A stretch of 64,000 bases of DNA. Origin: Eubacterium sp. GTDB taxonomy: Bacteria > Bacillota > Clostridia > Lachnospirales > Lachnospiraceae. The stretch covers positions 248,001 through 312,000 of the forward strand of contig JAFVGA010000006.1 of the NCBI GenBank assembly GCA_017475235.1, written 5' to 3'. A program made the position numbers and the translations under genes. Shown here piece by piece: positions 1-64,000 of this stretch. The notes beneath the pieces are model-generated. The model was given only the letters and a program-made list of their open reading frames with translations. It did no database searches and was not told the DNA's origin. Within the stretch, counting starts at the first letter, position 1. Each line of letters opens with the position of its first letter.

Positions 1-1613
1 AGTCCAGCATGTGGTGGAACTCCATACTTGAATGCATCAATCAAGAAACCAAACTGTTCATGTGCCTGCTCATCAGTAAATCCGATTGCACGAAGCATCT
101 TTTCTTGAACATCAGTCTGGTGAATTCTGACACTACCTCCACCAATCTCTGAACCGTTAAGAACGATATCATACGCTTCTGCGTGAACCTTTCCTGGATC
201 AGATTCAATATACTGAATATCCTCTTCCTTAGGCATTGTAAATGGATGATGCATTGCGATAAATCTCTCTTCCTCGTCTGACCACTCAAACTGTGGGAAG
301 TCAACAACCCATAAGAAGTTGTATTTTGATTCATCAATCAACTCTAGTTCTTTTCCTAGTTCAAGTCTCAAAGCACCTAGCACATTCCAAACAATCTTAT
401 TCGTGTCCGCTGCAAAGAGCAATAAATCTCCAGGTTCACCCTTCATTGCTGTAACTAGTGCTTCTAGTTCTTCTTCTGACATAAACTTAGCAAAAGTTGA
501 TTTGTAAGTACCATCTTCATTTATACATAGGTAAGCAAGTCCTTTTGCACCATTACCTTTGGCGCTCTCAACTAACTTATCAATTTTCTTACGTGACATT
601 GCACCTTGGCCTTTTACGTTTAGTCCGCGAACTGAACAGCCATCAGTATCAGCTGGTCCTGCGAACACGCCAAAGCCACAGCCTTTAACAACATCTGTCA
701 CATCAGTTAATTCCATCTCAAAACGAGTGTCAGGTTTGTCTGTGCCAAATCTATCCATTGCTTCTTGCCAAGGCATTCTCTCAAATGGAATTTGAACGTC
801 TACATCTAACACTTCTTTAAATAGAGCCTGAAGCATACGTTCATTTACTTCCATAACATCCTCAGCTTCCACAAACGACATTTCCATATCAATCTGTGTA
901 AACTCAGGCTGTCTGTCAGCACGCAAGTCCTCATCTCTGTAACACTTTGCAATCTGAATGTATCTGTCGCATCCAGAGCACATCAAAAGCTGCTTGAATA
1001 ACTGTGGACTCTGAGGCAATGCATAGAAATGACCAGGATGCACACGACTTGGTACAAGGTAATCTCTTGCTCCCTCCGGAGTACTCTTACAAAGTGTTGG
1101 TGTCTCTATCTCAAGGAAACCTTCATTCGCCATAAACGAACGCACAAATGTTGTTACATCTGAACGAAGCTTCAAGTTGTTTTGAAGGTTCTGTTTTCTC
1201 AAATCTAAATATCTATATTTTAGTCTCAACTCTTCTTTAGTGTTTGCACCTTCTTCCACTGGGAATGGAGGTGTTTCTGACTCTGAAAGAATACGGAGTT
1301 CTTTTGCAGTAATTTCAATATCACCAGTCTCCATATCTTCGTTGACAGCGCCATCACGTGCTCTAACTTCGCCACGCACAGCAATAACGAACTCACTTCT
1401 TAGAGTTCCTGCTTTTTCGAATATTTCGCCGTCGTTTTCGTCGAAGACGATTTGAACTAAGCCACTTCTGTCTCTAAGGTCGATAAAGATTAGAGAGCCA
1501 AGATTTCTTCTCTTCTGCACCCAACCCATAACAGTGACTTCTTCACCAATATTTTTGTTTGATACTTCTGTACATCTGTGACTTCTGTGAAGTCCCTTAA
1601 TTGTTTCTGACAT
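1..1613 (-). CDS. aspS: Aspartyl-tRNA synthetase, C-terminus cut by window edge
   Basis: Charges tRNA-Asp with aspartate in the cytoplasm. The reading frame enters from the left edge without a stop, so the last part of the catalytic domain is outside the window. The visible protein starts MSETIKGLHRSH and has an N-terminal OB-fold anticodon domain (VMGWVQKRRNLG, IDLRDRSG), then class II motif 2 (CYRDEDLRADRQPEFTQ), then the bacterial GAD insert. Its ATG lies 2 bases after the hisS stop, and the last codons of hisS supply its AAGGAG ribosome binding site, so the two genes are translationally coupled. Whether it is discriminating (Asp only) or also charges tRNA-Asn cannot be decided here. Confidence 0.97.
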   Translation of the reverse strand, partial: MSETIKGLHRSHRCTEVSNKNIGEEVTVMGWVQKRRNLGSLIFIDLRDRSGLVQIVFDENDGEIFEKAGTLRSEFVIAVRGEVRARDGAVNEDMETGDIEITAKELRILSESETPPFPVEEGANTKEELRLKYRYLDLRKQNLQNNLKLRSDVTTFVRSFMANEGFLEIETPTLCKSTPEGARDYLVPSRVHPGHFYALPQSPQLFKQLLMCSGCDRYIQIAKCYRDEDLRADRQPEFTQIDMEMSFVEAEDVMEVNERMLQALFKEVLDVDVQIPFERMPWQEAMDRFGTDKPDTRFEMELTDVTDVVKGCGFGVFAGPADTDGCSVRGLNVKGQGAMSRKKIDKLVESAKGNGAKGLAYLCINEDGTYKSTFAKFMSEEELEALVTAMKGEPGDLLLFAADTNKIVWNVLGALRLELGKELELIDESKYNFLWVVDFPQFEWSDEEERFIAMHHPFTMPKEEDIQYIESDPGKVHAEAYDIVLNGSEIGGGSVRIHQTDVQEKMLRAIGFTDEQAHEQFGFLIDAFKYGVPPHAG

Positions 1614-1615
1614 AT

Positions 1616-2866
1616 TTACTCCTTATAAAACTCCTCAAAGTTTGTGTAGCCTTGCTCGGCTAACTGTTCTTTTTGGAATCGTTTGTTCTTGTTCATTCTA
1701 GCAACTAGTACTTGTTTGCCAGCTTCACGTTCTTTTGAAGCTTGCTCAATTATATCTGATAGTTGTTTACCATCAATTCCTTTTTCAATTAGGTAACATA
1801 CCTTATCATCATTTTCTGGAATCTCGAAACCTTGTTCCATCATCAAAAGAATGATTCTCTCAAATCCAATAGAAAAACCACAAGCAGGAACATCATTTCC
1901 AGTAAACTGTCCAATCATCTTGTCATATCTTCCGCCGCCACCGCAGCTTCCGCCAAACTCAGGAATAGCAATCTCAAAAATTGTTCCTGTGTAGTATGAC
2001 ATTCCACGAACCAATGTTGGATCAAACACGATGTCGTAATTATCAGTCTTAGCATTCTTAACACTCTCGATAATCTCGTCCATCCACTGTTTAACGTCAC
2101 CTGAAAAAGCATCACCTAACTTATCTGACAAATATGAAATAGGGTCTGACTCACCCTCGATCTCGCCAAACAATGATGTGTATTTCTCAACAGCGTCTGC
2201 GTCAAATCCGTCTTTAACCAAGACTTCCTTCACGCCATCAAGTCCAATTTTATCCATCTTATCAAGAGTTATAAATACTGAATCGAAATCCTCTGGTGAA
2301 AAACCAGAATACTCGGCCATTGCCTTTAGGATTCTTCTATCATTTATTCTTATTTCAAAATTCTTGAATCCAAGCTTTGTAATTGTGCTTGATGTGGCAA
2401 GAATCAATTCAATCTCTGCCAAGTTTGATGCATCACCCAAAATATCAATATCGCACTGCATAAACTGACGATATCTTCCACGCTGAGGGCGATCTGCTCT
2501 AAACACATTTCCCATCTGAAGTGCCTTGAAAGGTGTTGGCAAATCATTTGCGTTCTTTGAATAATAGCGCACCAAAGGAACAGTTAAATCATATCTAAGT
2601 CCACCGTCAACTAAGTCCATCTCTGTTTCAGCAGTCTCAAGATTTAACTTCTCGCCACGCTTCAATATTTTAAATATTAACTTCTCATTCTCTCCACCCT
2701 GCTTGTTTGTTAAGTTCTGAATGTTCTCAACTACAGGTGTTTCGATTTGTGAAAAACCATATGAAAGGTATGTCTCTTCAATTACGCGCTTAACGTAATT
2801 TCTAACTTTCATCTCGTCCGGCATTATGTCTTTCATGCCAGTCATTGGTTTCTTACTTAAAGCCAT
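1616..2866 (-). CDS. hisS: Histidyl-tRNA synthetase
   Basis: Class II synthetase that charges tRNA-His. The 416 residues show motif 2 (FRADRPQRGRYRQFMQCD, about 120-140), the histidine-specific signature LVRGMSYYTGTIFEI followed by GGRYDKMIG, and motif 3 (GFSIGFERI). The C-terminal anticodon-binding domain is about 70 residues, somewhat short, but it reads through to a natural stop. It sits 11 bases after the MBL hydrolase gene and directly before aspS, the usual hisS-aspS pair of Firmicutes. No T-box is visible because the gene is internal to the operon. Confidence 0.97.
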   Translation of the reverse strand: MALSKKPMTGMKDIMPDEMKVRNYVKRVIEETYLSYGFSQIETPVVENIQNLTNKQGGENEKLIFKILKRGEKLNLETAETEMDLVDGGLRYDLTVPLVRYYSKNANDLPTPFKALQMGNVFRADRPQRGRYRQFMQCDIDILGDASNLAEIELILATSSTITKLGFKNFEIRINDRRILKAMAEYSGFSPEDFDSVFITLDKMDKIGLDGVKEVLVKDGFDADAVEKYTSLFGEIEGESDPISYLSDKLGDAFSGDVKQWMDEIIESVKNAKTDNYDIVFDPTLVRGMSYYTGTIFEIAIPEFGGSCGGGGRYDKMIGQFTGNDVPACGFSIGFERIILLMMEQGFEIPENDDKVCYLIEKGIDGKQLSDIIEQASKEREAGKQVLVARMNKNKRFQKEQLAEQGYTNFEEFYKE

Positions 2867-2877
2867 AACTTCTCTCC

Positions 2878-3489
2878 TTAATAAAATCTCTTTTCGTTAT
2901 CTATAGTAGTCTGCTCGTTATGTCCTGCTAAAACTACTGTCTCTCCTGGAAGTACCAAAAGCTTATTTCTAATCGAATCGATTATTTCCCTCTCGCTTCC
3001 GCCAGGAAAGTCTGTTCTACCTCTACTCATACAGAACAATGTGTCACCTGAGAATAACACTCCTTCGTCTTCCACGTAGAAGCAACCGCTTCCTGGAGTA
3101 TGTCCTGGCGTCAAAATAAACTTCATTTTGATTCCAGCAATCTCAAGTTCCTCACCATCGTGAACTGTAATGTCTGGTTTTACAATCATGCTCTCGCCGA
3201 AGAATACTGACAAGTTGTTATTGTAGTTTTGCATAAACTTCGACTCTTCCTCTGACACATAAACCTTAATGTCATATCTTTCTCTTAGTTCATCTACAGC
3301 TCCAATATGATCGAAGTGTCCATGTGTGAGAAGAATTGCTTTTGGCGTCATACCCATCTGCTCAACACATCTAGAAATCTTTAGTGCGCTTCCGCCCGGG
3401 TCGATTATAAAGCCTTCATCGTTCTCTTCATTTTTTACTAGGTAACAGTTAGTGTAAGCTTCACTAACTAATACGTTTTTTATTTCCAT
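2878..3489 (-). CDS. MBL-fold hydrolase (glyoxalase II-like)
   Basis: A 203-residue metallo-beta-lactamase-fold protein. The metal-binding motif H-x-H-x-D-H is at residues 56-61 (THGHFDHIG), followed by PGHTPGS near 130, GDTLF near 150 and a late GHN near 188, the order of the glyoxalase II/YcbL-like subgroup. The substrate is not determined; a small thioester or detoxification substrate is the family expectation. Homologues lie between relA and hisS in many Clostridia, and the same place is occupied here. Genes often found beside it (dtd, hemZ) are absent from this copy of the cluster. Confidence 0.9.
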   Translation of the reverse strand: MEIKNVLVSEAYTNCYLVKNEENDEGFIIDPGGSALKISRCVEQMGMTPKAILLTHGHFDHIGAVDELRERYDIKVYVSEEESKFMQNYNNNLSVFFGESMIVKPDITVHDGEELEIAGIKMKFILTPGHTPGSGCFYVEDEGVLFSGDTLFCMSRGRTDFPGGSEREIIDSIRNKLLVLPGETVVLAGHNEQTTIDNEKRFY

Positions 3490-3544
3490 ACTTTGTCCTT
3501 TTAAACTTTAGTGTTTAACACTTTATTCTTTAACAGTTTAAAGT
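3490..3544 (-). repeat. AT-rich inverted repeats between relA and the MBL gene
   Basis: The 55-base gap holds AAACTTTA and TAAAGTTT arms and an internal palindrome GTGTTTAACAC. There is no GC-rich stem followed by a T-run, so this is not a standard terminator. It could be a weak mRNA-processing structure or simply low-complexity spacer. Confidence 0.3.
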
Positions 3545-5818
3545 TTAACTAGCAGTTCTCTCGATATCAATAATACTGTCAATCATTCTAATCTTAGAAA
3601 TGATGTTGTTTAGTTCTTCAGTACTGTTGATCTGGAATGCCATTGTTATAGTAGCAATTTCATTTTTGCTAGTTCTACTGTTAATAGATAGTACGTCAAT
3701 GTCGTTCTCTGTAAAGATTTTTGATAGATCAGACAAAATACCAACTCTGTTGTGAGCATAAATAACAATCTCTGTATTGTATTTGCCCTCGTGCTGACTT
3801 TGGTCTTCAGCCCAACTAGCTTCTATCAATCTATCTTTCTCAATCTCAGGAAGATTAATCATATTTACACAGTCAGTTCTATGAAGTGATACACCACGTC
3901 CTCGAGTAACGAAACCGATAATCTCATCACCAGGCACTGGTGTACAGCACTTAGAAAATCTAACCGCAACATCATCCATGCCTTCCACAACAACACCACT
4001 CTTTGAACTGCTTATCAAGCCCTGGCCTGTAGCATTTTTATCAATCATATCAACTACTTGTTGATCTGTGATTGGTTGGTCGTGGTCTTTCTTGTACTGG
4101 TCGAGAAGTCTGTTAACAATCTGACCTTCTTTAAGTCCACCGTGTCCTACAGTTGCAAGAACCGCATCCCATTCTTTGAAACCATATTTGCTGCGGACAA
4201 TATCCATATACTCAGGTTTCATGATTTCGTCGTAGTCTATACTCTTAGCCTTACAGTAAGCTTTAATTAGGTTATTTCCGCGCTCAATGTTTTCTTCTTT
4301 ATTCTGAGATCTGAACCACTGGTTGATCTTGTTTTTAGCTTGTGTACTCTTAACAATCTTTAGCCAATCACGACTTGGTCCACTCGAGTTATTTGAAGTG
4401 ATGATTTCAATTCTGTCACCATTCTTAATCTCATAATCGATGTTAACCATCTCGCCGTTAACTTTCGCACCAATCATCTTGTTACCTACAGCAGAGTGAA
4501 TGCTGTATGCAAAGTCAATTGGTGTTGAGCCGTTTGGCAAGTTCTTCAAGTCACCCTCTGGAGTGAAACAATAAACATTGCCTGAGAACATATTTAAGTC
4601 ATCCTTCAAAAGATCTAGGAACTCTTGGTTGTCAGTCATGTCTCTCTGCCACTCAAGGATTTGACGAAGCCAACTAATCTTCTGCTCCTCATTATCATCG
4701 CCAGTGATATTTTCTTTATACTTCCAGTGTGCAGCGATACCATACTCAGCAGTTCTGTGCATCTCCGCTGTACGAATCTGGATTTCAAACGGCTGACCGT
4801 TTGGTGCAATCAATGAAGTGTGAAGTGATTGATACATGTTTTCCTTAGGCATAGCGATATAATCTTTAAATCTGCCAGGAACTGGCGTGAACTTCTCGTG
4901 TATAATACCAAGCGCACCATAACACTCCATAACGCTATCTACAATAATTCTTACTGCAAAGATATCGTAAATCTGATCAAGCGTTTTATGCTGGTTAACC
5001 ATCTTCTTATAAATACTGAAGTAATGCTTAACACGACCATCAATAGTCGCCTTAATTCCAGCCTTCTCAATGTATCCAGCCACTTCTTCAATTAACTCAT
5101 TCATAAAGTCTTCGCGGTGCTCAAGTCTCTGGTGAACTCCCACTACCAACTCATCATATTTTTCAGGCTCAAGATATCTAAGACTTAAGTCATCAAGCTC
5201 AATCTTAATCTTACTGATACCAAGTCTATCTGCGATTGGTGAATAGATATCGATTGTCTCGCGGGACTTTTCACGCTGACTCTCAGGACTCATATACATA
5301 AGAGTTCTCATATTGTGAAGTCTATCCGCAAGCTTAATCAAGATAACTCTAATATCCTTTGCCATCGCCAAAAACATCTTACGTAAGTTTTCAGCCTGCT
5401 TTTCAACTTTATCTACGTCGTAATCTAACTTAGTCAACTTTGTGACACCATCGACTAAGTCTGTGACTTCTTCGCCGAAGGCGCTGATCATATCCTCACG
5501 AGTTACCTTTGTATCCTCCATAACGTCGTGAAGCAAAGCTGCCATGATCGATTCTTTATCTAATTCCAAATCAGCCAAAATGAGCGCAGTATGAAGAGGG
5601 TGAATGATATATGGTTCACCTGATCTTCTCTTTTGATCTCCATGTGCCTTATAAGCAAAATCGTAAGCTTTATCAATTATCTCCAAATCCGAAGATGGGT
5701 GATATTGCTTGATTTTGTCGATCAAACGAGCATAGAGTTCCTCAGGAGTTGCATGCTCCTGTTCAGTAGGAATTATTCCATGAATTTCAAATTGTTTGTT
5801 AATGTTTACATCGCTCAT
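3545..5818 (-). CDS. relA: Bifunctional (p)ppGpp synthetase/hydrolase
   Basis: Long RelA/SpoT homologue of 757 residues that makes and degrades the stringent-response alarmone (p)ppGpp. The N-terminal HD hydrolase domain is intact (ALLHDVMEDT, HD at 97-98). The synthetase domain carries GRFKDYIAMPKENMYQSLH near residue 315; the RxKD form is typical of bifunctional enzymes rather than the EXDD form of synthetase-only RelA. A TGS domain follows near 400-460, then a zinc-finger/helical region (FSKCCTPVPGD) and a C-terminal ACT domain (NRVGILSDLSKIF) from about 680. It is 9 bases from apt, in the conserved recJ-apt-relA order. Confidence 0.97.
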   Translation of the reverse strand: MSDVNINKQFEIHGIIPTEQEHATPEELYARLIDKIKQYHPSSDLEIIDKAYDFAYKAHGDQKRRSGEPYIIHPLHTALILADLELDKESIMAALLHDVMEDTKVTREDMISAFGEEVTDLVDGVTKLTKLDYDVDKVEKQAENLRKMFLAMAKDIRVILIKLADRLHNMRTLMYMSPESQREKSRETIDIYSPIADRLGISKIKIELDDLSLRYLEPEKYDELVVGVHQRLEHREDFMNELIEEVAGYIEKAGIKATIDGRVKHYFSIYKKMVNQHKTLDQIYDIFAVRIIVDSVMECYGALGIIHEKFTPVPGRFKDYIAMPKENMYQSLHTSLIAPNGQPFEIQIRTAEMHRTAEYGIAAHWKYKENITGDDNEEQKISWLRQILEWQRDMTDNQEFLDLLKDDLNMFSGNVYCFTPEGDLKNLPNGSTPIDFAYSIHSAVGNKMIGAKVNGEMVNIDYEIKNGDRIEIITSNNSSGPSRDWLKIVKSTQAKNKINQWFRSQNKEENIERGNNLIKAYCKAKSIDYDEIMKPEYMDIVRSKYGFKEWDAVLATVGHGGLKEGQIVNRLLDQYKKDHDQPITDQQVVDMIDKNATGQGLISSSKSGVVVEGMDDVAVRFSKCCTPVPGDEIIGFVTRGRGVSLHRTDCVNMINLPEIEKDRLIEASWAEDQSQHEGKYNTEIVIYAHNRVGILSDLSKIFTENDIDVLSINSRTSKNEIATITMAFQINSTEELNNIISKIRMIDSIIDIERTAS

Positions 5819-5827
5819 TTTATCTTT

Positions 5828-6352
5828 TTACTTTCCTTCATAAGAGACTACAGAATCAACTCTGTAACCAGGAACATTGTCCCTTCCATTTAATCCTTTT
5901 AGTTCTACTAAAAATAGACAATCAACTACTTCAGCACCTAGTTTTTCTACCAGTTTAATAGCGCCCTTAAGGCTTCCGCCTGTAGCAATCAAATCATCTA
6001 CAATAACAACTTTTTGTCCTGGCTCAAGAGCATCAATGTGCATCTCCATAATATCTGTGCCATATTCTAAATCATACTCTTCCGCAATAGTTTCGTATGG
6101 GAGTTTGCCCTTCTTTCTAATCAAAGAAAAACCTTTATTCAAGTTGTATGCAAGAGGCGCTCCAAAAAGAAATCCTCTAGATTCCAATCCTACCAACACA
6201 TCAAAATCCAAACCTTCAAGTTTTTCTTGCATACTATCAATAGCAAGTTTCATTCCTTCTGGATTCTGTGTAACTGTAGATACATCCCTAAAGATTACAC
6301 CCGGTTCAGGAAAATCTGGGATTGTTCTAATGTATTTATCAATTGGATGCAT
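5828..6352 (-). CDS. apt: Adenine phosphoribosyltransferase
   Basis: Salvages adenine to AMP using PRPP. The protein has 174 residues, normal for the family, begins with the characteristic IRTIPDFPEPGVIFRDVS, and carries the PRPP-binding loop VVIVDDLIATGGS near residues 117-129. Only 9 bases separate it from recJ upstream and from relA downstream, so all three are presumably one transcript. The long antisense frame over this gene is a shadow. Confidence 0.97.
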   Translation of the reverse strand: MHPIDKYIRTIPDFPEPGVIFRDVSTVTQNPEGMKLAIDSMQEKLEGLDFDVLVGLESRGFLFGAPLAYNLNKGFSLIRKKGKLPYETIAEEYDLEYGTDIMEMHIDALEPGQKVVIVDDLIATGGSLKGAIKLVEKLGAEVVDCLFLVELKGLNGRDNVPGYRVDSVVSYEGK

Positions 6353-6361
6353 AATGTCCTC

Positions 6362-8116
6362 CTAACAAAAACTCTCTATAATCAACTGAAGATATTCTCT
6401 TCCGTTAAACTCATTTACATTTGGATAATAGAGAAGCATTATTTTAATCTCATTATCCTCGCCTTTCATAGCCTTATCAATCTCATCCTGCCCAAACTTC
6501 TTCTGCAAAAAACTCATAAACCTTTTTGACTTGTTAAACATAATGCCTTGCATCTTAAAGCCTGATTCGTCAACCATTTCTAGTCTAATAGCTTTTCCTT
6601 CTTTGCCAAGAATCTTCATTCGATTAACCCTGATATTCTTACCTGCAAAGATAGGCTTCTTGTTGCCTACGCCGAAGGGTTCTAACTTCTTCAAGTCATT
6701 GAATAAACCAAATGTCGCAAATTTAAATGGCAATTCGCAATCAACCCAAATCTTCTTCATCAAGTCTTCATCTGACAACTCGCAAGAATCGTTTAATCGT
6801 GTGCGAAGTTCATCAATGTTGTCTTTTTCGATTGATAAACCAGCAGCCATCTTGTGTCCGCCAAACTTCAAAAACAAATCTTTGACTTTAGATAAGTTTT
6901 CATACATATCGTACTCATCTATAGATCTGCCTGATCCTTTGACGCAGTCTTCTGAGTCTACAAGAACAATAGTTGGTTTATTGTATTGCTCTTTCACTCT
7001 GCCTGCAATAATACCTGCCACACTTTCATGACAGTTTGGCAAATACAAAACCAGGATTTTATCCTCGCTATCTTTTGCCATCTCGATAGCTTCTTTTGCG
7101 CCATTTTCAGTGATGTCTTTTCTCTCGTCATTTAGCTCTTTAAGTTTTCTAGCGCTGGCCATTGCTTTTTCCCTGTCAGTTTCATTTAGAAGATCAACAG
7201 CTCTCTTTGCCGTATCAAGTCTTCCCGAAGCATTTAGGCAAGGGCCAAGTATGAAACCAAAATGATATGAACCGATGCTATCCTTGCTTATTTTACAAGC
7301 ATCCATCAAAGCATTAATTCCAACATCTTTAGTTGTCTTTATAAGTTCTAGTCCGGTTTTAACTATCGTTCTGTTTTCGCCCTTCAAAGGCACTACATCA
7401 CAGACCGTAGCCATAGCACCGTAAACCAGTAAACTCTCCAAGTTCTTTGGATTTTCATCCATGCTCTCATATAGAGCTCTCATAAACTGATACGCAACCA
7501 TTGCGCCGCAAAGGTCTTTAAATGGATACTCACAGTCGTTCTGCTTATGGTTGATTACAGCATCTGCATTTGGAACAACGTATTTCTTTTCACCACCGTC
7601 TTCGACAAAAGGAACTTCGTGGTGGTCAGTAATGATAACTGTCATTCCAAGGCTCTTTGCATAATCCACTTGCTCAGTTGCAGCTATACCATTATCGCAA
7701 GTAACAATTGTATCCACTCCTGCATCTTTGGCATCTTTAATCAAACTCTCATTGATACCATAGCCGTCGTTCACTCTGTGAGGAACAACAACATCTACAT
7801 CTGCGCCCAAGTTTGAAAGCGCTTTGCTTAAGATGTAACCAGAGCAAATTCCATCTACATCATAATCGCTGATGATTCTAATCTTGTTCTCTCCAGCGAT
7901 TTTGATTTTGAGGATATCAACTGCCTTGTCCATATCCTTAAACTTCCACGGAGACGAAAGGTTGTTAATGTCAGTGCTTAAATATTCTGCAATAGCTTCG
8001 TCGCCCTCCACATCTCTGTTTCTGATAACTCTGGCAACAACTGGATTAATATTAAATTTCTTTGCTATTTCATCAAACTCTGCTTTCTTAGTTTGAAGAA
8101 TCCATTTTTCAACCAT
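6362..8116 (-). CDS. recJ: Single-stranded-DNA-specific exonuclease RecJ
   Basis: 5'-3' single-strand DNA exonuclease for recombination and mismatch or base-excision repair. The 584 residues contain the DHH phosphoesterase motifs IISDYDVDGICSGY (near 82) and IITDHHEVP (near 162), a LNASGRLDTA motif near 290, and the DHHA1 motif FGGHKMAAGLS near 425, followed by the RecJ OB domain. It is the first gene after the secDF terminator. No good Shine-Dalgarno precedes the ATG, so initiation may be inefficient or the promoter very close. Confidence 0.95.
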   Translation of the reverse strand: MVEKWILQTKKAEFDEIAKKFNINPVVARVIRNRDVEGDEAIAEYLSTDINNLSSPWKFKDMDKAVDILKIKIAGENKIRIISDYDVDGICSGYILSKALSNLGADVDVVVPHRVNDGYGINESLIKDAKDAGVDTIVTCDNGIAATEQVDYAKSLGMTVIITDHHEVPFVEDGGEKKYVVPNADAVINHKQNDCEYPFKDLCGAMVAYQFMRALYESMDENPKNLESLLVYGAMATVCDVVPLKGENRTIVKTGLELIKTTKDVGINALMDACKISKDSIGSYHFGFILGPCLNASGRLDTAKRAVDLLNETDREKAMASARKLKELNDERKDITENGAKEAIEMAKDSEDKILVLYLPNCHESVAGIIAGRVKEQYNKPTIVLVDSEDCVKGSGRSIDEYDMYENLSKVKDLFLKFGGHKMAAGLSIEKDNIDELRTRLNDSCELSDEDLMKKIWVDCELPFKFATFGLFNDLKKLEPFGVGNKKPIFAGKNIRVNRMKILGKEGKAIRLEMVDESGFKMQGIMFNKSKRFMSFLQKKFGQDEIDKAMKGEDNEIKIMLLYYPNVNEFNGREYLQLIIESFC

Positions 8117-8140
8117 ATCAATTTATCTGTAAAAGTATAA

Positions 8141-8170
8141 AAGCGGTACCACCGTTTAGTGATACCGCTT
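8141..8170 (-). terminator. Rho-independent terminator after secDF
   Basis: On the minus strand AAGCGGTATCAC and GTGGTACCGCTT pair around a 6-base loop with one bulged T, and are followed by TTTATACTTTT. It separates the scfA-scfB-secDF unit from recJ. Confidence 0.85.
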
Positions 8171-8174
8171 GAAA

Positions 8175-10436
8175 TTATCTTAAGGCTTTATCGTAAGATC
8201 TACCCTTAAAAATGTACCACAATGAACCTGTGATAAATACTGATGAGAATGCACCTGCAATCAAGCCTACCATAAGTGGTAATGTGAATTCCTGAATAGA
8301 TGTAACACCCATAATGTAAATCATGAAGATCATGATAAATGTTGTGAATGTTGTGTAAATACTTCTTGTAAGTGTCTGTGTGATAGATGTATTTACAAGA
8401 TCTATTACCTTCTCACCTCTTCTACGTTTCGCCATGTTCTCACGGATACGGTCGAATATGACGATTGTGGCGTTGATTGAGTAACCTACAATTGTAAGTA
8501 GACACGCGATAAATGTTGTACCAAGTGTTACTCTCGCCAATGCATAGAAACCAACTACTATAGCCACGTCGTGGACTAGGGCTGTAACCGCCGCAAAGGC
8601 AAATTGTACATTTCTAAATCTAATCCAAATGTAAATCAACATACATATGATGGCGATTACTGTAGCAATTACGGCATCTTCTCTCATCTGCTTACTTACT
8701 GATCCGGAGATCATCTCATTAGCAAAGTTACCTTCATGTCCCTTCTTAGATGGGTCGTATGCTTTGTATTTATCAATTAATACTTTTTTGAATTTATCGA
8801 ATTTGTCTCCCTCAAGTCTTTCTGTCTTGATTGAGTATAATTTCTTGTTAGCTGTATCTCTCTGTCCTTGAACCTCTTTTAGTCCAACCTCTTTTTCAAG
8901 GTCTTTCTTGATGTGATCGTTGAAGTAATCGATTGAGTATTCTTTCTCGAACTCAACGCTGATTGAGCTACCACCCTTGAACTCGATACCAAGGTTGAAT
9001 ACTGAACCAGCAGCTCCGTTAGCAACCATTGCACCAACACCAATCAAAATACAAACGATTGAGATCGCAAAGAAGATTGCTTTCTTCTGAACAAACTGGA
9101 ATACTTTTCTAACCTTTTCTTTACCATAGAATTTAACCTTTTCAAATCCCATGTAGTAAAGCATCCATACGAATCCTCTTGAGATTACTAAAGCCTCGAA
9201 CAACTGGATAATGATACCAATTGCAAGTGTCTGTGCGAAACCTTGAACAGTTCCTGAACCTCTCCAAAGAAGAACTAATGCTGCGATAAGTGTTGTGATG
9301 TTACCATCGACAATAGCTGATGTAGCAGCCTTGAAACCTGTCTTGATAGCAGTCTTAACTGTCTTACCAGCCGCAATTTCTTCTCGTATTCGAGCATATA
9401 TGATAACGTTCGCATCCACGGCCATACCAATATTCAAAATGATACCGGCGATACCTGGAAGCGTTAGTGTTAAATCAAATCCATTTAGAGCTAGTAGAAT
9501 CATCTCTACGTAAGCAACAAGTGCTAGACATGCTGCAATACCAGGGATTCTATAAACGATTAGCATGAAGATAAAGATAATAATCATACCAATCAAACCA
9601 GCCAACAAACTCTTAGACAACGCATCGTTACCTAACTGAGCACTCTCAACCTTATGGCTGATTTCGTCTAGTTCTAGGTTAAGTGAACCGATACGGATGT
9701 TTGAAGCTAACTGCTCTGCTTCTTCTAAGTCTTTCTGACCATCGATTTGAGCCTCACCACCAGTGATTGCTTCTTTTACGTTTGGTGCACTTAAAATCTG
9801 ATTATCGTAAATGATATAAGTTTGCTTACCAACGTTTTCAGAAGTCATGTCGCCAAATGCTTTTGTTCCCTTGTCGTTAAACTTAAGAGAAACTACATAC
9901 TGAGTAGCCTTTGTGTTCTCGTCCTGAGAAGCTTGACCTTTGGCGTTCTTGATTTCATCACCAGTAACCCAAACTTTATAATATCCATCATCCTGTGAAT
10001 TATTCTTAAGTTGGATAAACTTCTTAGCTTTTAAATCTTTCTTGGAAGGAGTCTCCTCTGACTTTGTACAGAAATACAAAGAACCAGGCTTACCTAATTC
10101 TTCTAGTACCTTGTCAGCATCATACTGTCCTGGGATAGAAACTGCGATTTTATCATCGCCTTCCTTCTGAACCTGAGCCTCTGTACTGAAAACCTGTACT
10201 CTCTTCTCCAACTTGTTGATAGTATCATCAAAGTCAGTCTGAGAATACTTTCCATTGTTCTTGGAAACCTGATAAGTGATGCTTACACCACCCTTTAAGT
10301 CCAATCCAAGTTTAATAGACTTTGCTTGGCCATATCCAGCCACACCAAAAACTAAAACATAAGCCGCAAATGCAATCATAGCGATTGATAACACAAATGC
10401 GATTATAGCCTTTGGTCTTGTCATTTTGAATTTCAT
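8175..10436 (-). CDS. secDF: Fused protein-export membrane protein SecDF
   Basis: Proton-driven accessory subunit of the Sec translocase that helps pull preproteins across the membrane. At 753 residues it is a natural SecD-SecF fusion. The SecD half starts with a transmembrane helix and the LGLDLKGG motif (43-50), followed by the P1 periplasmic-type domain and six-helix RND block. The SecF half begins near residue 440 and has LGIEFKGGSS near 487, a shorter external domain and a second RND block. It follows scfB by 17 bases. SCIFF genes are commonly next to secD/secF in Clostridia, so the context supports both calls. Confidence 0.96.
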   Translation of the reverse strand: MKFKMTRPKAIIAFVLSIAMIAFAAYVLVFGVAGYGQAKSIKLGLDLKGGVSITYQVSKNNGKYSQTDFDDTINKLEKRVQVFSTEAQVQKEGDDKIAVSIPGQYDADKVLEELGKPGSLYFCTKSEETPSKKDLKAKKFIQLKNNSQDDGYYKVWVTGDEIKNAKGQASQDENTKATQYVVSLKFNDKGTKAFGDMTSENVGKQTYIIYDNQILSAPNVKEAITGGEAQIDGQKDLEEAEQLASNIRIGSLNLELDEISHKVESAQLGNDALSKSLLAGLIGMIIIFIFMLIVYRIPGIAACLALVAYVEMILLALNGFDLTLTLPGIAGIILNIGMAVDANVIIYARIREEIAAGKTVKTAIKTGFKAATSAIVDGNITTLIAALVLLWRGSGTVQGFAQTLAIGIIIQLFEALVISRGFVWMLYYMGFEKVKFYGKEKVRKVFQFVQKKAIFFAISIVCILIGVGAMVANGAAGSVFNLGIEFKGGSSISVEFEKEYSIDYFNDHIKKDLEKEVGLKEVQGQRDTANKKLYSIKTERLEGDKFDKFKKVLIDKYKAYDPSKKGHEGNFANEMISGSVSKQMREDAVIATVIAIICMLIYIWIRFRNVQFAFAAVTALVHDVAIVVGFYALARVTLGTTFIACLLTIVGYSINATIVIFDRIRENMAKRRRGEKVIDLVNTSITQTLTRSIYTTFTTFIMIFMIYIMGVTSIQEFTLPLMVGLIAGAFSSVFITGSLWYIFKGRSYDKALR

Positions 10437-10453
10437 GTTAAACCTCTTTCTTG

Positions 10454-11812
10454 CTAGCTTTCAGCTAACGCTGCTTTTATCATTATCGAGCATTCCACTC
10501 TCTTCTTTTCCATTTCACATCCAATATCGTATGTGGTATCTATGGAACCATTCTGATTGTAAGCATTTGCTGCGCATCCTCCGCTGCAGTAAAACTTAGC
10601 AAAACAGTCTTTGCATTTTTCTTTGGAGTAGACATTGCACTCTCCAAATTTATCTGCAATTTCAGGTTTTGTGATTCCCTCATCTACATTTCCCATTAGG
10701 AAATCTTCGTCCCCGACGAATTGATGACAAGGATACAAGTCTCCCCAAGGCGTAACCGCCAAATACTCTGTACCTGAGCCACAACCTGATAGTCTTTTAT
10801 ATACACAAGGGCCACCGCTCAAATCAATCATAAAATGAAAGAATGTAAAGCCATTTCCCTCTTTGTGTCGTTTAATGTACTCTTTCGCCAACTTGTCGTA
10901 TTCGTCCAATATCTGTGGCAAATCCTGTTCTCTGATCGAGTATGGATCTTCCTCTGGACCGACAACTGGCTCTATCGAAATCTGTTTAAATCCTAAATCA
11001 GCAAAGTGTTTTACGTCCTCAGAAAAGTCTAAGTTTTCTCTTGTGAAAGTTCCTCGTATGTAATAGTTATTCTGGTCACGACTCTCAGCAAGTTTTTGAA
11101 ACTTAGGAACTATTAAATCATAACTACCCTTGCCGTTTCTAAATGGTCTCATATTATCATTGACTTCTTTTCGACCATCTAGACTGATTACTACATTTCC
11201 CATTTCCTTGTTTAGGAAATCTTGAACTTCATCGTTTAACAAAACTCCGTTTGTAGTAAGCGTGAATCTAAACTTTTTATTTTTTTCTTCCTCAATGGAT
11301 CTGCCGTATTCAACTAGCTGTTTTACAACATCCCAGTTCATAAGTGGCTCTCCGCCGAAGAAGTCTACTTCCAAATTTACTCTGCTACCAGAATTCTCAA
11401 CCAAGAAGTCTAGCGCTTTCTTTCCAGTCTCAAAACTCATTAGCTCACGTCTGCCGTGGTATTCGCCTTCCTCGGCAAAACAGTATTTACAAGCTAGGTT
11501 ACAGTCATGTGCAATATGCATACATAAAGCTTTAACGACTGGTTTGTGATGTTCTTTAAAACTGTCTATTACTGGTTCAAAAACATCTTTTGTGAAAAGC
11601 TTATTCTGATCGACTAATTCCTTTACTTCTTCAAGTGATTCCTTTATTTGGTCTTCGTCATAATTAGCCTTAAGTTCTTCAACAATCTCATCAGCACTCT
11701 TATCTTCGTACAACGCGATAACATCATAAGTGACATCGTCCACCAAATGTATAGCACCACTGTCTACGTCCATTACAATATTGAATCCATTGCTCTTATA
11801 CTGATGAATCAT
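10454..11812 (-). CDS. scfB: SCIFF peptide maturase, radical SAM/SPASM enzyme
   Basis: Radical SAM enzyme that forms thioether cross-links in the SCIFF peptide. The 452-residue protein has an N-terminal PqqD-like peptide-recognition region (1-80), the CxxxCxxC cluster motif C104/C108/C111 (DCNLACKYCFAEEG), the GGEPLMNW motif, and a cysteine-rich SPASM C-terminus (GGPC, SGCGSG, YPCHQF, KCKDCFAKFYCSGGC). Its substrate gene scfA lies 96 bases upstream on the same strand. CteB/Tte1186-type enzymes have this same arrangement. The end product and biological role of SCIFF are not settled. Confidence 0.96.
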   Translation of the reverse strand: MIHQYKSNGFNIVMDVDSGAIHLVDDVTYDVIALYEDKSADEIVEELKANYDEDQIKESLEEVKELVDQNKLFTKDVFEPVIDSFKEHHKPVVKALCMHIAHDCNLACKYCFAEEGEYHGRRELMSFETGKKALDFLVENSGSRVNLEVDFFGGEPLMNWDVVKQLVEYGRSIEEEKNKKFRFTLTTNGVLLNDEVQDFLNKEMGNVVISLDGRKEVNDNMRPFRNGKGSYDLIVPKFQKLAESRDQNNYYIRGTFTRENLDFSEDVKHFADLGFKQISIEPVVGPEEDPYSIREQDLPQILDEYDKLAKEYIKRHKEGNGFTFFHFMIDLSGGPCVYKRLSGCGSGTEYLAVTPWGDLYPCHQFVGDEDFLMGNVDEGITKPEIADKFGECNVYSKEKCKDCFAKFYCSGGCAANAYNQNGSIDTTYDIGCEMEKKRVECSIMIKAALAES

Positions 11813-11850
11813 TGTAATTTCCTCCTAAATATTAAGCCTTTTTAACGCAC

Positions 11851-11880
11851 TATAACAGAGTCGATGCCGGCTCTGTTATA
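11851..11880 (-). promoter_or_regulatory. Hairpin between scfA and scfB
   Basis: Ten-base perfect arms TATAACAGAG and CTCTGTTATA close a 10-base loop. On the minus strand it is followed by GTGCGTTAAAAAGG, not a T-run, so it is not a normal terminator. It could stabilise the scfA message or limit readthrough into scfB, giving more peptide than enzyme. Confidence 0.6.
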
Positions 11881-11908
11881 CGATACTTAATATTTAATTA
11901 ATCTTTAA

Positions 11909-12049
11909 TTATTTTTGTTCGCAAGTCTGGTTTCCAACTGTGCAAGAAGTCTTACAAGCTGACTGACAAGATGTCTGACATTCTCCACAACCACCCTTTT
12001 TTACTGTATCGTTTAAAGTCTTATCTGTAAGTGTTTTGATATGTTTCAT
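11909..12049 (-). CDS. scfA: SCIFF ranthipeptide precursor (six Cys in 46 residues)
   Basis: A 46-residue peptide with the hallmark of SCIFF (six cysteines in forty-five): cysteines at 21, 24, 28, 32, 36 and 43, after a leader starting MKHIKTLTDKTLNDTVKKGG. The start is the ATG at 12049, preceded by GGAGGGTATT. A longer open frame exists upstream in the same register but it is antisense to the next gene. ScfB would cross-link these cysteines to nearby residues. SCIFF is nearly universal in Clostridia and unusually conserved for a modified peptide. Confidence 0.95.
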   Translation of the reverse strand: MKHIKTLTDKTLNDTVKKGGCGECQTSCQSACKTSCTVGNQTCEQK

Positions 12050-12094
12050 AATACCCTCCAAAACGGCTTTTTTCGAAACAAAAGTTCCTAAAAA

Positions 12095-12123
12095 ATTATA
12101 GCACAAGAGTGACTTTTTGTACA
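12095..12123 (-). promoter_or_regulatory. Promoter of scfA
   Basis: TGTACA, 17 bases, then TATAAT on the minus strand, about 45 bases before the scfA start. The -35 box matches the consensus at 4 of 6 positions. Confidence 0.55.
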
Positions 12124-12137
12124 TTATTTCGTATAAT
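12109..12137 (+). promoter_or_regulatory. Promoter of the CNNM-family gene, overlapping the scfA promoter
   Basis: TATAAT at 12132-12137, with a weak -35 (GTGACT) 17 bases upstream. Its -35 region overlaps that of the opposing scfA promoter, so the two polymerases would compete for the same DNA. Confidence 0.45.
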
Positions 12138-12176
12138 AAAAAAAGATGAAAAATCCCTATAAAAAAGGAGGTATTT

Positions 12177-13457
12177 ATGGGACCGAGTGACATAGCGATG
12201 CTATGTGTTTTAATTGTATTATTACTATTATCTGCATTTTTCTCGAGTGCGGAAACAGCCCTTACTACTGTTAACCGAATGAGAGTCAGAATGCACGTGG
12301 AAAACGGCAAAAAGAACGCTATTATACTAAGCAAAGTGCTTGAGGATAACCGCAAAATGCTTAGTACTGTGCTAATTCTAAACAATATCGTTAATATTGC
12401 TGCTTCTTCCATTGCTACAGTGTTTACGCAGAATATGTTCGGAAATATCTATGTAAGTATTGGCGTTGGAATATTTACTTTTATTCTTATTGTTTACGGA
12501 GAGATTATTCCAAAAACTATAGCAAGTATGCATTCAGAATCTATTGCGTTACACTACGCAAGACCAGTTAGATTCTTAATGATTCTTTTTACTCCTCTTA
12601 TTTTCATTTTGAATTTGATTTCTACTATTTTCTTAAAGATATTTAGAGTTAAAGTAAATCTTAATTCAAAAAAGATTACCGAGGGAGAACTTCGAACAAT
12701 TATGGATGTAACTGAAGAGGAAGGCTTGCTAGAGTCTGAAGAGGTAGATATTATCAACAATGTCTTTGACTTCGGCGAAACAAAAGCCAAGGATATTATG
12801 ATTCCAAAGGTTGATATTGTTATGGTATCAATCGACACTACTTACGAGGAATTTTTGGATATTGTTAAGGAAAACAAATTCACTCGTATGCCGGTTTATA
12901 AAGATAGTTCCGATAATATTGTCGGCATTGTAAACATAAAGGATTTAATTGTAAGTCAGATTAGCGACGAAGAATTTGACATATCAGAAATGATGCGTGA
13001 TCCATTCTACACTATCGCTACTAAAGAGATTAATGATCTTCTATTCGAGATGAAGGAAGATGAATCAGGAATGTGTATCGTCCTCGATGAATACGGTCAG
13101 GTGGACGGTATGATTACTCTTGAAGATATCCTAGAAGAGATTGTGGGCGATATGAGAGACGAATTCGACGCCGCCGAAGAAGAAGGTATCACTAAGGTGG
13201 GCGAACACAGATACAAAGTTGATGGTTCAGTTAACCTTGATGACTTTAATGAGGAACTTGGAACTGATATTGATTCAGATCACTACGAATCTGTGGGCGG
13301 TTTAATCATTGAACAGCTCGAACGAATTCCAAAGACTGGTGATGTCGTTCGAATAGACAATTGTAAGTTTACAGTTATCGATATGGATTCAAACCGAGTT
13401 GAATCTGTGGCGGTTGATGTACAGCCGGTTAAAAAAGAAAAAGAAACTGAAGAATAA
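12177..13457 (+). CDS. CNNM/CorC-type CBS-domain membrane protein
   Basis: A 426-residue membrane protein of the HlyC/CorC (TlyC-like) family, related to CNNM magnesium transporters. It has an N-terminal DUF21 domain with about four hydrophobic segments (residues 1-190; starts ALLCVLIV-type helix followed by SSAETALTTVN), a pair of CBS domains near 205-330 (MIPKVDIVMV, MPVYKDSSDNIVGIVNIKDL, VLDEYGQVDGMITLEDILEEIVG) and a C-terminal CorC_HlyC domain near 340-420. A likely role is Mg2+ or Co2+ efflux or homeostasis. AAGGAGGT precedes the ATG. It is monocistronic, between its own promoter and a terminator. Confidence 0.9.
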   Translation: MGPSDIAMLCVLIVLLLLSAFFSSAETALTTVNRMRVRMHVENGKKNAIILSKVLEDNRKMLSTVLILNNIVNIAASSIATVFTQNMFGNIYVSIGVGIFTFILIVYGEIIPKTIASMHSESIALHYARPVRFLMILFTPLIFILNLISTIFLKIFRVKVNLNSKKITEGELRTIMDVTEEEGLLESEEVDIINNVFDFGETKAKDIMIPKVDIVMVSIDTTYEEFLDIVKENKFTRMPVYKDSSDNIVGIVNIKDLIVSQISDEEFDISEMMRDPFYTIATKEINDLLFEMKEDESGMCIVLDEYGQVDGMITLEDILEEIVGDMRDEFDAAEEEGITKVGEHRYKVDGSVNLDDFNEELGTDIDSDHYESVGGLIIEQLERIPKTGDVVRIDNCKFTVIDMDSNRVESVAVDVQPVKKEKETEE

Positions 13458-13462
13458 AAATA

Positions 13463-13495
13463 AAAGCATTTGAGATAACTCAAATGCTTTTTTTA
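13463..13495. terminator. Bidirectional terminator between convergent genes
   Basis: AAAGCATTTGAG and CTCAAATGCTTT form a 12-bp stem with loop ATAA, with A-run before and T-run after. It can serve both the CNNM gene and the opposing PF06541 gene. Confidence 0.85.
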
Positions 13496-13500
13496 TGTCT

Positions 13501-14268
13501 TTATTTCTGTGGTAGTATTACCCACTCCATATATCTGTTATGCATGTACTCATCTGGATATGTTCTATCAAAGAACTTATCAATGCCATTAGTTGGTTTC
13601 TTATCAATAACGTATACAGGTTTTCTGTTTGGCACTTCTACTTTTCTTATTTCTTTGGCTTCAGCGCCACCTTTTTTAATAACCTCTTTATACTCTTTCT
13701 CTGTATGAACAACCTCTCTTTCGCCCCATCTATAGAACGCATACATACTTACAGCTAAATTCACAACCATAAATACTGTGATAATCCATCCCGCGATTGT
13801 CCAACCTTTGCCTTTCATTTTCATAAACAGTTTAGTTATAAGTGGCAACAAAAACTTGATAAACAATATTCCAAGTATACCCCAAGCTATGCTAAAAGGA
13901 ACACTAATATATTTTGCAATTGTTAGATTACCAAGTGCTTCGTAATCCCATGATGTAGAATTTAGGAAAACTTCTTCAATAAATCCACATAGCCATTCTA
14001 ATACAGAAGCCAAAATCAAATATACTACAAACGTTATTATAATATTATACTTGGCCATTTTTTTAGCTACGACATAGGACATTACTGCTCCGGCACCGTA
14101 AACAATGTTCAGATAACCCCAAACAAATGTAACGTGGTTTTCCCATACGCCTTTGTCGAAGATGGCAAAAACACCCTCAACTACTACACCTAGTAAACAG
14201 CCTACAATAAATAAAAATACATAGTGATAAAATTTAGGCTTAAAGTTCATAATTTCTTGTTTACTCAT
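13501..14268 (-). CDS. Putative ABC-transporter type IV membrane protein (PF06541)
   Basis: A 255-residue integral membrane protein with about six hydrophobic stretches, including YHYVFLFIVGCLLGVVVEG at the N-terminus and VWGYLNIVYGAGAV, which recall the PF06541/CmpB-like family. Residues 190-255 form a soluble, basic C-terminal tail. The family name implies ABC transport but no ATPase is nearby and the function is unproven. Its ATG overlaps the pyrI stop by one base, so it is probably co-translated with pyrBI, although a role in pyrimidine metabolism does not follow from that. Confidence 0.8.
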   Translation of the reverse strand: MSKQEIMNFKPKFYHYVFLFIVGCLLGVVVEGVFAIFDKGVWENHVTFVWGYLNIVYGAGAVMSYVVAKKMAKYNIIITFVVYLILASVLEWLCGFIEEVFLNSTSWDYEALGNLTIAKYISVPFSIAWGILGILFIKFLLPLITKLFMKMKGKGWTIAGWIITVFMVVNLAVSMYAFYRWGEREVVHTEKEYKEVIKKGGAEAKEIRKVEVPNRKPVYVIDKKPTNGIDKFFDRTYPDEYMHNRYMEWVILPQK

Positions 14269-14726
14269 TATAACTCCTTAATAGCTTGAATCTTTTCCCA
14301 CAATCTTCCCTGCTGTTCATCGCAGTATTGACATCTATAAAGACCCTTCTCTTTGTCAGTCAAAACAAATACGTGCTTAAGTTCCTGCTCAATAGATGTG
14401 ATACATCTAGGGTTCTTGCAGTGAAGAACATTAGTAATCTTTTCTGGTAGTTTCAAATCTCTTTTCTCAACTAATTTGCCGTCCTCAATAATATCAACTG
14501 TAATATTGTGGTCAATAAAACCGAGTACGTCGAAGTCCACAATATCAAGTGGTCCTTCTACCTTTATGATATCTTTTCGACCCATCTTTTCACTCTTAGC
14601 ATTCTTAATGATTGCAATCGAACAATCCAAATCTTCAAGATTTAGATAATGATAAATTGCCATTGCTCTTCCAGCCTGGATGTGGTCTAGTACAAAACCA
14701 TTGTTAATCTGATCTACATTAATCAT
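14268..14726 (-). CDS. pyrI: Aspartate carbamoyltransferase regulatory chain
   Basis: Regulatory subunit that binds nucleotides and confers allosteric control on PyrB. The 152 residues have the N-terminal allosteric domain and a C-terminal zinc domain with four cysteines at 103, 108, 132 and 135 (CKNPRC, CQYC). It overlaps the end of pyrB by 4 bases. The presence of PyrI means an enterobacterial-type c6r6-like enzyme rather than the unregulated Bacillus PyrB trimer; this is common in Clostridia. Confidence 0.96.
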
Positions 14727-15637
14727 ACTTCCACCTCCATAAGTTTAAGGATTAGAGCCATTCTCACATACACACCGTACTGTGCCTGCTTAAAATAAAC
14801 AGCTCTCGGATCTTTATCTACTTTTACTGAAATTTCATTAACTCTTGGCAAAGGATGAAGAACTAGCATATCTTCTCTAGCGTCTTTCATCTTTTCTTTA
14901 GTTAAAATGAAACTATCTTTTAATCTTATATAGTCTTCCTCGTTGAAGAATCTTTCTCTTTGGACTCTTGTCATATAAAGGATGTCCAAATCACCCATTG
15001 CTTTTTCTAGGTTTGTCACTTCTTCATATTCACAACCAGCTTCTTCTATAGCATCGCGAATATAATCAGGAACCTTTAACTCTTCAGGTGAGATTAGAAC
15101 AAACTTCACATCATCATATCTAAGTAAAGCATTGATTAGCGAATGAACTGTACGTCCAAACTTTAAGTCGCCACAAAGACCGATTGTAAATCCACCAAGT
15201 TTTCCCTTAAGACTTCTAATTGTAAGTAAGTCTGTAAGAGTCTGTGTTGGATGTTGATGTCCACCGTCGCCTGCGTTAATAACAGGAATACTTGCATTGT
15301 TTGCAGCAACTAGCGCTGAACCTTCCTTAGGATGTCGCATAGCACATATATCTGCATAACAAGAAACAATTTTAATCGTATCCGCTACACTCTCACCCTT
15401 AGCTGCTGAACTTGATGCTGCTTCAGAAAAGCCTAACACCTGTCCACCAAGGTTAATCATAGCCGCCTCAAAACTCAAACGAGTTCTTGTACTTGGCTCG
15501 TAAAAGAGTGTTGCAATCTTTTTGTTTCGACATGCATCAGCATACTTGTCTGGATTTTTCTCTATGTCGTTAGCAAGGTCAAACAAGCTGTCCAACTCTT
15601 CCACTGACATATCCAAAGGACTAAGTAAATGTCTCAT
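14723..15637 (-). CDS. pyrB: Aspartate carbamoyltransferase catalytic chain
   Basis: Condenses carbamoyl phosphate and aspartate in the first committed step of pyrimidine synthesis. Carbamoyl-phosphate motif STRTR is at 49-53, with HPTQTLTDL near 130 and [10 protein letters not shown] near 260. The ATG at 15637 is chosen over an in-frame ATG 12 bases upstream because the upstream ATG is itself part of the ATGGAGGT ribosome binding site. This gives 304 residues, a normal length. The leader contains alternative hairpins (see separate entry). Confidence 0.96.
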
Positions 15638-15659
15638 TGTTACCTCCATTTTTCAATTT

Positions 15660-15722
15660 GCCTAAAAATGGGCAAAAAAAATTTGGGTCGCAAATTTTTG
15701 TTATTCAAATGATACATTATAG
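15660..15722 (-). promoter_or_regulatory. pyrBI promoter -10 and candidate attenuator leader
   Basis: On the minus strand a TATAAT box (15716-15721) has no convincing -35. The predicted RNA then holds a hairpin AAAAATTTG/CAAATTTTT (15677-15699) running into a T-run, and a second hairpin TTTGCC/GGCAAA just before the ribosome binding site. The 5' arm of the first (AATTTGC) can instead pair with GCAAATT of the second, so the structures are mutually exclusive. This is a plausible attenuator, but the stems are short and AT-rich. Confidence 0.4.
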
Positions 15723-15754
15723 AGAGGAATAATTCAAGCAGTTTTTATCAAAAA

Positions 15755-15781
15755 ATCACCACCAAATAAATTGGTGGTGAT
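15755..15781 (-). terminator. Terminator of the small GH16 gene
   Basis: Minus-strand ATCACCACCAA and TTGGTGGTGAT arms (11 bp, loop of about 5) followed by TTTTTT, just after the GH16 stop codon. Confidence 0.9.
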
Positions 15782-15786
15782 AATTA

Positions 15787-17019
15787 TTATTTTTTAATTT
15801 TTACCTTGAGTGGTTTGCTCCACTTACTATAATACTTCACGTTATAACAATACTTATATGATCTAGCTCTCACATATAGAGTTTTTTTGTTCTTTAGTTT
15901 CTTATTCTTTACTTTAACCTTAGTAGGCGCACCTTTAAATGTCTTTTTGACTAGAACTTTTTTATTCTTTTTAGCATTCTTTTTAGTCTTATATACTCTA
16001 AACTCATAACCATTATTCCAATCATCAGAAAATAGTTCGATTATAAGCTTTTTAGATTTCTTCTTTTTATATCCCCTATATAATGCCGGTTTATATTTGA
16101 GCAGATTTTTTATTGTTTGGTCTATTTGGAATGAATATGCTCTCACGTAATCGACATATGTATGTGTTTCATAATCCTTTGAGTCTTCATTTTCTTTGAC
16201 TAAAGTCCAACCCTCTGGATTTCTTTCTCCTCCCAGATTAGGGTCCAAAGAACCACGAAGATTCAACGTCATTAGTTGGTTGAATGGCCAAACAGTATTA
16301 TCCTCAGTTGAATTTGAGTTAGCTGTATAATTGGCCGGATTATATGTGGCTGAGAGTTTATTGTCTACATATAATTCAATTTTTTTATCATACCATCTTA
16401 ATTTGAAAATATGAAATTTAGTCTTGTCTATGCTACTCTGCCATATAATAGGTGAACTACTGTTAAAATCGTTAAACCTTTTTGTGTGAATTGCCTGGGT
16501 TAATAGATTAGTATGGTTTGAAAACTCAAACAAATCAACCTCTCCACAAGTAGGCCAAGGATGATCCTTGCCCAAAAAATAGGATAAGGAGCACGCACCT
16601 TTTCCAGGAGCCATTTTTGCCTTTATTTCTATTTCCCCATATTTAAAATAGACTTTATTATTTGTACTAATACTGCCTGTATATCCTGAGTCAGTGAGTA
16701 CTGTTCCGTCACTATTAAAAGATATTTGGGAAATAATATCTAACATTCCATTTTGGACTCTTACATTTTCTGCTCTGGCAGTTGAATATGTTCTACTTCC
16801 CCATTGAGGCTCAACAGAACCAAGATCAATATTCCAATCTATCGTGTTTAAAGTATTTCTATTAAATTCATCACTCCAAAACAGTTGTCTAACCATTCCA
16901 CTATTCTTGTCTATTAAGTTTTCTGGATGGTTTAAGCCATAGTTTCCAGCAACACATGTATTCGTTGGAATGCCAAAACATAAACTCAAACAAGTGATTA
17001 AGGCTAATACTTTTTTCAT
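15787..17019 (-). CDS. Secreted GH16 beta-glucanase with basic Fn3-like C-terminal module
   Basis: A 410-residue secreted glycoside hydrolase family 16 protein. The start at 17019 (MKKVLALITCLSL) has AAGGAGG upstream and opens a signal peptide; a longer in-frame ORF would run into the divergent punA region. The catalytic domain starts at FWSDEFNRNTLNT and contains the GH16 signature GEVDLFEF with the two catalytic glutamates. After VDYVRAYS the last 100 residues form a lysine-rich beta module (YKTKKNAKKNKKVLVKKT, LYVRARSYKY, YYSKWSKPLKVK) that also ends the unrelated secreted protein at 22563-23666. Likely substrates are mixed-linkage or beta-1,3-glucans; licheninase versus laminarinase cannot be told by eye. 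Confidence 0.9.
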   Translation of the reverse strand: MKKVLALITCLSLCFGIPTNTCVAGNYGLNHPENLIDKNSGMVRQLFWSDEFNRNTLNTIDWNIDLGSVEPQWGSRTYSTARAENVRVQNGMLDIISQISFNSDGTVLTDSGYTGSISTNNKVYFKYGEIEIKAKMAPGKGACSLSYFLGKDHPWPTCGEVDLFEFSNHTNLLTQAIHTKRFNDFNSSSPIIWQSSIDKTKFHIFKLRWYDKKIELYVDNKLSATYNPANYTANSNSTEDNTVWPFNQLMTLNLRGSLDPNLGGERNPEGWTLVKENEDSKDYETHTYVDYVRAYSFQIDQTIKNLLKYKPALYRGYKKKKSKKLIIELFSDDWNNGYEFRVYKTKKNAKKNKKVLVKKTFKGAPTKVKVKNKKLKNKKTLYVRARSYKYCYNVKYYSKWSKPLKVKIKK

Positions 17020-17145
17020 AAGTTCCTCCTTGGTGTAACTAGATGTTCCTAAAACAATTATACTACTTATTTCAGTGTTAAAGTATAAATTTATAAAACA
17101 ATTATTGTTTTTATGATAGAATATTTTATAAGTGAGGTACGGATT

Positions 17146-17973
17146 ATGAGTCAAGAATATAAAAAACTAGAGGGATACATTGAATCCATCAGAGAAAAAA
17201 CAGATATGAAACCTGATGTGGCTATCATATTGGGTTCTGGTTTGGATGCATTTGTTGATTGCTTAGATAATCAGGTTGAACGTGGTTACAGAAAAATTCC
17301 AGGACATCCAATTTGTACAAACGCAGCACACAGAGGACGTTATGTATTCGGAAACATTGGAGATACAAACATCGTTGTTTTAGAAGGACGTCTCCACCAC
17401 TACGAAGGCTACTCAATGAATGAGGTTGTTACTCCTGTGCGCGTAGCTAGAATGCTCGGTGCAAAGACACTAATCATTACAAACGCAGCCGGCGGAATCA
17501 ATCTTGATTTTGATATGGGTACAATGATGGCAATCACGGATCAAATTGCTAGCTTAGTTCCTTCTCCTCTTGTAGGTGAAGATATAGAAGAGCTTGGAAC
17601 ACGCTTTCCAGATATGACATATATCTATGATAAAGAACTAACCGAGAGTTTAATAAAGACTGCTAATGACCTAGGCTATGAAATGAAGAAAGGTGTCTAT
17701 ATCCAAGACTCAGGTCCCAACTATGAATCTCCTGCTGAAGTTAAAGCTTACAGGACATGGGGCGCCGATGCAGTTGGAATGAGTACTGCTGTGGAAGCAA
17801 TTGCAGCTCGTCATTGTGGATTCAAAATAGTTGGCCTAAGCTGTATCGCAAACAAAGCAGCTGATATAAACGATGGACCATTAGATGATGCTGAAGTCAT
17901 TAGTGCAGTTAATGGAGTTGCCGGAAAGGTAAACAAAATACTGGTTAAGTTTATTGAAAATAACAATTTCTAA
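17146..17973 (+). CDS. punA: Purine-nucleoside phosphorylase
   Basis: Phosphorolysis of inosine and guanosine to base plus ribose-1-phosphate. From MSQEYKK at 17146 (preceded by GAGGT) it has 275 residues, usual for the trimeric PNP class. Motifs seen are IILGSGLDAF (phosphate loop), GRLHHYEGYS, TNAAGGIN, and the purine-site stretch YESPAEVKAYRTWGADAVGMST. An in-frame ATG 33 bases upstream has no ribosome binding site and was rejected. It is divergent from the GH16 gene and ends in a terminator shared with rnpB. Confidence 0.95.
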   Translation: MSQEYKKLEGYIESIREKTDMKPDVAIILGSGLDAFVDCLDNQVERGYRKIPGHPICTNAAHRGRYVFGNIGDTNIVVLEGRLHHYEGYSMNEVVTPVRVARMLGAKTLIITNAAGGINLDFDMGTMMAITDQIASLVPSPLVGEDIEELGTRFPDMTYIYDKELTESLIKTANDLGYEMKKGVYIQDSGPNYESPAEVKAYRTWGADAVGMSTAVEAIAARHCGFKIVGLSCIANKAADINDGPLDDAEVISAVNGVAGKVNKILVKFIENNNF

Positions 17974-17974
17974 T

Positions 17975-18004
17975 AAAAAAGAATCTCGAAAGAGATTCTT
18001 TTTT
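17975..18004. terminator. Bidirectional terminator between punA and rnpB
   Basis: AAAAAAGAATCTC, loop GAAA, GAGATTCTTTTTT: a perfect stem with A- and T-runs on either side, immediately after the punA stop and beyond the 3' end of rnpB. Confidence 0.9.
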
Positions 18005-18008
18005 ATAT

Positions 18009-18335
18009 GAGTAAAGCTGTAAGCCGGGTTCTGTCTAGGATGATCATCTATCTAGGCGCATAGTCACCTATACGCTCAAGCAACCTACCCGGAATCTAGC
18101 GGGCAACTATATGATTCCTGCTCGGTCTTGCTTCGGATGGGGTTTACACTGCCACTGATGTTACCATCAGCGCGGTAGGCTCTTACCCTGCCATTTCACC
18201 CTTACCACAAAGTGGCGGTATACTTTCTGTTGCACTTTCCTGAGAGTCACCTCTACCAGCCGTTAACTGGCATCCTGCCCTGCGAAGCCCGGACTTTCCT
18301 CGTGTGAAACACACGCGACCATCTACTTTACTCGA
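18009..18335 (-). ncRNA. rnpB: RNase P RNA, bacterial type
   Basis: Catalytic RNA of RNase P, which trims tRNA 5' leaders. On the minus strand the conserved 5' core GAGGAAAGTCCGGGCT is near 18285-18300, followed by GCAGGGCAGG, the GGTAAGGGTGAAA region, GTAAACCCCATCCG and the 3' core ACAGAACCCGGCTTA. GAGTAAAG near the 5' end pairs with CTTTACTC at the 3' end to form P1, which sets the limits within a few bases. The conserved strand pairings look like type A, but I have not fully folded it. Confidence 0.95.
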
Positions 18336-18341
18336 GTAAAT

Positions 18342-18370
18342 AAGTTACCATATCATTTAATTATTATCAA
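18342..18370 (-). promoter_or_regulatory. Promoter of rnpB
   Basis: TTGATA, 17-base spacer, TAACTT; the predicted start falls at about 18335, right at the P1 helix of rnpB. It lies within 30 bases of the nucleoside kinase stop. Confidence 0.6.
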
Positions 18371-18371
18371 G

Positions 18372-20030
18372 TTATTCTTTCACTATTGAGCTTCCGCCCA
18401 CAAATTCTCGCATAATAGAATTCTTCGGAATGTCGTCCTCCGGCAAAGGTAATACATAATCCAAGAACTTGAGTAGTCTATTTGCTTCTAAGTACTCTTC
18501 CGAGTCTTCTGGAACACTAAATAGTGCAGGTTCCGTATAAACTTTTAGTACAGATGGTTCAAATACCATGGCCGAATTAAATATTGCATCAGCAGTGTCT
18601 TCATATGGAAAGATATACTTTTCTTCTCCCCTGCGAACTCTCTTCCACATTTCTATAGTAGTCTGTGCAGATTTACCTCGAGTTCTCAAATCTCTAACTA
18701 GCCTTCTCAATAATCTCCAATCAGATGTTGAAATTCTATTATGCTCATCTATTCGAAGTGGTGTGAGCGCACTAATGTAAATCTTGTACTTTCTATCTGA
18801 ATCAAGCTTGTATGTCATCTCATCATTCAAACAGTGAATTCCTTCAATCACAAGAATATCATTTTCATCTAATTTCAGAGTTTCACCACTCATCTGTTGA
18901 ACACCTGTATCAAAATCATATTCAGGGAGTTCAACTTCTTCGCCATTTAGCAATGCTTCCATATCGTTATTAAAGTGTTCAAGATCAATAGCTTCTAAAA
19001 CTTCATAGTCTAAATTTCCCTCTTCATCCACTGGATTATCTTTTCTATCGACAAAGTAATTATCCACTGAAATAGGATGTGGTTTTAAACCTTGTCCGAC
19101 TAACTGGATTGAAAGTCTATGCGCAAATGAGGTCTTACCTGCTGAAGATGGTCCAGCAATCAAAACAAACTTAACACCATCGCGACTTGCAATGTCCTCT
19201 GCTATATCAGCAATCTTCTTCTCCTGATAAGCTTCCTGCACCATAATTAAATCTGTTACACTTCCGTCGCATATCTTATTATTCACATGCCCAATAGTTG
19301 GCACTCCCATCTTCTCTGCCCACTCTGTTGAATCATTAAGTGCGTCAAAGTGTTTGTCTTCCCCGTTAAAATCCGGAATCTCTTTTGGGTCCTTTGACGT
19401 AGGCGTCTGTAGGATAAAACCATCCTTATATTTAAATAAATTGAAACGTTTAAGGATGCCTGTTGAGTAAGCCATATATCCATAGAAGTAATCTTCGAAA
19501 CCGCTAAGGTTATAAATGTTAACTCGAGAAGACCTGCGATATTTCAAAAGGTTAACCTTATCTTTCATTCCATAATAATCAAAGCGTCTAATTGCTTCGC
19601 TAACAGGAACTGTATTCTTAATAATAAAAATATCTCTCTCGGCCAAACTCTTCATTTCAGCAGATACTTTTTCCAAGAACTCATCAGTCACTTCAACATC
19701 ACCGTGCAACTCACAGTATAGGCCTTTTGAAATCGAATACTTTATTGATACCTTTTCAATTTGATCTCTTCCTAGTATTTTATAAATAGCTTTTAGCATC
19801 ATGAAAACAACACTACGTCTATAACAATCGCTTCCGATTTTATCGCCAGTTGTTACAAACTCCAAAGTGCAGTCTTCTTGCACAGAAGTATTAAGCTCTG
19901 CCAATTTTCCATTGTACATTGCAAGGATAATGTCATTTTCATAATCATTTGCACATTCCTTTGCAATATCAACAATAGATGTATGCTCTTCAACTTGTAT
20001 TGTTTTGTCTTTTAGTTTGACATTAAACAT
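18372..20030 (-). CDS. Uridine kinase-like nucleoside kinase with TGS and ThrRS-like N-terminus
   Basis: A 552-residue protein. The first 60 residues resemble a TGS domain, residues 60-230 resemble the threonyl/alanyl-tRNA synthetase second additional domain, and a P-loop kinase of the phosphoribulokinase/uridine kinase family follows (VLIAGPSSAGKTSFAHRLS near 285, VDNYFVDR, VIEGIHCLN). Proteins of this architecture are annotated as nucleoside kinases in Clostridia, presumably phosphorylating uridine or cytidine; what the synthetase-like part does is unknown. Its start overlaps the trmK stop by 8 bases, so translation is coupled. Confidence 0.88.
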   Translation of the reverse strand: MFNVKLKDKTIQVEEHTSIVDIAKECANDYENDIILAMYNGKLAELNTSVQEDCTLEFVTTGDKIGSDCYRRSVVFMMLKAIYKILGRDQIEKVSIKYSISKGLYCELHGDVEVTDEFLEKVSAEMKSLAERDIFIIKNTVPVSEAIRRFDYYGMKDKVNLLKYRRSSRVNIYNLSGFEDYFYGYMAYSTGILKRFNLFKYKDGFILQTPTSKDPKEIPDFNGEDKHFDALNDSTEWAEKMGVPTIGHVNNKICDGSVTDLIMVQEAYQEKKIADIAEDIASRDGVKFVLIAGPSSAGKTSFAHRLSIQLVGQGLKPHPISVDNYFVDRKDNPVDEEGNLDYEVLEAIDLEHFNNDMEALLNGEEVELPEYDFDTGVQQMSGETLKLDENDILVIEGIHCLNDEMTYKLDSDRKYKIYISALTPLRIDEHNRISTSDWRLLRRLVRDLRTRGKSAQTTIEMWKRVRRGEEKYIFPYEDTADAIFNSAMVFEPSVLKVYTEPALFSVPEDSEEYLEANRLLKFLDYVLPLPEDDIPKNSIMREFVGGSSIVKE

Positions 20031-20679
20031 AATATTCTAATCCTTCTTTTATTAGTTTGTATTTATGTTCTACTTCTTTGTCTTCTCGCTCCAAAGAAGA
20101 AATAATTCTACCAAATTTATTTAACTGAATATCTAAATATTCTTTTAGTGTTTCATCTTTTTTATTTAAAAGAATTGGTCCAAATTCTAACTGAACTTCC
20201 GAGTAATCACTATCACCTTTATGAGCCTTTATCACGGGATAAAATTTACCTGCATCTTCCACCATCTTCTCGTCTATGATTTCATATCCACTTTCACAAA
20301 GATGCTTTCGTACTAAATCGACTCTCTTATGAGGAGACAAAACCAACTCTTTAAAATCATACTTCGATGATCGATACAGAATATCAACAATCAAATCTCC
20401 GCCCATTCCTGCAATAATTACCGAGTCTGCATTTCTATCTCCAAAATTATCAAATCCGTCCGATAATATAGTTTCAATTCTATCCTCAAGACCTTCTTCT
20501 ATAATATTCGCCTTTGCAATGTTTAAAGGTCCTTCATTTACATCCATTGCATAAGCAAACTCAGCAATGTTTTCTTTAATTAAATAGATAGGCACATATC
20601 CATGATCTGTGCCTATGTCAGCCACCTTCTCACAAGGCGACACTAAATCCGCTACTGTTTTAAGTCTTTTAGATAACAT
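20023..20679 (-). CDS. trmK: tRNA (adenine(22)-N(1))-methyltransferase
   Basis: SAM-dependent methyltransferase that makes m1A at position 22 of bacterial tRNAs. The 218 residues carry the SAM motif VADIGTDHGYVPIYL (19-33), an acidic AMDVNEGPLNIAKANI and the catalytic-motif region IIAGMGGDLIVDIL. In most Firmicutes trmK follows dnaG-rpoD; here it directly abuts dnaG, with its start codon overlapping the dnaG stop by one base. Confidence 0.93.
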   Translation of the reverse strand: MLSKRLKTVADLVSPCEKVADIGTDHGYVPIYLIKENIAEFAYAMDVNEGPLNIAKANIIEEGLEDRIETILSDGFDNFGDRNADSVIIAGMGGDLIVDILYRSSKYDFKELVLSPHKRVDLVRKHLCESGYEIIDEKMVEDAGKFYPVIKAHKGDSDYSEVQLEFGPILLNKKDETLKEYLDIQLNKFGRIISSLEREDKEVEHKYKLIKEGLEYYV

Positions 20680-22436
20680 TATAGTTTAATATGAACCTTC
20701 TCTAGTTCTCTTTGCTCTTTCATTAATTCTTGTAATTCATTGATGTCTTTTGCATTGGCAGCCTTTCTCTCGTAGCTGTCCTTCTTTATTTTTAGCACGG
20801 AGTCATTAATTGCTCGTTCCAACTCATCATGTTCTAATTCTTTATTAAATGGTGAAACAAATAGTGCCGCAACTTTCTTATGTTCTTCCTCGTCTGTGAA
20901 CTGATCCATTATAGATGCAGGATTTGGCTGTCCAGCCTCCATCTGCTCCCAGAATTTTTGGGCAACATTCACATAGAAGTCTTCGCCGAAGTCCTCTGGC
21001 TCAATCACTTCCTTAATTCTGACAAAAATCTCTGGTCTATCAATCAGACAAGCAAGCAGGATTCTCTGAGCACCAAAAGATGCCTTTTCTTTCTTCTGCT
21101 CCTTAGAAACAAAAGTTTTCTCTTCGTACTTTCTATCCTTCTCAACATATGTTAAAGCCTTAGATTTAACTAAGCTCTCCAAACCATCTTTCGGAATATC
21201 AAACTCTGCACAAACTGCCTCTATATAATTCTTTCTCTCCACATCATCTTTAAACTCCAAAAGCATTGCTGCCACTTCATTGTGGAACTGAGTTTTCTCC
21301 TGTGGGTCATTTAGGTTAAACTCTTTTTGCTTTGCGCCCACTTCGAAGATAAAGAAGTTAATTGCGTCTTTAATTCTCTTCTCATATTCTTCCACGCCCA
21401 ACTCTTTGATGAACTCGTCAGGATCTTTGTATGGATTCATATTGAGAACTTTAATCTTTAATCCAACATCACGTAGGTATGGAATTGCACGTAGCGCAGC
21501 TTTAGTTCCAGCCTCGTCACTGTCGAATGACAAAACAACTTCATCCACATATCTATTAATCAAAGATGCATGGCCTGATGAGAATGCTGTACCAAGCGCT
21601 GCAATCGCATTATCAAAACCAGCCTGGTGCAGACTGATTACATCCATGTATCCTTCGCAAATGATGAAGTAATTCTTTCTAGATTTTCTAGCCTTATTTA
21701 GTCCGTAAACAACGTGACTCTTGTTGAACACCTTTGTCTCCGGCGAATTCAAATATTTAGGCATAGCATCGCCCATGACACGTCCGCCAAAGGCTATTAC
21801 TCTGTTGTTTGGATCCATAATCGGGAACATTACTCTGTTCCAGAATTTATCATTAACTCCACGCTTCTCATCAAAAGTAAAGAGACCTGTCTCTTTTAGT
21901 AACGCATCGTCATATCCTTTTTCTTTCAAATAGTTGTATAGATTATTGCTGTACTTATCAGAATAGCCCAAGCCAAAGTTTGTGATTGTCTCATCACTAA
22001 GTTCTCTGCCTCTCAAATAGTGATACGCAGTCTGTCCACGTTTAGACATTAACAAGTGATAATAGTACTTAGCAGCCTCAGTGTTTGCTTCAATAATCTT
22101 AGTCTTAAGGTCTTGCTCCTGCTTCTTCGCCTTAGAATACTCTTGCTTTGGTAGAGTTATTCCTGCACGGTTTGCCAAAACTTCCATAGCCTCAGCGAAA
22201 CTATAGTTTTCATATTTCATTAGGAATGAAATAACGTTGCCACCTTCGCCGCAGCCGAAGCAATAATACATCTGCTTATGTGGAGACACAGAAAATGAAG
22301 GCGTCTTCTCATTGTGGAATGGACATAGTCCAAAATAAGAACTGCCTTTCTTAGTGAGCTTCACGTAATCGCCTATGACGTCGACGATGTTGTTCTCGCT
22401 TCTAACCTGTTCGATTGTGTCTTCCGAATAAAACAT
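20679..22436 (-). CDS. dnaG: DNA primase
   Basis: Synthesises RNA primers at the replication fork. From the ATG at 22436 it has 585 residues. The CHC2 zinc site is C38, H41, C59, C62 (CPFHNEKTPS, YYCFGCGEGG), followed by the Toprim domain (ICEGYMDVISLHQAG, VLSFDSDEAGTKAA) and the helicase-interaction C-terminus. A TTG 21 bases upstream is open but conserved homology begins at MFYSEDTIEQ. No Shine-Dalgarno precedes the ATG, and a TATAAT box ends only 9 bases before it, so the mRNA may be leaderless. The sigma factor gene rpoD, normally next, is absent. Confidence 0.95.
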   Translation of the reverse strand: MFYSEDTIEQVRSENNIVDVIGDYVKLTKKGSSYFGLCPFHNEKTPSFSVSPHKQMYYCFGCGEGGNVISFLMKYENYSFAEAMEVLANRAGITLPKQEYSKAKKQEQDLKTKIIEANTEAAKYYYHLLMSKRGQTAYHYLRGRELSDETITNFGLGYSDKYSNNLYNYLKEKGYDDALLKETGLFTFDEKRGVNDKFWNRVMFPIMDPNNRVIAFGGRVMGDAMPKYLNSPETKVFNKSHVVYGLNKARKSRKNYFIICEGYMDVISLHQAGFDNAIAALGTAFSSGHASLINRYVDEVVLSFDSDEAGTKAALRAIPYLRDVGLKIKVLNMNPYKDPDEFIKELGVEEYEKRIKDAINFFIFEVGAKQKEFNLNDPQEKTQFHNEVAAMLLEFKDDVERKNYIEAVCAEFDIPKDGLESLVKSKALTYVEKDRKYEEKTFVSKEQKKEKASFGAQRILLACLIDRPEIFVRIKEVIEPEDFGEDFYVNVAQKFWEQMEAGQPNPASIMDQFTDEEEHKKVAALFVSPFNKELEHDELERAINDSVLKIKKDSYERKAANAKDINELQELMKEQRELEKVHIKL

Positions 22437-22445
22437 ACCAGTGCT

Positions 22446-22451
22446 ATTATA
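22446..22451 (-). promoter_or_regulatory. Candidate dnaG -10 box
   Basis: TATAAT on the minus strand, 9 bases before the dnaG ATG; a run of seven C lies in the spacer region and no clear -35 is present. Confidence 0.4.
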
Positions 22452-22562
22452 CAACAAATGGGGGGGTTTTTATAGCAAGAATGAGAGAGAATAATGTTTT
22501 TCTAATGTATTTTTAATCTATTTATTATATAATTTAAACAAACTTGAGAGGTGGGTTATAAT

Positions 22563-23666
22563 ATGAAAAGAATAATTTCAATAATTCTTTCTTTAGCTAT
22601 AATATTTTCTACTCCTATATTCACCAACGCAACTGCTAGTGAAGAAAAGATATTATCTAAATTCAATCCAATTACAAAACCAATTTTTGATTTCGCTTTA
22701 ATCAAACAATATGTAGGCGATAAAATAGTAATTTATACTTCTAACAACACTTATAACGACTCCAATTTTTATAAGTATGGTTTAATTAACTTAAAGGGAG
22801 AAGTTATACTAAAGCCTAAATATAAATATATCGACATTAATAATAATGGTGACATAAAAGTCTACAATAAATCTACGAAAGAATATAATATATATGACAA
22901 ACACATGGTACCTATAGGCGGAGGATCTGATACCACCAACATAGATTGTGGTTTATACTTTCCAAAATACAGTAATGAAATAGATGAAAATAAGATTTTC
23001 ACGTATGATAACTATGAATCAATAATTACAATAGAAAACAAACTATCAGGTCAAACAAAAACTATCCCTATCGTTCAAAGTAAATTCGATAATCAAGGTT
23101 ACCTAAATGTTTTACGATATTGCAAAGAAATCAAAGCTTTTGATTGTCTTTGCACACCTGGAGCAGACTCCGGCATGATTAATTATTATTATCTTTCATG
23201 TTTTGATTTGAATGGAAATAATATATTTGAAAACGACTTGGGTGTAAAAGTATATGCATATATCGGTGACGGATATTACTTCTATGAGCAAAATGGCAAA
23301 AAGGGTATTGCTCTACTACCAGGTTTTAAAGAAAAAACAGTTGTTAAAACACTAAAAAAACCATCAAGTACTAAAATCAAAAAAATATGGAAAAAGAAAA
23401 AGTCATCTAAAAAACTTAAAGTATGCATTGGTAAGGTAAAAGAGGTTAGTTATTATCAAATAAAAGTATATTCTTCTAAAAAGAATGCCAAGAAAAACAA
23501 AAAAACTTTAGTTTCTAAAAAAACAAAGAAAACTACCGTTACACTTAAATCTAAAAAATTAGCAAACAAAAAACCATTATACGTTAGGGTTCGTGCAATC
23601 AACCAAATAAGTTATTCATACAAATGTAGCAAATGGTCAACTATTAAAAAAGTTAAAATCAAATAA
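22563..23666 (+). CDS. Secreted protein with WG-like repeats and basic Fn3-like C-terminal module
   Basis: A 367-residue secreted protein of unknown function. The ATG at 22563 opens a signal peptide (MKRIISIILSLAIIFSTPI, cleavage after NATA). An in-frame GTG 12 bases upstream lies within the GAGGTGGG ribosome binding region and was rejected. The middle part has short beta repeats resembling WG/KWG units (YKYGLINLKGEVILKPKYKY; EQNGKKGIALLPGF). From about residue 260 comes a lysine-rich module (YSSKKNAKKNKKTLVSKKT, PLYVRVRA, SKWSTIKKVKIK) closely similar to the tail of the GH16 enzyme at 15787-17019. The tail may bind the anionic cell wall; that is an inference. Confidence 0.75.
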   Translation: MKRIISIILSLAIIFSTPIFTNATASEEKILSKFNPITKPIFDFALIKQYVGDKIVIYTSNNTYNDSNFYKYGLINLKGEVILKPKYKYIDINNNGDIKVYNKSTKEYNIYDKHMVPIGGGSDTTNIDCGLYFPKYSNEIDENKIFTYDNYESIITIENKLSGQTKTIPIVQSKFDNQGYLNVLRYCKEIKAFDCLCTPGADSGMINYYYLSCFDLNGNNIFENDLGVKVYAYIGDGYYFYEQNGKKGIALLPGFKEKTVVKTLKKPSSTKIKKIWKKKKSSKKLKVCIGKVKEVSYYQIKVYSSKKNAKKNKKTLVSKKTKKTTVTLKSKKLANKKPLYVRVRAINQISYSYKCSKWSTIKKVKIK

Positions 23667-23673
23667 GAAAATA

Positions 23674-23704
23674 AAAAACGGTGGTTAATAACCACCGTTT
23701 TTTT
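23674..23704. terminator. Bidirectional terminator
   Basis: AAAAACGGTGGTT and AACCACCGTTTTT arms around AATA, with A-run and T-run. It lies between the convergent secreted-protein and lipoprotein genes and overlaps the stop of the latter. Confidence 0.9.
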
Positions 23705-24182
23705 AATCTACTTTTACAAAGTTGTAATACTTGCCTTTTGTAGTACCAAAAAACCCAGTAATATCACAACTAATTCCATGCTTACCTGTAGAACGCACCA
23801 CATAAGTCGTTATACCAGTATTTACTTTAATTGTGAATTCTGCATCAGGTTTTTTATCAATATCAGTCTTTCCATTATTTTTCTTTTCTACTACCAAACC
23901 ACTTGTTGTTTTAAATGATGTGGAATGATGCGCTTTTATAGAACCATTATGAAATTCTTCATATGCTTCCTCTGGGCTACTAATTGAACTGTCGCTCAAA
24001 GTAGCTGCTTGACCTTCTTCATAAAAACAAACATACGAACATTCTCCATCAGCATCTTTAAGCGTTGACTGATATACTCCATCGCATCTAAGTTTTGTTC
24101 CTTCAATATACTCTTCACCACATCCAGATAGTATTAATGTGGACATTATTACGAGTATCATTAATATGCTAATCTTTTTCAT
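23703..24182 (-). CDS. Lipoprotein of unknown function
   Basis: A 159-residue predicted lipoprotein. The ATG at 24182 has AAGGAG upstream and starts MKKISILMILVIMST, ending in the lipobox LSGC with the modified cysteine at 21. The rest is polar and beta-rich with no recognised domain; it contains a stretch KKNNGKTDIDKKPDAEF and ends GTTKGKYYNFVKVD. An open frame 20 codons upstream reads into the GC-rich element and is not coding. It is the first gene downstream of that element and has no visible partners. Confidence 0.75.
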   Translation of the reverse strand: MKKISILMILVIMSTLILSGCGEEYIEGTKLRCDGVYQSTLKDADGECSYVCFYEEGQAATLSDSSISSPEEAYEEFHNGSIKAHHSTSFKTTSGLVVEKKNNGKTDIDKKPDAEFTIKVNTGITTYVVRSTGKHGISCDITGFFGTTKGKYYNFVKVD

Positions 24183-24205
24183 AAAATAACTCCTTAAATA
24201 AAAAA

Positions 24206-24220
24206 AGTGCAGGAGATGGG
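24206..24220 (-). repeat. Direct repeat copy of the tRNA-Leu 3' end
   Basis: Fifteen bases (AGTGCAGGAGATGGG on the plus strand) identical to 24358-24372, which cover the acceptor 3' strand, discriminator base and edge of the T-stem of tRNA-Leu. The copies are offset by 152 bases and differ immediately outside the 15 bases. Confidence 0.9.
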
Positions 24221-24310
24221 GCGCGGTGCCCCAGTGGGGCACTCTGCGAAGCAGAAGCGCCGACCGAGCCGGAGGCGAGACCTTGAACCGGGTTCAAGGA
24301 TCGCTCCGGC
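24220..24310 (-). repeat. GC-rich structured element (three-way junction plus long hairpin)
   Basis: A GC-rich island in AT-rich surroundings. GGCGC (24220-24224) pairs with GCGCC (24257-24261) and encloses two perfect hairpins: GTGCCCC/GGGGCAC (24226-24242) and TCTGC-GAA-GCAGA (24243-24255), giving a cloverleaf-like three-way junction. Next comes a long hairpin with outer arms GCCGGAG/CTCCGGC (24268-24274, 24304-24310) and inner arms CCTTGAAC/GTTCAAGG. There is no ORF. It may be an interspersed repeat, a tiny mobile element or a structured RNA. Confidence 0.7.
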
Positions 24311-24314
24311 TTGT

Positions 24315-24353
24315 AAAAAGAAAGTGAGTACCAAAGGTACTCGTTTTCTTTTT
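24315..24353 (-). terminator. Terminator after tRNA-Leu
   Basis: Minus-strand hairpin with core GAGTACC/GGTACTC and flanking AAAAGAAA/TTTCTTTT arms, ending in TTTCTTTTT, 6 bases beyond the tRNA 3' end. Confidence 0.75.
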
Positions 24354-24357
24354 AACT

Positions 24358-24372
24358 AGTGCAGGAGATGGG
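24358..24372 (-). repeat. Direct repeat copy within the tRNA-Leu 3' end
   Basis: The second copy of the 15-base repeat, here forming the genuine 3' end of the tRNA gene (24360-24372) plus two flanking bases. Confidence 0.9.
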
Positions 24373-24444
24373 ACTTGAACCCACACGAGCATAGCGCTCA
24401 CAAGATCCTTAATCTTGCTCGTCTGCCAATTCCCACACTCCTGC
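24360..24444 (-). tRNA. tRNA-Leu (anticodon AAG)
   Basis: An 85-base class II tRNA. Acceptor arms GCAGGAG and CTCCTGC with discriminator A; D-arm GGGAATTGGCAGAC; anticodon stem CAAGA/TCTTG with loop TTAAGGA, placing AAG at positions 34-36; a long variable arm (TGAGCGCTATGCTCG); T-arm with GGGTTCAAGTCCC. The CCA end is not encoded. An A at position 34 is unusual in bacteria outside tRNA-Arg(ACG) but is known for tRNA-Leu in some Firmicutes. Confidence 0.96.
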
Positions 24445-24463
24445 TTGCTTAAACGCATGAAAA

Positions 24464-24492
24464 ATATTATCACAATAAAAAAGAAAAGTCAA
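24464..24492 (-). promoter_or_regulatory. Promoter of tRNA-Leu
   Basis: TTGACT, 17-base spacer, TAATAT. The -35 box is inside the 3' arm of the upstream terminator, so terminator and promoter share bases. Confidence 0.65.
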
Positions 24493-24516
24493 AGCGCTTA
24501 AACTTTGACTTTTCTT
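24479..24516 (-). terminator. Terminator of the Gld-type ABC operon
   Basis: AAGAAAAGTCAAAG and CTTTGACTTTTCTT form a perfect 14-bp stem, followed by TTTT. It lies 8 bases after the DUF4340 stop. Confidence 0.9.
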
Positions 24517-24523
24517 GTTATTT

Positions 24524-25105
24524 TTATTGTTGAGCAGCTGCTGTTGTGCTCTCTTGTTCTAGTTCGTTCAATGTCTTGTGAAACTCGGAACAAACTCCTC
24601 CATCCACTAGATAAACATTGTTATCACCTTTGAACATTACGTAGTATGCTGATTGATTATATGGATTTGATGCACCAACAAAAATATCTTCTTCCTTATT
24701 TCCAAGGTTAACAAATATCTCTTGTGTTTCTGGTTTTACGCCACTCTTAATCTTTGTGAATCCATACTGAGCAATGTCTTTTGGATTCTTAATGATTGTG
24801 TCTGCTTTGATATCTTTCAAAGATGCAATCATTGTTCCAACATCTGTCTGTTTAAGTTTCATCTTTGGGTCATCGACATTTGTCCATACATCGCCAGTCT
24901 TACCAATCATATATGTCTTACCATTATATGTATAAGCCACACCAGTAACTTTACTAGTATCAATCTTTTTAACAGTTGTGGTCTTTGCCGCTTCCTCTTT
25001 TTTCTCTTTATCTGCAAAGTATTGTTTGCCGACAAAGTAACCAGCGACGCAAAGTCCAAGAACTACCACTAGAACTATTAATGTAATAACTTGACTCTTC
25101 TTCAT
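24524..25105 (-). CDS. DUF4340 membrane-anchored protein of a Gld-type ABC system
   Basis: A 193-residue protein with one N-terminal transmembrane segment (VITLIVLVVVLGLCVAGYF) and an extracytoplasmic DUF4340-type domain rich in short beta strands (VAYTYNGKTYMIG, GDVWTNVDDPKMKLKQ). The start is MKKSQ at 25105, preceded by AAGGAG; its ATG overlaps the upstream stop by one base (TAATG). DUF4340 proteins regularly follow GldG-like genes and are thought to act with them at the membrane. A 28-codon upstream extension of the frame lies inside the neighbouring gene and is rejected. Confidence 0.85.
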   Translation of the reverse strand: MKKSQVITLIVLVVVLGLCVAGYFVGKQYFADKEKKEEAAKTTTVKKIDTSKVTGVAYTYNGKTYMIGKTGDVWTNVDDPKMKLKQTDVGTMIASLKDIKADTIIKNPKDIAQYGFTKIKSGVKPETQEIFVNLGNKEEDIFVGASNPYNQSAYYVMFKGDNNVYLVDGGVCSEFHKTLNELEQESTTAAAQQ

Positions 25106-27342
25106 TATTTCTTTCTCCTTATAGCCCATCTGATAATACCAAATGCAAGGAAGCCAACTGGAAGTACAATCACGAAGATGATTAAGCAAATTCTCATCGC
25201 CTTAACTGAAACTGTTAATGGAGAAACTTGTAAACTCTTCTTAGCTACTGTTACTGTTTCAACGTCTGTATCAATGTACTCATCTAATGCATTACTTAAT
25301 ACTTCTGTATTTGCATTTGAAGCGATTGAATCAATACTGTCTGATAATGAGTATACTGATGAATAAACTAGCATCTCAGCTTGCTTGCTATCAGCCTTAT
25401 CAGTGCCTACAGATGAAGCCTCTGTAGCTGCTACATTTTTCTCAACAGAAAGAACAAGATCAAATGGTCCTGCTACATCTCCCTTTTCCTTAGTACTCTT
25501 CTTAGCATGGTTAGGGTCTGTCTTCAGAACTGATTTACTAGATGATTTTGCAAGTTCTGTTATTGTGATTTCTTCGTTGTTCTTGTCTTTCTTTGTCAAA
25601 CCAATACTGTATGGTGAAAGCATTTCTCCTGAAAGGTCCGTGGCAAAGCCTTCTGTTCCCTTTGCAATTGCGAACAATGGTCCACCTGAGCCATCCATCT
25701 GCATTGGCATATAACAATTCTCATCATTCTCAGCAATAATTCCACTTTGAACTTTAATGTTGTATGCCTCTAGAATTGAATAGAAGTTTGGCTTCTTAAC
25801 TTGGAAAGAATTAGCTGCTTCTAATCCAATCACAACTTTTCCGCCTTCTTCCAAATACTTTTTAACCATATTGGCCTCAGTCTTTGTGTAATCTTTCTGA
25901 GGTCCCAAAATCAAGAGAACTGCACACTTATCTGTGTTTAATTCTTCTTGAGCTTTCTTTGTGTTTAGGTTGATAGTTTTGATTTCACCATTGTGCTTTT
26001 TGATGACATCTGTCATGTTTTCAATTGTACCAAGTGATTTTTCATCAGCTGTCTCTTTGTGTCCTTCTACTTGGTAAACAGTGTATAGCTCATCAGACTG
26101 AACATATGTAATTGCTCCATCAAGCTGTCCCTCAGCATCGAAAGCTGTAGGTTGAGACTGTTGTCCATACATAGCTGCCGTCTGATCCATCTCAAACATA
26201 TCATTATAGTCAATAACTTTTGACTTTTTATTGTTCTTGTTAACAACAATCAAACTTCCCTCTGTTGGGCTTTGATCTGTATATTCTTTATAGAAATTAG
26301 GATTTTGTTTAGTATCCTTGTACTCAACTTTGATATGACTTGAATTTGTTTCAAATCTATCAAGTGTTTTCAAGATGTAGTCTTTATAAACATCTTTCTT
26401 CATCGCGCCCTTCGAAGACATAACATAAACATCTATGTCTTTGTCGAGCTTTTTAAGCATCTTAACAGTTTTATCTGAGATTGAGTAAACCTTTTCAGAT
26501 GTTGTATCAACTGTAGCTGCTGGTACATTTTTTGTAACTACAGTAGCAAGCAAGTTAACAAATACAACTAAAACTAATACTACTGCGATTGTAACTGTAC
26601 TAAATACACTTGTTCCGATAGTAGCCTTTGACGCAGACCATCTACGCTTCTGAACTGACTGACATGTTAGGAACAAGAATAAAACGATAATCGATACATA
26701 ATAAACAATGTTAGCCAATGTAATCTGTCCTGCCATGATGTCGTTTAGAGGTCCCATTGTGTAGAACGCGTTCAATATATCTGTAAGTAGATTTCCGTCT
26801 TGAGAAATCATTCCTGTGATTGTTCCCATAAAGAATCCAAGGAACATAATTACAATACCTATAATTGCTGCAATGATTTGCATTTCTGTGATTGATGAAA
26901 TAAATACACCAATTGCAATCAATGCTGCACCGTATAGGAAGAATCCTAGTATTGTCACATATGCAAGTTTAAATGAAACTGTACCAAACATTGAAAGAAT
27001 CAATGGGTAAGAACATATGATTAATACTGGAATCGCAAATATTGTTAGTAATGCTAGGTATTTGCCCATCACTACTTTGAACAATGAAACAGGTGAAGTC
27101 AAAATCAACTGATCTGTCTTTTGACGTCTCTCATCAGCCATAACTTTCATTGTTAGCACTGGAACTAAAAGTGCAAGTCCCATTGCGCCGTAGAAAATTG
27201 GTGGCTCCATGTTTGGATATCCTTGCATTAAGTTATATAGTACAAAGAATATTCCGGAAATGAGTAATGTTGCTGCAATAAAGATGCAACCAATTACTGA
27301 TGAAAAATATGATTTTAATTCTCTCTTATAAATCGCTTTCAT
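25105..27342 (-). CDS. Fused GldF-GldG-type ABC permease/auxiliary protein
   Basis: A 745-residue fusion. Residues 1-240 are an ABC-2 permease with six membrane segments (MKAIYKRELKSYFSS start), like GldF. A seventh helix near 255-280 leads into a large extracytoplasmic GldG/ABC_transp_aux domain (VYSISDKTVKMLKKL, LLILGPQKDYTKTE) and a C-terminal helix (IVLPVGFLAFGIIRW). The ATG at 27342 is used because an upstream in-frame GTG is only 3 bases from GGAGG. In Bacteroidetes these proteins belong to gliding; in Firmicutes the role is unknown, possibly envelope polysaccharide or lipoprotein export. Confidence 0.88.
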   Translation of the reverse strand: MKAIYKRELKSYFSSVIGCIFIAATLLISGIFFVLYNLMQGYPNMEPPIFYGAMGLALLVPVLTMKVMADERRQKTDQLILTSPVSLFKVVMGKYLALLTIFAIPVLIICSYPLILSMFGTVSFKLAYVTILGFFLYGAALIAIGVFISSITEMQIIAAIIGIVIMFLGFFMGTITGMISQDGNLLTDILNAFYTMGPLNDIMAGQITLANIVYYVSIIVLFLFLTCQSVQKRRWSASKATIGTSVFSTVTIAVVLVLVVFVNLLATVVTKNVPAATVDTTSEKVYSISDKTVKMLKKLDKDIDVYVMSSKGAMKKDVYKDYILKTLDRFETNSSHIKVEYKDTKQNPNFYKEYTDQSPTEGSLIVVNKNNKKSKVIDYNDMFEMDQTAAMYGQQSQPTAFDAEGQLDGAITYVQSDELYTVYQVEGHKETADEKSLGTIENMTDVIKKHNGEIKTINLNTKKAQEELNTDKCAVLLILGPQKDYTKTEANMVKKYLEEGGKVVIGLEAANSFQVKKPNFYSILEAYNIKVQSGIIAENDENCYMPMQMDGSGGPLFAIAKGTEGFATDLSGEMLSPYSIGLTKKDKNNEEITITELAKSSSKSVLKTDPNHAKKSTKEKGDVAGPFDLVLSVEKNVAATEASSVGTDKADSKQAEMLVYSSVYSLSDSIDSIASNANTEVLSNALDEYIDTDVETVTVAKKSLQVSPLTVSVKAMRICLIIFVIVLPVGFLAFGIIRWAIRRKK

Positions 27343-28393
27343 CTTCACTCACCTCCTCGTCAAAGTCATCTGTCTCTTCTACTGTCTCTTCAACTTCTGT
27401 CACTACGACAGCATCTATATCATCTTTGTCTTTTTTCTTTGTTTTTTTCTCAGGGGCTTTGTAGTCCTCTGTAATCTCAAGGAATACATCCTCTAGTGAA
27501 CTTTGCTGATAATTCATACCAACAATTGGAAGTCCCTTTGAAGCACAAATAGCAAATAGACCTGAACGGATATCTGTATCTTCTTCAGTTCTAACTGTAA
27601 GGACCACTCCTTCGGCGGTCTCTTTCACGCTGAAGTCTTTTACAGAAACCATATCATCAACTAGTGTCTCTACCACTGCCTTGTCGCCCTGGATAGTAAC
27701 TTCTAGGATGTTTTCTTTTGCTATGTCTTTTGAAAGTTCTGACTCAGTTCCTTCAGCCACAAGTTTACCCTGTGAAATCACATAAATGTAATCACACACT
27801 TCACTAACTTCTGGTAAAAGGTGTGAACTCAAAATTACTGTATGGTCTTCACCTAATGATTTGATTAGGTCTCTAATCTCAACGATCTGTTTTGGATCAA
27901 GTCCAACTGTAGGCTCATCTAAAATGATTATCTCTGGCATACCAATGATAGCCTGAGCAATACCTACTCTTTGCTTATAACCTTTTGAAAGGTTTCTAAT
28001 TAGTCTTTCAAATACTTCTTTAATGCCAGTTTTTTCAACTGCAGCATTAATAGCATCCTCTCTGTCCTTTTTAGGGATGCCTTTTAGCTCAGCTACAAAC
28101 TTCAAATATTCCTTAACAGTCATCTCGTTGTATAGAGGTGGTTGCTCTGGCAAATATCCAACTGAAGCTTTAGCTTTCTTGCTGTCTTTTAAGATATCGA
28201 AACCATTTACTTTAACAGTTCCGCTTGTAGCGCCAATGTAACCTGTAATTACATTCATAGTAGTTGATTTACCTGCACCGTTTGGTCCAAGAAAACCATA
28301 AACTTTTCCACCCTCAATCTCGAGGTTAAGTCCATCTACTGCTAAATTAGCGCCATACTTTTTAACTAGATTTTCAATTTGTATTACGCTCAT
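27326..28393 (-). CDS. ABC transporter ATPase (GldA-like)
   Basis: ATPase partner of the fused permease. The 355 residues include Walker A GPNGAGKST (36-44), signature LSKGYKQRVG, Walker B IIILDEPTVGLDP and the switch histidine (VILSSHLLPEV). After the nucleotide-binding domain come an accessory domain with LEDVFLEITEDY and a highly acidic tail of about 45 residues (KKKDKDDID, EETDDFDEEVSEDESDL). That tail contains the permease gene's GGAGGTGA site, and the genes overlap by 17 bases, indicating coupled translation. Confidence 0.93.
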   Translation of the reverse strand: MSVIQIENLVKKYGANLAVDGLNLEIEGGKVYGFLGPNGAGKSTTMNVITGYIGATSGTVKVNGFDILKDSKKAKASVGYLPEQPPLYNEMTVKEYLKFVAELKGIPKKDREDAINAAVEKTGIKEVFERLIRNLSKGYKQRVGIAQAIIGMPEIIILDEPTVGLDPKQIVEIRDLIKSLGEDHTVILSSHLLPEVSEVCDYIYVISQGKLVAEGTESELSKDIAKENILEVTIQGDKAVVETLVDDMVSVKDFSVKETAEGVVLTVRTEEDTDIRSGLFAICASKGLPIVGMNYQQSSLEDVFLEITEDYKAPEKKTKKKDKDDIDAVVVTEVEETVEETDDFDEEVSEDESDL

Positions 28394-28471
28394 TTTCTTT
28401 CCTCCGTCTCATTTTTATATTTCACACTATATACTATTTTATTCAAAAATATGTTCATTTTGTGAAATAAA

Positions 28472-28502
28472 AAGGACACAAAAATACATTTTTGTGTCCT
28501 TA
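28472..28502 (-). terminator. Terminator of infC-rpmI-rplT
   Basis: Minus-strand AAGGACACAAAAAT and ATTTTTGTGTCCTT arms, followed by TTTATTT, 5 bases after the rplT stop. Confidence 0.9.
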
Positions 28503-28506
28503 AAAA

Positions 28507-28863
28507 TTACTGAATGTTTTCCTTTGCAACTTCTACAAGTTTTGCAAATCCATCAGCATCATTTACAGCCATATCTGCTAGCATCTTTCTGTTGATATCA
28601 ATATCAGCCTGCTTTAGTCCATACATGAACTTGCTGTATGATAATCCGTTGATTCTTGATGCAGCATTGATTCTTGCAATCCATAACTGTCTGAACTGAC
28701 GTTTTCTTTCTTTTCTTCCTGCATATGATGTAGCCAAAGCTCTCATTACTGACTGCTTAGCAACTCTATACTGTTTACTTCTGGCTCCTCTATAACCCTT
28801 AGCCAGTTTCAATACTCTTTTATGTTTTTTCTTAGCGTTTAATCCGCCTTCAACTCTTGCCAT
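28507..28863 (-). CDS. rplT: Ribosomal protein L20
   Basis: Large-subunit assembly protein of 118 residues, normal length. It shows the typical basic N-terminus ([30 protein letters not shown]) and the C-terminal [17 protein letters not shown] segment that binds 23S rRNA. In Firmicutes L20 represses its own operon by binding the infC leader. It is 23 bases after rpmI. Confidence 0.98.
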
Positions 28864-28886
28864 TTTGATTTCCTCCTAACCTTAGA

Positions 28887-29084
28887 TTATAGATATGGTA
28901 ATATCTTCTTCATATTTTTCTCGTTTGTCTTATCAGCTGTTGTAGCCTTTCTTAGGTTACGTTTTCTCTTAGCTGACTTCTTAGTCAAAATATGTGACTT
29001 GTAAGCTTTGTTTCTCTTTAATTTACCAGTGCCTGTCTTTTTAAATCTCTTGGCAGCTGCTCTGTTTGTTTTTACCTTTGGCAT
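28887..29084 (-). CDS. rpmI: Ribosomal protein L35
   Basis: A 65-residue basic protein of the 50S subunit with the family pattern [20 protein letters not shown] and LRKAT near the middle. AGGAGAGAATT precedes the ATG. It lies between infC and rplT in the universal order. Confidence 0.98.
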
Positions 29085-29111
29085 AATTCTCTCCTCCTAA
29101 TATTCCGCGTC

Positions 29112-29618
29112 TTAACGCTTCTTCTCTAAAAACATTGTCATGTTTCTACCTTCAAGTTTTGGTTTCTTAGTGATTTCTGCAACATCTTCTAACAACTCTG
29201 CGAAATCATCAAGAACAGTCGCATTACTACTAATATGAGCCATCTCACGACCTCTAAATCTAAGAGTAACCTTTACTTTGTCACCCTTCTCTAAAAACTT
29301 TCTAGCATTGTTAGCCTTAGTTTTCATATCGTGAATCTCAACGTTTGGTGAAAGTCTAATCTCTTTAGTCTCAACAACGTGTTGTTTCTTCTTGGCTTCT
29401 TTTTCTTTCTTCTGCTGTTCATATTTAAACTTTCCGTAATCCATGATTTTACAAACTGGTGGGTTTGCTTTTGGTGAAATCTTAATCAAATCAAGATCTT
29501 CATCGTAAGCCATCTGCTGTGCTTCTCTAGCTGACATAACGCCAACTTGCTCACCGTCTGATCCAATCACGCGAACTTCGTCATCTCTGATTTGCTCGTT
29601 AATCTGTACTTTGTTAAT
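29112..29618 (-). CDS. infC: Translation initiation factor IF-3, AUU start
   Basis: IF-3 checks start-codon pairing and keeps the 30S subunit free. The conserved N-terminus (INEQIRDDEVRVIGSDG) lies upstream of the first ATG/GTG in the frame, so the real start must be non-standard: ATT at 29618, 9 bases after GGAGG, giving 168 residues; another ATT two codons upstream is also possible. AUU starts are the known IF-3 autoregulation device in E. coli. Start-codon prediction limited to ATG/GTG/TTG would shorten the protein to 152 residues. The rest (DLDLIKISPKANPPVCKIMDYGK, KVTLRFRGREM) is typical. Confidence 0.93.
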   Translation of the reverse strand: MNKVQINEQIRDDEVRVIGSDGEQVGVMSAREAQQMAYDEDLDLIKISPKANPPVCKIMDYGKFKYEQQKKEKEAKKKQHVVETKEIRLSPNVEIHDMKTKANNARKFLEKGDKVKVTLRFRGREMAHISSNATVLDDFAELLEDVAEITKKPKLEGRNMTMFLEKKR

Positions 29619-29639
29619 TGTAATGCACCTCCAAATTAA

Positions 29640-29797
29640 TTTCCTTTTTTACAAATAAAAAAGTGGATAATCACAGAGATTATCCACATAAATACAAATT
29701 CAAAACACCAATAAAGTGTTTAAAAAGTATGAACCTCGAATCACTCCTCGTGTCTGGGTGAGAGTGGATACTCTGCTTTCTTTTTACAACGTGTAGT
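29640..29797 (-). promoter_or_regulatory. infC-rpmI-rplT leader RNA (L20-type autoregulatory leader)
   Basis: A leader of roughly 170 bases from the promoter to infC. Complementary segments CACTC/GAGTG and AGTAT/ATACT can form a nested stem near 29700-29775, followed by the attenuator hairpin. Location and layout match L20-controlled leaders of Firmicutes; I have not matched it to a covariance model. Confidence 0.65.
29657..29687 (-). terminator. Attenuator terminator in the infC leader
   Basis: GTGGATAATC and GATTATCCAC, a perfect 10-bp stem with loop TCTGT, followed by TTTTTT, lying between the promoter and infC. Transcription would stop here unless antiterminated. Confidence 0.85.
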
Positions 29798-29826
29798 AAT
29801 ATACCATTATTATGGTACTTTGTCAA
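29798..29826 (-). promoter_or_regulatory. Promoter of infC-rpmI-rplT
   Basis: Consensus TTGACA, 17 bases, TATATT on the minus strand, between thrS and the leader. Also includes a TACCAT/ATGGTA palindrome in the spacer. Confidence 0.8.
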
Positions 29827-29838
29827 ATAAAATTGGGA

Positions 29839-31818
29839 CTATTTTTGCCCTTGATTTCTCTCCTCTTCAGGCAATTCTTCTCTTATCTCCTTAGACTCGA
29901 TTTCCTTAGTAATTTGAGAAATAAACTCAACTAATGGCTTAACTCCTTCGTCGCCGGCGAATCTGCTTCTAACTGAAACTGTGCCGTCAGTCTGCTCTTG
30001 CTCACCAACCACTAGCATATAAGGAAGTCTCTCTAATCTAGCTTCTCTTATCTTATAACCAATCTTTTCAGATCTGTTATCAACTGTAACGTCCACGCCA
30101 GCCTTCTTTAGTTTATCTACAACATCGTTTGCATAGTCTTCGTACTTGTCTGAAATAGGAAGTACTCTAACTTGCTCTGGGCAAAGCCATGTTGGGAACT
30201 TGCCAGCATAGTGCTCAATCAACCACGCCAAAGTTCTCTCATAACATCCCATTGATGTTCTGTGGATGATGTATGGTCTTTGCTTATCACCATTCTCATC
30301 TATATAGTACATATCCATCTTTTCTGCAATCGCATTATCAAGCTGGATAGTTACCATCGTATCTTCTTTTCCATATACATTGTCTGCCTGGATATCAATC
30401 TTAGGACCGTAGAATGCTGCCTCTCCGTCTTCCTCTGTGAACTCAACATCGTTGTCGATTAGCAACTGACGAAGAACGCTCTGCGACTCATCCCAGTAAT
30501 CCTCATCGCCCAAATACTTCTCTTTATTATTTGGATCCCATTTAGATAATCTAAATCTTATATCGTCTTCTACTCCCAATACTTTAAATATGTACATTGC
30601 AAGTTCAAGACATCTTGTTAACTCCTGTTTAACCTGGTCAGGTCTAATCATCAAGTGAGCCTCAGTAATTGTAAACTGACGAACACGTGTTAAACCGTGC
30701 ATCTCACCTGACTCTTCATTTCTGAAAAGTGTAGATGTCTCTGAATATCTAATAGGAAGATCTCTGTATGATCTCTGTTCATTCTTATAAATATAGTACT
30801 GGAATGGACATGTCATCGGACGGAGTGTTAATACTTCGTCGTCCTTTTCCTCGTCGCCCAAAACAAACATTGACTCTTTGTAGTGATCCCAGTGACCTGA
30901 AATCTTGAACAAGTCATTCTTTGCCATTAGAGGTGTACGTGTACGCTCATAGCCCCACTCATTGTCCTCTAAGTCTTCAATCCAGCGTTGAAGTTTCATA
31001 ATCATCTTTGTGCCCTTAGGAGTGAACAATGGAAGTCCCTGACCAATAACATCAACTGTTGTAAATAGACCCATCTCACGACCAAGTCTATTATGGTCTC
31101 TCTTCTTTGCTTCTTCTAGTGACTCAAGATAAGCTGCCAAGTCTTTTTTATCATCAAAAGCTGTACCATAAATTCTTTGTAGTCTAGCTTTGTTCTCGTC
31201 GCCTCTCCAGTAAGCCATAGATGATGAGATTAGTTTAAATGCTTTAACTTGCTTTGTGCTCATAAGATGAGGTCCAGCACAAAGGTCCACAAACTTCTCT
31301 CCCTGACTATAGAATGAAATAGTTGAATCTTCAGGCAAGTCTTGGATTAGTTCTACTTTGTAATCCTCTTTTCTGTCTGCCATATATTTGATGGCATCTT
31401 CGCGAGGCAAAGTAAATCTCTTAATCTCTGCTCCCTCTTTAATAATCTTCTTCATCTCTGCTTCTATAGCATCTAAATCTTCACGAGTAAATGGCTCGTG
31501 TTCAAAATCATAATAAAATCCGGTATCAGTAGCTGGTCCAATCGCCAACTTTGTTTCAGGCCAAAGACGCTTAACAGCCTCTGCTAAGATGTGACTTGCG
31601 GTATGTCTGTAAGCTTTTTTGCCTTCGTCGTCGGCAAAGGTCAAGATATTTAATTTACAATCCTTATCTATAGTAGTTCTTAGGTCTACCACTTCGCCGT
31701 CCACTTCACCAGCGCAGGCAGCTCTGCCCAAACCTGGCGCAATATCAAAAGCTATATCTTTAACCGACATAGCCTCTGCATATTCTTTTGCTAATCCATC
31801 TTTTAATGTGATTTTCAT
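29839..31818 (-). CDS. thrS: Threonyl-tRNA synthetase
   Basis: Charges tRNA-Thr. The 659 residues contain the TGS domain (1-60), the editing domain (HTASHILAEAVKRLWP, CAGPHLMS), the class II catalytic core (CPFQYYIYKNEQRSYRDLPIRY, RVRQFTITEAH, HRTSMGCYERTLAWLIEH) and the anticodon-binding domain. No T-box leader is visible: the gene starts only 9 bases after a secreted CAP-domain gene and so depends on an upstream promoter. No terminator follows before the infC promoter. Confidence 0.97.
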   Translation of the reverse strand: MKITLKDGLAKEYAEAMSVKDIAFDIAPGLGRAACAGEVDGEVVDLRTTIDKDCKLNILTFADDEGKKAYRHTASHILAEAVKRLWPETKLAIGPATDTGFYYDFEHEPFTREDLDAIEAEMKKIIKEGAEIKRFTLPREDAIKYMADRKEDYKVELIQDLPEDSTISFYSQGEKFVDLCAGPHLMSTKQVKAFKLISSSMAYWRGDENKARLQRIYGTAFDDKKDLAAYLESLEEAKKRDHNRLGREMGLFTTVDVIGQGLPLFTPKGTKMIMKLQRWIEDLEDNEWGYERTRTPLMAKNDLFKISGHWDHYKESMFVLGDEEKDDEVLTLRPMTCPFQYYIYKNEQRSYRDLPIRYSETSTLFRNEESGEMHGLTRVRQFTITEAHLMIRPDQVKQELTRCLELAMYIFKVLGVEDDIRFRLSKWDPNNKEKYLGDEDYWDESQSVLRQLLIDNDVEFTEEDGEAAFYGPKIDIQADNVYGKEDTMVTIQLDNAIAEKMDMYYIDENGDKQRPYIIHRTSMGCYERTLAWLIEHYAGKFPTWLCPEQVRVLPISDKYEDYANDVVDKLKKAGVDVTVDNRSEKIGYKIREARLERLPYMLVVGEQEQTDGTVSVRSRFAGDEGVKPLVEFISQITKEIESKEIREELPEEERNQGQK

Positions 31819-31827
31819 AATGTCTCC

Positions 31828-32934
31828 TTAATATTTAGAGTAAAATAGCTGATCCCAGAAAACTGCAATACATGGATGAGTATGGTAGTTGATGAAATGA
31901 ATACTATCATCGTGACCAATTCCAATGTAGTTGTAATCATTGTTCAACATATTCTCTTTATGTTCTTTTGAATCGAGGAAAGCTTTGAAACATGTGTTCA
32001 TAAACTCTTCTCTCTGTGTAACAGTATCTGTTACGAAACTGATATTCTCGCCAACTCGACTAGCTGCTGGCAAATTGAATTCCGGAATTACCGTACTGAA
32101 CGATCTGCCATCTGGTCTCATATGCGAGAAGTTCTTATCAAGTTTGATTCCTAGTCCATCCACTTCTATCTTGGCCGGTTTAAGTTCCTTAGCTCTCTGT
32201 GTGGATGCTCTCATTAAACGATTTAAAATCTTTAATGGTTTTACTTTATGTTTGATTCGTAGATCATTGATTCGTCTTAACATTTCATAAGCATCTTTTT
32301 GATTCTCAATCTTGTTAGGATTTTTCAAATCAGTGACTACTACTTTACATTTGTATTTCTTTTTGCCGACTTTTGCATAAACGTATGTCTCGCCTTTAGA
32401 TACGGCTGAGACAACGCCTTTCTTAGAAATAGTCGCAATCTTTTTATTTTTAGTTTTCCATTTCGCTTTTTTCTTCGTGTTCTTCAAAGACAAAGGAAAT
32501 GTACTTTTCTTCTTTATAATATGACTTACGCCGTACTCGTCATATTGAATGTTGTTCACATCAAGTTTTACGCTCAAAACATCTAGAGAAGTCTTTTTAA
32601 ACTTCTTGTTCTTAACGTAAATATTTCTTGTGACAGTTATTTTACACTTGCCAACTCGACCGCCCTTAGTCGCAATAATATAACACTTGCCCTTTTTCTT
32701 TCCGGTAACTTTACCGTTCTTAGAAACTGTGGCAACTTTTTTATTAGTGCTTTTCCATTTTGCTTTGACACCGGAGCGTGTTTTGAGTCTGACAGTGTGT
32801 CCACCTGTCATTTTGTAATATGAATAGTTTAGCTTCAGTCTAGAAGCGTGAACATCCACATTACCACATACCGGAAGCATAAGAATAATCAGAATAAAAC
32901 TAACTACCACACACATTGACCTCTTCTTAATCAT
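31828..32934 (-). CDS. Secreted CAP-domain protein with two bacterial Ig-like domains
   Basis: A 368-residue secreted protein. The signal peptide (VVVSFILIILMLPVCG, ending VHAS) is followed by two BIG2-like Ig domains (KWKSTNKKVATVSKNGKVTG and KWKTKNKKIATISKKGVVSA) and a C-terminal CAP/SCP domain (FSHMRPDGRSF, RVGENI, SKEHKENMLNNDYNYIGIG) from about 225. Cation-rich Ig domains followed by CAP are frequent in Lachnospiraceae secreted proteins; the biochemical function is unknown. It sits between the chaperone lipoprotein and thrS. Confidence 0.88.
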   Translation of the reverse strand: MIKKRSMCVVVSFILIILMLPVCGNVDVHASRLKLNYSYYKMTGGHTVRLKTRSGVKAKWKSTNKKVATVSKNGKVTGKKKGKCYIIATKGGRVGKCKITVTRNIYVKNKKFKKTSLDVLSVKLDVNNIQYDEYGVSHIIKKKSTFPLSLKNTKKKAKWKTKNKKIATISKKGVVSAVSKGETYVYAKVGKKKYKCKVVVTDLKNPNKIENQKDAYEMLRRINDLRIKHKVKPLKILNRLMRASTQRAKELKPAKIEVDGLGIKLDKNFSHMRPDGRSFSTVIPEFNLPAASRVGENISFVTDTVTQREEFMNTCFKAFLDSKEHKENMLNNDYNYIGIGHDDSIHFINYHTHPCIAVFWDQLFYSKY

Positions 32935-32968
32935 TCTTCAAATACCTCCTTTTCTTTAATATAAGGAA

Positions 32969-34021
32969 TTACTTGTTGTTATGTACTTTATATGTTTTCT
33001 TTACGTTTGAATTGTCGTAAACGAATATCTGAGCTTTGTTTAAATAAACAGCTTCTTTAATTTCACTTTCAGGATAGTCTTTCTTAACATCAGCTATAGT
33101 TTTATATTTATCATCCTCTGCTAAGTCATCTTCTAGCAATTCTTTATATCTAGCTTCAATCTCTTTTTTAGTAACTTTAATGTTTTCTTCTTTAACTATT
33201 GCCCACATTACTAAAGTAGATTTTACTTGATTTAAATAGTCTTTTTCTAAAGATTCTTTAGTATCACCATTCATTTTGTAATACTCATCTAGTGACATAT
33301 TCCACTCATCAGCTTGGTATGCAGCATCTTCCTCAGCCTCTTCCTTTACTTTGTCGTAAAGCTTTGGTGGCCAACTTGTCATTTTTGCATTATCAATTGC
33401 CTTTTGCCAAAGATCTGCTACTGCTGTGGTTTCTAATTCTTCTTCAATGGCATTGAAGAATTCTTTTGTATTTTTGTAATCAGTCTCATCTTTTACCCAT
33501 TGATCTGTAACCTTTGGATAACGAACTTCACTCACTTCATCTATCTTTACTTTAAATACAACATCTTGAGTATATTTCTTCTTTTTCTCAGATAGATTAC
33601 TTGCGTCTTTTCCTGACGCTTTAACAGTGGCTGTATCGCCTTCCTTTTTTCCATACAATGCTTCTGATATCTTTGTAAATAAAGCATTGTTCTTTTTGCT
33701 AGTTGAAACTTCTACGTTCTTTCTTGATAAATCATCAACTTTCTTACCTGCAATGTATCCAACAGTAGAAAATACTATTTCGTCGCCTTTCTTAGCGGCT
33801 CTTTTAACGCCATGACCATCATAAGTATTAAAAGCTAACTCTTCATCGAACTTTTTCTGATCTATATTGTAATCAAAGCCTTTATACTTACCTAGTGTGA
33901 TATACTTATCAACTTTGTAACCAGCTTCCTTATCAATTTCATCGTCTCTTCCACAGCTACATCCAGCAAACAGTGAAACTGCTAGTGCTACTGTTAAACA
34001 TAATGATATTACTTTCTTCAT
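32969..34021 (-). CDS. Trigger-factor-like lipoprotein (probable prolyl isomerase/chaperone)
   Basis: A 350-residue lipoprotein: signal MKKVISLCLTVALAVSLF with lipobox AGC. It then resembles the FKBP and C-terminal domains of trigger factor (ITLGKYKGFDYNI; KGDEIVFSTVGYIAGKKVDD; KDVVFKVKIDEVSEVRYPKVTDQWV). Residues 190-330 are helical and charged, like the chaperone arms. Such extracytoplasmic Tig-like proteins probably help fold exported proteins. It shares a tight gene run with a secreted CAP protein, which fits. Confidence 0.82.
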   Translation of the reverse strand: MKKVISLCLTVALAVSLFAGCSCGRDDEIDKEAGYKVDKYITLGKYKGFDYNIDQKKFDEELAFNTYDGHGVKRAAKKGDEIVFSTVGYIAGKKVDDLSRKNVEVSTSKKNNALFTKISEALYGKKEGDTATVKASGKDASNLSEKKKKYTQDVVFKVKIDEVSEVRYPKVTDQWVKDETDYKNTKEFFNAIEEELETTAVADLWQKAIDNAKMTSWPPKLYDKVKEEAEEDAAYQADEWNMSLDEYYKMNGDTKESLEKDYLNQVKSTLVMWAIVKEENIKVTKKEIEARYKELLEDDLAEDDKYKTIADVKKDYPESEIKEAVYLNKAQIFVYDNSNVKKTYKVHNNK

Positions 34022-34032
34022 CTTTTTACCTC

Positions 34033-36010
<1,978 letters not shown>

Positions 36011-36019
36011 TAAGTACTC

Positions 36020-37693
36020 CTATTCAACAGATGTGATGTAATAGTATACAGGCTGTCCACCCATATAGCACTCAACTTCAACATCTGGGAATTTCTCTTG
36101 TAATTTTTCTGCTAGTTTATTTGCATCTTCTTCAGAAATCTCGTCGCCGTAGTAAACGCTAATCATTCCTGAATCTTCATCCACCATAGCAGCGATTGAG
36201 TCGATAGTTGTAGCCTCTAGATCTTCACCTACAGCTAGAATACCGTCATCGCCAATACCCATGATATTTCCTTCTTTAATCTCATTATCATCTATAACTG
36301 TATCTCTAACTGCGTATGTAATCTCACCAGTCTTAACGCCCTTCATAGCTTCAATCATAGATGCTGTATTGTCTTCTGCACTCTCACCAGGAATGAATCC
36401 AAGCATAGCAGCAATTCCCTGAGGAATTGTCTTTGAAGGAACAACGATAAGTTGTTTGTCCTCCACTAGAATCTTTGTCTGCTCTGCGGCAAGAATAATG
36501 TTTGTATTGTTTGGAAGGATAAAGATATTATCCGCATTCACTTCATCAACTGCTCTCAAGATATCATCTGTACTTGGGTTCATAGTCTGTCCACCAGAAA
36601 TGATAGTATCAATTCCTAGACTCTTGAATACTTCGTCTAAGCCCTCGCCCACAGATACAGCGATAAAGCCATTCTCTTTTCTAGGCTCTTCTTTCTTCTT
36701 TTGAGCTTCAGCCTGCTCTTTAGCCTTCTTCTCTGCATTCTGAATTAGACGCTCATGATGCTCTTCGCGCATGTTGTCCACTTTCATCCTCGACAAAGAA
36801 CCAAAAGTCAAAGCTTTAGTGAAAGCCTCACCTGGTTGATTTGTGTGAACGTGAACCTTTACGATTTCATCATCAGCAACCATAACAATTGAATCACCAA
36901 TCGAATGCAAGAACTCCTTGAAACCTTCTTCTTCAGATGCTTTCAATGGTTTCTTTAAATTTATAATAAATTCAGTACAGTAACCGAACTTAATATCTGC
37001 TTCTTCAATCTCAATGTCATCTAAGTTTGCGCCAGCACCAGTCTTTGACACGCCCTCAAGTGTGTAGTCAACTTCTTTACCTTGAAGTACATCATACGCA
37101 CCCTTCATAACAGTCATAAGACCTTCTCCACCAGAGTCTACCACTCCAGCTTCCTTAAGCACTGGTAGCATTTCTGGAGTCTGACTTAGAACATAATCAC
37201 CGTGCTTGATAATTTCGCCCACGACGAAGACCAAGTCTTCACTCTCAGCTACAAGCTCTTCAGCCTTCTCAGCCATGCCCTTTGCAACAGTAAGGATTGT
37301 ACCTTCCTTAGGCTTCATAACTGCCTTGTAAGCAGTCTCTACTGCCTTGTTGCATGCTCTAGATAATATTTCAACAGTTATCTCATCTTCTTTCTTAATC
37401 TCTCTAGTAAAACCTCTGAACAACTGTGATAAGATAACACCTGAGTTACCTCTAGCACCACGAAGTGAGCCAGAAGAAATAGCCTTTGACACGTTCTCCA
37501 TATTAGGATCTGCAATAGCACCAACTTCGTTAGCTGCAGACATAATAGTAAGAGTCATGTTAGTACCTGTATCTCCATCTGGAACTGGAAATACATTTAA
37601 CTCATTAATATATTCTTTATTTGCTTCAAGATTTTTTGCGCCAGCAATAAATGCATTCTGTAACATCTCGGCGCTAATACTCAATAATTCCAC
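36020..37693 (-). CDS. fakA: DAK2-domain fatty acid kinase subunit, FakA/YloV-like
   Basis: Kinase domain protein that, with a FakB fatty-acid carrier, phosphorylates exogenous fatty acids. The 557 residues begin with a DAK2/DhaL domain (VFPVPDGDTGTNM at 34-46, SLRGARGNSGVILSQLFRGF), a middle domain (GYCTEFII) and a C-terminal DegV-like fold (ILPNNTNIILAAEQ). No FakB is visible in the window. It follows asp23 after 36 bases, the conserved yloU-yloV order; recG, often next, is not here. Confidence 0.93.
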   Translation of the reverse strand: MELLSISAEMLQNAFIAGAKNLEANKEYINELNVFPVPDGDTGTNMTLTIMSAANEVGAIADPNMENVSKAISSGSLRGARGNSGVILSQLFRGFTREIKKEDEITVEILSRACNKAVETAYKAVMKPKEGTILTVAKGMAEKAEELVAESEDLVFVVGEIIKHGDYVLSQTPEMLPVLKEAGVVDSGGEGLMTVMKGAYDVLQGKEVDYTLEGVSKTGAGANLDDIEIEEADIKFGYCTEFIINLKKPLKASEEEGFKEFLHSIGDSIVMVADDEIVKVHVHTNQPGEAFTKALTFGSLSRMKVDNMREEHHERLIQNAEKKAKEQAEAQKKKEEPRKENGFIAVSVGEGLDEVFKSLGIDTIISGGQTMNPSTDDILRAVDEVNADNIFILPNNTNIILAAEQTKILVEDKQLIVVPSKTIPQGIAAMLGFIPGESAEDNTASMIEAMKGVKTGEITYAVRDTVIDDNEIKEGNIMGIGDDGILAVGEDLEATTIDSIAAMVDEDSGMISVYYGDEISEEDANKLAEKLQEKFPDVEVECYMGGQPVYYYITSVE

Positions 37694-37729
37694 GATAAAT
37701 CCTCCTAAAGTAATAGTTATTTACTTTAA

Positions 37730-38089
37730 TTAGTCTATTACTCTAACACCCTCTACAATAACGTTAACTTTCTTTACAGTCATTCCTGTAAACTCTTCAA
37801 CTTTATATTTTACGCTCGAAATAATATTGTCTGCGATTGTGACAATATTAACGCCGTATGAAACAATAATATGGAAATCAATACTGATTTCATTGTCTTC
37901 ATCAATTTCTACGTTTATACCCTTTGTAGAGCTGGTTCTCTTAAGTAACTTTACAAGTCCATCCTTCATGCTAACCATAGCCATTCCCACGATTCCAAAG
38001 CACTCATATGCTGTTTCACTCGCATATTGTGCAATAACATCAGGGCTTATTAGAACCTTGCCTAAGTCTGTATCCATCTTACCTTTCAT
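37730..38089 (-). CDS. Asp23/Gls24 family protein (YloU-like)
   Basis: A 119-residue member of the alkaline-shock protein 23 family (GKVLISPDVIAQYASETAYECFGIVGM start; ISIDFHIIVSYGVNIVTIADNI). It is usually paired with FakA and may be involved in envelope stress or lipid metabolism. AGGAGG precedes the ATG. In related genomes rpmB is the divergent or adjacent neighbour; here a 4-kb glucanase gene lies between. Confidence 0.93.
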   Translation of the reverse strand: MKGKMDTDLGKVLISPDVIAQYASETAYECFGIVGMAMVSMKDGLVKLLKRTSSTKGINVEIDEDNEISIDFHIIVSYGVNIVTIADNIISSVKYKVEEFTGMTVKKVNVIVEGVRVID

Positions 38090-38120
38090 GACTTATCCTC
38101 CTATAAACCATAGTCAATAT

Positions 38121-38149
38121 ATTATACTATTTTTTGGCTAAAAATTAAA
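38121..38149 (-). promoter_or_regulatory. Promoter of the asp23-fakA-guaB run
   Basis: TTTAAT, 17 bases, TATAAT on the minus strand, 32 bases before the asp23 ATG. A good -10 with a moderate -35. This may be the only promoter for the nine-kilobase run down to thrS. Confidence 0.5.
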
Positions 38150-38170
38150 GTATAAAATCACATAATATAA

Positions 38171-38203
38171 TAAAGCCGCCAATATCTAAAATTGGCGGCT
38201 TTA
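38171..38203 (-). terminator. Terminator of the modular glucanase gene
   Basis: AAAGCCGCCAAT and ATTGGCGGCTTT form a perfect 12-bp stem; on the minus strand it is followed by ATTATATTA, a weak T-tract. Confidence 0.8.
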
Positions 38204-38221
38204 TCTAATATTTAGCCTATT

Positions 38222-41200
38222 TTACTTGGTAAATTCACTTGTTTTTCCATATACTTTTGTACCATCTCCTGTCACATAGTATGGAGTTACTGTCCAAGAG
38301 GATGTAGTATTTGGATCCATATTTCTAATCGTAAAGGTAAAGAAGTATGTTGATTCATCTGCAAAGAAGTTATTTGGTGATATATTATCGTTTCCAGCTT
38401 TTATTGTTTTATATACTTTTGAAACTTCTTTTTCCTGTTTTTTGATTGCTCTCTCACCATACTGACCTTCAAATGCAAATCCTGCAGATTGATAATCTAA
38501 TACATCAATCGAACTTACAAATCTGATTGCTCTACCGTCTGTCTTCCATTGACGTTTCGCTGTAAGCATTTTTTCATCGACAAACTTAGGATACGCTTCG
38601 CCACTGTCTTTGGCGTGGACTTCGTCAAATGACTGATCATCATACCATCCAGCAAATAGTTTTCCATCCTCTTTTGGATAAGTATTTGTCTGCTTGTATG
38701 GTTCCACATCGTAGTCGCCACTACCGTTCTTCTCAACAAATTCAATATACTTAATACTTAGACAAGTATTTTTGTTTAGCATATCAAGTTTGAATATTAC
38801 ATGCTGGCTGGCTCCTGCATTATAGGTGAACGTTCCTACATTCACTCTATTTGTATCGCTTAAGTCTTCACACTCAACCAAAGGAAGATTAAATGACTTG
38901 TCATTTGCCATCACTATCGCACGATGTGAGTTTGTGTTATTTGTCATCGACGAATAATATGTAACCACTAAGTCGTACTGTTTACCATGCTCTAGTGTTC
39001 TCTCACTCATGTAATCACTTAGTTGTGCAAATGTATCCCAAGTATCCCATCCTGATGTTGAGCGAACCTTAATTAGTGTATCTCCTAGTTTTCCTGTGTC
39101 GTTAACATCTGAGATATCTTTATATGACATTGCACCCCAACGAGTGTCTTCTGCACTGAAGGTTGCCTTCAACATCCAAGGATCAACTTCTGTTTCCTCG
39201 TCGTTTATTACCGGTGTCCACTCATATGGCTGTTCTTCAAACTCAACCTCACTTATTTCGATTTCAGTATTCTTAGGCAACATTCCTAAGTAGAAATACA
39301 CATCTGTCGGATCGTGACTAGATGTTGTTGTATATGAAAGTGTTTCATCGTGGAAGAATTCATCTGTATATATAACATTATCTCCCTCATTTATTTCTAG
39401 CCTATATTCCTCACCTTCCACGTTTGTAATTAGCGTGCCTGCCTTTGTCGAGTTAAGAGTAATCTTAGCTTTATATGGCCTGTATCCGTTCATTTTTCCA
39501 ACTGTATAGCCACTTAGCCTAGCTCCTAGACCATATTCTTTATCCTGTTCATCATCATTAGGGCTATCTTTTAAGATTATCTTTGTATCTTCAAGGTCTG
39601 TGCCTTCGTCTTGGTCGTAAGTGATTGCTGCGTAGTCACACCAATCATCTTTGCCGTTGTATAAATCCCAAGTACCAATGTTAGTCCAAATATCTGGTTG
39701 AATTCTATTCTGTCCAAAGCTTTCGTAGTATCTTACATAATCAACTTGCATTGACTTTGGCAAATCTTCTGGCAACTGATTTCCTGTGAAATGACCACCC
39801 ACAGCTAAGTTTAATAACAAGTAATAATCGTTATTCATAGATGATGGGTATCTAGATGGTGCAACTCTTCTATCGTTTTCAATCGTGTACTCATATACCT
39901 TTTGTCTGTCGAGATAGAAAGCAACCGTGTCGCCATTTCTGTTAACTCCATATGTATGATACTGGCTAAAATCTATATTGCTCATCTTCGCATGGGCTGT
40001 TGCATCATTTTTACTTGTGAAGTATTCGTCGTTACTGCTCATCGAAGAATTATAAAAGTGAACTGTACTCTGGAAGTAATCATTTGCGTTAGCCTGCTCC
40101 AAGATATCAATCTCACCATTTCTAGGCCAAGTCATTTTCTTCTCGCCAAGCATCCAAAATGCTGGCCATAAACCCTTCGCTGTGGACAATTTTATTCTTG
40201 CCTCCACATAGCCTAAGCCTGCTGAGAATTTACCTCTTGTACAAATTCTTCCAGATGTGTAATCATAGTCGAAACTGTTATTATTCTCATCGACTATAGT
40301 TGTGTGCTCATTCTTTGCTTCAATATTTAGAGCACCACCGCTAACGGATACGTTCTCTTCTTTGTAGTTTTGTTTTTCGTTATTACCCCAGTTGATTGGA
40401 GAATTCACTCCAGCTTTATTTCCAGTTTGAATCTGCCACTTACTGTCGTCAAGTTCATCGCCGTTGAATTCATCACTCCATGTAGCTCCACTCTCGTCCA
40501 CATTCATTGTGTCAGGTGAAAGTACTGGAACTTTTGTCTCTTGCTCTTCTTCAGTTGGTTCTACAGCATTCAATAAATCTATGCTTTCAATGTTCAATTC
40601 AGTACCAACTTCAAGCATATCTAGTTCGAAGGAAATATCCATACTGTATTGGTCATTGTATTTGAAATCGGCAGTTTCGAGTATATTTTCGCCCTCCTGG
40701 AGTGTGAATAATTCGGAGTGGTCACCAATACCGACTTTCAAGTACGAGATATTGTCTTCGCCGGTGTCGTCATTGTGAATGACAGATGTAGCCTTTGAAG
40801 AATTAATAACAATAGTCGCTTTTGTTTTGGTTCCTGGCTCTAGTCTATTTGATGCGTAGTCCTTAAGTCTAGCCCACGATGCCTCAGCATCTAGCCAACC
40901 AGATCTTGAACGAACTAGGATTGTTGTGTCTGAATAGTTTGCACCTGTTCCAATTGTCTTGTAACTTAATTTTGCCCAGTGTCCATATGTAGGATGCTCT
41001 GCGTCAAATAATGCATAGAATCCCCAAGGGCCAACACTCTCAGAACTTGTATCATTTTCTACAGGAACCCATCCAGTATCTTGAATTGTAAATTCTGAAA
41101 TTACTAATTCGCCTTTGTCGCAGCCGGATGATTCGAAATTATTATCCACGCCCATACTGATTCTAAGGCTACATTCATTTTCCTCTATAGGACAAAACTG

Positions 41201-42247
41201 TCCTGTAAAGGTGTACTCATAAGTGTCTTTGTCAAATACAACTAAATCCTTACTTAGGTTATAGTTACCCAAACCACCTTCTGTGTAACAGTGAATATTG
41301 GAAGGTGGTGGCTCTTTGTCAGTTGCTGTAAAGTTGTATGTTACTTCAACTGAGACATTATAGATTTTATCGTAATCAAGATGACATACCGACTTCAAAT
41401 CTTTTGTCTTTAAATGGAAACCATCCCAGCCATATGTTTGATAGTTAAACTGGAATCCCTCAATATTTGAAGCGCCAGAGTACGAACCTCTCATATTACC
41501 CCACTCGTTTTGGATTAGTTTGTACTCCCATATGCCGTCTTTGTCGCCGATTTCTTCCACATCTGTTTTGTCCCATCCGTTGTCGTCCTCGCCTTGATGA
41601 CTTGACTTATCGTAAATTGTTGCAGGGAATAACTTCTCCATCACTACGCCAGTGTCTTGGAAAGTAGCTTTAGTAATTGTAAGCGATCCTTTCTGACAAC
41701 CAGATGACGCGCCTTTGGCAGTCACTCCCATGTCTATCATAAGAATCAAGTCTGATAAACCGTCGCTAGCGAGTTGTCCTGTAAATGTAATCTCTCCAGC
41801 GGCACTGTTAATCGTGGCTGATTGTTGTGATATCTCGTAAGAACCAAGTCCCCCATAAGACAAAAAATGGATATTCGTGGCATTCGTACCCGTATGTGTA
41901 ACTTTAACAGTCACATCATATACGTGGTAAGGTTCTATTCCACAAATATCCTTAATATCTTTTGTTCTTAGATGGAAACCATCCCAGCCATATTGTGTTG
42001 TTGTAAATGTGAATCCTTCGATTCCAGACGCACCTGAATAATTACCAGCCATATTCTTCCACTGGTTTTGAATTAGTTTGTACTCCCAAATGCCCTGAGC
42101 GTCTCCACTAGTCTGCACGTCAGTTTGGCACCAAGAAGAACCCACTGTTGCACTAAATGTTCCGTCTGCATTTACCCTCACACAGCCAATATCTACTGAT
42201 ATTATTAACAATGCAACCGAAAGTAAAATCGATAATGCTTTTCTCAT
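38222..42247 (-). CDS. Secreted modular GH16 beta-glucanase, 1341 residues
   Basis: The start at 42247 has AAAGGAG and begins a signal peptide (MRKALSILLSVALLII). Layout: two tandem, clearly duplicated beta modules near 30-205 and 215-400 (both with GIWEYKLIQN, YSGAS-IEGF and YGWDGFHL), a third module near 405-570, the GH16 domain near 585-840 (ATWSDEFNGDELDDSKW; signature GEIDILEQ near 709; VDYVRYYE end), two further beta modules near 850-1180 resembling the third one (SGWDTWDTFAQLSDYM versus SGWLDAEASWARLKDY), then a GWYDD repeat near 1199 and a C-terminal domain. The extra modules are probably carbohydrate-binding. Substrate is likely a beta-1,3- or mixed-linkage glucan. No LPxTG anchor is seen. 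Confidence 0.9.
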   Translation of the reverse strand: MRKALSILLSVALLIISVDIGCVRVNADGTFSATVGSSWCQTDVQTSGDAQGIWEYKLIQNQWKNMAGNYSGASGIEGFTFTTTQYGWDGFHLRTKDIKDICGIEPYHVYDVTVKVTHTGTNATNIHFLSYGGLGSYEISQQSATINSAAGEITFTGQLASDGLSDLILMIDMGVTAKGASSGCQKGSLTITKATFQDTGVVMEKLFPATIYDKSSHQGEDDNGWDKTDVEEIGDKDGIWEYKLIQNEWGNMRGSYSGASNIEGFQFNYQTYGWDGFHLKTKDLKSVCHLDYDKIYNVSVEVTYNFTATDKEPPPSNIHCYTEGGLGNYNLSKDLVVFDKDTYEYTFTGQFCPIEENECSLRISMGVDNNFESSGCDKGELVISEFTIQDTGWVPVENDTSSESVGPWGFYALFDAEHPTYGHWAKLSYKTIGTGANYSDTTILVRSRSGWLDAEASWARLKDYASNRLEPGTKTKATIVINSSKATSVIHNDDTGEDNISYLKVGIGDHSELFTLQEGENILETADFKYNDQYSMDISFELDMLEVGTELNIESIDLLNAVEPTEEEQETKVPVLSPDTMNVDESGATWSDEFNGDELDDSKWQIQTGNKAGVNSPINWGNNEKQNYKEENVSVSGGALNIEAKNEHTTIVDENNNSFDYDYTSGRICTRGKFSAGLGYVEARIKLSTAKGLWPAFWMLGEKKMTWPRNGEIDILEQANANDYFQSTVHFYNSSMSSNDEYFTSKNDATAHAKMSNIDFSQYHTYGVNRNGDTVAFYLDRQKVYEYTIENDRRVAPSRYPSSMNNDYYLLLNLAVGGHFTGNQLPEDLPKSMQVDYVRYYESFGQNRIQPDIWTNIGTWDLYNGKDDWCDYAAITYDQDEGTDLEDTKIILKDSPNDDEQDKEYGLGARLSGYTVGKMNGYRPYKAKITLNSTKAGTLITNVEGEEYRLEINEGDNVIYTDEFFHDETLSYTTTSSHDPTDVYFYLGMLPKNTEIEISEVEFEEQPYEWTPVINDEETEVDPWMLKATFSAEDTRWGAMSYKDISDVNDTGKLGDTLIKVRSTSGWDTWDTFAQLSDYMSERTLEHGKQYDLVVTYYSSMTNNTNSHRAIVMANDKSFNLPLVECEDLSDTNRVNVGTFTYNAGASQHVIFKLDMLNKNTCLSIKYIEFVEKNGSGDYDVEPYKQTNTYPKEDGKLFAGWYDDQSFDEVHAKDSGEAYPKFVDEKMLTAKRQWKTDGRAIRFVSSIDVLDYQSAGFAFEGQYGERAIKKQEKEVSKVYKTIKAGNDNISPNNFFADESTYFFTFTIRNMDPNTTSSWTVTPYYVTGDGTKVYGKTSEFTK

Positions 42248-42339
42248 AATCGGTCTCCTTTCGCCTTGTATGTTTGGCTGTTGCCACACAAAATATGTCA
42301 AAAACAAAGGTTAACTATATTCAATTTTCCCACAGTTAT

Positions 42340-42368
42340 ATTATACCAATTTTTCCCTGATTTTTGAA
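42340..42368 (-). promoter_or_regulatory. Promoter of the modular glucanase gene
   Basis: TTCAAA, 17 bases, TATAAT, with an extended TGG before the -10. It leaves an approximately 85-base leader that contains TGGC/GCCA inverted arms. Confidence 0.55.
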
Positions 42369-42380
42369 GAAAAAGTGATA

Positions 42381-42414
42381 AAAAAAGACTGTTCCAAAGG
42401 GAACAGTCTTTTTT
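42381..42414 (-). terminator. Terminator of rpmB
   Basis: AAAAAAGACTGTTCC, loop AAA, then GGGAACAGTCTTTTTT: strong stem plus T-run 17 bases after the rpmB stop. Confidence 0.92.
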
Positions 42415-42430
42415 ATTTATTGACGCGAAA

Positions 42431-42616
42431 TTAAGCGCGCTCAACCTTACCAGATTTCAAACACTGTGTACAAACGTACATTCTCTTTGCGTTTCCATCT
42501 GTTTTAACTCTAACTTTTTTGATATTTGATTTCCACATTCTGCTTGATCTTCTGTGTGAATGAGACACAGCTTTACCAAAATGAGCACCCTTACCGCAAA
42601 TTTCACATTTAGCCAT
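42431..42616 (-). CDS. rpmB: Ribosomal protein L28, zinc-binding form
   Basis: A 61-residue 50S protein. Cysteines at 4, 7, 49 and 52 (CEIC, CTQC) form the zinc ribbon of the C+ form; in zinc-poor conditions some bacteria swap it for a C- paralogue, not seen here. [15 protein letters not shown] is the family core. AAGGAGGTG precedes the ATG. It is monocistronic. Confidence 0.98.
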
Positions 42617-42640
42617 AATAGCACCTCCTTTAATAGAATT

Positions 42641-42663
42641 AAGTCGAACTTACCCATCGACTT
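42641..42663 (-). promoter_or_regulatory. Hairpin in the rpmB leader
   Basis: AAGTCGA and TCGACTT form a 7-bp stem with a 9-base loop between the promoter and the ribosome binding site; possibly regulatory, possibly just mRNA stability. Confidence 0.4.
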
Positions 42664-42676
42664 TGACACGAGTGGT

Positions 42677-42705
42677 ATTTTATCAAAAGCCCCTATAAAA
42701 TGCAA
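42677..42705 (-). promoter_or_regulatory. Promoter of rpmB
   Basis: TTGCAT, 17 bases, TAAAAT on the minus strand, beginning just 8 bases after the metH stop; no terminator separates metH from it. Confidence 0.65.
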
Positions 42706-42712
42706 GTACTTT

Positions 42713-45061
42713 TTAATCTAATACTTCTTTGGCGATATCTACTGCCATTTTCGCATCTTTTGAGTAGTAATCGGCGCCAATTTGCTTTGAATAATCTTCT
42801 GTAAGCACTGCACCACCTACCATTACTTTTACATCATCTAAATCATTTAGTAAGTCTATTGTTTCTTGCATTGCTGGTAGTGTTGTGGTCATAAGGGCTG
42901 ATAGTCCAACTAGCTTAACATCTTCACTCTTAGTGACTTCTACAATCTTTTCCGGAGCCACATCTCTACCTAAATCAATAATCTCATAGCCATAGTTTTC
43001 TAGGATAACTTTCACAATATTCTTTCCAATATCATGAATATCCCCCTTAACTGTGGCAACTATCACTTTGCCCTTGCTCTCCGTCTGCTCGCCTGTGTTT
43101 GCTAGATGTGTTTTTATTACATCAAAACAATCCTTTGCAGTATCGGCAGCCATAATAAGCTGTGGCAAGAACAATGTGCCTTTCTCGAACTCTTCTCCTA
43201 TCTTATCTAATGAAGGAATCAAGTATTCATTTATGATTTCCATCGGAGTGATGGTTTCAAGCAACTCTTTTGTGACATTAACAGCCTTTTCAGACATTCC
43301 CTTCTGCATTGCATAGAGAATTGCCTCTTTTGGATCTGCAATTGTCTCTGAAGCCTTATCATCATCTTCTTCGGTCTCGATATTTGCGTATTCGAAGAAG
43401 TCAAAGTTATCTATATCAATCTCTTCTAGCGAATCATAGTTTTTAACTGTATCAGTCATTGCTGGAATATTTGGATTGATGATTGGCAAATCAAGTCCAG
43501 AATTTAGAGCCATATGCAAGAATATCTGGTTAACTCTAGGTCTGTTAGGCATACCAAACGAAACGTTTGAGACACCAAGCACTGTCCTTAGTCCAAACTC
43601 ATCTTTCACATGTTTGAGAGCTCTTAATGTATCCTTTGCAGCGTTCTGATCTGTGGCAACTGTCATTGTAAGGCAGTCGATAATTATATCTTCTTTTGGA
43701 ATGCCATAAGACAATGCCTTATCCATTATCTTTTCAGCAATGTTAATTCTATCTTCCACAGTCTTTGGAATACCGTTTGAATCAAGTGTCAAACCGATAA
43801 CCGATGCGCCATACTTTTTAACAATTGGCAAGATGCTATCTAGCACTTCATCATCGCCGTTCACTGAGTTTACAATTGGTTTTCCGTTATAGACTCTTAA
43901 GCCAGCCTCAATAGCTTCTGGGTCAGATGAATCGATTTGAAGTGGCACATCTACTACCGCCTGTAAAGCCTTGATAGTTTTAATCATCATCTCAGGCTCA
44001 TCAATCTCAGGTAGTCCAACATTCACGTCCAAAATGTCAGCGCCTGCGTCCACCTGCTCAATAGCCTGCGACAAAATATAATTCATATCCTGTTCGATAA
44101 GAGCTTGCTTAAATCTTTTCTTTCCTGTTGGGTTAATCCTCTCACCGATAATCTTTGGTGCATCAACCTTAACAGTTTTTGTTGGCGAGCAAACATTTAA
44201 AGTCTTTTCGCTCTCTTCTTTTTCAACTTGCACATCGTCCAATATGCTTGCAATCTCTTTTATATAATCAGGTGTAGTTCCACAGCATCCGCCAAAGACC
44301 TTAACACCCATCTTTCTCATTTCTTTGTAGTGTTTAGCAAAATCTTCTGGTTTAAGACTATATTCATTTGTGACGGGATCAGGTAGTCCAGCGTTAGCCT
44401 TGACTATAACTGGAACGCTTACTTCACCCACTATCTCTTCAACTATAGGAAGTAGCTCTTTTGGTCCAAGTGAACAGTTAACACCCAAGGCATCCACTCC
44501 CAAACCTTCAAGCGTGTGACACATTGATGCAATGCTTACGCCAGTGAATGTTCTTCTGTTTTCCTCAAATGTCATTGTGACAAATACTGGTTTATCACTG
44601 TTTTCTTTTGCTGCCAAAACCGCAGCCTTAGTCTCGAGAAGATCCGTCATTGTTTCAACTACAATCAAGTCAGCATCTTTTCCAGCTAACACTTCTTCTT
44701 TGAAGATGTCGTATGCTTCCTCAAAACTTAAATCACCAAGTGGCTCAAGTAGTTTTCCAATTGGTCCAATATCAAGTGCTACCTTGGCACCAGATTGTTT
44801 TGCATTATTAACAGCAGCACCAATCAGTTCATCTACACTGTATCCAGCATCTTTCATCTTATATCTGTTGGCACCAAAAGTATTCGCATACACGACCTGC
44901 GCACCAGCGTCCACGTATGCTTTATGAATACTAGAAATAAGCTCTGGCTTTTCAATGTTCAAAACTTCTGGCAAAGTGTCTCCCATCTCGCCACTTTTTT
45001 GAAGCATCGTTCCCATCGCTCCATCTAGCAATATGTAGTTTTGATTTAATAAATCAATCAT
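42713..45061 (-). CDS. metH: Cobalamin-dependent methionine synthase, without activation domain
   Basis: Transfers a methyl group from methyl-tetrahydrofolate to homocysteine. From the ATG at 45061 it has 782 residues: homocysteine-binding domain with zinc cysteines (GVNCSLGP, FGGCCGTTP), pterin-binding domain (GERINPTGKKRFKQAL, DVNVGLPEID), helical cap and B12-binding domain with the histidine ligand motif GDIHDIGKN. The C-terminal SAM-binding reactivation domain of E. coli MetH is missing and supplied by the upstream gene, whose end overlaps this start by 8 bases. A TTG further upstream in frame was rejected. Confidence 0.95.
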   Translation of the reverse strand: MIDLLNQNYILLDGAMGTMLQKSGEMGDTLPEVLNIEKPELISSIHKAYVDAGAQVVYANTFGANRYKMKDAGYSVDELIGAAVNNAKQSGAKVALDIGPIGKLLEPLGDLSFEEAYDIFKEEVLAGKDADLIVVETMTDLLETKAAVLAAKENSDKPVFVTMTFEENRRTFTGVSIASMCHTLEGLGVDALGVNCSLGPKELLPIVEEIVGEVSVPVIVKANAGLPDPVTNEYSLKPEDFAKHYKEMRKMGVKVFGGCCGTTPDYIKEIASILDDVQVEKEESEKTLNVCSPTKTVKVDAPKIIGERINPTGKKRFKQALIEQDMNYILSQAIEQVDAGADILDVNVGLPEIDEPEMMIKTIKALQAVVDVPLQIDSSDPEAIEAGLRVYNGKPIVNSVNGDDEVLDSILPIVKKYGASVIGLTLDSNGIPKTVEDRINIAEKIMDKALSYGIPKEDIIIDCLTMTVATDQNAAKDTLRALKHVKDEFGLRTVLGVSNVSFGMPNRPRVNQIFLHMALNSGLDLPIINPNIPAMTDTVKNYDSLEEIDIDNFDFFEYANIETEEDDDKASETIADPKEAILYAMQKGMSEKAVNVTKELLETITPMEIINEYLIPSLDKIGEEFEKGTLFLPQLIMAADTAKDCFDVIKTHLANTGEQTESKGKVIVATVKGDIHDIGKNIVKVILENYGYEIIDLGRDVAPEKIVEVTKSEDVKLVGLSALMTTTLPAMQETIDLLNDLDDVKVMVGGAVLTEDYSKQIGADYYSKDAKMAVDIAKEVLD

Positions 45062-45638
45062 CTTTAATTCCAATCAGACATGTAACTGATTTTGTAGGCA
45101 TAAGCATCGAAGCCTCATTCACATGCACTCCCACTTGCCTACTTGCATCCAACATATCTAAAAATTCTTTTTGTTTTGTAATAGGAAAGTCTCCATAACC
45201 TAGTCCGTATCTAAAAGTCTTGTCCGCGTCGAAGTCCTTCATAATGATTTCTTCGGCGTGGTCGCAAGCTTTCTCAACAAGGTATGAAGCCATATTGTCA
45301 ATCATCATAGCCTCAGCCATTGAAGTGATTTGTTTCTTTCGAATCAAGTTATCAACTTCGCCGCCAAGTGTTGTGCAAAAGCAAACGCATTTGCAACATC
45401 CATCTAAATGCTCTTTTATAGTCACGCCCTCAAGTTCGAAGCCCGAGTCTTTCATTTCTTCGTGGCAATAATCAAATACTCTGTAGACGAAACAAGCATT
45501 GATGGCGTTCTTTAATTCTTTTTCACATACTAAAAGAAGTTCTTTTACACTTTCGTCTAAAGATTCATTTTCATATCCTAGAGTTTTAAGAACTTCTTTG
45601 TAATCATTTTCAGTTATTTCAATAGTATGTTTATTCAT
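45054..45638 (-). CDS. Stand-alone methionine synthase activation-domain protein
   Basis: A 194-residue protein that would bind SAM and help reductively remethylate the oxidised cobalamin of MetH. It carries the activation-domain signature RYGLGYGDFPITKQKEFLDML, followed by VNEASMLMPTKSVTCLIG. An N-terminal helical part is rich in cysteines (DGCCKCVCFCTTLG), close to the region that in full MetH enzymes faces the B12 domain. Split MetH systems of this kind are normal in Clostridia. It overlaps metH by 8 bases and starts one base after the metF stop. Confidence 0.92.
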   Translation of the reverse strand: MNKHTIEITENDYKEVLKTLGYENESLDESVKELLLVCEKELKNAINACFVYRVFDYCHEEMKDSGFELEGVTIKEHLDGCCKCVCFCTTLGGEVDNLIRKKQITSMAEAMMIDNMASYLVEKACDHAEEIIMKDFDADKTFRYGLGYGDFPITKQKEFLDMLDASRQVGVHVNEASMLMPTKSVTCLIGIKDD

Positions 45639-45639
45639 T

Positions 45640-46512
45640 TTATTTAAACTTCATTATATTGTTAACGGCCTCAGTGATTTTTCTAGCAACGTAAGCGTCG
45701 TTCATCGTGTAAATATGAACTCCATCCACTCCGTTTGCTACCAAGTCCATTATTTGATCTATCGCATATGAAATACCTGCATCTCTCATCGCCATCTTAT
45801 CATCGCCGAATCTCTGCAATAACTTAGATAATTTGGCAGGAATACTTGCACCACACATTGAAACCATTCTCTCGATTTGACTCTTGTTTGTGACAGGCAT
45901 AATTCCAGCTTCAACCGGAACATCAATACCTGCACCTCTAGCCTCATCCATAAACTCATAGAAAGAATTGTTATCAAAGAATAACTGTGAAATAAGATGA
46001 CTTGCACCCGCATCCACTTTCTTCTTTAGATTTGAAACGTCAGTCTGTAGGTCTTCTGCTTCCTGATGAACCTCAGGATAGCATGCACCTGTTATTTCAA
46101 ATCCCATATCTTTACTCATAATGTATTCAGTAAGTTCTGATGCATATTTGAAATCGTGCTCTATCTCACGGTTTGGATCAACATCTCCGCGTAGAGCAAG
46201 GATGTTTTTAACACCGTTTGCATTTAACTCATCCAATATTTTATCAACAGATTCTTTTGTGTTGTAAAGACATGACAAATGAGCAATGGTCTCTATTCCA
46301 TATTCGTTTTTAATAAGAGAACATAAATCAGCTGTACTTACGCCGTTTATTCCGCTCCCACCTGCACCATAAGTCACACTGATAAAATCAGGGTTTAACT
46401 CCTTAAGATCTTTGAGAGTATCATAGATTGTTTCAACTCCACTCTCTTTCTTTGGTGGAAACACTTCAAACGAGAAGACAGTCTTGTCCTCAAACAGTTC
46501 CACTATGCTCAT
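45640..46512 (-). CDS. metF: Methylenetetrahydrofolate reductase
   Basis: Reduces 5,10-methylene-THF to 5-methyl-THF, the methyl donor for MetH. The 290-residue barrel has FSFEVFPPKKESG, FISVTYGAGGSG, HLSCLYNT, ALRGDVDPN and SHLISQLFFDNNSFYEF. With metH and its activator it forms a complete methionine methylation unit. Its ATG overlaps the ytfJ stop by one base. No SAM riboswitch is apparent, because the gene is internal to a long run. Confidence 0.97.
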   Translation of the reverse strand: MSIVELFEDKTVFSFEVFPPKKESGVETIYDTLKDLKELNPDFISVTYGAGGSGINGVSTADLCSLIKNEYGIETIAHLSCLYNTKESVDKILDELNANGVKNILALRGDVDPNREIEHDFKYASELTEYIMSKDMGFEITGACYPEVHQEAEDLQTDVSNLKKKVDAGASHLISQLFFDNNSFYEFMDEARGAGIDVPVEAGIMPVTNKSQIERMVSMCGASIPAKLSKLLQRFGDDKMAMRDAGISYAIDQIMDLVANGVDGVHIYTMNDAYVARKITEAVNNIMKFK

Positions 46513-46895
46513 TAATCTTCTTCTACCGTTTCCTCTTCTTTTTTGTCCTTTTTGGTAAACTTATCACCAAACTTGTCAACAACGTCCGGTACAATATCAA
46601 GAATCTTTGACATTCCATCTGCATCTTTGACGCTGATGATTTTTGAAGAACCTTTTTTAAGAACTAAAACAGCATTAGGTGTAATCTTTCCACCTACACC
46701 ACCAGTTCCATTTTCACCTTTTGAGAACATTCCAATTCCCATTCCAAATGAAACATCAGCTAATGGCAAAAGAATGGTGTCGCCAATTTTAATAGGCTCA
46801 CCAACAACTGATTTAGTTGTTATAAAATGTTCCATAGCTTCCACTAATTCTTCTGTGGTTTTCTTAGTGGCTTTCTTTGTATTTTTGTCTGCCAT
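46512..46895 (-). CDS. ytfJ: YtfJ/GerW family protein
   Basis: A 127-residue protein of the GerW family, known from Bacillus as a spore protein but widespread in non-spore-formers. The core is VVGEPIKIGDTILLPLADVSFG and GGVGGKITPNAVLVLKKGSSKI, flanked by charged ends (KKATKKTTEELVE; KKDKKEEETVEED). The neighbouring DUF2953 protein is its common partner. It does not prove sporulation. Confidence 0.9.
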   Translation of the reverse strand: MADKNTKKATKKTTEELVEAMEHFITTKSVVGEPIKIGDTILLPLADVSFGMGIGMFSKGENGTGGVGGKITPNAVLVLKKGSSKIISVKDADGMSKILDIVPDVVDKFGDKFTKKDKKEEETVEED

Positions 46896-46921
46896 AATGA
46901 GACCTCCTATTTATTAAAAAC

Positions 46922-47965
46922 TTAATCGTTTTTCTTGCTATTAATAAACTTCATTGTTTTTCTTATATCTGGATCAAGCATAAACTTGATGAAGTAGTAA
47001 ACCAAAACTACTACTTTTATATGTCCTTTGTATTCTAGTCTAGCATCTATCGTTTCTTTGTCAAAGTAAGGAATCACTTCAACATCCTCTGGATCTATGC
47101 CAAGCATATCGTAGGCAAATGCTATACCGCCTAATGCCTGTCCCGTCAAATGTGGTTCCTCAAAACCAAACTCTATCTTGCCAGTAATCTTATTTGGAAA
47201 GACATGTTTGACTACCTCCTTAACAATGTCCATCATCTTACTAAATGCTTTTCTAGTAGACTTTCTATTAATAAAATCAATGTACTCTTTAAACTTCTCT
47301 AGAATCACCTGGATTTTTTTCATTGCAGTTTCAACTGCTTTAACACTTCTAGCAAGTGCATCTAAGGTTCTAGATTTTGTTTTGATAGCCTTAATCTTAA
47401 TCTTCCTCGACAAAGGCTTCTTAACTTTAGGCTTTTCTAGCTTTTTCTTTCTTCTGAATTTCTTTTTGAGTTTTACTCTCCAGTTATCTTTGATACCAGT
47501 ATCAATATCCTCCATATCTGGAACATCTATTTCTGGATAATCAACTGAAGAAAACTTAGGATCTAATAACTCCCTATCACTAAAGCCTGTATCATCATCC
47601 ACCAAGTTAACCAGGTATTCGTCTGATTCTTTGCCGTAGATGGCTTCTAGTACTAATTCATTTTCATATGATATTTCTGCTTTAGGTGGCTTATATTCTT
47701 CTCTTGGCTTTTTCTCTTTTTCTTTTAAGATGTTTATTCCAAAAATCTTAAGCGACTTAGTTAGTTTGTCGTTTTCATAATCAACATTGAATCTGACTGG
47801 AAATCCTAACCAATGTGCACCCAGGTGAGTTTTGAATTCTTCGTCGCTGTAGTGAAGATTACCCTTATAGAAAATTGGCACGAACAAAACAAGCAGTACT
47901 ATTCCTAGTATCACTAGCAATATTATTCCTATTATTTTTAGTATTAATAGTAAAACGCTTAACAT
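46922..47965 (-). CDS. DUF2953 membrane protein
   Basis: A 347-residue protein with one long N-terminal hydrophobic stretch (LLLILKIIGIILLVILGIVL) followed by an FYKGNLHYSDEEFKTHLGAHWLGFPVRF region, a very basic low-complexity middle (KKKFRRKKKLEKPKVKKPL) and the DUF2953 core (GKIEFGFEEPHLTGQALG, IDARLEYKGHIKVVVLV). Pairing with ytfJ is conserved in Clostridia. Function unknown. Confidence 0.82.
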   Translation of the reverse strand: MLSVLLLILKIIGIILLVILGIVLLVLFVPIFYKGNLHYSDEEFKTHLGAHWLGFPVRFNVDYENDKLTKSLKIFGINILKEKEKKPREEYKPPKAEISYENELVLEAIYGKESDEYLVNLVDDDTGFSDRELLDPKFSSVDYPEIDVPDMEDIDTGIKDNWRVKLKKKFRRKKKLEKPKVKKPLSRKIKIKAIKTKSRTLDALARSVKAVETAMKKIQVILEKFKEYIDFINRKSTRKAFSKMMDIVKEVVKHVFPNKITGKIEFGFEEPHLTGQALGGIAFAYDMLGIDPEDVEVIPYFDKETIDARLEYKGHIKVVVLVYYFIKFMLDPDIRKTMKFINSKKND

Positions 47966-47973
47966 TTGTCCTC

Positions 47974-48324
47974 TTATCTATATTTGATAATTTTTATATC
48001 GTTTTTCTTCGCTTCTCTATCCAAAATAAAATCTCTTACATTAACAGTGTCTGTCTGTCGGAAGCAATCAACAATAATTCTGCACATAAGTTCATTTGCC
48101 TCTTCACGTCCTTTGGCGAGGCCGACTATAAAGAAGTCTTGTCTCTTGTAGTACTTTTGTTTTAGTACTTCAAACGGGAATGTTTCTAGAATGTCTCGAT
48201 TATTGCGCGGCAAAACAATAACAAATGTTGTTGGTGATAATTTGCCTTCATTAATCTTATATATGAGTTTGTTTTTCTTCTTGGCTATCTTCTCGCCAAG
48301 ATACAAATCATAATACCATTCCAT
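47974..48324 (-). CDS. Conserved hypothetical protein
   Basis: A 116-residue soluble protein without a domain that I recognise. It is basic at its N-terminus (EKIAKKKNKLIYKINE), has a strand-like TTFVIVLPRNNRDILE and ends NDIKIIKYR. It keeps a proper ribosome binding site (AGGAATTA) and close spacing to lysA (9 bases) and to DUF2953 (8 bases), so it is very likely a real gene of the operon. Confidence 0.7.
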   Translation of the reverse strand: MEWYYDLYLGEKIAKKKNKLIYKINEGKLSPTTFVIVLPRNNRDILETFPFEVLKQKYYKRQDFFIVGLAKGREEANELMCRIIVDCFRQTDTVNVRDFILDREAKKNDIKIIKYR

Positions 48325-48333
48325 AATTAATTC

Positions 48334-49590
48334 CTATTTCATAATATCTGAAAAGTCGAATGTTGCAAAGTAATCTTCTGGAGTCTCTGCTCTTCTAATT
48401 AATTCAACCGAACCGTCCTCTTTCAAAAGTAGTTCTGCTGATTTAAGTCTACCATTATAATTATAACCCATTGCGAAGCCGTGAGCACCTGTATCGTGAA
48501 TATAAATTAGATCACCTTTTTCAATCCTTGGTAGATGTCTGTCCACTGCAAACTTATCATTGTTCTCGCAAAGCGAACCAACAATGTCATACATATGATT
48601 GCAAGGTGCATCTTCTTTGCCCATAACTGTCACATGGTGATATGCGTTATACATAGCTGGACGCATCAAGTTAACTGCACAAGCATCCACGCCAATATAC
48701 TCTTTGTAAATATGTTTCTCGTGAACTGCTTTTGTTACAAGCGCACCGTATGGTCCCATCATAAAACGACCCATCTCTGTGTAGATAGCTACATCATCCA
48801 TTCCTTCTGGAACAAGGATTTCTTCGTAGACTTGTCTTACGCCTTCGCCGATGGCCATGATGTCGTTTGGCTCCTGATCTGGTGTATATGGAATTCCAAC
48901 ACCACCCGATAGATTCACAAATGCGATATGAACGTCGCACTCGTTCTTCAAATCAACTGCTAGTTTGAAAATATCTCTAGCAAGCATTGGATAGTACTCG
49001 TTTGTAACTGTGTTACTTGCAAGGAACGCGTGCACGCCAAAGTGCTTAACGCCCTTCTCTTTTAGAATCTTGAATGCTTCAACAATCTGGTTTGGAGTCA
49101 TTCCGTATTTTGCATCGCCTGGGTTATCCATGATTCCGTTGCAGACTTCGTACACTCCGCCTGGATTGTATCTACAGCATACAGTTTCAGGAATACCACA
49201 CTCTGCTTCCATATCTTCTATTAAAGTAATGTCGTCTAGGTTAATGATTCCACCTAGTGCATTACAATATCTAAACTCGCCCTCTGGAGTCTCATTAGAT
49301 GAGTACATGATTTCGTCACCGTGGAAGCCAAGCTTTTCTGCAATCATGAGCTCAGTTTCTGATGAACAGTCAACGCCACAACCTGCTTCTTTAAGTTTCT
49401 GAATAATAAATGGATTTGGTGTTGCCTTCACTGCGAAGTACTCTCTAAATCCTTTATTCCAAGCGAACGCCTCGTTTACTTTTCTGGCATTCTCCATAAA
49501 CCCTTTCTCATCGTAGATGTGAAATGGTGTTGGATATTCTTTAACAATTTCTTGTAACTGTTCTAAAGTTACAAAAGGTTTCTTTTCCAT
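48334..49590 (-). CDS. lysA: Diaminopimelate decarboxylase-family enzyme
   Basis: PLP-dependent decarboxylase of the alanine racemase-fold group, 418 residues. Lys of the AVKATPNPFI motif binds PLP; SSETELMIAEKLG, GGVGIPY and the EMGRFMMGPYGALVT stretch fit DAP decarboxylase. The motif that is usually CESGD reads CENNDKFAVDR, so it belongs to a divergent subgroup and could act on another amino acid; lysine synthesis is the default assumption. No other lysine genes are nearby. Confidence 0.82.
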   Translation of the reverse strand: MEKKPFVTLEQLQEIVKEYPTPFHIYDEKGFMENARKVNEAFAWNKGFREYFAVKATPNPFIIQKLKEAGCGVDCSSETELMIAEKLGFHGDEIMYSSNETPEGEFRYCNALGGIINLDDITLIEDMEAECGIPETVCCRYNPGGVYEVCNGIMDNPGDAKYGMTPNQIVEAFKILKEKGVKHFGVHAFLASNTVTNEYYPMLARDIFKLAVDLKNECDVHIAFVNLSGGVGIPYTPDQEPNDIMAIGEGVRQVYEEILVPEGMDDVAIYTEMGRFMMGPYGALVTKAVHEKHIYKEYIGVDACAVNLMRPAMYNAYHHVTVMGKEDAPCNHMYDIVGSLCENNDKFAVDRHLPRIEKGDLIYIHDTGAHGFAMGYNYNGRLKSAELLLKEDGSVELIRRAETPEDYFATFDFSDIMK

Positions 49591-49607
49591 TTAACTTTCC
49601 TCTCTAT

Positions 49608-51104
49608 CTATAATCTTCCATAGATATCTGACATATATCTTAGATATCTCATGTGTTCTGGTGTGAACTCACCATCTTTCATTCTCCATCTCCAGTTCGT
49701 TCCCAAAGTCGATGGCACATTCATTCTGCCCTTCGAGTCAATCTTAAGAACATCCTGCATCTGGAAAACGACTAAGTTCGCCACACTCTTGTAAGCCTCT
49801 CTAAAAATGTTATCCACAATCTGCTCAACAGACATGTGCGAATCACCCATATACTCTCTAACATAATCAAGTTGCCACCACTGAAGATCATTAAAGTAAC
49901 CAACCAATGTGTCATTGTCATGAGTGCCGCCGTATACAACCATGTTCTCATTAAAGTTGTATGGCAAATGTGGATTCTTTCTGTCACCGTCAAAGGCAAA
50001 TTCCAAAACCTTCATCGATGGATAACCAGACTTTGCAATAACCTTTTTAGCTTCTGGCATTTCTACGCCCAAGTCCTCGGCAATAATTTTCTTATCGCCA
50101 ACAGCCTCGTTAATAGCCTTTATTAGTTTCATGCCAGGACCTTTTAGATATTTACCGTTTACGGCATTTCCATCTTCAGCAGGGATTGCGTAATACTTTA
50201 CAAGTCCCAAGAAGTGATCGATACGAATAACATCGTACATCTTAGCCATAAAGTTCATTCTGTTTTTCCACCACTTGAAACCATCCTTCTCCATCTTAGC
50301 CCAATCGTAAAGTGGATTGCCCCACTTCTGACCAAACTCTGAAAAGATATCTGGTGGAACTCCTGAAACTACTTCTGCCACTAAATCTTTGTTTAGCTTA
50401 AACTGTTTTGGACTCTTCCAAACTTCAGCAGAATCCATAGCAACGTAAACTGGTATATCTCCAATGATTTCGATGCCCTTTTCGTTCGCATATTCTTTTA
50501 ATGCAAACCACTGCTCAAAGAATTTGAACTGAAGGAATTTATAGAAATCAATGTCCTTCTTTAACTTTTTCTTATACTTGGCAAGCGCCTCTTTCTTTCT
50601 AAACTTGATATCCTTTGGCCACTCTTCCCAAGACAAATGCTCAAAGTGAGTTTTGCACGCACGGTATAGCGCATAGTCTTCAAGCCAATCGTTTTCTTTT
50701 ACAAATGTTTTGTACTCTTCACTTTTTGCATGATCACTATTAGCAAATGCTTCGCGAAGAACCTGATATCGATTTTCAAATAATAAACCGTAATCTACGT
50801 AGCCATCTTCTAGGCTCCACTTGAAGTCTTCGACGAAGTCTCTTGTGATCAGTCCTTCTTCTATTAGGAAATCAAAATCTATAAAGTATGGATTTCCTGC
50901 AAACGCAGAGAATGATTGATATGGGCTGTCACCAAAACTAGTAGGCCCTAGAGGTAATACTTGCCAGAACTTTTGTCCCGACGCCTCAAGATGGTCTACG
51001 AATTCGTATGCCTTGCTTCCAAAAGTACCTATACCATATGGTGATGGCAAGCTACTGATTGGCATCAATATTCCTGCTGATCTTTTAAATTCCTTTTGTG
51101 CCAT
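49608..51104 (-). CDS. malQ: 4-alpha-glucanotransferase
   Basis: GH77 amylomaltase that disproportionates maltodextrins and glycogen fragments. The 498 residues include RSAGILMPISSLPSPYGIG, FWQVLPLGPTSFGDSPYQSFS, GDIPVYVAMDSAEVW, DVIRIDHFLG (catalytic Asp), KIIAEDLGV and GGTHDNDTLVGY. It precedes lysA by 17 bases and follows the rhomboid-like gene by 12. Confidence 0.96.
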   Translation of the reverse strand: MAQKEFKRSAGILMPISSLPSPYGIGTFGSKAYEFVDHLEASGQKFWQVLPLGPTSFGDSPYQSFSAFAGNPYFIDFDFLIEEGLITRDFVEDFKWSLEDGYVDYGLLFENRYQVLREAFANSDHAKSEEYKTFVKENDWLEDYALYRACKTHFEHLSWEEWPKDIKFRKKEALAKYKKKLKKDIDFYKFLQFKFFEQWFALKEYANEKGIEIIGDIPVYVAMDSAEVWKSPKQFKLNKDLVAEVVSGVPPDIFSEFGQKWGNPLYDWAKMEKDGFKWWKNRMNFMAKMYDVIRIDHFLGLVKYYAIPAEDGNAVNGKYLKGPGMKLIKAINEAVGDKKIIAEDLGVEMPEAKKVIAKSGYPSMKVLEFAFDGDRKNPHLPYNFNENMVVYGGTHDNDTLVGYFNDLQWWQLDYVREYMGDSHMSVEQIVDNIFREAYKSVANLVVFQMQDVLKIDSKGRMNVPSTLGTNWRWRMKDGEFTPEHMRYLRYMSDIYGRL

Positions 51105-51116
51105 ATTGGTCCCTTC

Positions 51117-52040
51117 TTAGTTGTGTTCGTGTGTGAAGAGGTGATCTTCACAGTACTCTTTATTTCCGCTACATTTTGAGCAGAATCTAAATGATAACTC
51201 TGGGTTATCTAAATCAGTACGTCCGCAAATTGCACATTTATGTCTAGCGCCGTTAGCATATGTGTTATGAGCTTGTGCCTGACTTACTTTTTGCTTGTAC
51301 TGAACTTTTCTCTTTCTCTGTTTAAATGTTACTCCACTAATGCCCATCTTCTTTCTTGTGAAGAAGAAATATATTAGGAAGTTCATTAGCGAGAATAAGA
51401 TCATTGCTAGAACTAGAATACCTGAGATGATTCCCTGGTTTCTAAATGTGCTGACAACATCTATTCCCATAAATACTACATATACCAATCCTAGCCATTT
51501 AATCTTGATAGGAATGATAAAGTATAGTAGCAATTCCTGGTTTGGATATGTGGCTGCAAACGCCAAGAAAATTGAAACGTTTATATAGTAAGTAGTTGTG
51601 TACATTGAGATTATTTGTCCCATAGCCACAGCTCTCTGTGCGCCTGTTACCGCTACACCTTGACTCATAATAGGAATGCCTGAGTAAAGCAAAATGAAAT
51701 ACAGTATAAAAGCACCTACTATTGTGAATAAGAAGCCTGAGAACAAATATACGTTATATCTGTATGAACCCCATGTCTTATCTAGCGTTCTTCCCAGTGA
51801 ATAATATAGGAATAACATAATAATTGTGAATATTCCCAAAGATTCAGGCATAGTAATAACCCATGTTATTATTCTCCAAACCTGACCATGCATAATCTGG
51901 TATGGATTAAATGTTAACATTGCGTACAAATCTTTATTCAAAAAGTAAATCAAATAACCTAAAACATACCCACCAATAAGGTAAATTGTTAGGTTCTTGA
52001 TAGCATATTTTCCAAATTTTTGCTCGAATTTTGAAGCCAT
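51117..52040 (-). CDS. Rhomboid-like membrane protein lacking catalytic motif, zinc-finger tail
   Basis: A 307-residue membrane protein with six or so helices. The rhomboid loop motif (MHGQVWRIITWVI) and TM region with LGRTLDKTWGSYRYNVY are present, but the GxSG serine motif and the partner histidine are not, as in derlin-like pseudoproteases. After a basic stretch (FKQRKRKVQYKQK) the C-terminus has a zinc-binding pattern: CAIC, then CSKC and CEDHLFTHEH. It is first in the long minus-strand run, behind a consensus promoter. Assigning it to the inactive rhomboids is from motif reading. Confidence 0.75.
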   Translation of the reverse strand: MASKFEQKFGKYAIKNLTIYLIGGYVLGYLIYFLNKDLYAMLTFNPYQIMHGQVWRIITWVITMPESLGIFTIIMLFLYYSLGRTLDKTWGSYRYNVYLFSGFLFTIVGAFILYFILLYSGIPIMSQGVAVTGAQRAVAMGQIISMYTTTYYINVSIFLAFAATYPNQELLLYFIIPIKIKWLGLVYVVFMGIDVVSTFRNQGIISGILVLAMILFSLMNFLIYFFFTRKKMGISGVTFKQRKRKVQYKQKVSQAQAHNTYANGARHKCAICGRTDLDNPELSFRFCSKCSGNKEYCEDHLFTHEHN

Positions 52041-52072
52041 TTATGTCCTCCTTATATAATAAGCCAATATAA

Positions 52073-52101
52073 AGTATATAGACTTAAAAATGGTTTGTCA
52101 A
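52073..52101 (-). promoter_or_regulatory. Promoter of the rhomboid-like...metH run
   Basis: TTGACA, 17 bases, TATACT on the minus strand, 33 bases before the ATG; AAGGAGG follows. No terminator is visible between here and 42.7 kb, so it may drive all nine genes. Confidence 0.75.
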
Positions 52102-52127
52102 ACGAACTTTTTACTATATTAATGTAG

Positions 52128-52156
52128 TTGAATTTTAGGGGGTTTTGTACTATAAT
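52128..52156 (+). promoter_or_regulatory. Promoter of the CoA-dehydratase-activase-like gene
   Basis: TTGAAT, 17 bases, TATAAT, 48 bases before the ATG at 52204; the ribosome binding site is GAGGG. Confidence 0.75.
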
Positions 52157-52203
52157 TTTATCGTTTTAGACACAAAAAGAATTAGGTTTTAAGAGGGAAA
52201 AAT

Positions 52204-55200
52204 ATGAGCAATCAAAGCACTTACAGTTTAGGAATTGATATCGGTTCTACTACTGTAAAAATTGCAATTCTAGACGAACAAAACAATATACTATTCTCTG
52301 ACTATAAGAGACACTTTGCTAACATCCAGGAGACTTTGGCTGAGCTTTTGAAAGAGGCTAAAGATGAGTTGGGTGAAGTTAATCTTTCACCAATGATCAC
52401 TGGATCAGGTGGACTTGCTTTGTCAGAGCATTTGGACGTACCTTTTGTGCAAGAGGTTGTAGCTGTTTCTACTGCCCTAGAGGATTACGCACCTCAAACT
52501 GACGTAGCTATCGAGCTAGGTGGTGAGGATGCTAAGATAATCTACTTCACAAACGGTGTTGAACAGAGAATGAATGGTATCTGTGCCGGTGGTACAGGTT
52601 CTTTTATTGACCAGATGGCATCTTTGCTTCAGACGGATGCATCAGGTCTTAACGATTATGCAAAAGATTACAAATCAATATATGCTATCGCAGCTAGATG
52701 TGGAGTGTTTGCCAAAACTGACATTCAGCCACTAATCAACGAGGGAGCTACTAAGGAAGACTTGGCCGCTTCTATTTTCCAAGCTGTGGTTAATCAGACT
52801 ATTTCAGGTTTGGCTTGTGGAAAGCCTATTAGAGGAACTGTTGCGTTCCTTGGCGGTCCACTTCACTTCCTACCTGAACTTAAGAATGCGTTTATTAGAA
52901 CGCTTAACTTAGACGATGAACATATTGTGGCTCCGGAGCACTCACACTTGTTTGCTGCTACTGGTGCTGCTATGAATCATAAAGAAGATGTTTCAGTAGG
53001 AATCGGAGAATTGTATAAACAATTGTCTGAAGGAATCCAGATGTCTATGGAAATCAAGCGTATGGATCCTTTATTTGACTCTAAAGAACAGTATGAAGAG
53101 TTCAAGGCTCGTCACGACAAAGCAAATGTTAAGAAGGGCGACTTAGCTTCATACAAAGGCAAATGCTTCTTAGGAATTGACTCTGGTTCTACCACTACAA
53201 AAGCCGCTGTCGTGGCAGAGGATGGTACACTTCTCTACTCATTCTATTCAAGTAATGAAGGTAACCCTCTTCAAACTATTATTAACGCAATAAAAGATAT
53301 TTACAAACAGTTGCCAGAAGGTGCTGAAATTGTTCGCAGTTGCTCAACAGGTTACGGTGAAGCTTTGATTAAGGCTGCTCTTCTTCTTGATGAGGGAGAA
53401 GTTGAAACTGTAGCTCATTACTATGCAGCTGCATTCTTTGAGCCGGACGTTGACTGTATCTTAGATATTGGTGGACAGGATATGAAGTGCATCAAGATCA
53501 AGAATAAGACAATCGACTCAGTTCAGCTTAATGAGGCTTGTTCTTCTGGTTGTGGTTCATTTATTGAGACTTTTGCGAACTCTCTAAGTTATTCCGTAGA
53601 AGACTTCGCCAAAGAAGCATTGTTTGCTCCAAACCCAACCGACCTTGGAACAAGATGTACAGTATTTATGAACTCAAATGTTAAGCAGGCACAGAAAGAA
53701 GGTGCTACTGTCGCTGATATTTCTTCTGGTCTTGCTTACTCAGTTATAAAGAATGCTTTGTATAAGGTTATTAAGATTGCAGATGCATCAGACCTTGGAG
53801 AAAAAATTGTTGTTCAAGGTGGTACATTCTACAACGATGCTGTTCTTAGAAGTTTTGAAAAAATTTCTGAAACAGAGGCAATCAGACCTGACATTGCCGG
53901 TATAATGGGTGCCTTTGGCGCAGCCTTGATTGCTAGAGAAAGATATGACGGTCAGGAAACTACTATGCTTTCTATTGATCAGATTAATGAATTCTCTTAC
54001 AAGACTTCGATGACTAGATGTAAAGGTTGTACAAACTCATGTCTTTTGACAATTAACATGTTCTCTGACGGACGTAAGTTTATCAGTGGTAACCGTTGCG
54101 AGAAAGGTGTGGGCGGTGTCAAAAATAAGGAACAGATTCCAAACTTATTTGAGTATAAGTTCCACAGAATGTTTGACTACGAACCTCTAGATGAGAACGA
54201 AGCCCCACGTGGTGTAGTTGGAATTCCTAGAGTTTTGAATATGTATGAGAACTTCCCATTCTGGGCAGTCTTCTTCAAAGAACTCGGATTTAGCGTTAAG
54301 CTTTCTCCTGAGTCTTCACACAAGATTTACGAGTTGGGTATTGAATCAATCCCTAGTGAATCTGAGTGTTATCCAGCAAAACTTACTCACGGACATATTA
54401 AGTGGTTACTTGATGAGGGTTGTAAGTTCATCTTCTACCCTTGTATTCCATACGAGCGTGATGAGACACCAGATGCTAACAACCACTACAACTGTCCAAT
54501 GGTTACATCTTATGCTGAGAACATTAAGAATAACGTAGAGGAATTAGAAGATCCTGAAATCAACTTCCTAAACGCATTTATGGCTTTCTCTAATCAGGAA
54601 GTTTTATCAGAGCGTTTGGTTGATATCTTCACAACAGACTTTGGTATTGATGCTGATGAAATCAAAAAAGCTTGTGAAAAAGGTTGGGCTGAACTAATTG
54701 ACTCTAGACAAGATATGATGCGTAAAGGTGAGGAAACTTTACGTTATATCGAGAAGAATAATCTTCACGGTATTGTTTTGGCTGGTCGTCCATATCACGT
54801 GGACCCAGAAATTAACCATGGTATTCCAGAGATGATTAATTCATATGGTCTTGCGGTATTAACTGAGGACTCAGTTGCTCACTTAGGCGAAGTTGAGAGG
54901 CCTCTTATCGTATCAGACCAGTGGATGTATCACTCAAGATTATATAAAGCTGCGGACGTAGTTAAGAAGCGCGAAGATTTAGATTTGATTCAGCTCTTCT
55001 CATTCGGCTGCGGTTTGGATGCGGTTACTACTGACTGTGTAAGTGATATTCTTACAGGTTCAGATAAAGTTTATACAGTACTTAAGATTGACGAGGTAAA
55101 CAACCTTGGAGCAGCAAGAATTCGTGTTAGATCACTTCTTGCAGCAATTCGTGAACGTAGTGAACTCAACTACCAGAGATTTATCAAGTCTTCTGCTATC

Positions 55201-56442
55201 GAGAAGGTTGAGTTTACTAAGGAAATGTTTGACGACAAATACACTATCCTTTGTCCTCAGATGAGTCCTATCCACTTCGGTATGCTAGAGGCTGCCATCA
55301 ACTCTTGTGGTTTTAACTTGGAAGTTTTGGACAGCGGACGTTCATGTATTGACGTAGGACTTAAGTATGTAAACAACGATGCATGTTATCCATCACTTAT
55401 CGTCGTTGGACAGATGATGGAAGCTTTGCAATCAGGTAAATATGATTTAGATAAAACTGCTCTTATCATCACTCAGACTGGTGGTGGATGTAGAGCTACA
55501 AACTACATTGGATTTATAAGACGTGCCCTAGAAAAGGCAGGTATGGAACAAGTTCCTGTTATTTCACTTAACCTTCAAGGTATTGAGAAAAACAGCGGTT
55601 TCAAACTAACTCCTAAGTTTGGTGTTAAATGTCTTCAAGCTTGTCTATACGGTGACTTATTTATGCGTGTAGTTTATAGAACTAGACCTTACGAGGTAAA
55701 TGAAGGCGAGACAAATGCTCTTCATAAGAAGTGGGAAGAAAAAATAATCAAAGAACTATCAGACAACAAGTTTGGTATTCGTCGCTTTAAGAAGAATATG
55801 AAGAAGATTGTTGAAGAGTTCGACGCCATTCCAACAAAGGACATCAAGAAACCTAGAGTTGGTATCGTTGGTGAAATTTTGGTTAAGTTCTCTCCTACTG
55901 CTAACAACGACTTAGTTAATCTGCTTGAGGAAGAAGGCGCCGAAGCTGTTATGCCAGACTTGATCGACTTCTTCTTGTATGGATTTAGAAACGCTAAATA
56001 TAAATTCGAAAAACTTGGATTTAACAAGAAAGGCGTACTTATCAACAACTTAGCTATTAAGGCAGTTGAGTGGATGCGTGGTTCTGCCAAGAAAGCTCTT
56101 ATCAAGAGTAAGCACTTCACTCCTACTTCTGATATTTGGGAGATGAGTAAGATGGCTCAAGAGATTGTATCCGTTGGTAACCAGACCGGCGAAGGTTGGT
56201 TCCTAACCGGTGAGATGCTTCACTTGATTCACGACGGGGTTCCAAACATTGTTTGTACACAGCCATTCGCATGTCTACCTAACCACGTAGTTGGTAAGGG
56301 TGTTATCAAGAGACTACGTGCATTAAATCCAGATGCAAATATCGTGGCAGTCGATTACGACCCAGGTGCATCGGAGGTTAACCAATTGAATCGAATTAAG
56401 CTAATGTTGGCTACTGCTAACAAAAGATTAAATGATAAATAA
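52204..56442 (+). CDS. Giant 2-hydroxyacyl-CoA dehydratase activase-related protein
   Basis: A 1412-residue protein. It begins with two tandem ASKHA-fold activator domains of the BadF/HgdC type: [17 protein letters not shown] with [12 protein letters not shown] near 140, and [17 protein letters not shown] near 320 with [13 protein letters not shown] near 450. The cysteines between the helices of such activators ligate a 4Fe-4S cluster that passes electrons using ATP. The rest includes DUF2229 and HgdA/B-like regions with many conserved cysteines ([40 protein letters not shown]). The family is widespread in anaerobes and its true substrate is unknown. It is monocistronic. Confidence 0.9.
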
Positions 56443-56443
56443 T

Positions 56444-56473
56444 AAAAAGACCTTGCATTGCAAGGTCTTTTTT
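56444..56473. terminator. Bidirectional terminator
   Basis: AAAAAGACCTTGCA and TGCAAGGTCTTTTT form a perfect inverted repeat with terminal A- and T-runs, between the activase-like gene and convergent ung. Confidence 0.92.
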
Positions 56474-57146
56474 ATATGTTCTCTATCTGCCAGTCAATAG
56501 GCTCAATTCCGTTTGCTTCTAAGAACTCGTTACACTTACTAAAATGTTTACATCCAAAGAATCCTCTATATGCTGATAATGGGCTTGGATGTGGAGCTTC
56601 TAGTACTAAGTGTTTTGGATTATCTAGCATAGCTTTTTTCTTTCTAGCTGGCGCTCCCCAAAGAAAGATTACAATTGGTCTATCTTGTTTATTTATTTCT
56701 CTAATAACTGCGTCTGTAAATTGCTCCCAACCTTTACCTTGGTGTGAGTTTGCTTGATGAGCACGAACTGTTAATACTGCATTTAAAAGCATTACTCCCT
56801 GATCTGCCCACTTCTTTAAATATCCATTGTTTGGAATATAGCATCCCAAATCGTCATTCAGTTCTTTGTATATGTTTTGAAGTGATGGCGGTATATCATT
56901 TCCTGGCAAAACCGAGAATGATAGCCCATGTGCCTGATGTTCGTTGTGATATGGATCTTGTCCAATCAATAGCACTTTCACTTCGCTTAGTGGCGTACAA
57001 TGGAAAGCATTAAAAATATCATCTGCCGGAGGATAAATAGTTTGTGAACTATATTCATCTTTAACAAACTTAAATAAATCTCTATAATATTCTTTTCCAA
57101 ATTCAGGCTTTAGGGCTTGCTCCCAATCGCCAGTTAATGCTGCCAT
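56472..57146 (-). CDS. ung: Uracil-DNA glycosylase
   Basis: Removes uracil from DNA to start base-excision repair. The 224 residues have the water-activating loop GQDPYHNEHQAHGLSFSV, the GVMLLNAVLTVR strand, FLWGAPARKK and the DNA-intercalating loop HPSPLSAYRGFFGCKHF. Family 1 enzyme of normal length. Its last bases lie in the shared terminator. Confidence 0.97.
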   Translation of the reverse strand: MAALTGDWEQALKPEFGKEYYRDLFKFVKDEYSSQTIYPPADDIFNAFHCTPLSEVKVLLIGQDPYHNEHQAHGLSFSVLPGNDIPPSLQNIYKELNDDLGCYIPNNGYLKKWADQGVMLLNAVLTVRAHQANSHQGKGWEQFTDAVIREINKQDRPIVIFLWGAPARKKKAMLDNPKHLVLEAPHPSPLSAYRGFFGCKHFSKCNEFLEANGIEPIDWQIENI

Positions 57147-57154
57147 GTCTTCTC

Positions 57155-58027
57155 CTATTTCAAAATGTCATATATAAACTTTTTATCATTGAATATTCTA
57201 ATCGCTGCCTTGTGAATCTTTAAATCAAAACTAGTTCCACGCATCAATTCACCATCCACATTGAACGATAACTTTTCATCTGACTCTACGTGAATTTCAC
57301 TTTCTTGATATCTTTTTATTGCAGAAAATTTCTCATGCTTTCCTCTCGCCAATGATGCAAGCATTGGAAGGATTTTAATCTTTGGCATTTTCTTTACCAA
57401 GTAAATATCAAATAATCCATCGTCCAAAAGCGCGTGTGGTGCAATTTTATATCCACTTCCATAGTACTGAGCATTACAAATAGCTAGAATAGTTATCTCA
57501 CCTTCTGCCTCATTCTCACCCATACGGATTTTCACTTTCTTTGGCAAGTACTTAAAGTATGTGTAAACAAAACTCGCATTAAACCTTTGACTTGTTGGAA
57601 TCCACTTCTTTTCCCTTGTTATAGAAACGTTGTCAGCCACGTCCGCGTCCAATCCCACACAAGCGACATTTAAAAAATATCTGTTATTGATTGAACCAAT
57701 ATCAATTGAATGGATGCCATCGTCGAAGTTCTTGAGAGTTCGAGCAAAGTCATTTCCGCTACCAGCAGGAATCACTCCGAGAATCTTATTTTCACTTCCA
57801 ACAATTCCATTTAGTGTGTCGTTTAGATTGCCATCTCCACCAACAGAAAAGATTACACTCTCTTCGTCTGGGAATTCAGCTGCAATTCTTTTTGCATCGC
57901 TTGGTCTCTTTGTATATGTAATGTCATAGTTAATTTTACGCTTAAAACAAGCCTCTCTTATTTTTGCTTCCAAGAGAGACTTGTTATCTTTTCCACTTTT
58001 TCCGTTAATAATAAAATGATACTTCAT
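57155..58027 (-). CDS. Diacylglycerol/lipid kinase family protein
   Basis: A 290-residue DagK/YegS-type lipid kinase. FIINGKSGKDNKS opens the fold, VGGDGNLNDTLNGI near 63-76 is the nucleotide-binding motif, and GVIPAGSGNDFARTL follows; the C-terminal half has LDDGLFDIYLV. The lipid substrate could be diacylglycerol or an undecaprenol-like lipid. It overlaps the hisF stop by one base (TAATG) and ung lies 8 bases downstream. Confidence 0.9.
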   Translation of the reverse strand: MKYHFIINGKSGKDNKSLLEAKIREACFKRKINYDITYTKRPSDAKRIAAEFPDEESVIFSVGGDGNLNDTLNGIVGSENKILGVIPAGSGNDFARTLKNFDDGIHSIDIGSINNRYFLNVACVGLDADVADNVSITREKKWIPTSQRFNASFVYTYFKYLPKKVKIRMGENEAEGEITILAICNAQYYGSGYKIAPHALLDDGLFDIYLVKKMPKIKILPMLASLARGKHEKFSAIKRYQESEIHVESDEKLSFNVDGELMRGTSFDLKIHKAAIRIFNDKKFIYDILK

Positions 58028-58833
58028 TATTCTTCCATGGTAGATCTCAAATAATCTTGAACGTTGCTATCAACAATACGTACTGGAACACCTTTGCTAT
58101 TCAAATATTCCTTAACGTCTGAAATCTCTAATTCTTTAAAGTGGAATAGTGACGCTGCAAGTGCTGCATCCGCTCCACCTGTAGTTAATGCATCGTAGAA
58201 GTGTTCTTTTGATCCTGCACCACCTGATGCAATAACTGGAATGCTTACTGCTTCTGAGATAGCGCGAGTAAGTTCAATATCATATCCGTCTTTAACACCG
58301 TCGCAGTCCATACTTGTTAGAAGAATTTCGCCTGCGCCTAAGTCTTCGGCACGGACAGCCCATTCAACTGCATCAATTCCAGTATCTACTCTTCCACCGT
58401 ATTTATAAATATTCCAGCTTTCGCCGTCCTCGTTTTTCTTTGCATCAATTGCAACAACAACGCATTGGCTTCCAAACTTTTTAGCTGCTTCACTAATCAA
58501 ATCTGGGTTTTCAATTGCAGCTGAATTGATTGAAACTTTATCAGCACCGTTTCGAAGGATTTCCCTAAAGTCATCCACGGTTCTAATTCCACCACCAACA
58601 GTGAACGGAATGAAAACCTGCTCCGCAACACGGCGAACCAAATCAACGACAGTGTTTCGCTGATCTGATGATGCTGTGATATCTAGAAACACCAACTCAT
58701 CTGCGCCGGCAGCATTGTAAACCTTTGCCACCTCCACTGGATCACCAGCGTCTCTGAGGTCGACAAAGTTTGTGCCTTTTACCACTCTGTTATTGTCGAT
58801 ATCCAAACATGGGATAATTCTTTTTGTAAACAT
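58027..58833 (-). CDS. hisF: Imidazole glycerol phosphate synthase, cyclase subunit
   Basis: With HisH makes imidazole glycerol phosphate and AICAR in histidine synthesis. The 268-residue barrel has [50 protein letters not shown] and LLTSMDCDG. It is a little longer than usual because of a C-terminal extension ([15 protein letters not shown]). Other histidine genes are not in the window, so hisHF is separated from the rest of the pathway. Confidence 0.96.
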
Positions 58834-58841
58834 TGTTTCTC

Positions 58842-59447
58842 CTAATCTATTTCAACAAAGTTCTTTAGTATCTGAATTCCTACATCGCCACTCTTCTCTG
58901 GGTGGAACTGACAAGCAAATATGTTGTCCTGTTCAATAGATGTATGCATCTGTGTAATGTAATCTGTAGATGCTGTCACCACCGCATCGTCTTTAGCGTG
59001 AGCATAATATGAGTGAACGAAATAAACATAAGGGTTTTCCATTCCCTTAAATAATCTTCCATCATTTGATAACTCTAGCGAGTTCCAACCAATATGTGGA
59101 ATCTTAAAACCAACTTGATCTGGGATGTGCAAAACTTCGCCTTGCACGATACCAAGACCTGTCTTTCCTGGTGACTCCTCACTCTCCTCGAAAAGAAGCT
59201 GAAGTCCAAGACAAATCGCAAGCATTGGTTTCTTGCTCTCCACTACATCATAAATAGTGTTCACTAGTTTATATTCTTTTAACTTATCCATAGCATCACC
59301 AAAAGCTCCCACGCCTGGAAGCACAACTTTATCAGCGGCCAAGATTTCATTAGGATCTCTTGTAACCACTATATCCTGCCCAATAAACTTAAAGGCATTC
59401 TCAACACTATGAATGTTTCCTGCATCATAATCAATTATTGCTATCAT
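58842..59447 (-). CDS. hisH: Imidazole glycerol phosphate synthase, glutamine amidotransferase subunit
   Basis: Glutaminase partner of HisF that supplies ammonia. The 201 residues show [27 protein letters not shown], the nucleophile elbow [11 protein letters not shown] (catalytic Cys near 79) and the His-Glu pair in [11 protein letters not shown]. The gene lies 9 bases after the histidine kinase stop and 8 before hisF. Confidence 0.96.
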
Positions 59448-59456
59448 AATTTTCCT

Positions 59457-60977
59457 CTAGTTTTTAGCATCTAGCTCGAACCAGAATTCGACGCCATCTT
59501 CGTGGTTAATTACGCCACATTCTTTGTCGTGGTTGTCCATAATCGCTTTAACAATTGAAAGACCAATTCCACTTCCGCCATATTCTCTAGTTCTTGCTTT
59601 ATCGATTTTATAGAACTTAACCCAAATGTTTTCTAGTTCATCCTCCGAAATAGGCTTTCCAGAGTTGAAAACCGACACTCTTACTATACCATTATTCTCT
59701 GCCACTTGCACCTTAATGATGCGCTTGTCATCCACATGGTTAATAGCATTATTTAGGTAGTTCGTAATAACTTCTTCTATGTAGAATTCGTCGCCCCAGA
59801 CGAATTGTTTATCTGGCGCATCTACTTTAATATCGACATTGTTCTTCTCCGTCAAAATCTGTCTACGATTAATCAATGACTTGATAACTTCAACAATATC
59901 GAATCTTTCAAGGTTAACTTTGACACTTCCAAACTCAATCTGATTTAGAGTTAAGAGTTGTCCGACCATCTTGTTTAGTTTGTTTGATTCATCCACAATC
60001 ACATCACTGTAATATTTGATGTCTTCTGGATTATCATTTATTCCTTCGCTTAAGCCTTCGGCGTAGCCTTGGATTAATGCGGTAGGAGTTTTTAACTCGT
60101 GAGAAACGTTCGAGATAAACTCTTTACGTAGTTCATCTACTTCTTCTTTTTGCTTGATGTCTTTCTCAAGTTCAAGGTTAGCGGTCTTTAGCTCAGTGAT
60201 GGTTGTCTCTAGTTTTTCTGACATCTCATTCATACTATCACCCAAAACTCCCAACTCATCGTTATGCTGGCCTTCATATTTGACGTCAAAATCTAACTCT
60301 GACATCTGCTTCGAAATAGCCGCAAGCTGGAGCATTGGAATTGTGTATCTTCTTGTCACAACAATCAAAATGATTGTAATAACAATAATAAGCGCAATTG
60401 CAAGTCCAATATAGAACTTGTTTGTGATACTCAAGCTCTCTTTGAAGTTCTCCACCGAAACTCTGACAACTAAGTCACTGTCGTTGGAAAGTTCTGATAC
60501 TAACTCGTAGTAATAGTTTTTGCTTGATGGATCAACTGTGTACAAAAGATTGTAGTCATCATTTTTCTCAACTACTTGTGATTTGAACATTTTGTCATCA
60601 CCATGACCGAAAACTAAGTCTTGCCATCTTTGACGAAGAGGCACTTCAGAGCCGTATGTGTATAGAACAGTTCCGCCGTTATCAATTACTATTGCACTGG
60701 CTCCAGTCTTCTCGAGAATTGCATTCAACTCTTGCAAATCGTCGGATTCAGAAAAGCCTGCATCTTTTTTTACAACTTTATCAAATGTCTTATAAACGTC
60801 CTTGACCGCGGACTGCTTCTGTTTTGTGTAGTATTTCTCTAAAAATAGCGACCCAAAAACGCCTGCGAAAATCACAGACAAGAGCATTACTGCCACAATA
60901 AGAAATGTCAATTTGTAAGAAATTGAATGTGTTATTGGGACAGTTCTTTCTTTTTTGTTCTCACTATTTGACTTCAA
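59457..60977 (-). CDS. Sensor histidine kinase with HAMP domain
   Basis: Membrane sensor of about 506 residues. One transmembrane helix near the N-terminus (KLTFLIVAVMLLSVIFAG), an extracytoplasmic sensing region, a second helix (LIIVITIILIVVTR), HAMP linker, phosphoacceptor FISNVSHELKTPTALI, and ATPase motifs NNAINHVDD and GGSGIGLSIVKAIM. The start is uncertain: an ATG at 61022 would overlap the regulator by 59 bases, so a TTG at 60977 with GGGG upstream and a 14-base overlap is preferred. It is the partner of the regulator at 60964-61641. Confidence 0.9.
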   Translation of the reverse strand: MKSNSENKKERTVPITHSISYKLTFLIVAVMLLSVIFAGVFGSLFLEKYYTKQKQSAVKDVYKTFDKVVKKDAGFSESDDLQELNAILEKTGASAIVIDNGGTVLYTYGSEVPLRQRWQDLVFGHGDDKMFKSQVVEKNDDYNLLYTVDPSSKNYYYELVSELSNDSDLVVRVSVENFKESLSITNKFYIGLAIALIIVITIILIVVTRRYTIPMLQLAAISKQMSELDFDVKYEGQHNDELGVLGDSMNEMSEKLETTITELKTANLELEKDIKQKEEVDELRKEFISNVSHELKTPTALIQGYAEGLSEGINDNPEDIKYYSDVIVDESNKLNKMVGQLLTLNQIEFGSVKVNLERFDIVEVIKSLINRRQILTEKNNVDIKVDAPDKQFVWGDEFYIEEVITNYLNNAINHVDDKRIIKVQVAENNGIVRVSVFNSGKPISEDELENIWVKFYKIDKARTREYGGSGIGLSIVKAIMDNHDKECGVINHEDGVEFWFELDAKN

Positions 60978-61641
60978 ACTTATACCCCATTCCCCAAATA
61001 GTCTGGATATAATCTCCAGCATCGCCTAACTTTGCGCGGAGTTTCTTAACGTGTGTATCAATAGTTCTAGCATCGCCAAAGTAATCGTAATTCCAAACGT
61101 TGTTTAGAATGTTTTCACGTGACAACGCGATACCTTTGTTCTTTATGAAATATTCAAGCAACTCAAATTCCTTAAAACTAAGTTCAATTGGTTCACCCTT
61201 AACTGTAACCGTATGAGCAGCCTGGTTTACTTCTATGTCACCGGCTGTCATAGTTTCACTTTCATCTAGGTTATTAGTTCTTCTTAGAATTGCATTAACT
61301 CTAGCAACCAAAATCTTTGGACTGAATGGTTTTGAAATGTATTCGTCTACTCCTAGGTCAAAGCCAAGTAGTTCGTCGCTCTCTTCGCCTTTGGCGGTGA
61401 GCATAATAATAGGAACCTTAGAGAACTGTCTAATCTCTTTGCATACTTCCCAACCGTCCATTTTTGGCATCATAACATCGAGGATAACTAGATCAATGTC
61501 ATTGTCCTCGAAGAATATATCAATAGCCTCTTCTCCATCGGCTGCTTCTTTCACTATGTAATTTTCACGTGTGAGAAAGTCTTTGACGAGCTTTCTCATT
61601 CTAGCTTCATCATCTACTACTAAAATTTTCAAATCCGCCAT
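60964..61641 (-). CDS. OmpR/PhoB-family response regulator
   Basis: A 225-residue regulator: receiver domain with ILVVDDEARMR, the phosphoacceptor aspartate in VILDVMMPKMDGWEV (near 54), the signalling Thr/Lys (MLTAKG, YISKPF), and a winged-helix DNA-binding domain (ELSFKEFELLEYFIKNKG, VWNYDYFGDARTIDTHVKKLR). It heads a run with its kinase, hisH, hisF, the lipid kinase and ung. AGGTGCATT precedes the ATG. The stimulus is not predictable; cell-envelope stress is common for this type. Confidence 0.95.
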   Translation of the reverse strand: MADLKILVVDDEARMRKLVKDFLTRENYIVKEAADGEEAIDIFFEDNDIDLVILDVMMPKMDGWEVCKEIRQFSKVPIIMLTAKGEESDELLGFDLGVDEYISKPFSPKILVARVNAILRRTNNLDESETMTAGDIEVNQAAHTVTVKGEPIELSFKEFELLEYFIKNKGIALSRENILNNVWNYDYFGDARTIDTHVKKLRAKLGDAGDYIQTIWGMGYKFEVK

Positions 61642-61724
61642 AATGCACCTCCGTGTTCAACTTAATACTATTATCAAAAAAATATGTGTATTATTTATGA
61701 ACACTCACTGTTAAATTATAACAC

Positions 61725-61758
61725 AAAAAAGCACTCCTAATAAAAGAAGTGCTTTTTT
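61725..61758 (-). terminator. Terminator of tmRNA
   Basis: AAAAAGCACT and AGTGCTTTTT arms with a 12-base loop on the minus strand, ending in TTTTTTG, just beyond the tmRNA 3' end. Confidence 0.85.
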
Positions 61759-61760
61759 AG

Positions 61761-62102
61761 TGGACTAGGTGGGAGTCGAACCCACGTCCAAAAATCCTTC
61801 CGCCGTGCTTCTACGAGTGTAGTCTATCGTTAAAATTCCCCATCTCAAACGGAGATAGACACCCAAGTGAAATGAGTAGCTTCTAAATACGCCCAAATAC
61901 TTTGAAGCGAAAGTATTTGTCGTTTCCTACAGAACATAAGATCTGAATAAAATGTGTAGGTGCATTAAACTCAGAACGCTACGTTAAATTACGCAGCAAA
62001 TGCTAATTTTTTATCAGCGTTTAATTTAAAATTGGTATTTAACGCATCCCATACGACTCGCTTCCCCAGTTTCCGAATCCCTGTCGAAACCAGTACTAGC
62101 CC
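61761..62102 (-). ncRNA. ssrA: tmRNA
   Basis: Rescues stalled ribosomes. The 342-base RNA has 5' GGGCTAG pairing with 3' CTAGTCC (one G-U), the conserved GTTTCGACAGGGATTCGG near the 5' end and the T-arm GTGGGTTCGACTCCCAC at the 3' end; CCA is not encoded. The reading frame read back from the TAA gives a tag peptide ALNTNFKLNADKKLAFAA if the GCG alanine is the resume codon; only the ...LAFAA end is certain. Pseudoknot arms include AAATACTTTC/GAAAGTATTT. Confidence 0.95.
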
Positions 62103-62132
62103 TTACTGGTATATTTAATTGTCAAAATGCAA

Positions 62133-62164
62133 GACCTATACTAACGCGTTAGTTAGTATAGGTC
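62133..62164 (-). promoter_or_regulatory. 13-bp perfect inverted repeat overlapping the tmRNA promoter
   Basis: GACCTATACTAAC and GTTAGTATAGGTC with a 6-base loop. It lies between the stop of the downstream-strand histidine kinase and tmRNA. Being followed by TTGCATTTTG, it is a weak terminator candidate for the kinase gene, and equally an operator or stem overlapping the promoter. Confidence 0.7.
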
Positions 62165-62166
62165 AA
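62138..62166 (-). promoter_or_regulatory. Candidate tmRNA promoter
   Basis: TTGACC, 17-base spacer, TAGTAT on the minus strand, placing the start about 29 bases before mature tmRNA. Confidence 0.5.
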
Positions 62167-62197
62167 GATGTTTTTCATTGTTTCTTCATTATTCAAT

Positions 62198-63631
62198 CTA
62201 TTTGTTTGTGTATTCGTTCATATTCTTTGGAATTTCCATCCAGAACACGACACCACCGTCAATATTATCAAAACCATAATCTCCTTTATGAACTTCCATA
62301 ACACTCTTAACGATTGATAAACCAATTCCACTACTCTTTAACTTGTGTGCTCTAGGTTTAATATCCTTCGAGTAGAACATATCCCAAATCTTATCTTTAA
62401 CATCATCAGGTACATGTTCACCGTCATTTCCAATTTCAATGCGAATTGTATCTATGCCATTTTTAACTTTTGCAGTTATAACGCCGGGCTCTTTACAATG
62501 CTTAATAGCATTCGAAACATAATTGCTAACTGCCTGCGATAGGTATCTAGTGTTAGCCATTGCTTCGCAGTCTTCGTCGTACTCTTGTTTGAGTTCGATA
62601 TTTCTTTCTTCGAAGAGTTCTTCGTAATTTCCAAGTGTATTGCAAACCAACTCTGCCACATCACATTTTTCAATGGCAAATTCATTTTCATTACTCTTTG
62701 TAGCATACATCACAATCATGTCGTTAATCATGTCGATCATCTTGTCAGTCTCTTCAGTGATCGATTTGATGTACTCTTTTCTCTTCTCCTCATCGTCAAT
62801 CATATTTATCATTTCAATCTGACTAGAAATGACCGCCAAAGGAGTCTTTAGTTCGTGAGAAATGTTATTTATAAATACTCGTCTCTCTTCTTCTGCTTTA
62901 GTCTGAGTGCTCAACTCATCTTGCAAGTCGGTCATCTGAGTTCGAATCTGGTCGAGCATCTGGTTGATTGAGTTCGCCAAAGAATCCACCTCCACGAACT
63001 CTTGCTTGGTTTCGACATTGAGTGAGTAACCACTACTTACAGCTTTGCTGGCCGCCTCCTCAATCTTTACAATAGGACGCGTGATTCTTCTAGAAACATA
63101 AAGCGAAATAAGAATTCCTGCAACTAGAACAAATATTCCGACTACAAAGAAGAACCATCTATAGTAAGTAAAGAATATCTTTGTAGCCTCTTTATTCTCG
63201 TAAATATAGATATAGTAATCTTCATCGTCCTGTAGTTTCATCCCATACCCAATAATTCTATTCTTTGTTTCTTTACTTTTATATTTGTATGAGAAAGATC
63301 TTAAGTTTGCAACAATATCATTTGCAATTCGAGTCTGGGCATCGATAGGCTTTTTCTCCATCTTCGTAACATATACACGCTCAAAACTTGAATTACAAAT
63401 AATGAAGGTGAGTCGCTCATCTTCATACCTGGAAATTGTTTTGTTGTCGTTTGTGAGGGTCAGTACATCTGTCTTCTGCAATTTATTGTATGCTTCATTT
63501 ATTAGACTCTTTTTTCTTGAGTAATAATAGTCATCAGCAAACAATGCGAAAACAGAAAAAATGGCCACAGTTAACACTAGTATAGTTAGTGTCATCAATA
63601 TGACCATTCGACCTCTGATAGTTTTAATCAT
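62198..63631 (-). CDS. Sensor histidine kinase with HAMP domain
   Basis: A 477-residue membrane kinase: first helix MVILMTLTILVLTVAIFSVF, an extracytoplasmic region (DYYYSRKKSLINEAYNKL), second helix FFVVGIFVLVAGILISLYV, HAMP (SRRITRPIVKIEEAASK), phosphoacceptor FINNISHELKTPLAVISS, N-box NYVSNAIKHCKE and G-box SSGIGLSIVKSVM. The second of two adjacent ATGs (63631) has a better distance to GAGG. It is cotranscribed with the regulator to its right, overlapping it by 8 bases. Confidence 0.93.
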   Translation of the reverse strand: MIKTIRGRMVILMTLTILVLTVAIFSVFALFADDYYYSRKKSLINEAYNKLQKTDVLTLTNDNKTISRYEDERLTFIICNSSFERVYVTKMEKKPIDAQTRIANDIVANLRSFSYKYKSKETKNRIIGYGMKLQDDEDYYIYIYENKEATKIFFTYYRWFFFVVGIFVLVAGILISLYVSRRITRPIVKIEEAASKAVSSGYSLNVETKQEFVEVDSLANSINQMLDQIRTQMTDLQDELSTQTKAEEERRVFINNISHELKTPLAVISSQIEMINMIDDEEKRKEYIKSITEETDKMIDMINDMIVMYATKSNENEFAIEKCDVAELVCNTLGNYEELFEERNIELKQEYDEDCEAMANTRYLSQAVSNYVSNAIKHCKEPGVITAKVKNGIDTIRIEIGNDGEHVPDDVKDKIWDMFYSKDIKPRAHKLKSSGIGLSIVKSVMEVHKGDYGFDNIDGGVVFWMEIPKNMNEYTNK

Positions 63632-64000
63632 CATTTACCTCAAATATATAACCTACGCCGTAAATTGATCTGATGTATGGGCACTTCTTACCCATCTTAT
63701 TCCTGATTTGTTTGATTACTGTATCAACAGTTCTGAAAGTTCCGTCGTAATCTTGTCCCCAAACAGCATCCAATATCTGTTCACGCTTTAGAGCTACACT
63801 TTCGTTCTCTGCTAAGTAAACTAGAATATCGAATTCTTTTGGAGTGGTTGGCATTAGTTTGTCATCTATGTAAGCCTTTCTAGAAGTCACATCAAGTTTA
63901 AGTTTACCAACTTCGATAGGCTCCAACTTCTCTTCAATGTGTCCTGAAGGAACACGAGATGCTCTCTTAAAGATTGCGTCAATTCTAGCCTTTAGAACCA
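63624..64000 (-). CDS. Response regulator, N-terminus cut by window edge
   Basis: Partial OmpR-family regulator; only the linker (VLKARIDAIFKRASRVPSG) and winged-helix DNA-binding domain (PTTPKEFDILVYLAENE, VWGQDYDGTFRTVDTVIKQIRNKMG, YIRSIYGVGYIFEV) are present. The frame stays open to the right edge, so the receiver domain and start are outside the window. Partner of the kinase at 62198-63631. Confidence 0.93.
   Translation of the reverse strand, partial: VLKARIDAIFKRASRVPSGHIEEKLEPIEVGKLKLDVTSRKAYIDDKLMPTTPKEFDILVYLAENESVALKREQILDAVWGQDYDGTFRTVDTVIKQIRNKMGKKCPYIRSIYGVGYIFEVNDD

What the first reader, a model, noticed from the sequence alone, without database searches (positions are those of the whole stretch)
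24206..24372. GC-rich structured element flanked by a 15-bp duplication of the tRNA-Leu 3' end
Two identical 15-base copies of the tRNA-Leu 3' end sit 152 bases apart. Between them lies a GC-rich stretch that can fold into a three-way junction (two perfect hairpins inside a GGCGC/GCGCC stem) followed by a long hairpin whose tip contains a T-arm-like GGTTCAAG. There is no ORF and no integrase. This could be a minimal integrated element using the tRNA end as attachment site, a REP- or MITE-like family, a product of faulty tRNA-gene duplication, or a structured RNA cotranscribed with tRNA-Leu. The pairings are seen directly; the interpretation is inferred.
Basis: partly seen in the sequence, partly recalled or inferred. 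Interest (0 to 1): 0.75.

Follow-up and report, generated by a model that had tools for sequence, protein, structure and literature searches.

The report
Tiny hairpin element duplicating tRNA end
Behind a leucine tRNA gene sits a 152-base piece of inserted DNA, one of a widespread, apparently undescribed family of tiny hairpin-forming mobile elements in gut Clostridia that favour the ends of tRNA genes and leave a second copy of the tRNA end behind.

Summary
In detail: two identical 15-base copies of the tRNA-Leu(AAG) 3' end, 152 bases apart, enclose a three-way junction, a T-arm-tipped hairpin and a terminator. It is an insertion. In two congeners the orthologous tRNA runs straight into the same lipoprotein gene, with no second copy; two more have an unoccupied tRNA. 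The conserved part is a hairpin core, mostly 52-79 nt. A covariance model finds it in 95 of 388 good family genomes and in 16 genomes outside the family in a class sample of 393. Of 90 distinct cores not chosen for tRNAs, 35 lie within 300 nt of a tRNA, 33 of these behind its 3' end, 25 of the 33 with a copied tRNA end. Cores also interrupt tRNA genes that have intact copies elsewhere and, in frame, a phage gene whose homologues lack exactly those 21 codons. So it is a hairpin-type mobile element with a T-arm preference. Stems covary almost without G-U pairs, suggesting DNA rather than RNA. The enzyme is unknown; Y1 transposases do not co-occur. New variant of known kinds.

The parts
24359..24444 (-). 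tRNA-Leu (anticodon AAG), intact
   Evidence: ARAGORN; Rfam RF00005 38.9 bits
24358..24372 (-). proximal copy of the 15-base tRNA 3' end
   Evidence: sequence; pattern search
24316..24355 (-). terminator hairpin found only with the unit; absent from the empty sites L086 and L089
   Evidence: terminator scan stem 24326-24342; empty sites
24267..24313 (.). P5: long hairpin tipped CCTTGAACC/GGTTCAAGG (24281-24299); its arm overlaps the 3' end of the core
   Evidence: fold; hairpin survey over units
24220..24282 (+). conserved core (model R1 match, 63 nt): P1 GGCGC/GCGCC, P2, P3, then GACCGA-hairpin-GAGA; orientation opposite to the tRNA
   Evidence: R1 85.8 bits at G000:C1:272220-272282; covariation
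24206..24220 (-). displaced copy of the tRNA 3' end, followed by the original T-run and the lipoprotein gene
24206..24357 (.). the inserted 152-bp unit as a whole, counting one copy of the repeat
   Evidence: comparison with empty orthologous loci

Best explanation
The 152-bp unit is a non-autonomous integrated mini-element. Its conserved part is a palindromic core (63 nt here; outer stem enclosing one or two hairpins, then GACCGA-hairpin-GAGA) that moves as DNA and prefers the stem/loop border of tRNA T-arms, on either strand. In spare tRNA genes the core simply interrupts the gene. At tRNA genes that stay in use, such as tRNA-Leu(AAG) here, it sits (in the loci examined) in a unit that also carries a copy of the tRNA 3' end and a terminator, so the tRNA stays whole while the old 3' end is pushed downstream with its old flank. 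Shown: empty and filled alleles, the displaced end keeping the native flank, a narrow spacing, tandem arrays, independent core mobility, and palindromes kept by paired changes. Inferred: that folded single-stranded DNA is what the enzyme reads, that the unit arrives as one piece, and that a recombinase encoded elsewhere acts in trans.
For: Empty sites: tRNA-Leu in L086 and L089, with L087 and L088 also unoccupied; tRNA-Gly in L225 against filled L223 and L224. Family. tRNA bias: 35 of 90 cores within 300 nt of a tRNA, 33 of 35 on the 3' side, 25 of 33 with at least 10 nt of the tRNA end, 0 of 99 shuffled controls. The second end begins 111-166 nt behind the tRNA in 37 of 43 units. In a set of 39 tRNA-Gly/Leu genes not chosen for cores, both orphan 3' ends found came with a core motif. 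Independent mobility: exact 63-nt insertion in a phage gene, 2 filled and 3 empty. Interrupted tRNA-Lys, -His and -Tyr (identified by eye) while intact copies exist elsewhere. DNA-type palindromes: 281 two-sided against 6 one-sided changes, 9 G-U among 1102 paired cells, against 135 of 1116 in tRNA T-stems and 69 of 1585 in acceptor stems. T-loop hairpins beside the core in 10 of 23 opposite-orientation units against 3 of 55 cores away from tRNAs (A3 only).
Against: No enzyme was found; Y1 transposases occur in 12 of 20 core-positive and 12 of 20 core-negative genomes. The displaced end matches the local tRNA at many isoacceptors, which a travelling unit explains less easily than a local duplication. 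In 10 of 43 units the distal flank resembles the proximal terminator, as a tandem duplication would give. 55 of 90 cores in the same set have no tRNA within 300 nt, and in the class set only 3 of 26 have one, none with a copied end, so the tRNA habit is not general. No excised circle or movement has been observed. G-U scarcity is suggestive only: acceptor stems also have few.
Confidence: 0.6

Rival explanations
1. Local duplication first: slippage or unequal recombination copies the tRNA 3' half (T-loop to terminator) behind the intact gene, and the mobile core then hits this dispensable T-arm copy. The 152-bp unit as such never travels.
For: The displaced end matches the adjacent tRNA at Leu, Gly, Ser, Arg, Lys, Pro, Met and Trp loci. 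Distal and proximal flanks are alike in 10 of 43 units. L017 keeps more than the 3' end of a tRNA-Lys copy. The core moves alone elsewhere.
Against: Empty alleles show neither the second end nor the new terminator. Both orphan ends in the sample not chosen for cores carried a core motif (only 2). Narrow spacing. The T-loop hairpin extends into the core in the window and several relatives (by eye), so it formed with or after the core.
Confidence: 0.27
2. Deletion remnant of a prophage or integrative element: attL and attR of an island whose inside has been lost, the core being an old integrase arm site.
For: Cargo-bearing versions at tRNA-Gly: about 4.9 kb in G317 and about 2.7 kb in G294. An integrase-bearing element sits in the tRNA-Gly T-arm next to the second copy in this genome.
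Against: The second end begins 111-166 nt behind the tRNA in 37 of 43 units at several tRNA types; random deletions would not be so uniform. The core also sits alone in a phage gene and away from tRNAs. Nine cargo proteins scanned from four loci include no integrase; other cargo ORFs were not scanned.
Confidence: 0.08
3. A structured RNA (regulator or tRNA mimic) made from the tRNA transcript.
For: Very stable fold and strong covariation.
Against: A terminator separates it from the tRNA. The core is opposite to the tRNA in 23 and the same sense in 10 of 33 downstream cores. It occurs inside tRNA genes and a phage gene. G-U pairs are rare. No Rfam family reaches its gathering score except the tRNA.
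Confidence: 0.05

Closest known systems
Rickettsia palindromic elements (RPE)
   Same: Short palindromic repeats dispersed in genomes and inserted in frame inside protein genes, as in L112 and L115; described in PMC10969869 (passages seen).
   Different: RPEs are about 150 bp by that paper. This core is mostly 52-79 nt, in Clostridia, with a bias to tRNA ends and a copied tRNA 3' end. No sequence comparison was made.
REP sequences and REPINs with RAYT (Y1) transposases
   Same: Dispersed, hairpin-forming copies, up to 13 per genome.
   Different: Three-way junction; insertion at tRNA T-arms; Y1_Tnp genes do not follow the core. The RAYT/GTAG features are recalled and were not tested.
E. coli tyrT 178-bp repeats (rtT RNA), recalled, not seen in any call
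   Same: Recalled: tandem units behind a tRNA gene, each containing a piece of the tRNA 3' end, like the arrays in L012, L016 and L018.
   Different: As recalled, one locus in enterobacteria; here a conserved structured core at many tRNA types in Clostridia. No sequence comparison was made; one literature search listed no paper on it.
tRNA-integrating genomic islands / IMEs
   Same: Direct repeat of the tRNA 3' end; the displaced end keeps the native flank; the tRNA stays whole.
   Different: About 150 bp, no integrase, no genes in most copies seen.
Integron gene-cassette arrays
   Same: Units in series, each ended by a folded site; one unit carries a nucleotidyltransferase/HEPN pair.
   Different: No integron integrase searched for; attC consensus not tested; cargo seen in few loci.

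Membership tests
Palindromic MITE/REP/RPE-like mobile repeat | multiple dispersed copies per genome | tested here: met
   2 in this genome; up to 10 in family genomes, up to 13 in the class sample; many carriers have only 1
Palindromic MITE/REP/RPE-like mobile repeat | precise insertion shown by empty homologues | tested here: met
   63 nt in a phage gene, 2 filled, 3 empty
REP with RAYT transposase | Y1 transposase present where the repeat is | tested here: not met
   Pfam Y1_Tnp in 12 of 20 core-positive and 12 of 20 core-negative genomes; none in the two genomes with 13 and 11 copies
MITE of a DNA transposon | terminal inverted repeats and target-site duplication | tested here: not met
   no duplication at the phage-gene junctions, one base there unresolved; ends are not inverted repeats of each other by inspection
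tRNA-integrated element | direct repeat of the tRNA 3' end flanking the element, with an empty allele | tested here: met
tRNA-integrated element (autonomous) | own integrase | tested here: not met
   no room in the 152-bp unit; none among nine cargo proteins scanned from four loci, other ORFs not scanned
Integron cassette | attC-type site and IntI | not tested
   no IntI search was made; only a general likeness was noted
Known Rfam RNA | match at gathering score | tested here: not met
   only the tRNA in this stretch; five other matches with E up to 1 lie far below gathering
tRNA intron | interrupted gene is the only copy | tested here: not met
   G749 has intact His(gtg), Tyr(gta) and Lys(ttt) elsewhere; the part of G473 fetched has intact Ser(gct) and Lys(ttt). 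G115 was not checked.

The most novel reading that the evidence does not exclude
tRNA genes of gut Clostridia serve as landing sites for a cassette system analogous to integrons: units (mostly empty, some carrying a toxin-antitoxin-like pair or several genes) end in a folded DNA site plus a copy of the tRNA 3' end, and an as yet unidentified structure-reading recombinase adds and shuffles them at T-arms of many isoacceptors without harming the tRNA.
Probability: 0.13. Interest if true: 0.9.

Novelty: new variant of a known kind. Interest (0 to 1): 0.6.

Why it matters
It documents a widespread, apparently undescribed mobile hairpin family in Lachnospiraceae and other Clostridia that exploits tRNA T-arms. 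It gives a concrete handle on how tRNA genes come to carry duplicated 3' ends and tandem units, and it can be tested by looking for excised circles or fresh insertions. In this genome the insertion also places a terminator between tRNA-Leu and a lipoprotein gene. If the cassette reading holds, tRNA genes would be platforms for gene capture by an unknown recombinase.

Tried and rejected
Intron: cores interrupt genes that I read by eye as tRNA-Lys, -His and -Tyr in L276 and tRNA-Ser and a Lys-like gene in L147. Intact copies of His, Tyr and Lys(ttt) exist in G749, and of Ser(gct) and Lys(ttt) in the fetched part of G473, so splicing is not required; rejected. G115 (L167) was not checked.

Y1/IS200 transposase: a truncated IS200-like protein (label recalled, from reading the sequence; never confirmed by Pfam, as one search failed) lies beside one unit (L096). 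Only that place had it among the loci held then, and the genome comparison gave 12 of 20 against 12 of 20; rejected as a necessary partner.

Guide RNA (bridge RNA, omega RNA, CAST homing): set aside because flanks occur in both senses relative to the tRNA; no such gene was searched for.

Viral route: a 24-mer gave 0 viral contigs. A looser pattern gave 8, of which only L112 matched the model at E up to 0.05. One scaffold deposited as phage (MT836217) carries the core 80 nt from a tRNA-Leu. Plasmid collection: no match.

Literature: the listings showed no paper that I recognised as describing this family. They cover only the held open-access library, and I read passages of two papers only.

Weak points: one search used 7-base core motifs in loci chosen for cores, so only one search is used as unselected; and one search also used short motifs, and L249, one of its two orphan ends, is in a genome (G009) where the model found nothing although BLAST did. 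Set A2 came partly from a query that contained the tRNA end and T-loop hairpin, so tRNA and hairpin statistics are given for A3. Alignments A2, A3 and A5 were fitted to the model. Models R2 and R3 were not built; IntI and other recombinase families were not searched.

Full report
Observation. The window holds AGTGCAGGAGATGGG twice, at 24206-24220 and 24358-24372; the second is the 3' end of tRNA-Leu(AAG), 24359-24444 minus. Its 13-base heart occurs nowhere else in the window even with one mismatch. Between the copies lie, in + order, a three-way junction, a long hairpin whose tip is CCTTGAACC/GGTTCAAGG, and a third hairpin that is terminator-like on the tRNA strand. The fold is far better than chance (z = -7.2). 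At gathering score Rfam sees only the tRNA; five other matches with E up to 1 lie far below their gathering scores.

Insertion. The neighbouring gene (24524-25108 minus) was used to fetch orthologous loci; 10 of 23 genomes of the genus, this one included, had a match. In L086 and L089 the tRNA-Leu runs straight into a T-run and the same lipoprotein gene, with no second tRNA end and no terminator hairpin; L087 and L088 also have a tRNA-Leu without the unit, though other sequence follows. In the window the same T-run and lipoprotein gene follow the displaced copy. So the displaced end keeps the native flank, and the intact tRNA is followed by new sequence, as for tRNA-integrated elements. L084 also has the unit, but there tRNA and unit together are inverted relative to the gene; L085 has no tRNA there; L090-L092 are more distant and were not used. 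The second copy in this genome lies behind a tRNA-Gly end, and its locus too has an empty allele in a congener (L225) and a filled one (L224).

Family and structure. A covariance model of 19 cores finds the core in 16 of 60 relatives, 96 of 396 family genomes (95 of 388 that are at least 90% complete and at most 5% contaminated; this genome is included in all three counts of matches) and 23 of 393 genomes drawn from the class, 16 of these outside the family. I infer the family to be Lachnospiraceae from named records (L052, L055). Matched cores are 52-79 nt long in 91 of 92 rows of A3. On 85 distinct rows aligned to the model, 96.1% of cells pair and 332 cells carry changes on both sides; slid controls give 15-75. 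That alignment was fitted to the structure; the first one, aligned by MAFFT, gave 98.7% and 56. The small stem P4 is weaker (83.5% paired). In P1-P3 there are 9 G-U among 1102 paired cells and 6 one-sided against 281 two-sided changes. tRNA stems of the same loci give 135 of 1116 (T-stem) and 69 of 1585 (acceptor). This suggests perfect palindromes kept at DNA level, but is not proof.

Link to tRNAs. In a set fetched by score and not for tRNAs (A3; one viral match left out, repeats merged), 35 of 90 distinct cores have a tRNA within 300 nt, 33 of those downstream of its 3' end, and 25 of the 33 carry at least 10 nt of the tRNA end; 0 of 99 shuffled tails did. The other 55 of 90 have no tRNA that near. 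In the class set it is 3 of 26, none with a copied end, so the habit is mainly one of the family. Isoacceptors with a copied end include Leu, Gly, Arg, Met, Pro, Lys, Ser and Trp. In 37 of 43 units the displaced end starts 111-166 nt after the tRNA; in 10 of 43 its flank resembles the proximal terminator beyond the 99% level of mismatched pairs. Tandem arrays of whole units occur (L012, L016, L018). Among 39 tRNA-Gly/Leu genes taken without regard to cores (two more dropped for short flanks; ends belonging to a neighbouring full tRNA set aside), only 2 had an orphan second end within 600 nt, and both had a core motif.

Rule of insertion. Flanks read like a T-arm opened at the border of stem and loop: GATGGG|core|(C)CTTGAACC when the core is opposite to the tRNA, GTGG|core|(T)CAAGTCCCAT when it is in the same sense. 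In the A3 set 10 of 23 opposite-sense units have the T-loop sequence in a new hairpin with its inverted copy, against 3 of 55 cores away from tRNAs; with A2 added, which is biased towards this feature, 23 of 50 against 7 of 100. In several, by eye, this hairpin extends into the core, and arms that have drifted are still complementary (L150, L182).

Mobility of the core alone. In L112 (IMG/VR) and L115 the core lies in frame in a phage gene. Three homologues (PV036450, PV036426, PV036412) lack exactly 21 codons there, and no target duplication is visible. In L276 three genes that I read as tRNA-Lys, -His and -Tyr are interrupted, in L147 a tRNA-Ser (this core by eye only) and a Lys-like gene. 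L276's genome (G749) has intact His, Tyr and Lys(ttt) genes elsewhere, so the interrupted genes are spare.

Cargo. In G153 a second unit behind tRNA-Arg spans 1061 bases and carries a Polbeta-type nucleotidyltransferase and a HEPN protein. In G317 about 4.9 kb lies between tRNA-Gly and the core, with HTH, AAA and two phosphoesterase genes and no integrase among the five proteins scanned. In G294 about 2.7 kb lies between them, but there a first, broken unit also precedes the cargo. These could be cassettes, or larger elements that landed in or beside a unit.

Mechanism. I favour a mobile DNA hairpin with a taste for T-arms, present at tRNAs in use as a unit with a spare tRNA 3' end and a terminator. 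Steps shown: insertion, precise core boundaries in one gene, spare end, arrays. Steps inferred: folding of one strand as the substrate, a recombinase in trans, arrival as one piece. The strongest rival is duplication of the tRNA end first and core insertion second; it explains the matching of the spare end to each local tRNA more simply, while the empty alleles, the narrow spacing and the lack of core-less orphan ends in a small sample favour one piece. No enzyme was identified; Y1 transposases are as frequent without the core as with it.

Known kinds. It works like RPE-type palindromic elements (PMC10969869, passages) and, at tRNAs, like integrated islands reduced to their ends. It fails the tests for Y1-linked REPs and for autonomous islands. 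The human-microbiome structured-RNA survey (PMC8040213; passages and section 8 seen) reports 250 palindromic candidates; whether one is this core could not be checked without its tables.

Noticed in passing
L112:5954-6019 and L115:1501-1566: The core lies in frame in a phage gene, adding 21 residues that three homologous phage proteins lack.
   Followed up: yes
L140:1129-2244 (G153:C18): Two cores 1061 bases apart behind tRNA-Arg(acg), enclosing a nucleotidyltransferase/HEPN gene pair.
   Followed up: partly
L093:19463 to L094:4458 (G317:C1): About 4.9 kb with genes (HTH, AAA, two phosphoesterases) between tRNA-Gly and a core; GAGTCA-type direct repeats near both ends resemble integrase arm sites (by eye).
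   Followed up: partly
L276:1491-2291 (G749), L147:741-1831 (G473), L167:1487-1605 (G115): Cores inside otherwise recognisable tRNA genes (read by eye as Lys, His, Tyr, Ser and one unassigned); neighbouring tRNA genes of the clusters are intact.
   Followed up: partly
L102:10880-12148 (own genome, C18): A Pfam Phage_integrase gene beside a tRNA-Gly 3' end next to the second copy of the unit, with FtsK-like and Rep-like ORFs behind it (the last two by eye).
   Followed up: partly
L084:2100-2350 (G314:C10): tRNA-Leu and its unit are inverted together relative to the neighbouring gene.
   Followed up: no
window 24182-24358: The insertion places a terminator between tRNA-Leu and a small lipoprotein gene that in two empty relatives follows the tRNA directly, so it may change that gene's expression.
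   Followed up: no
L096:10440-13170 (G294:C31): Two copies of P5, the first followed by a broken core, enclose about 2.5 kb with a protein that looks secreted and a truncated IS200-like transposase (both labels by eye; Pfam had no match for the first).
   Followed up: partly
window 18004-18334 and 61758-62102: RNase P class A RNA and tmRNA genes, ordinary.
   Followed up: no
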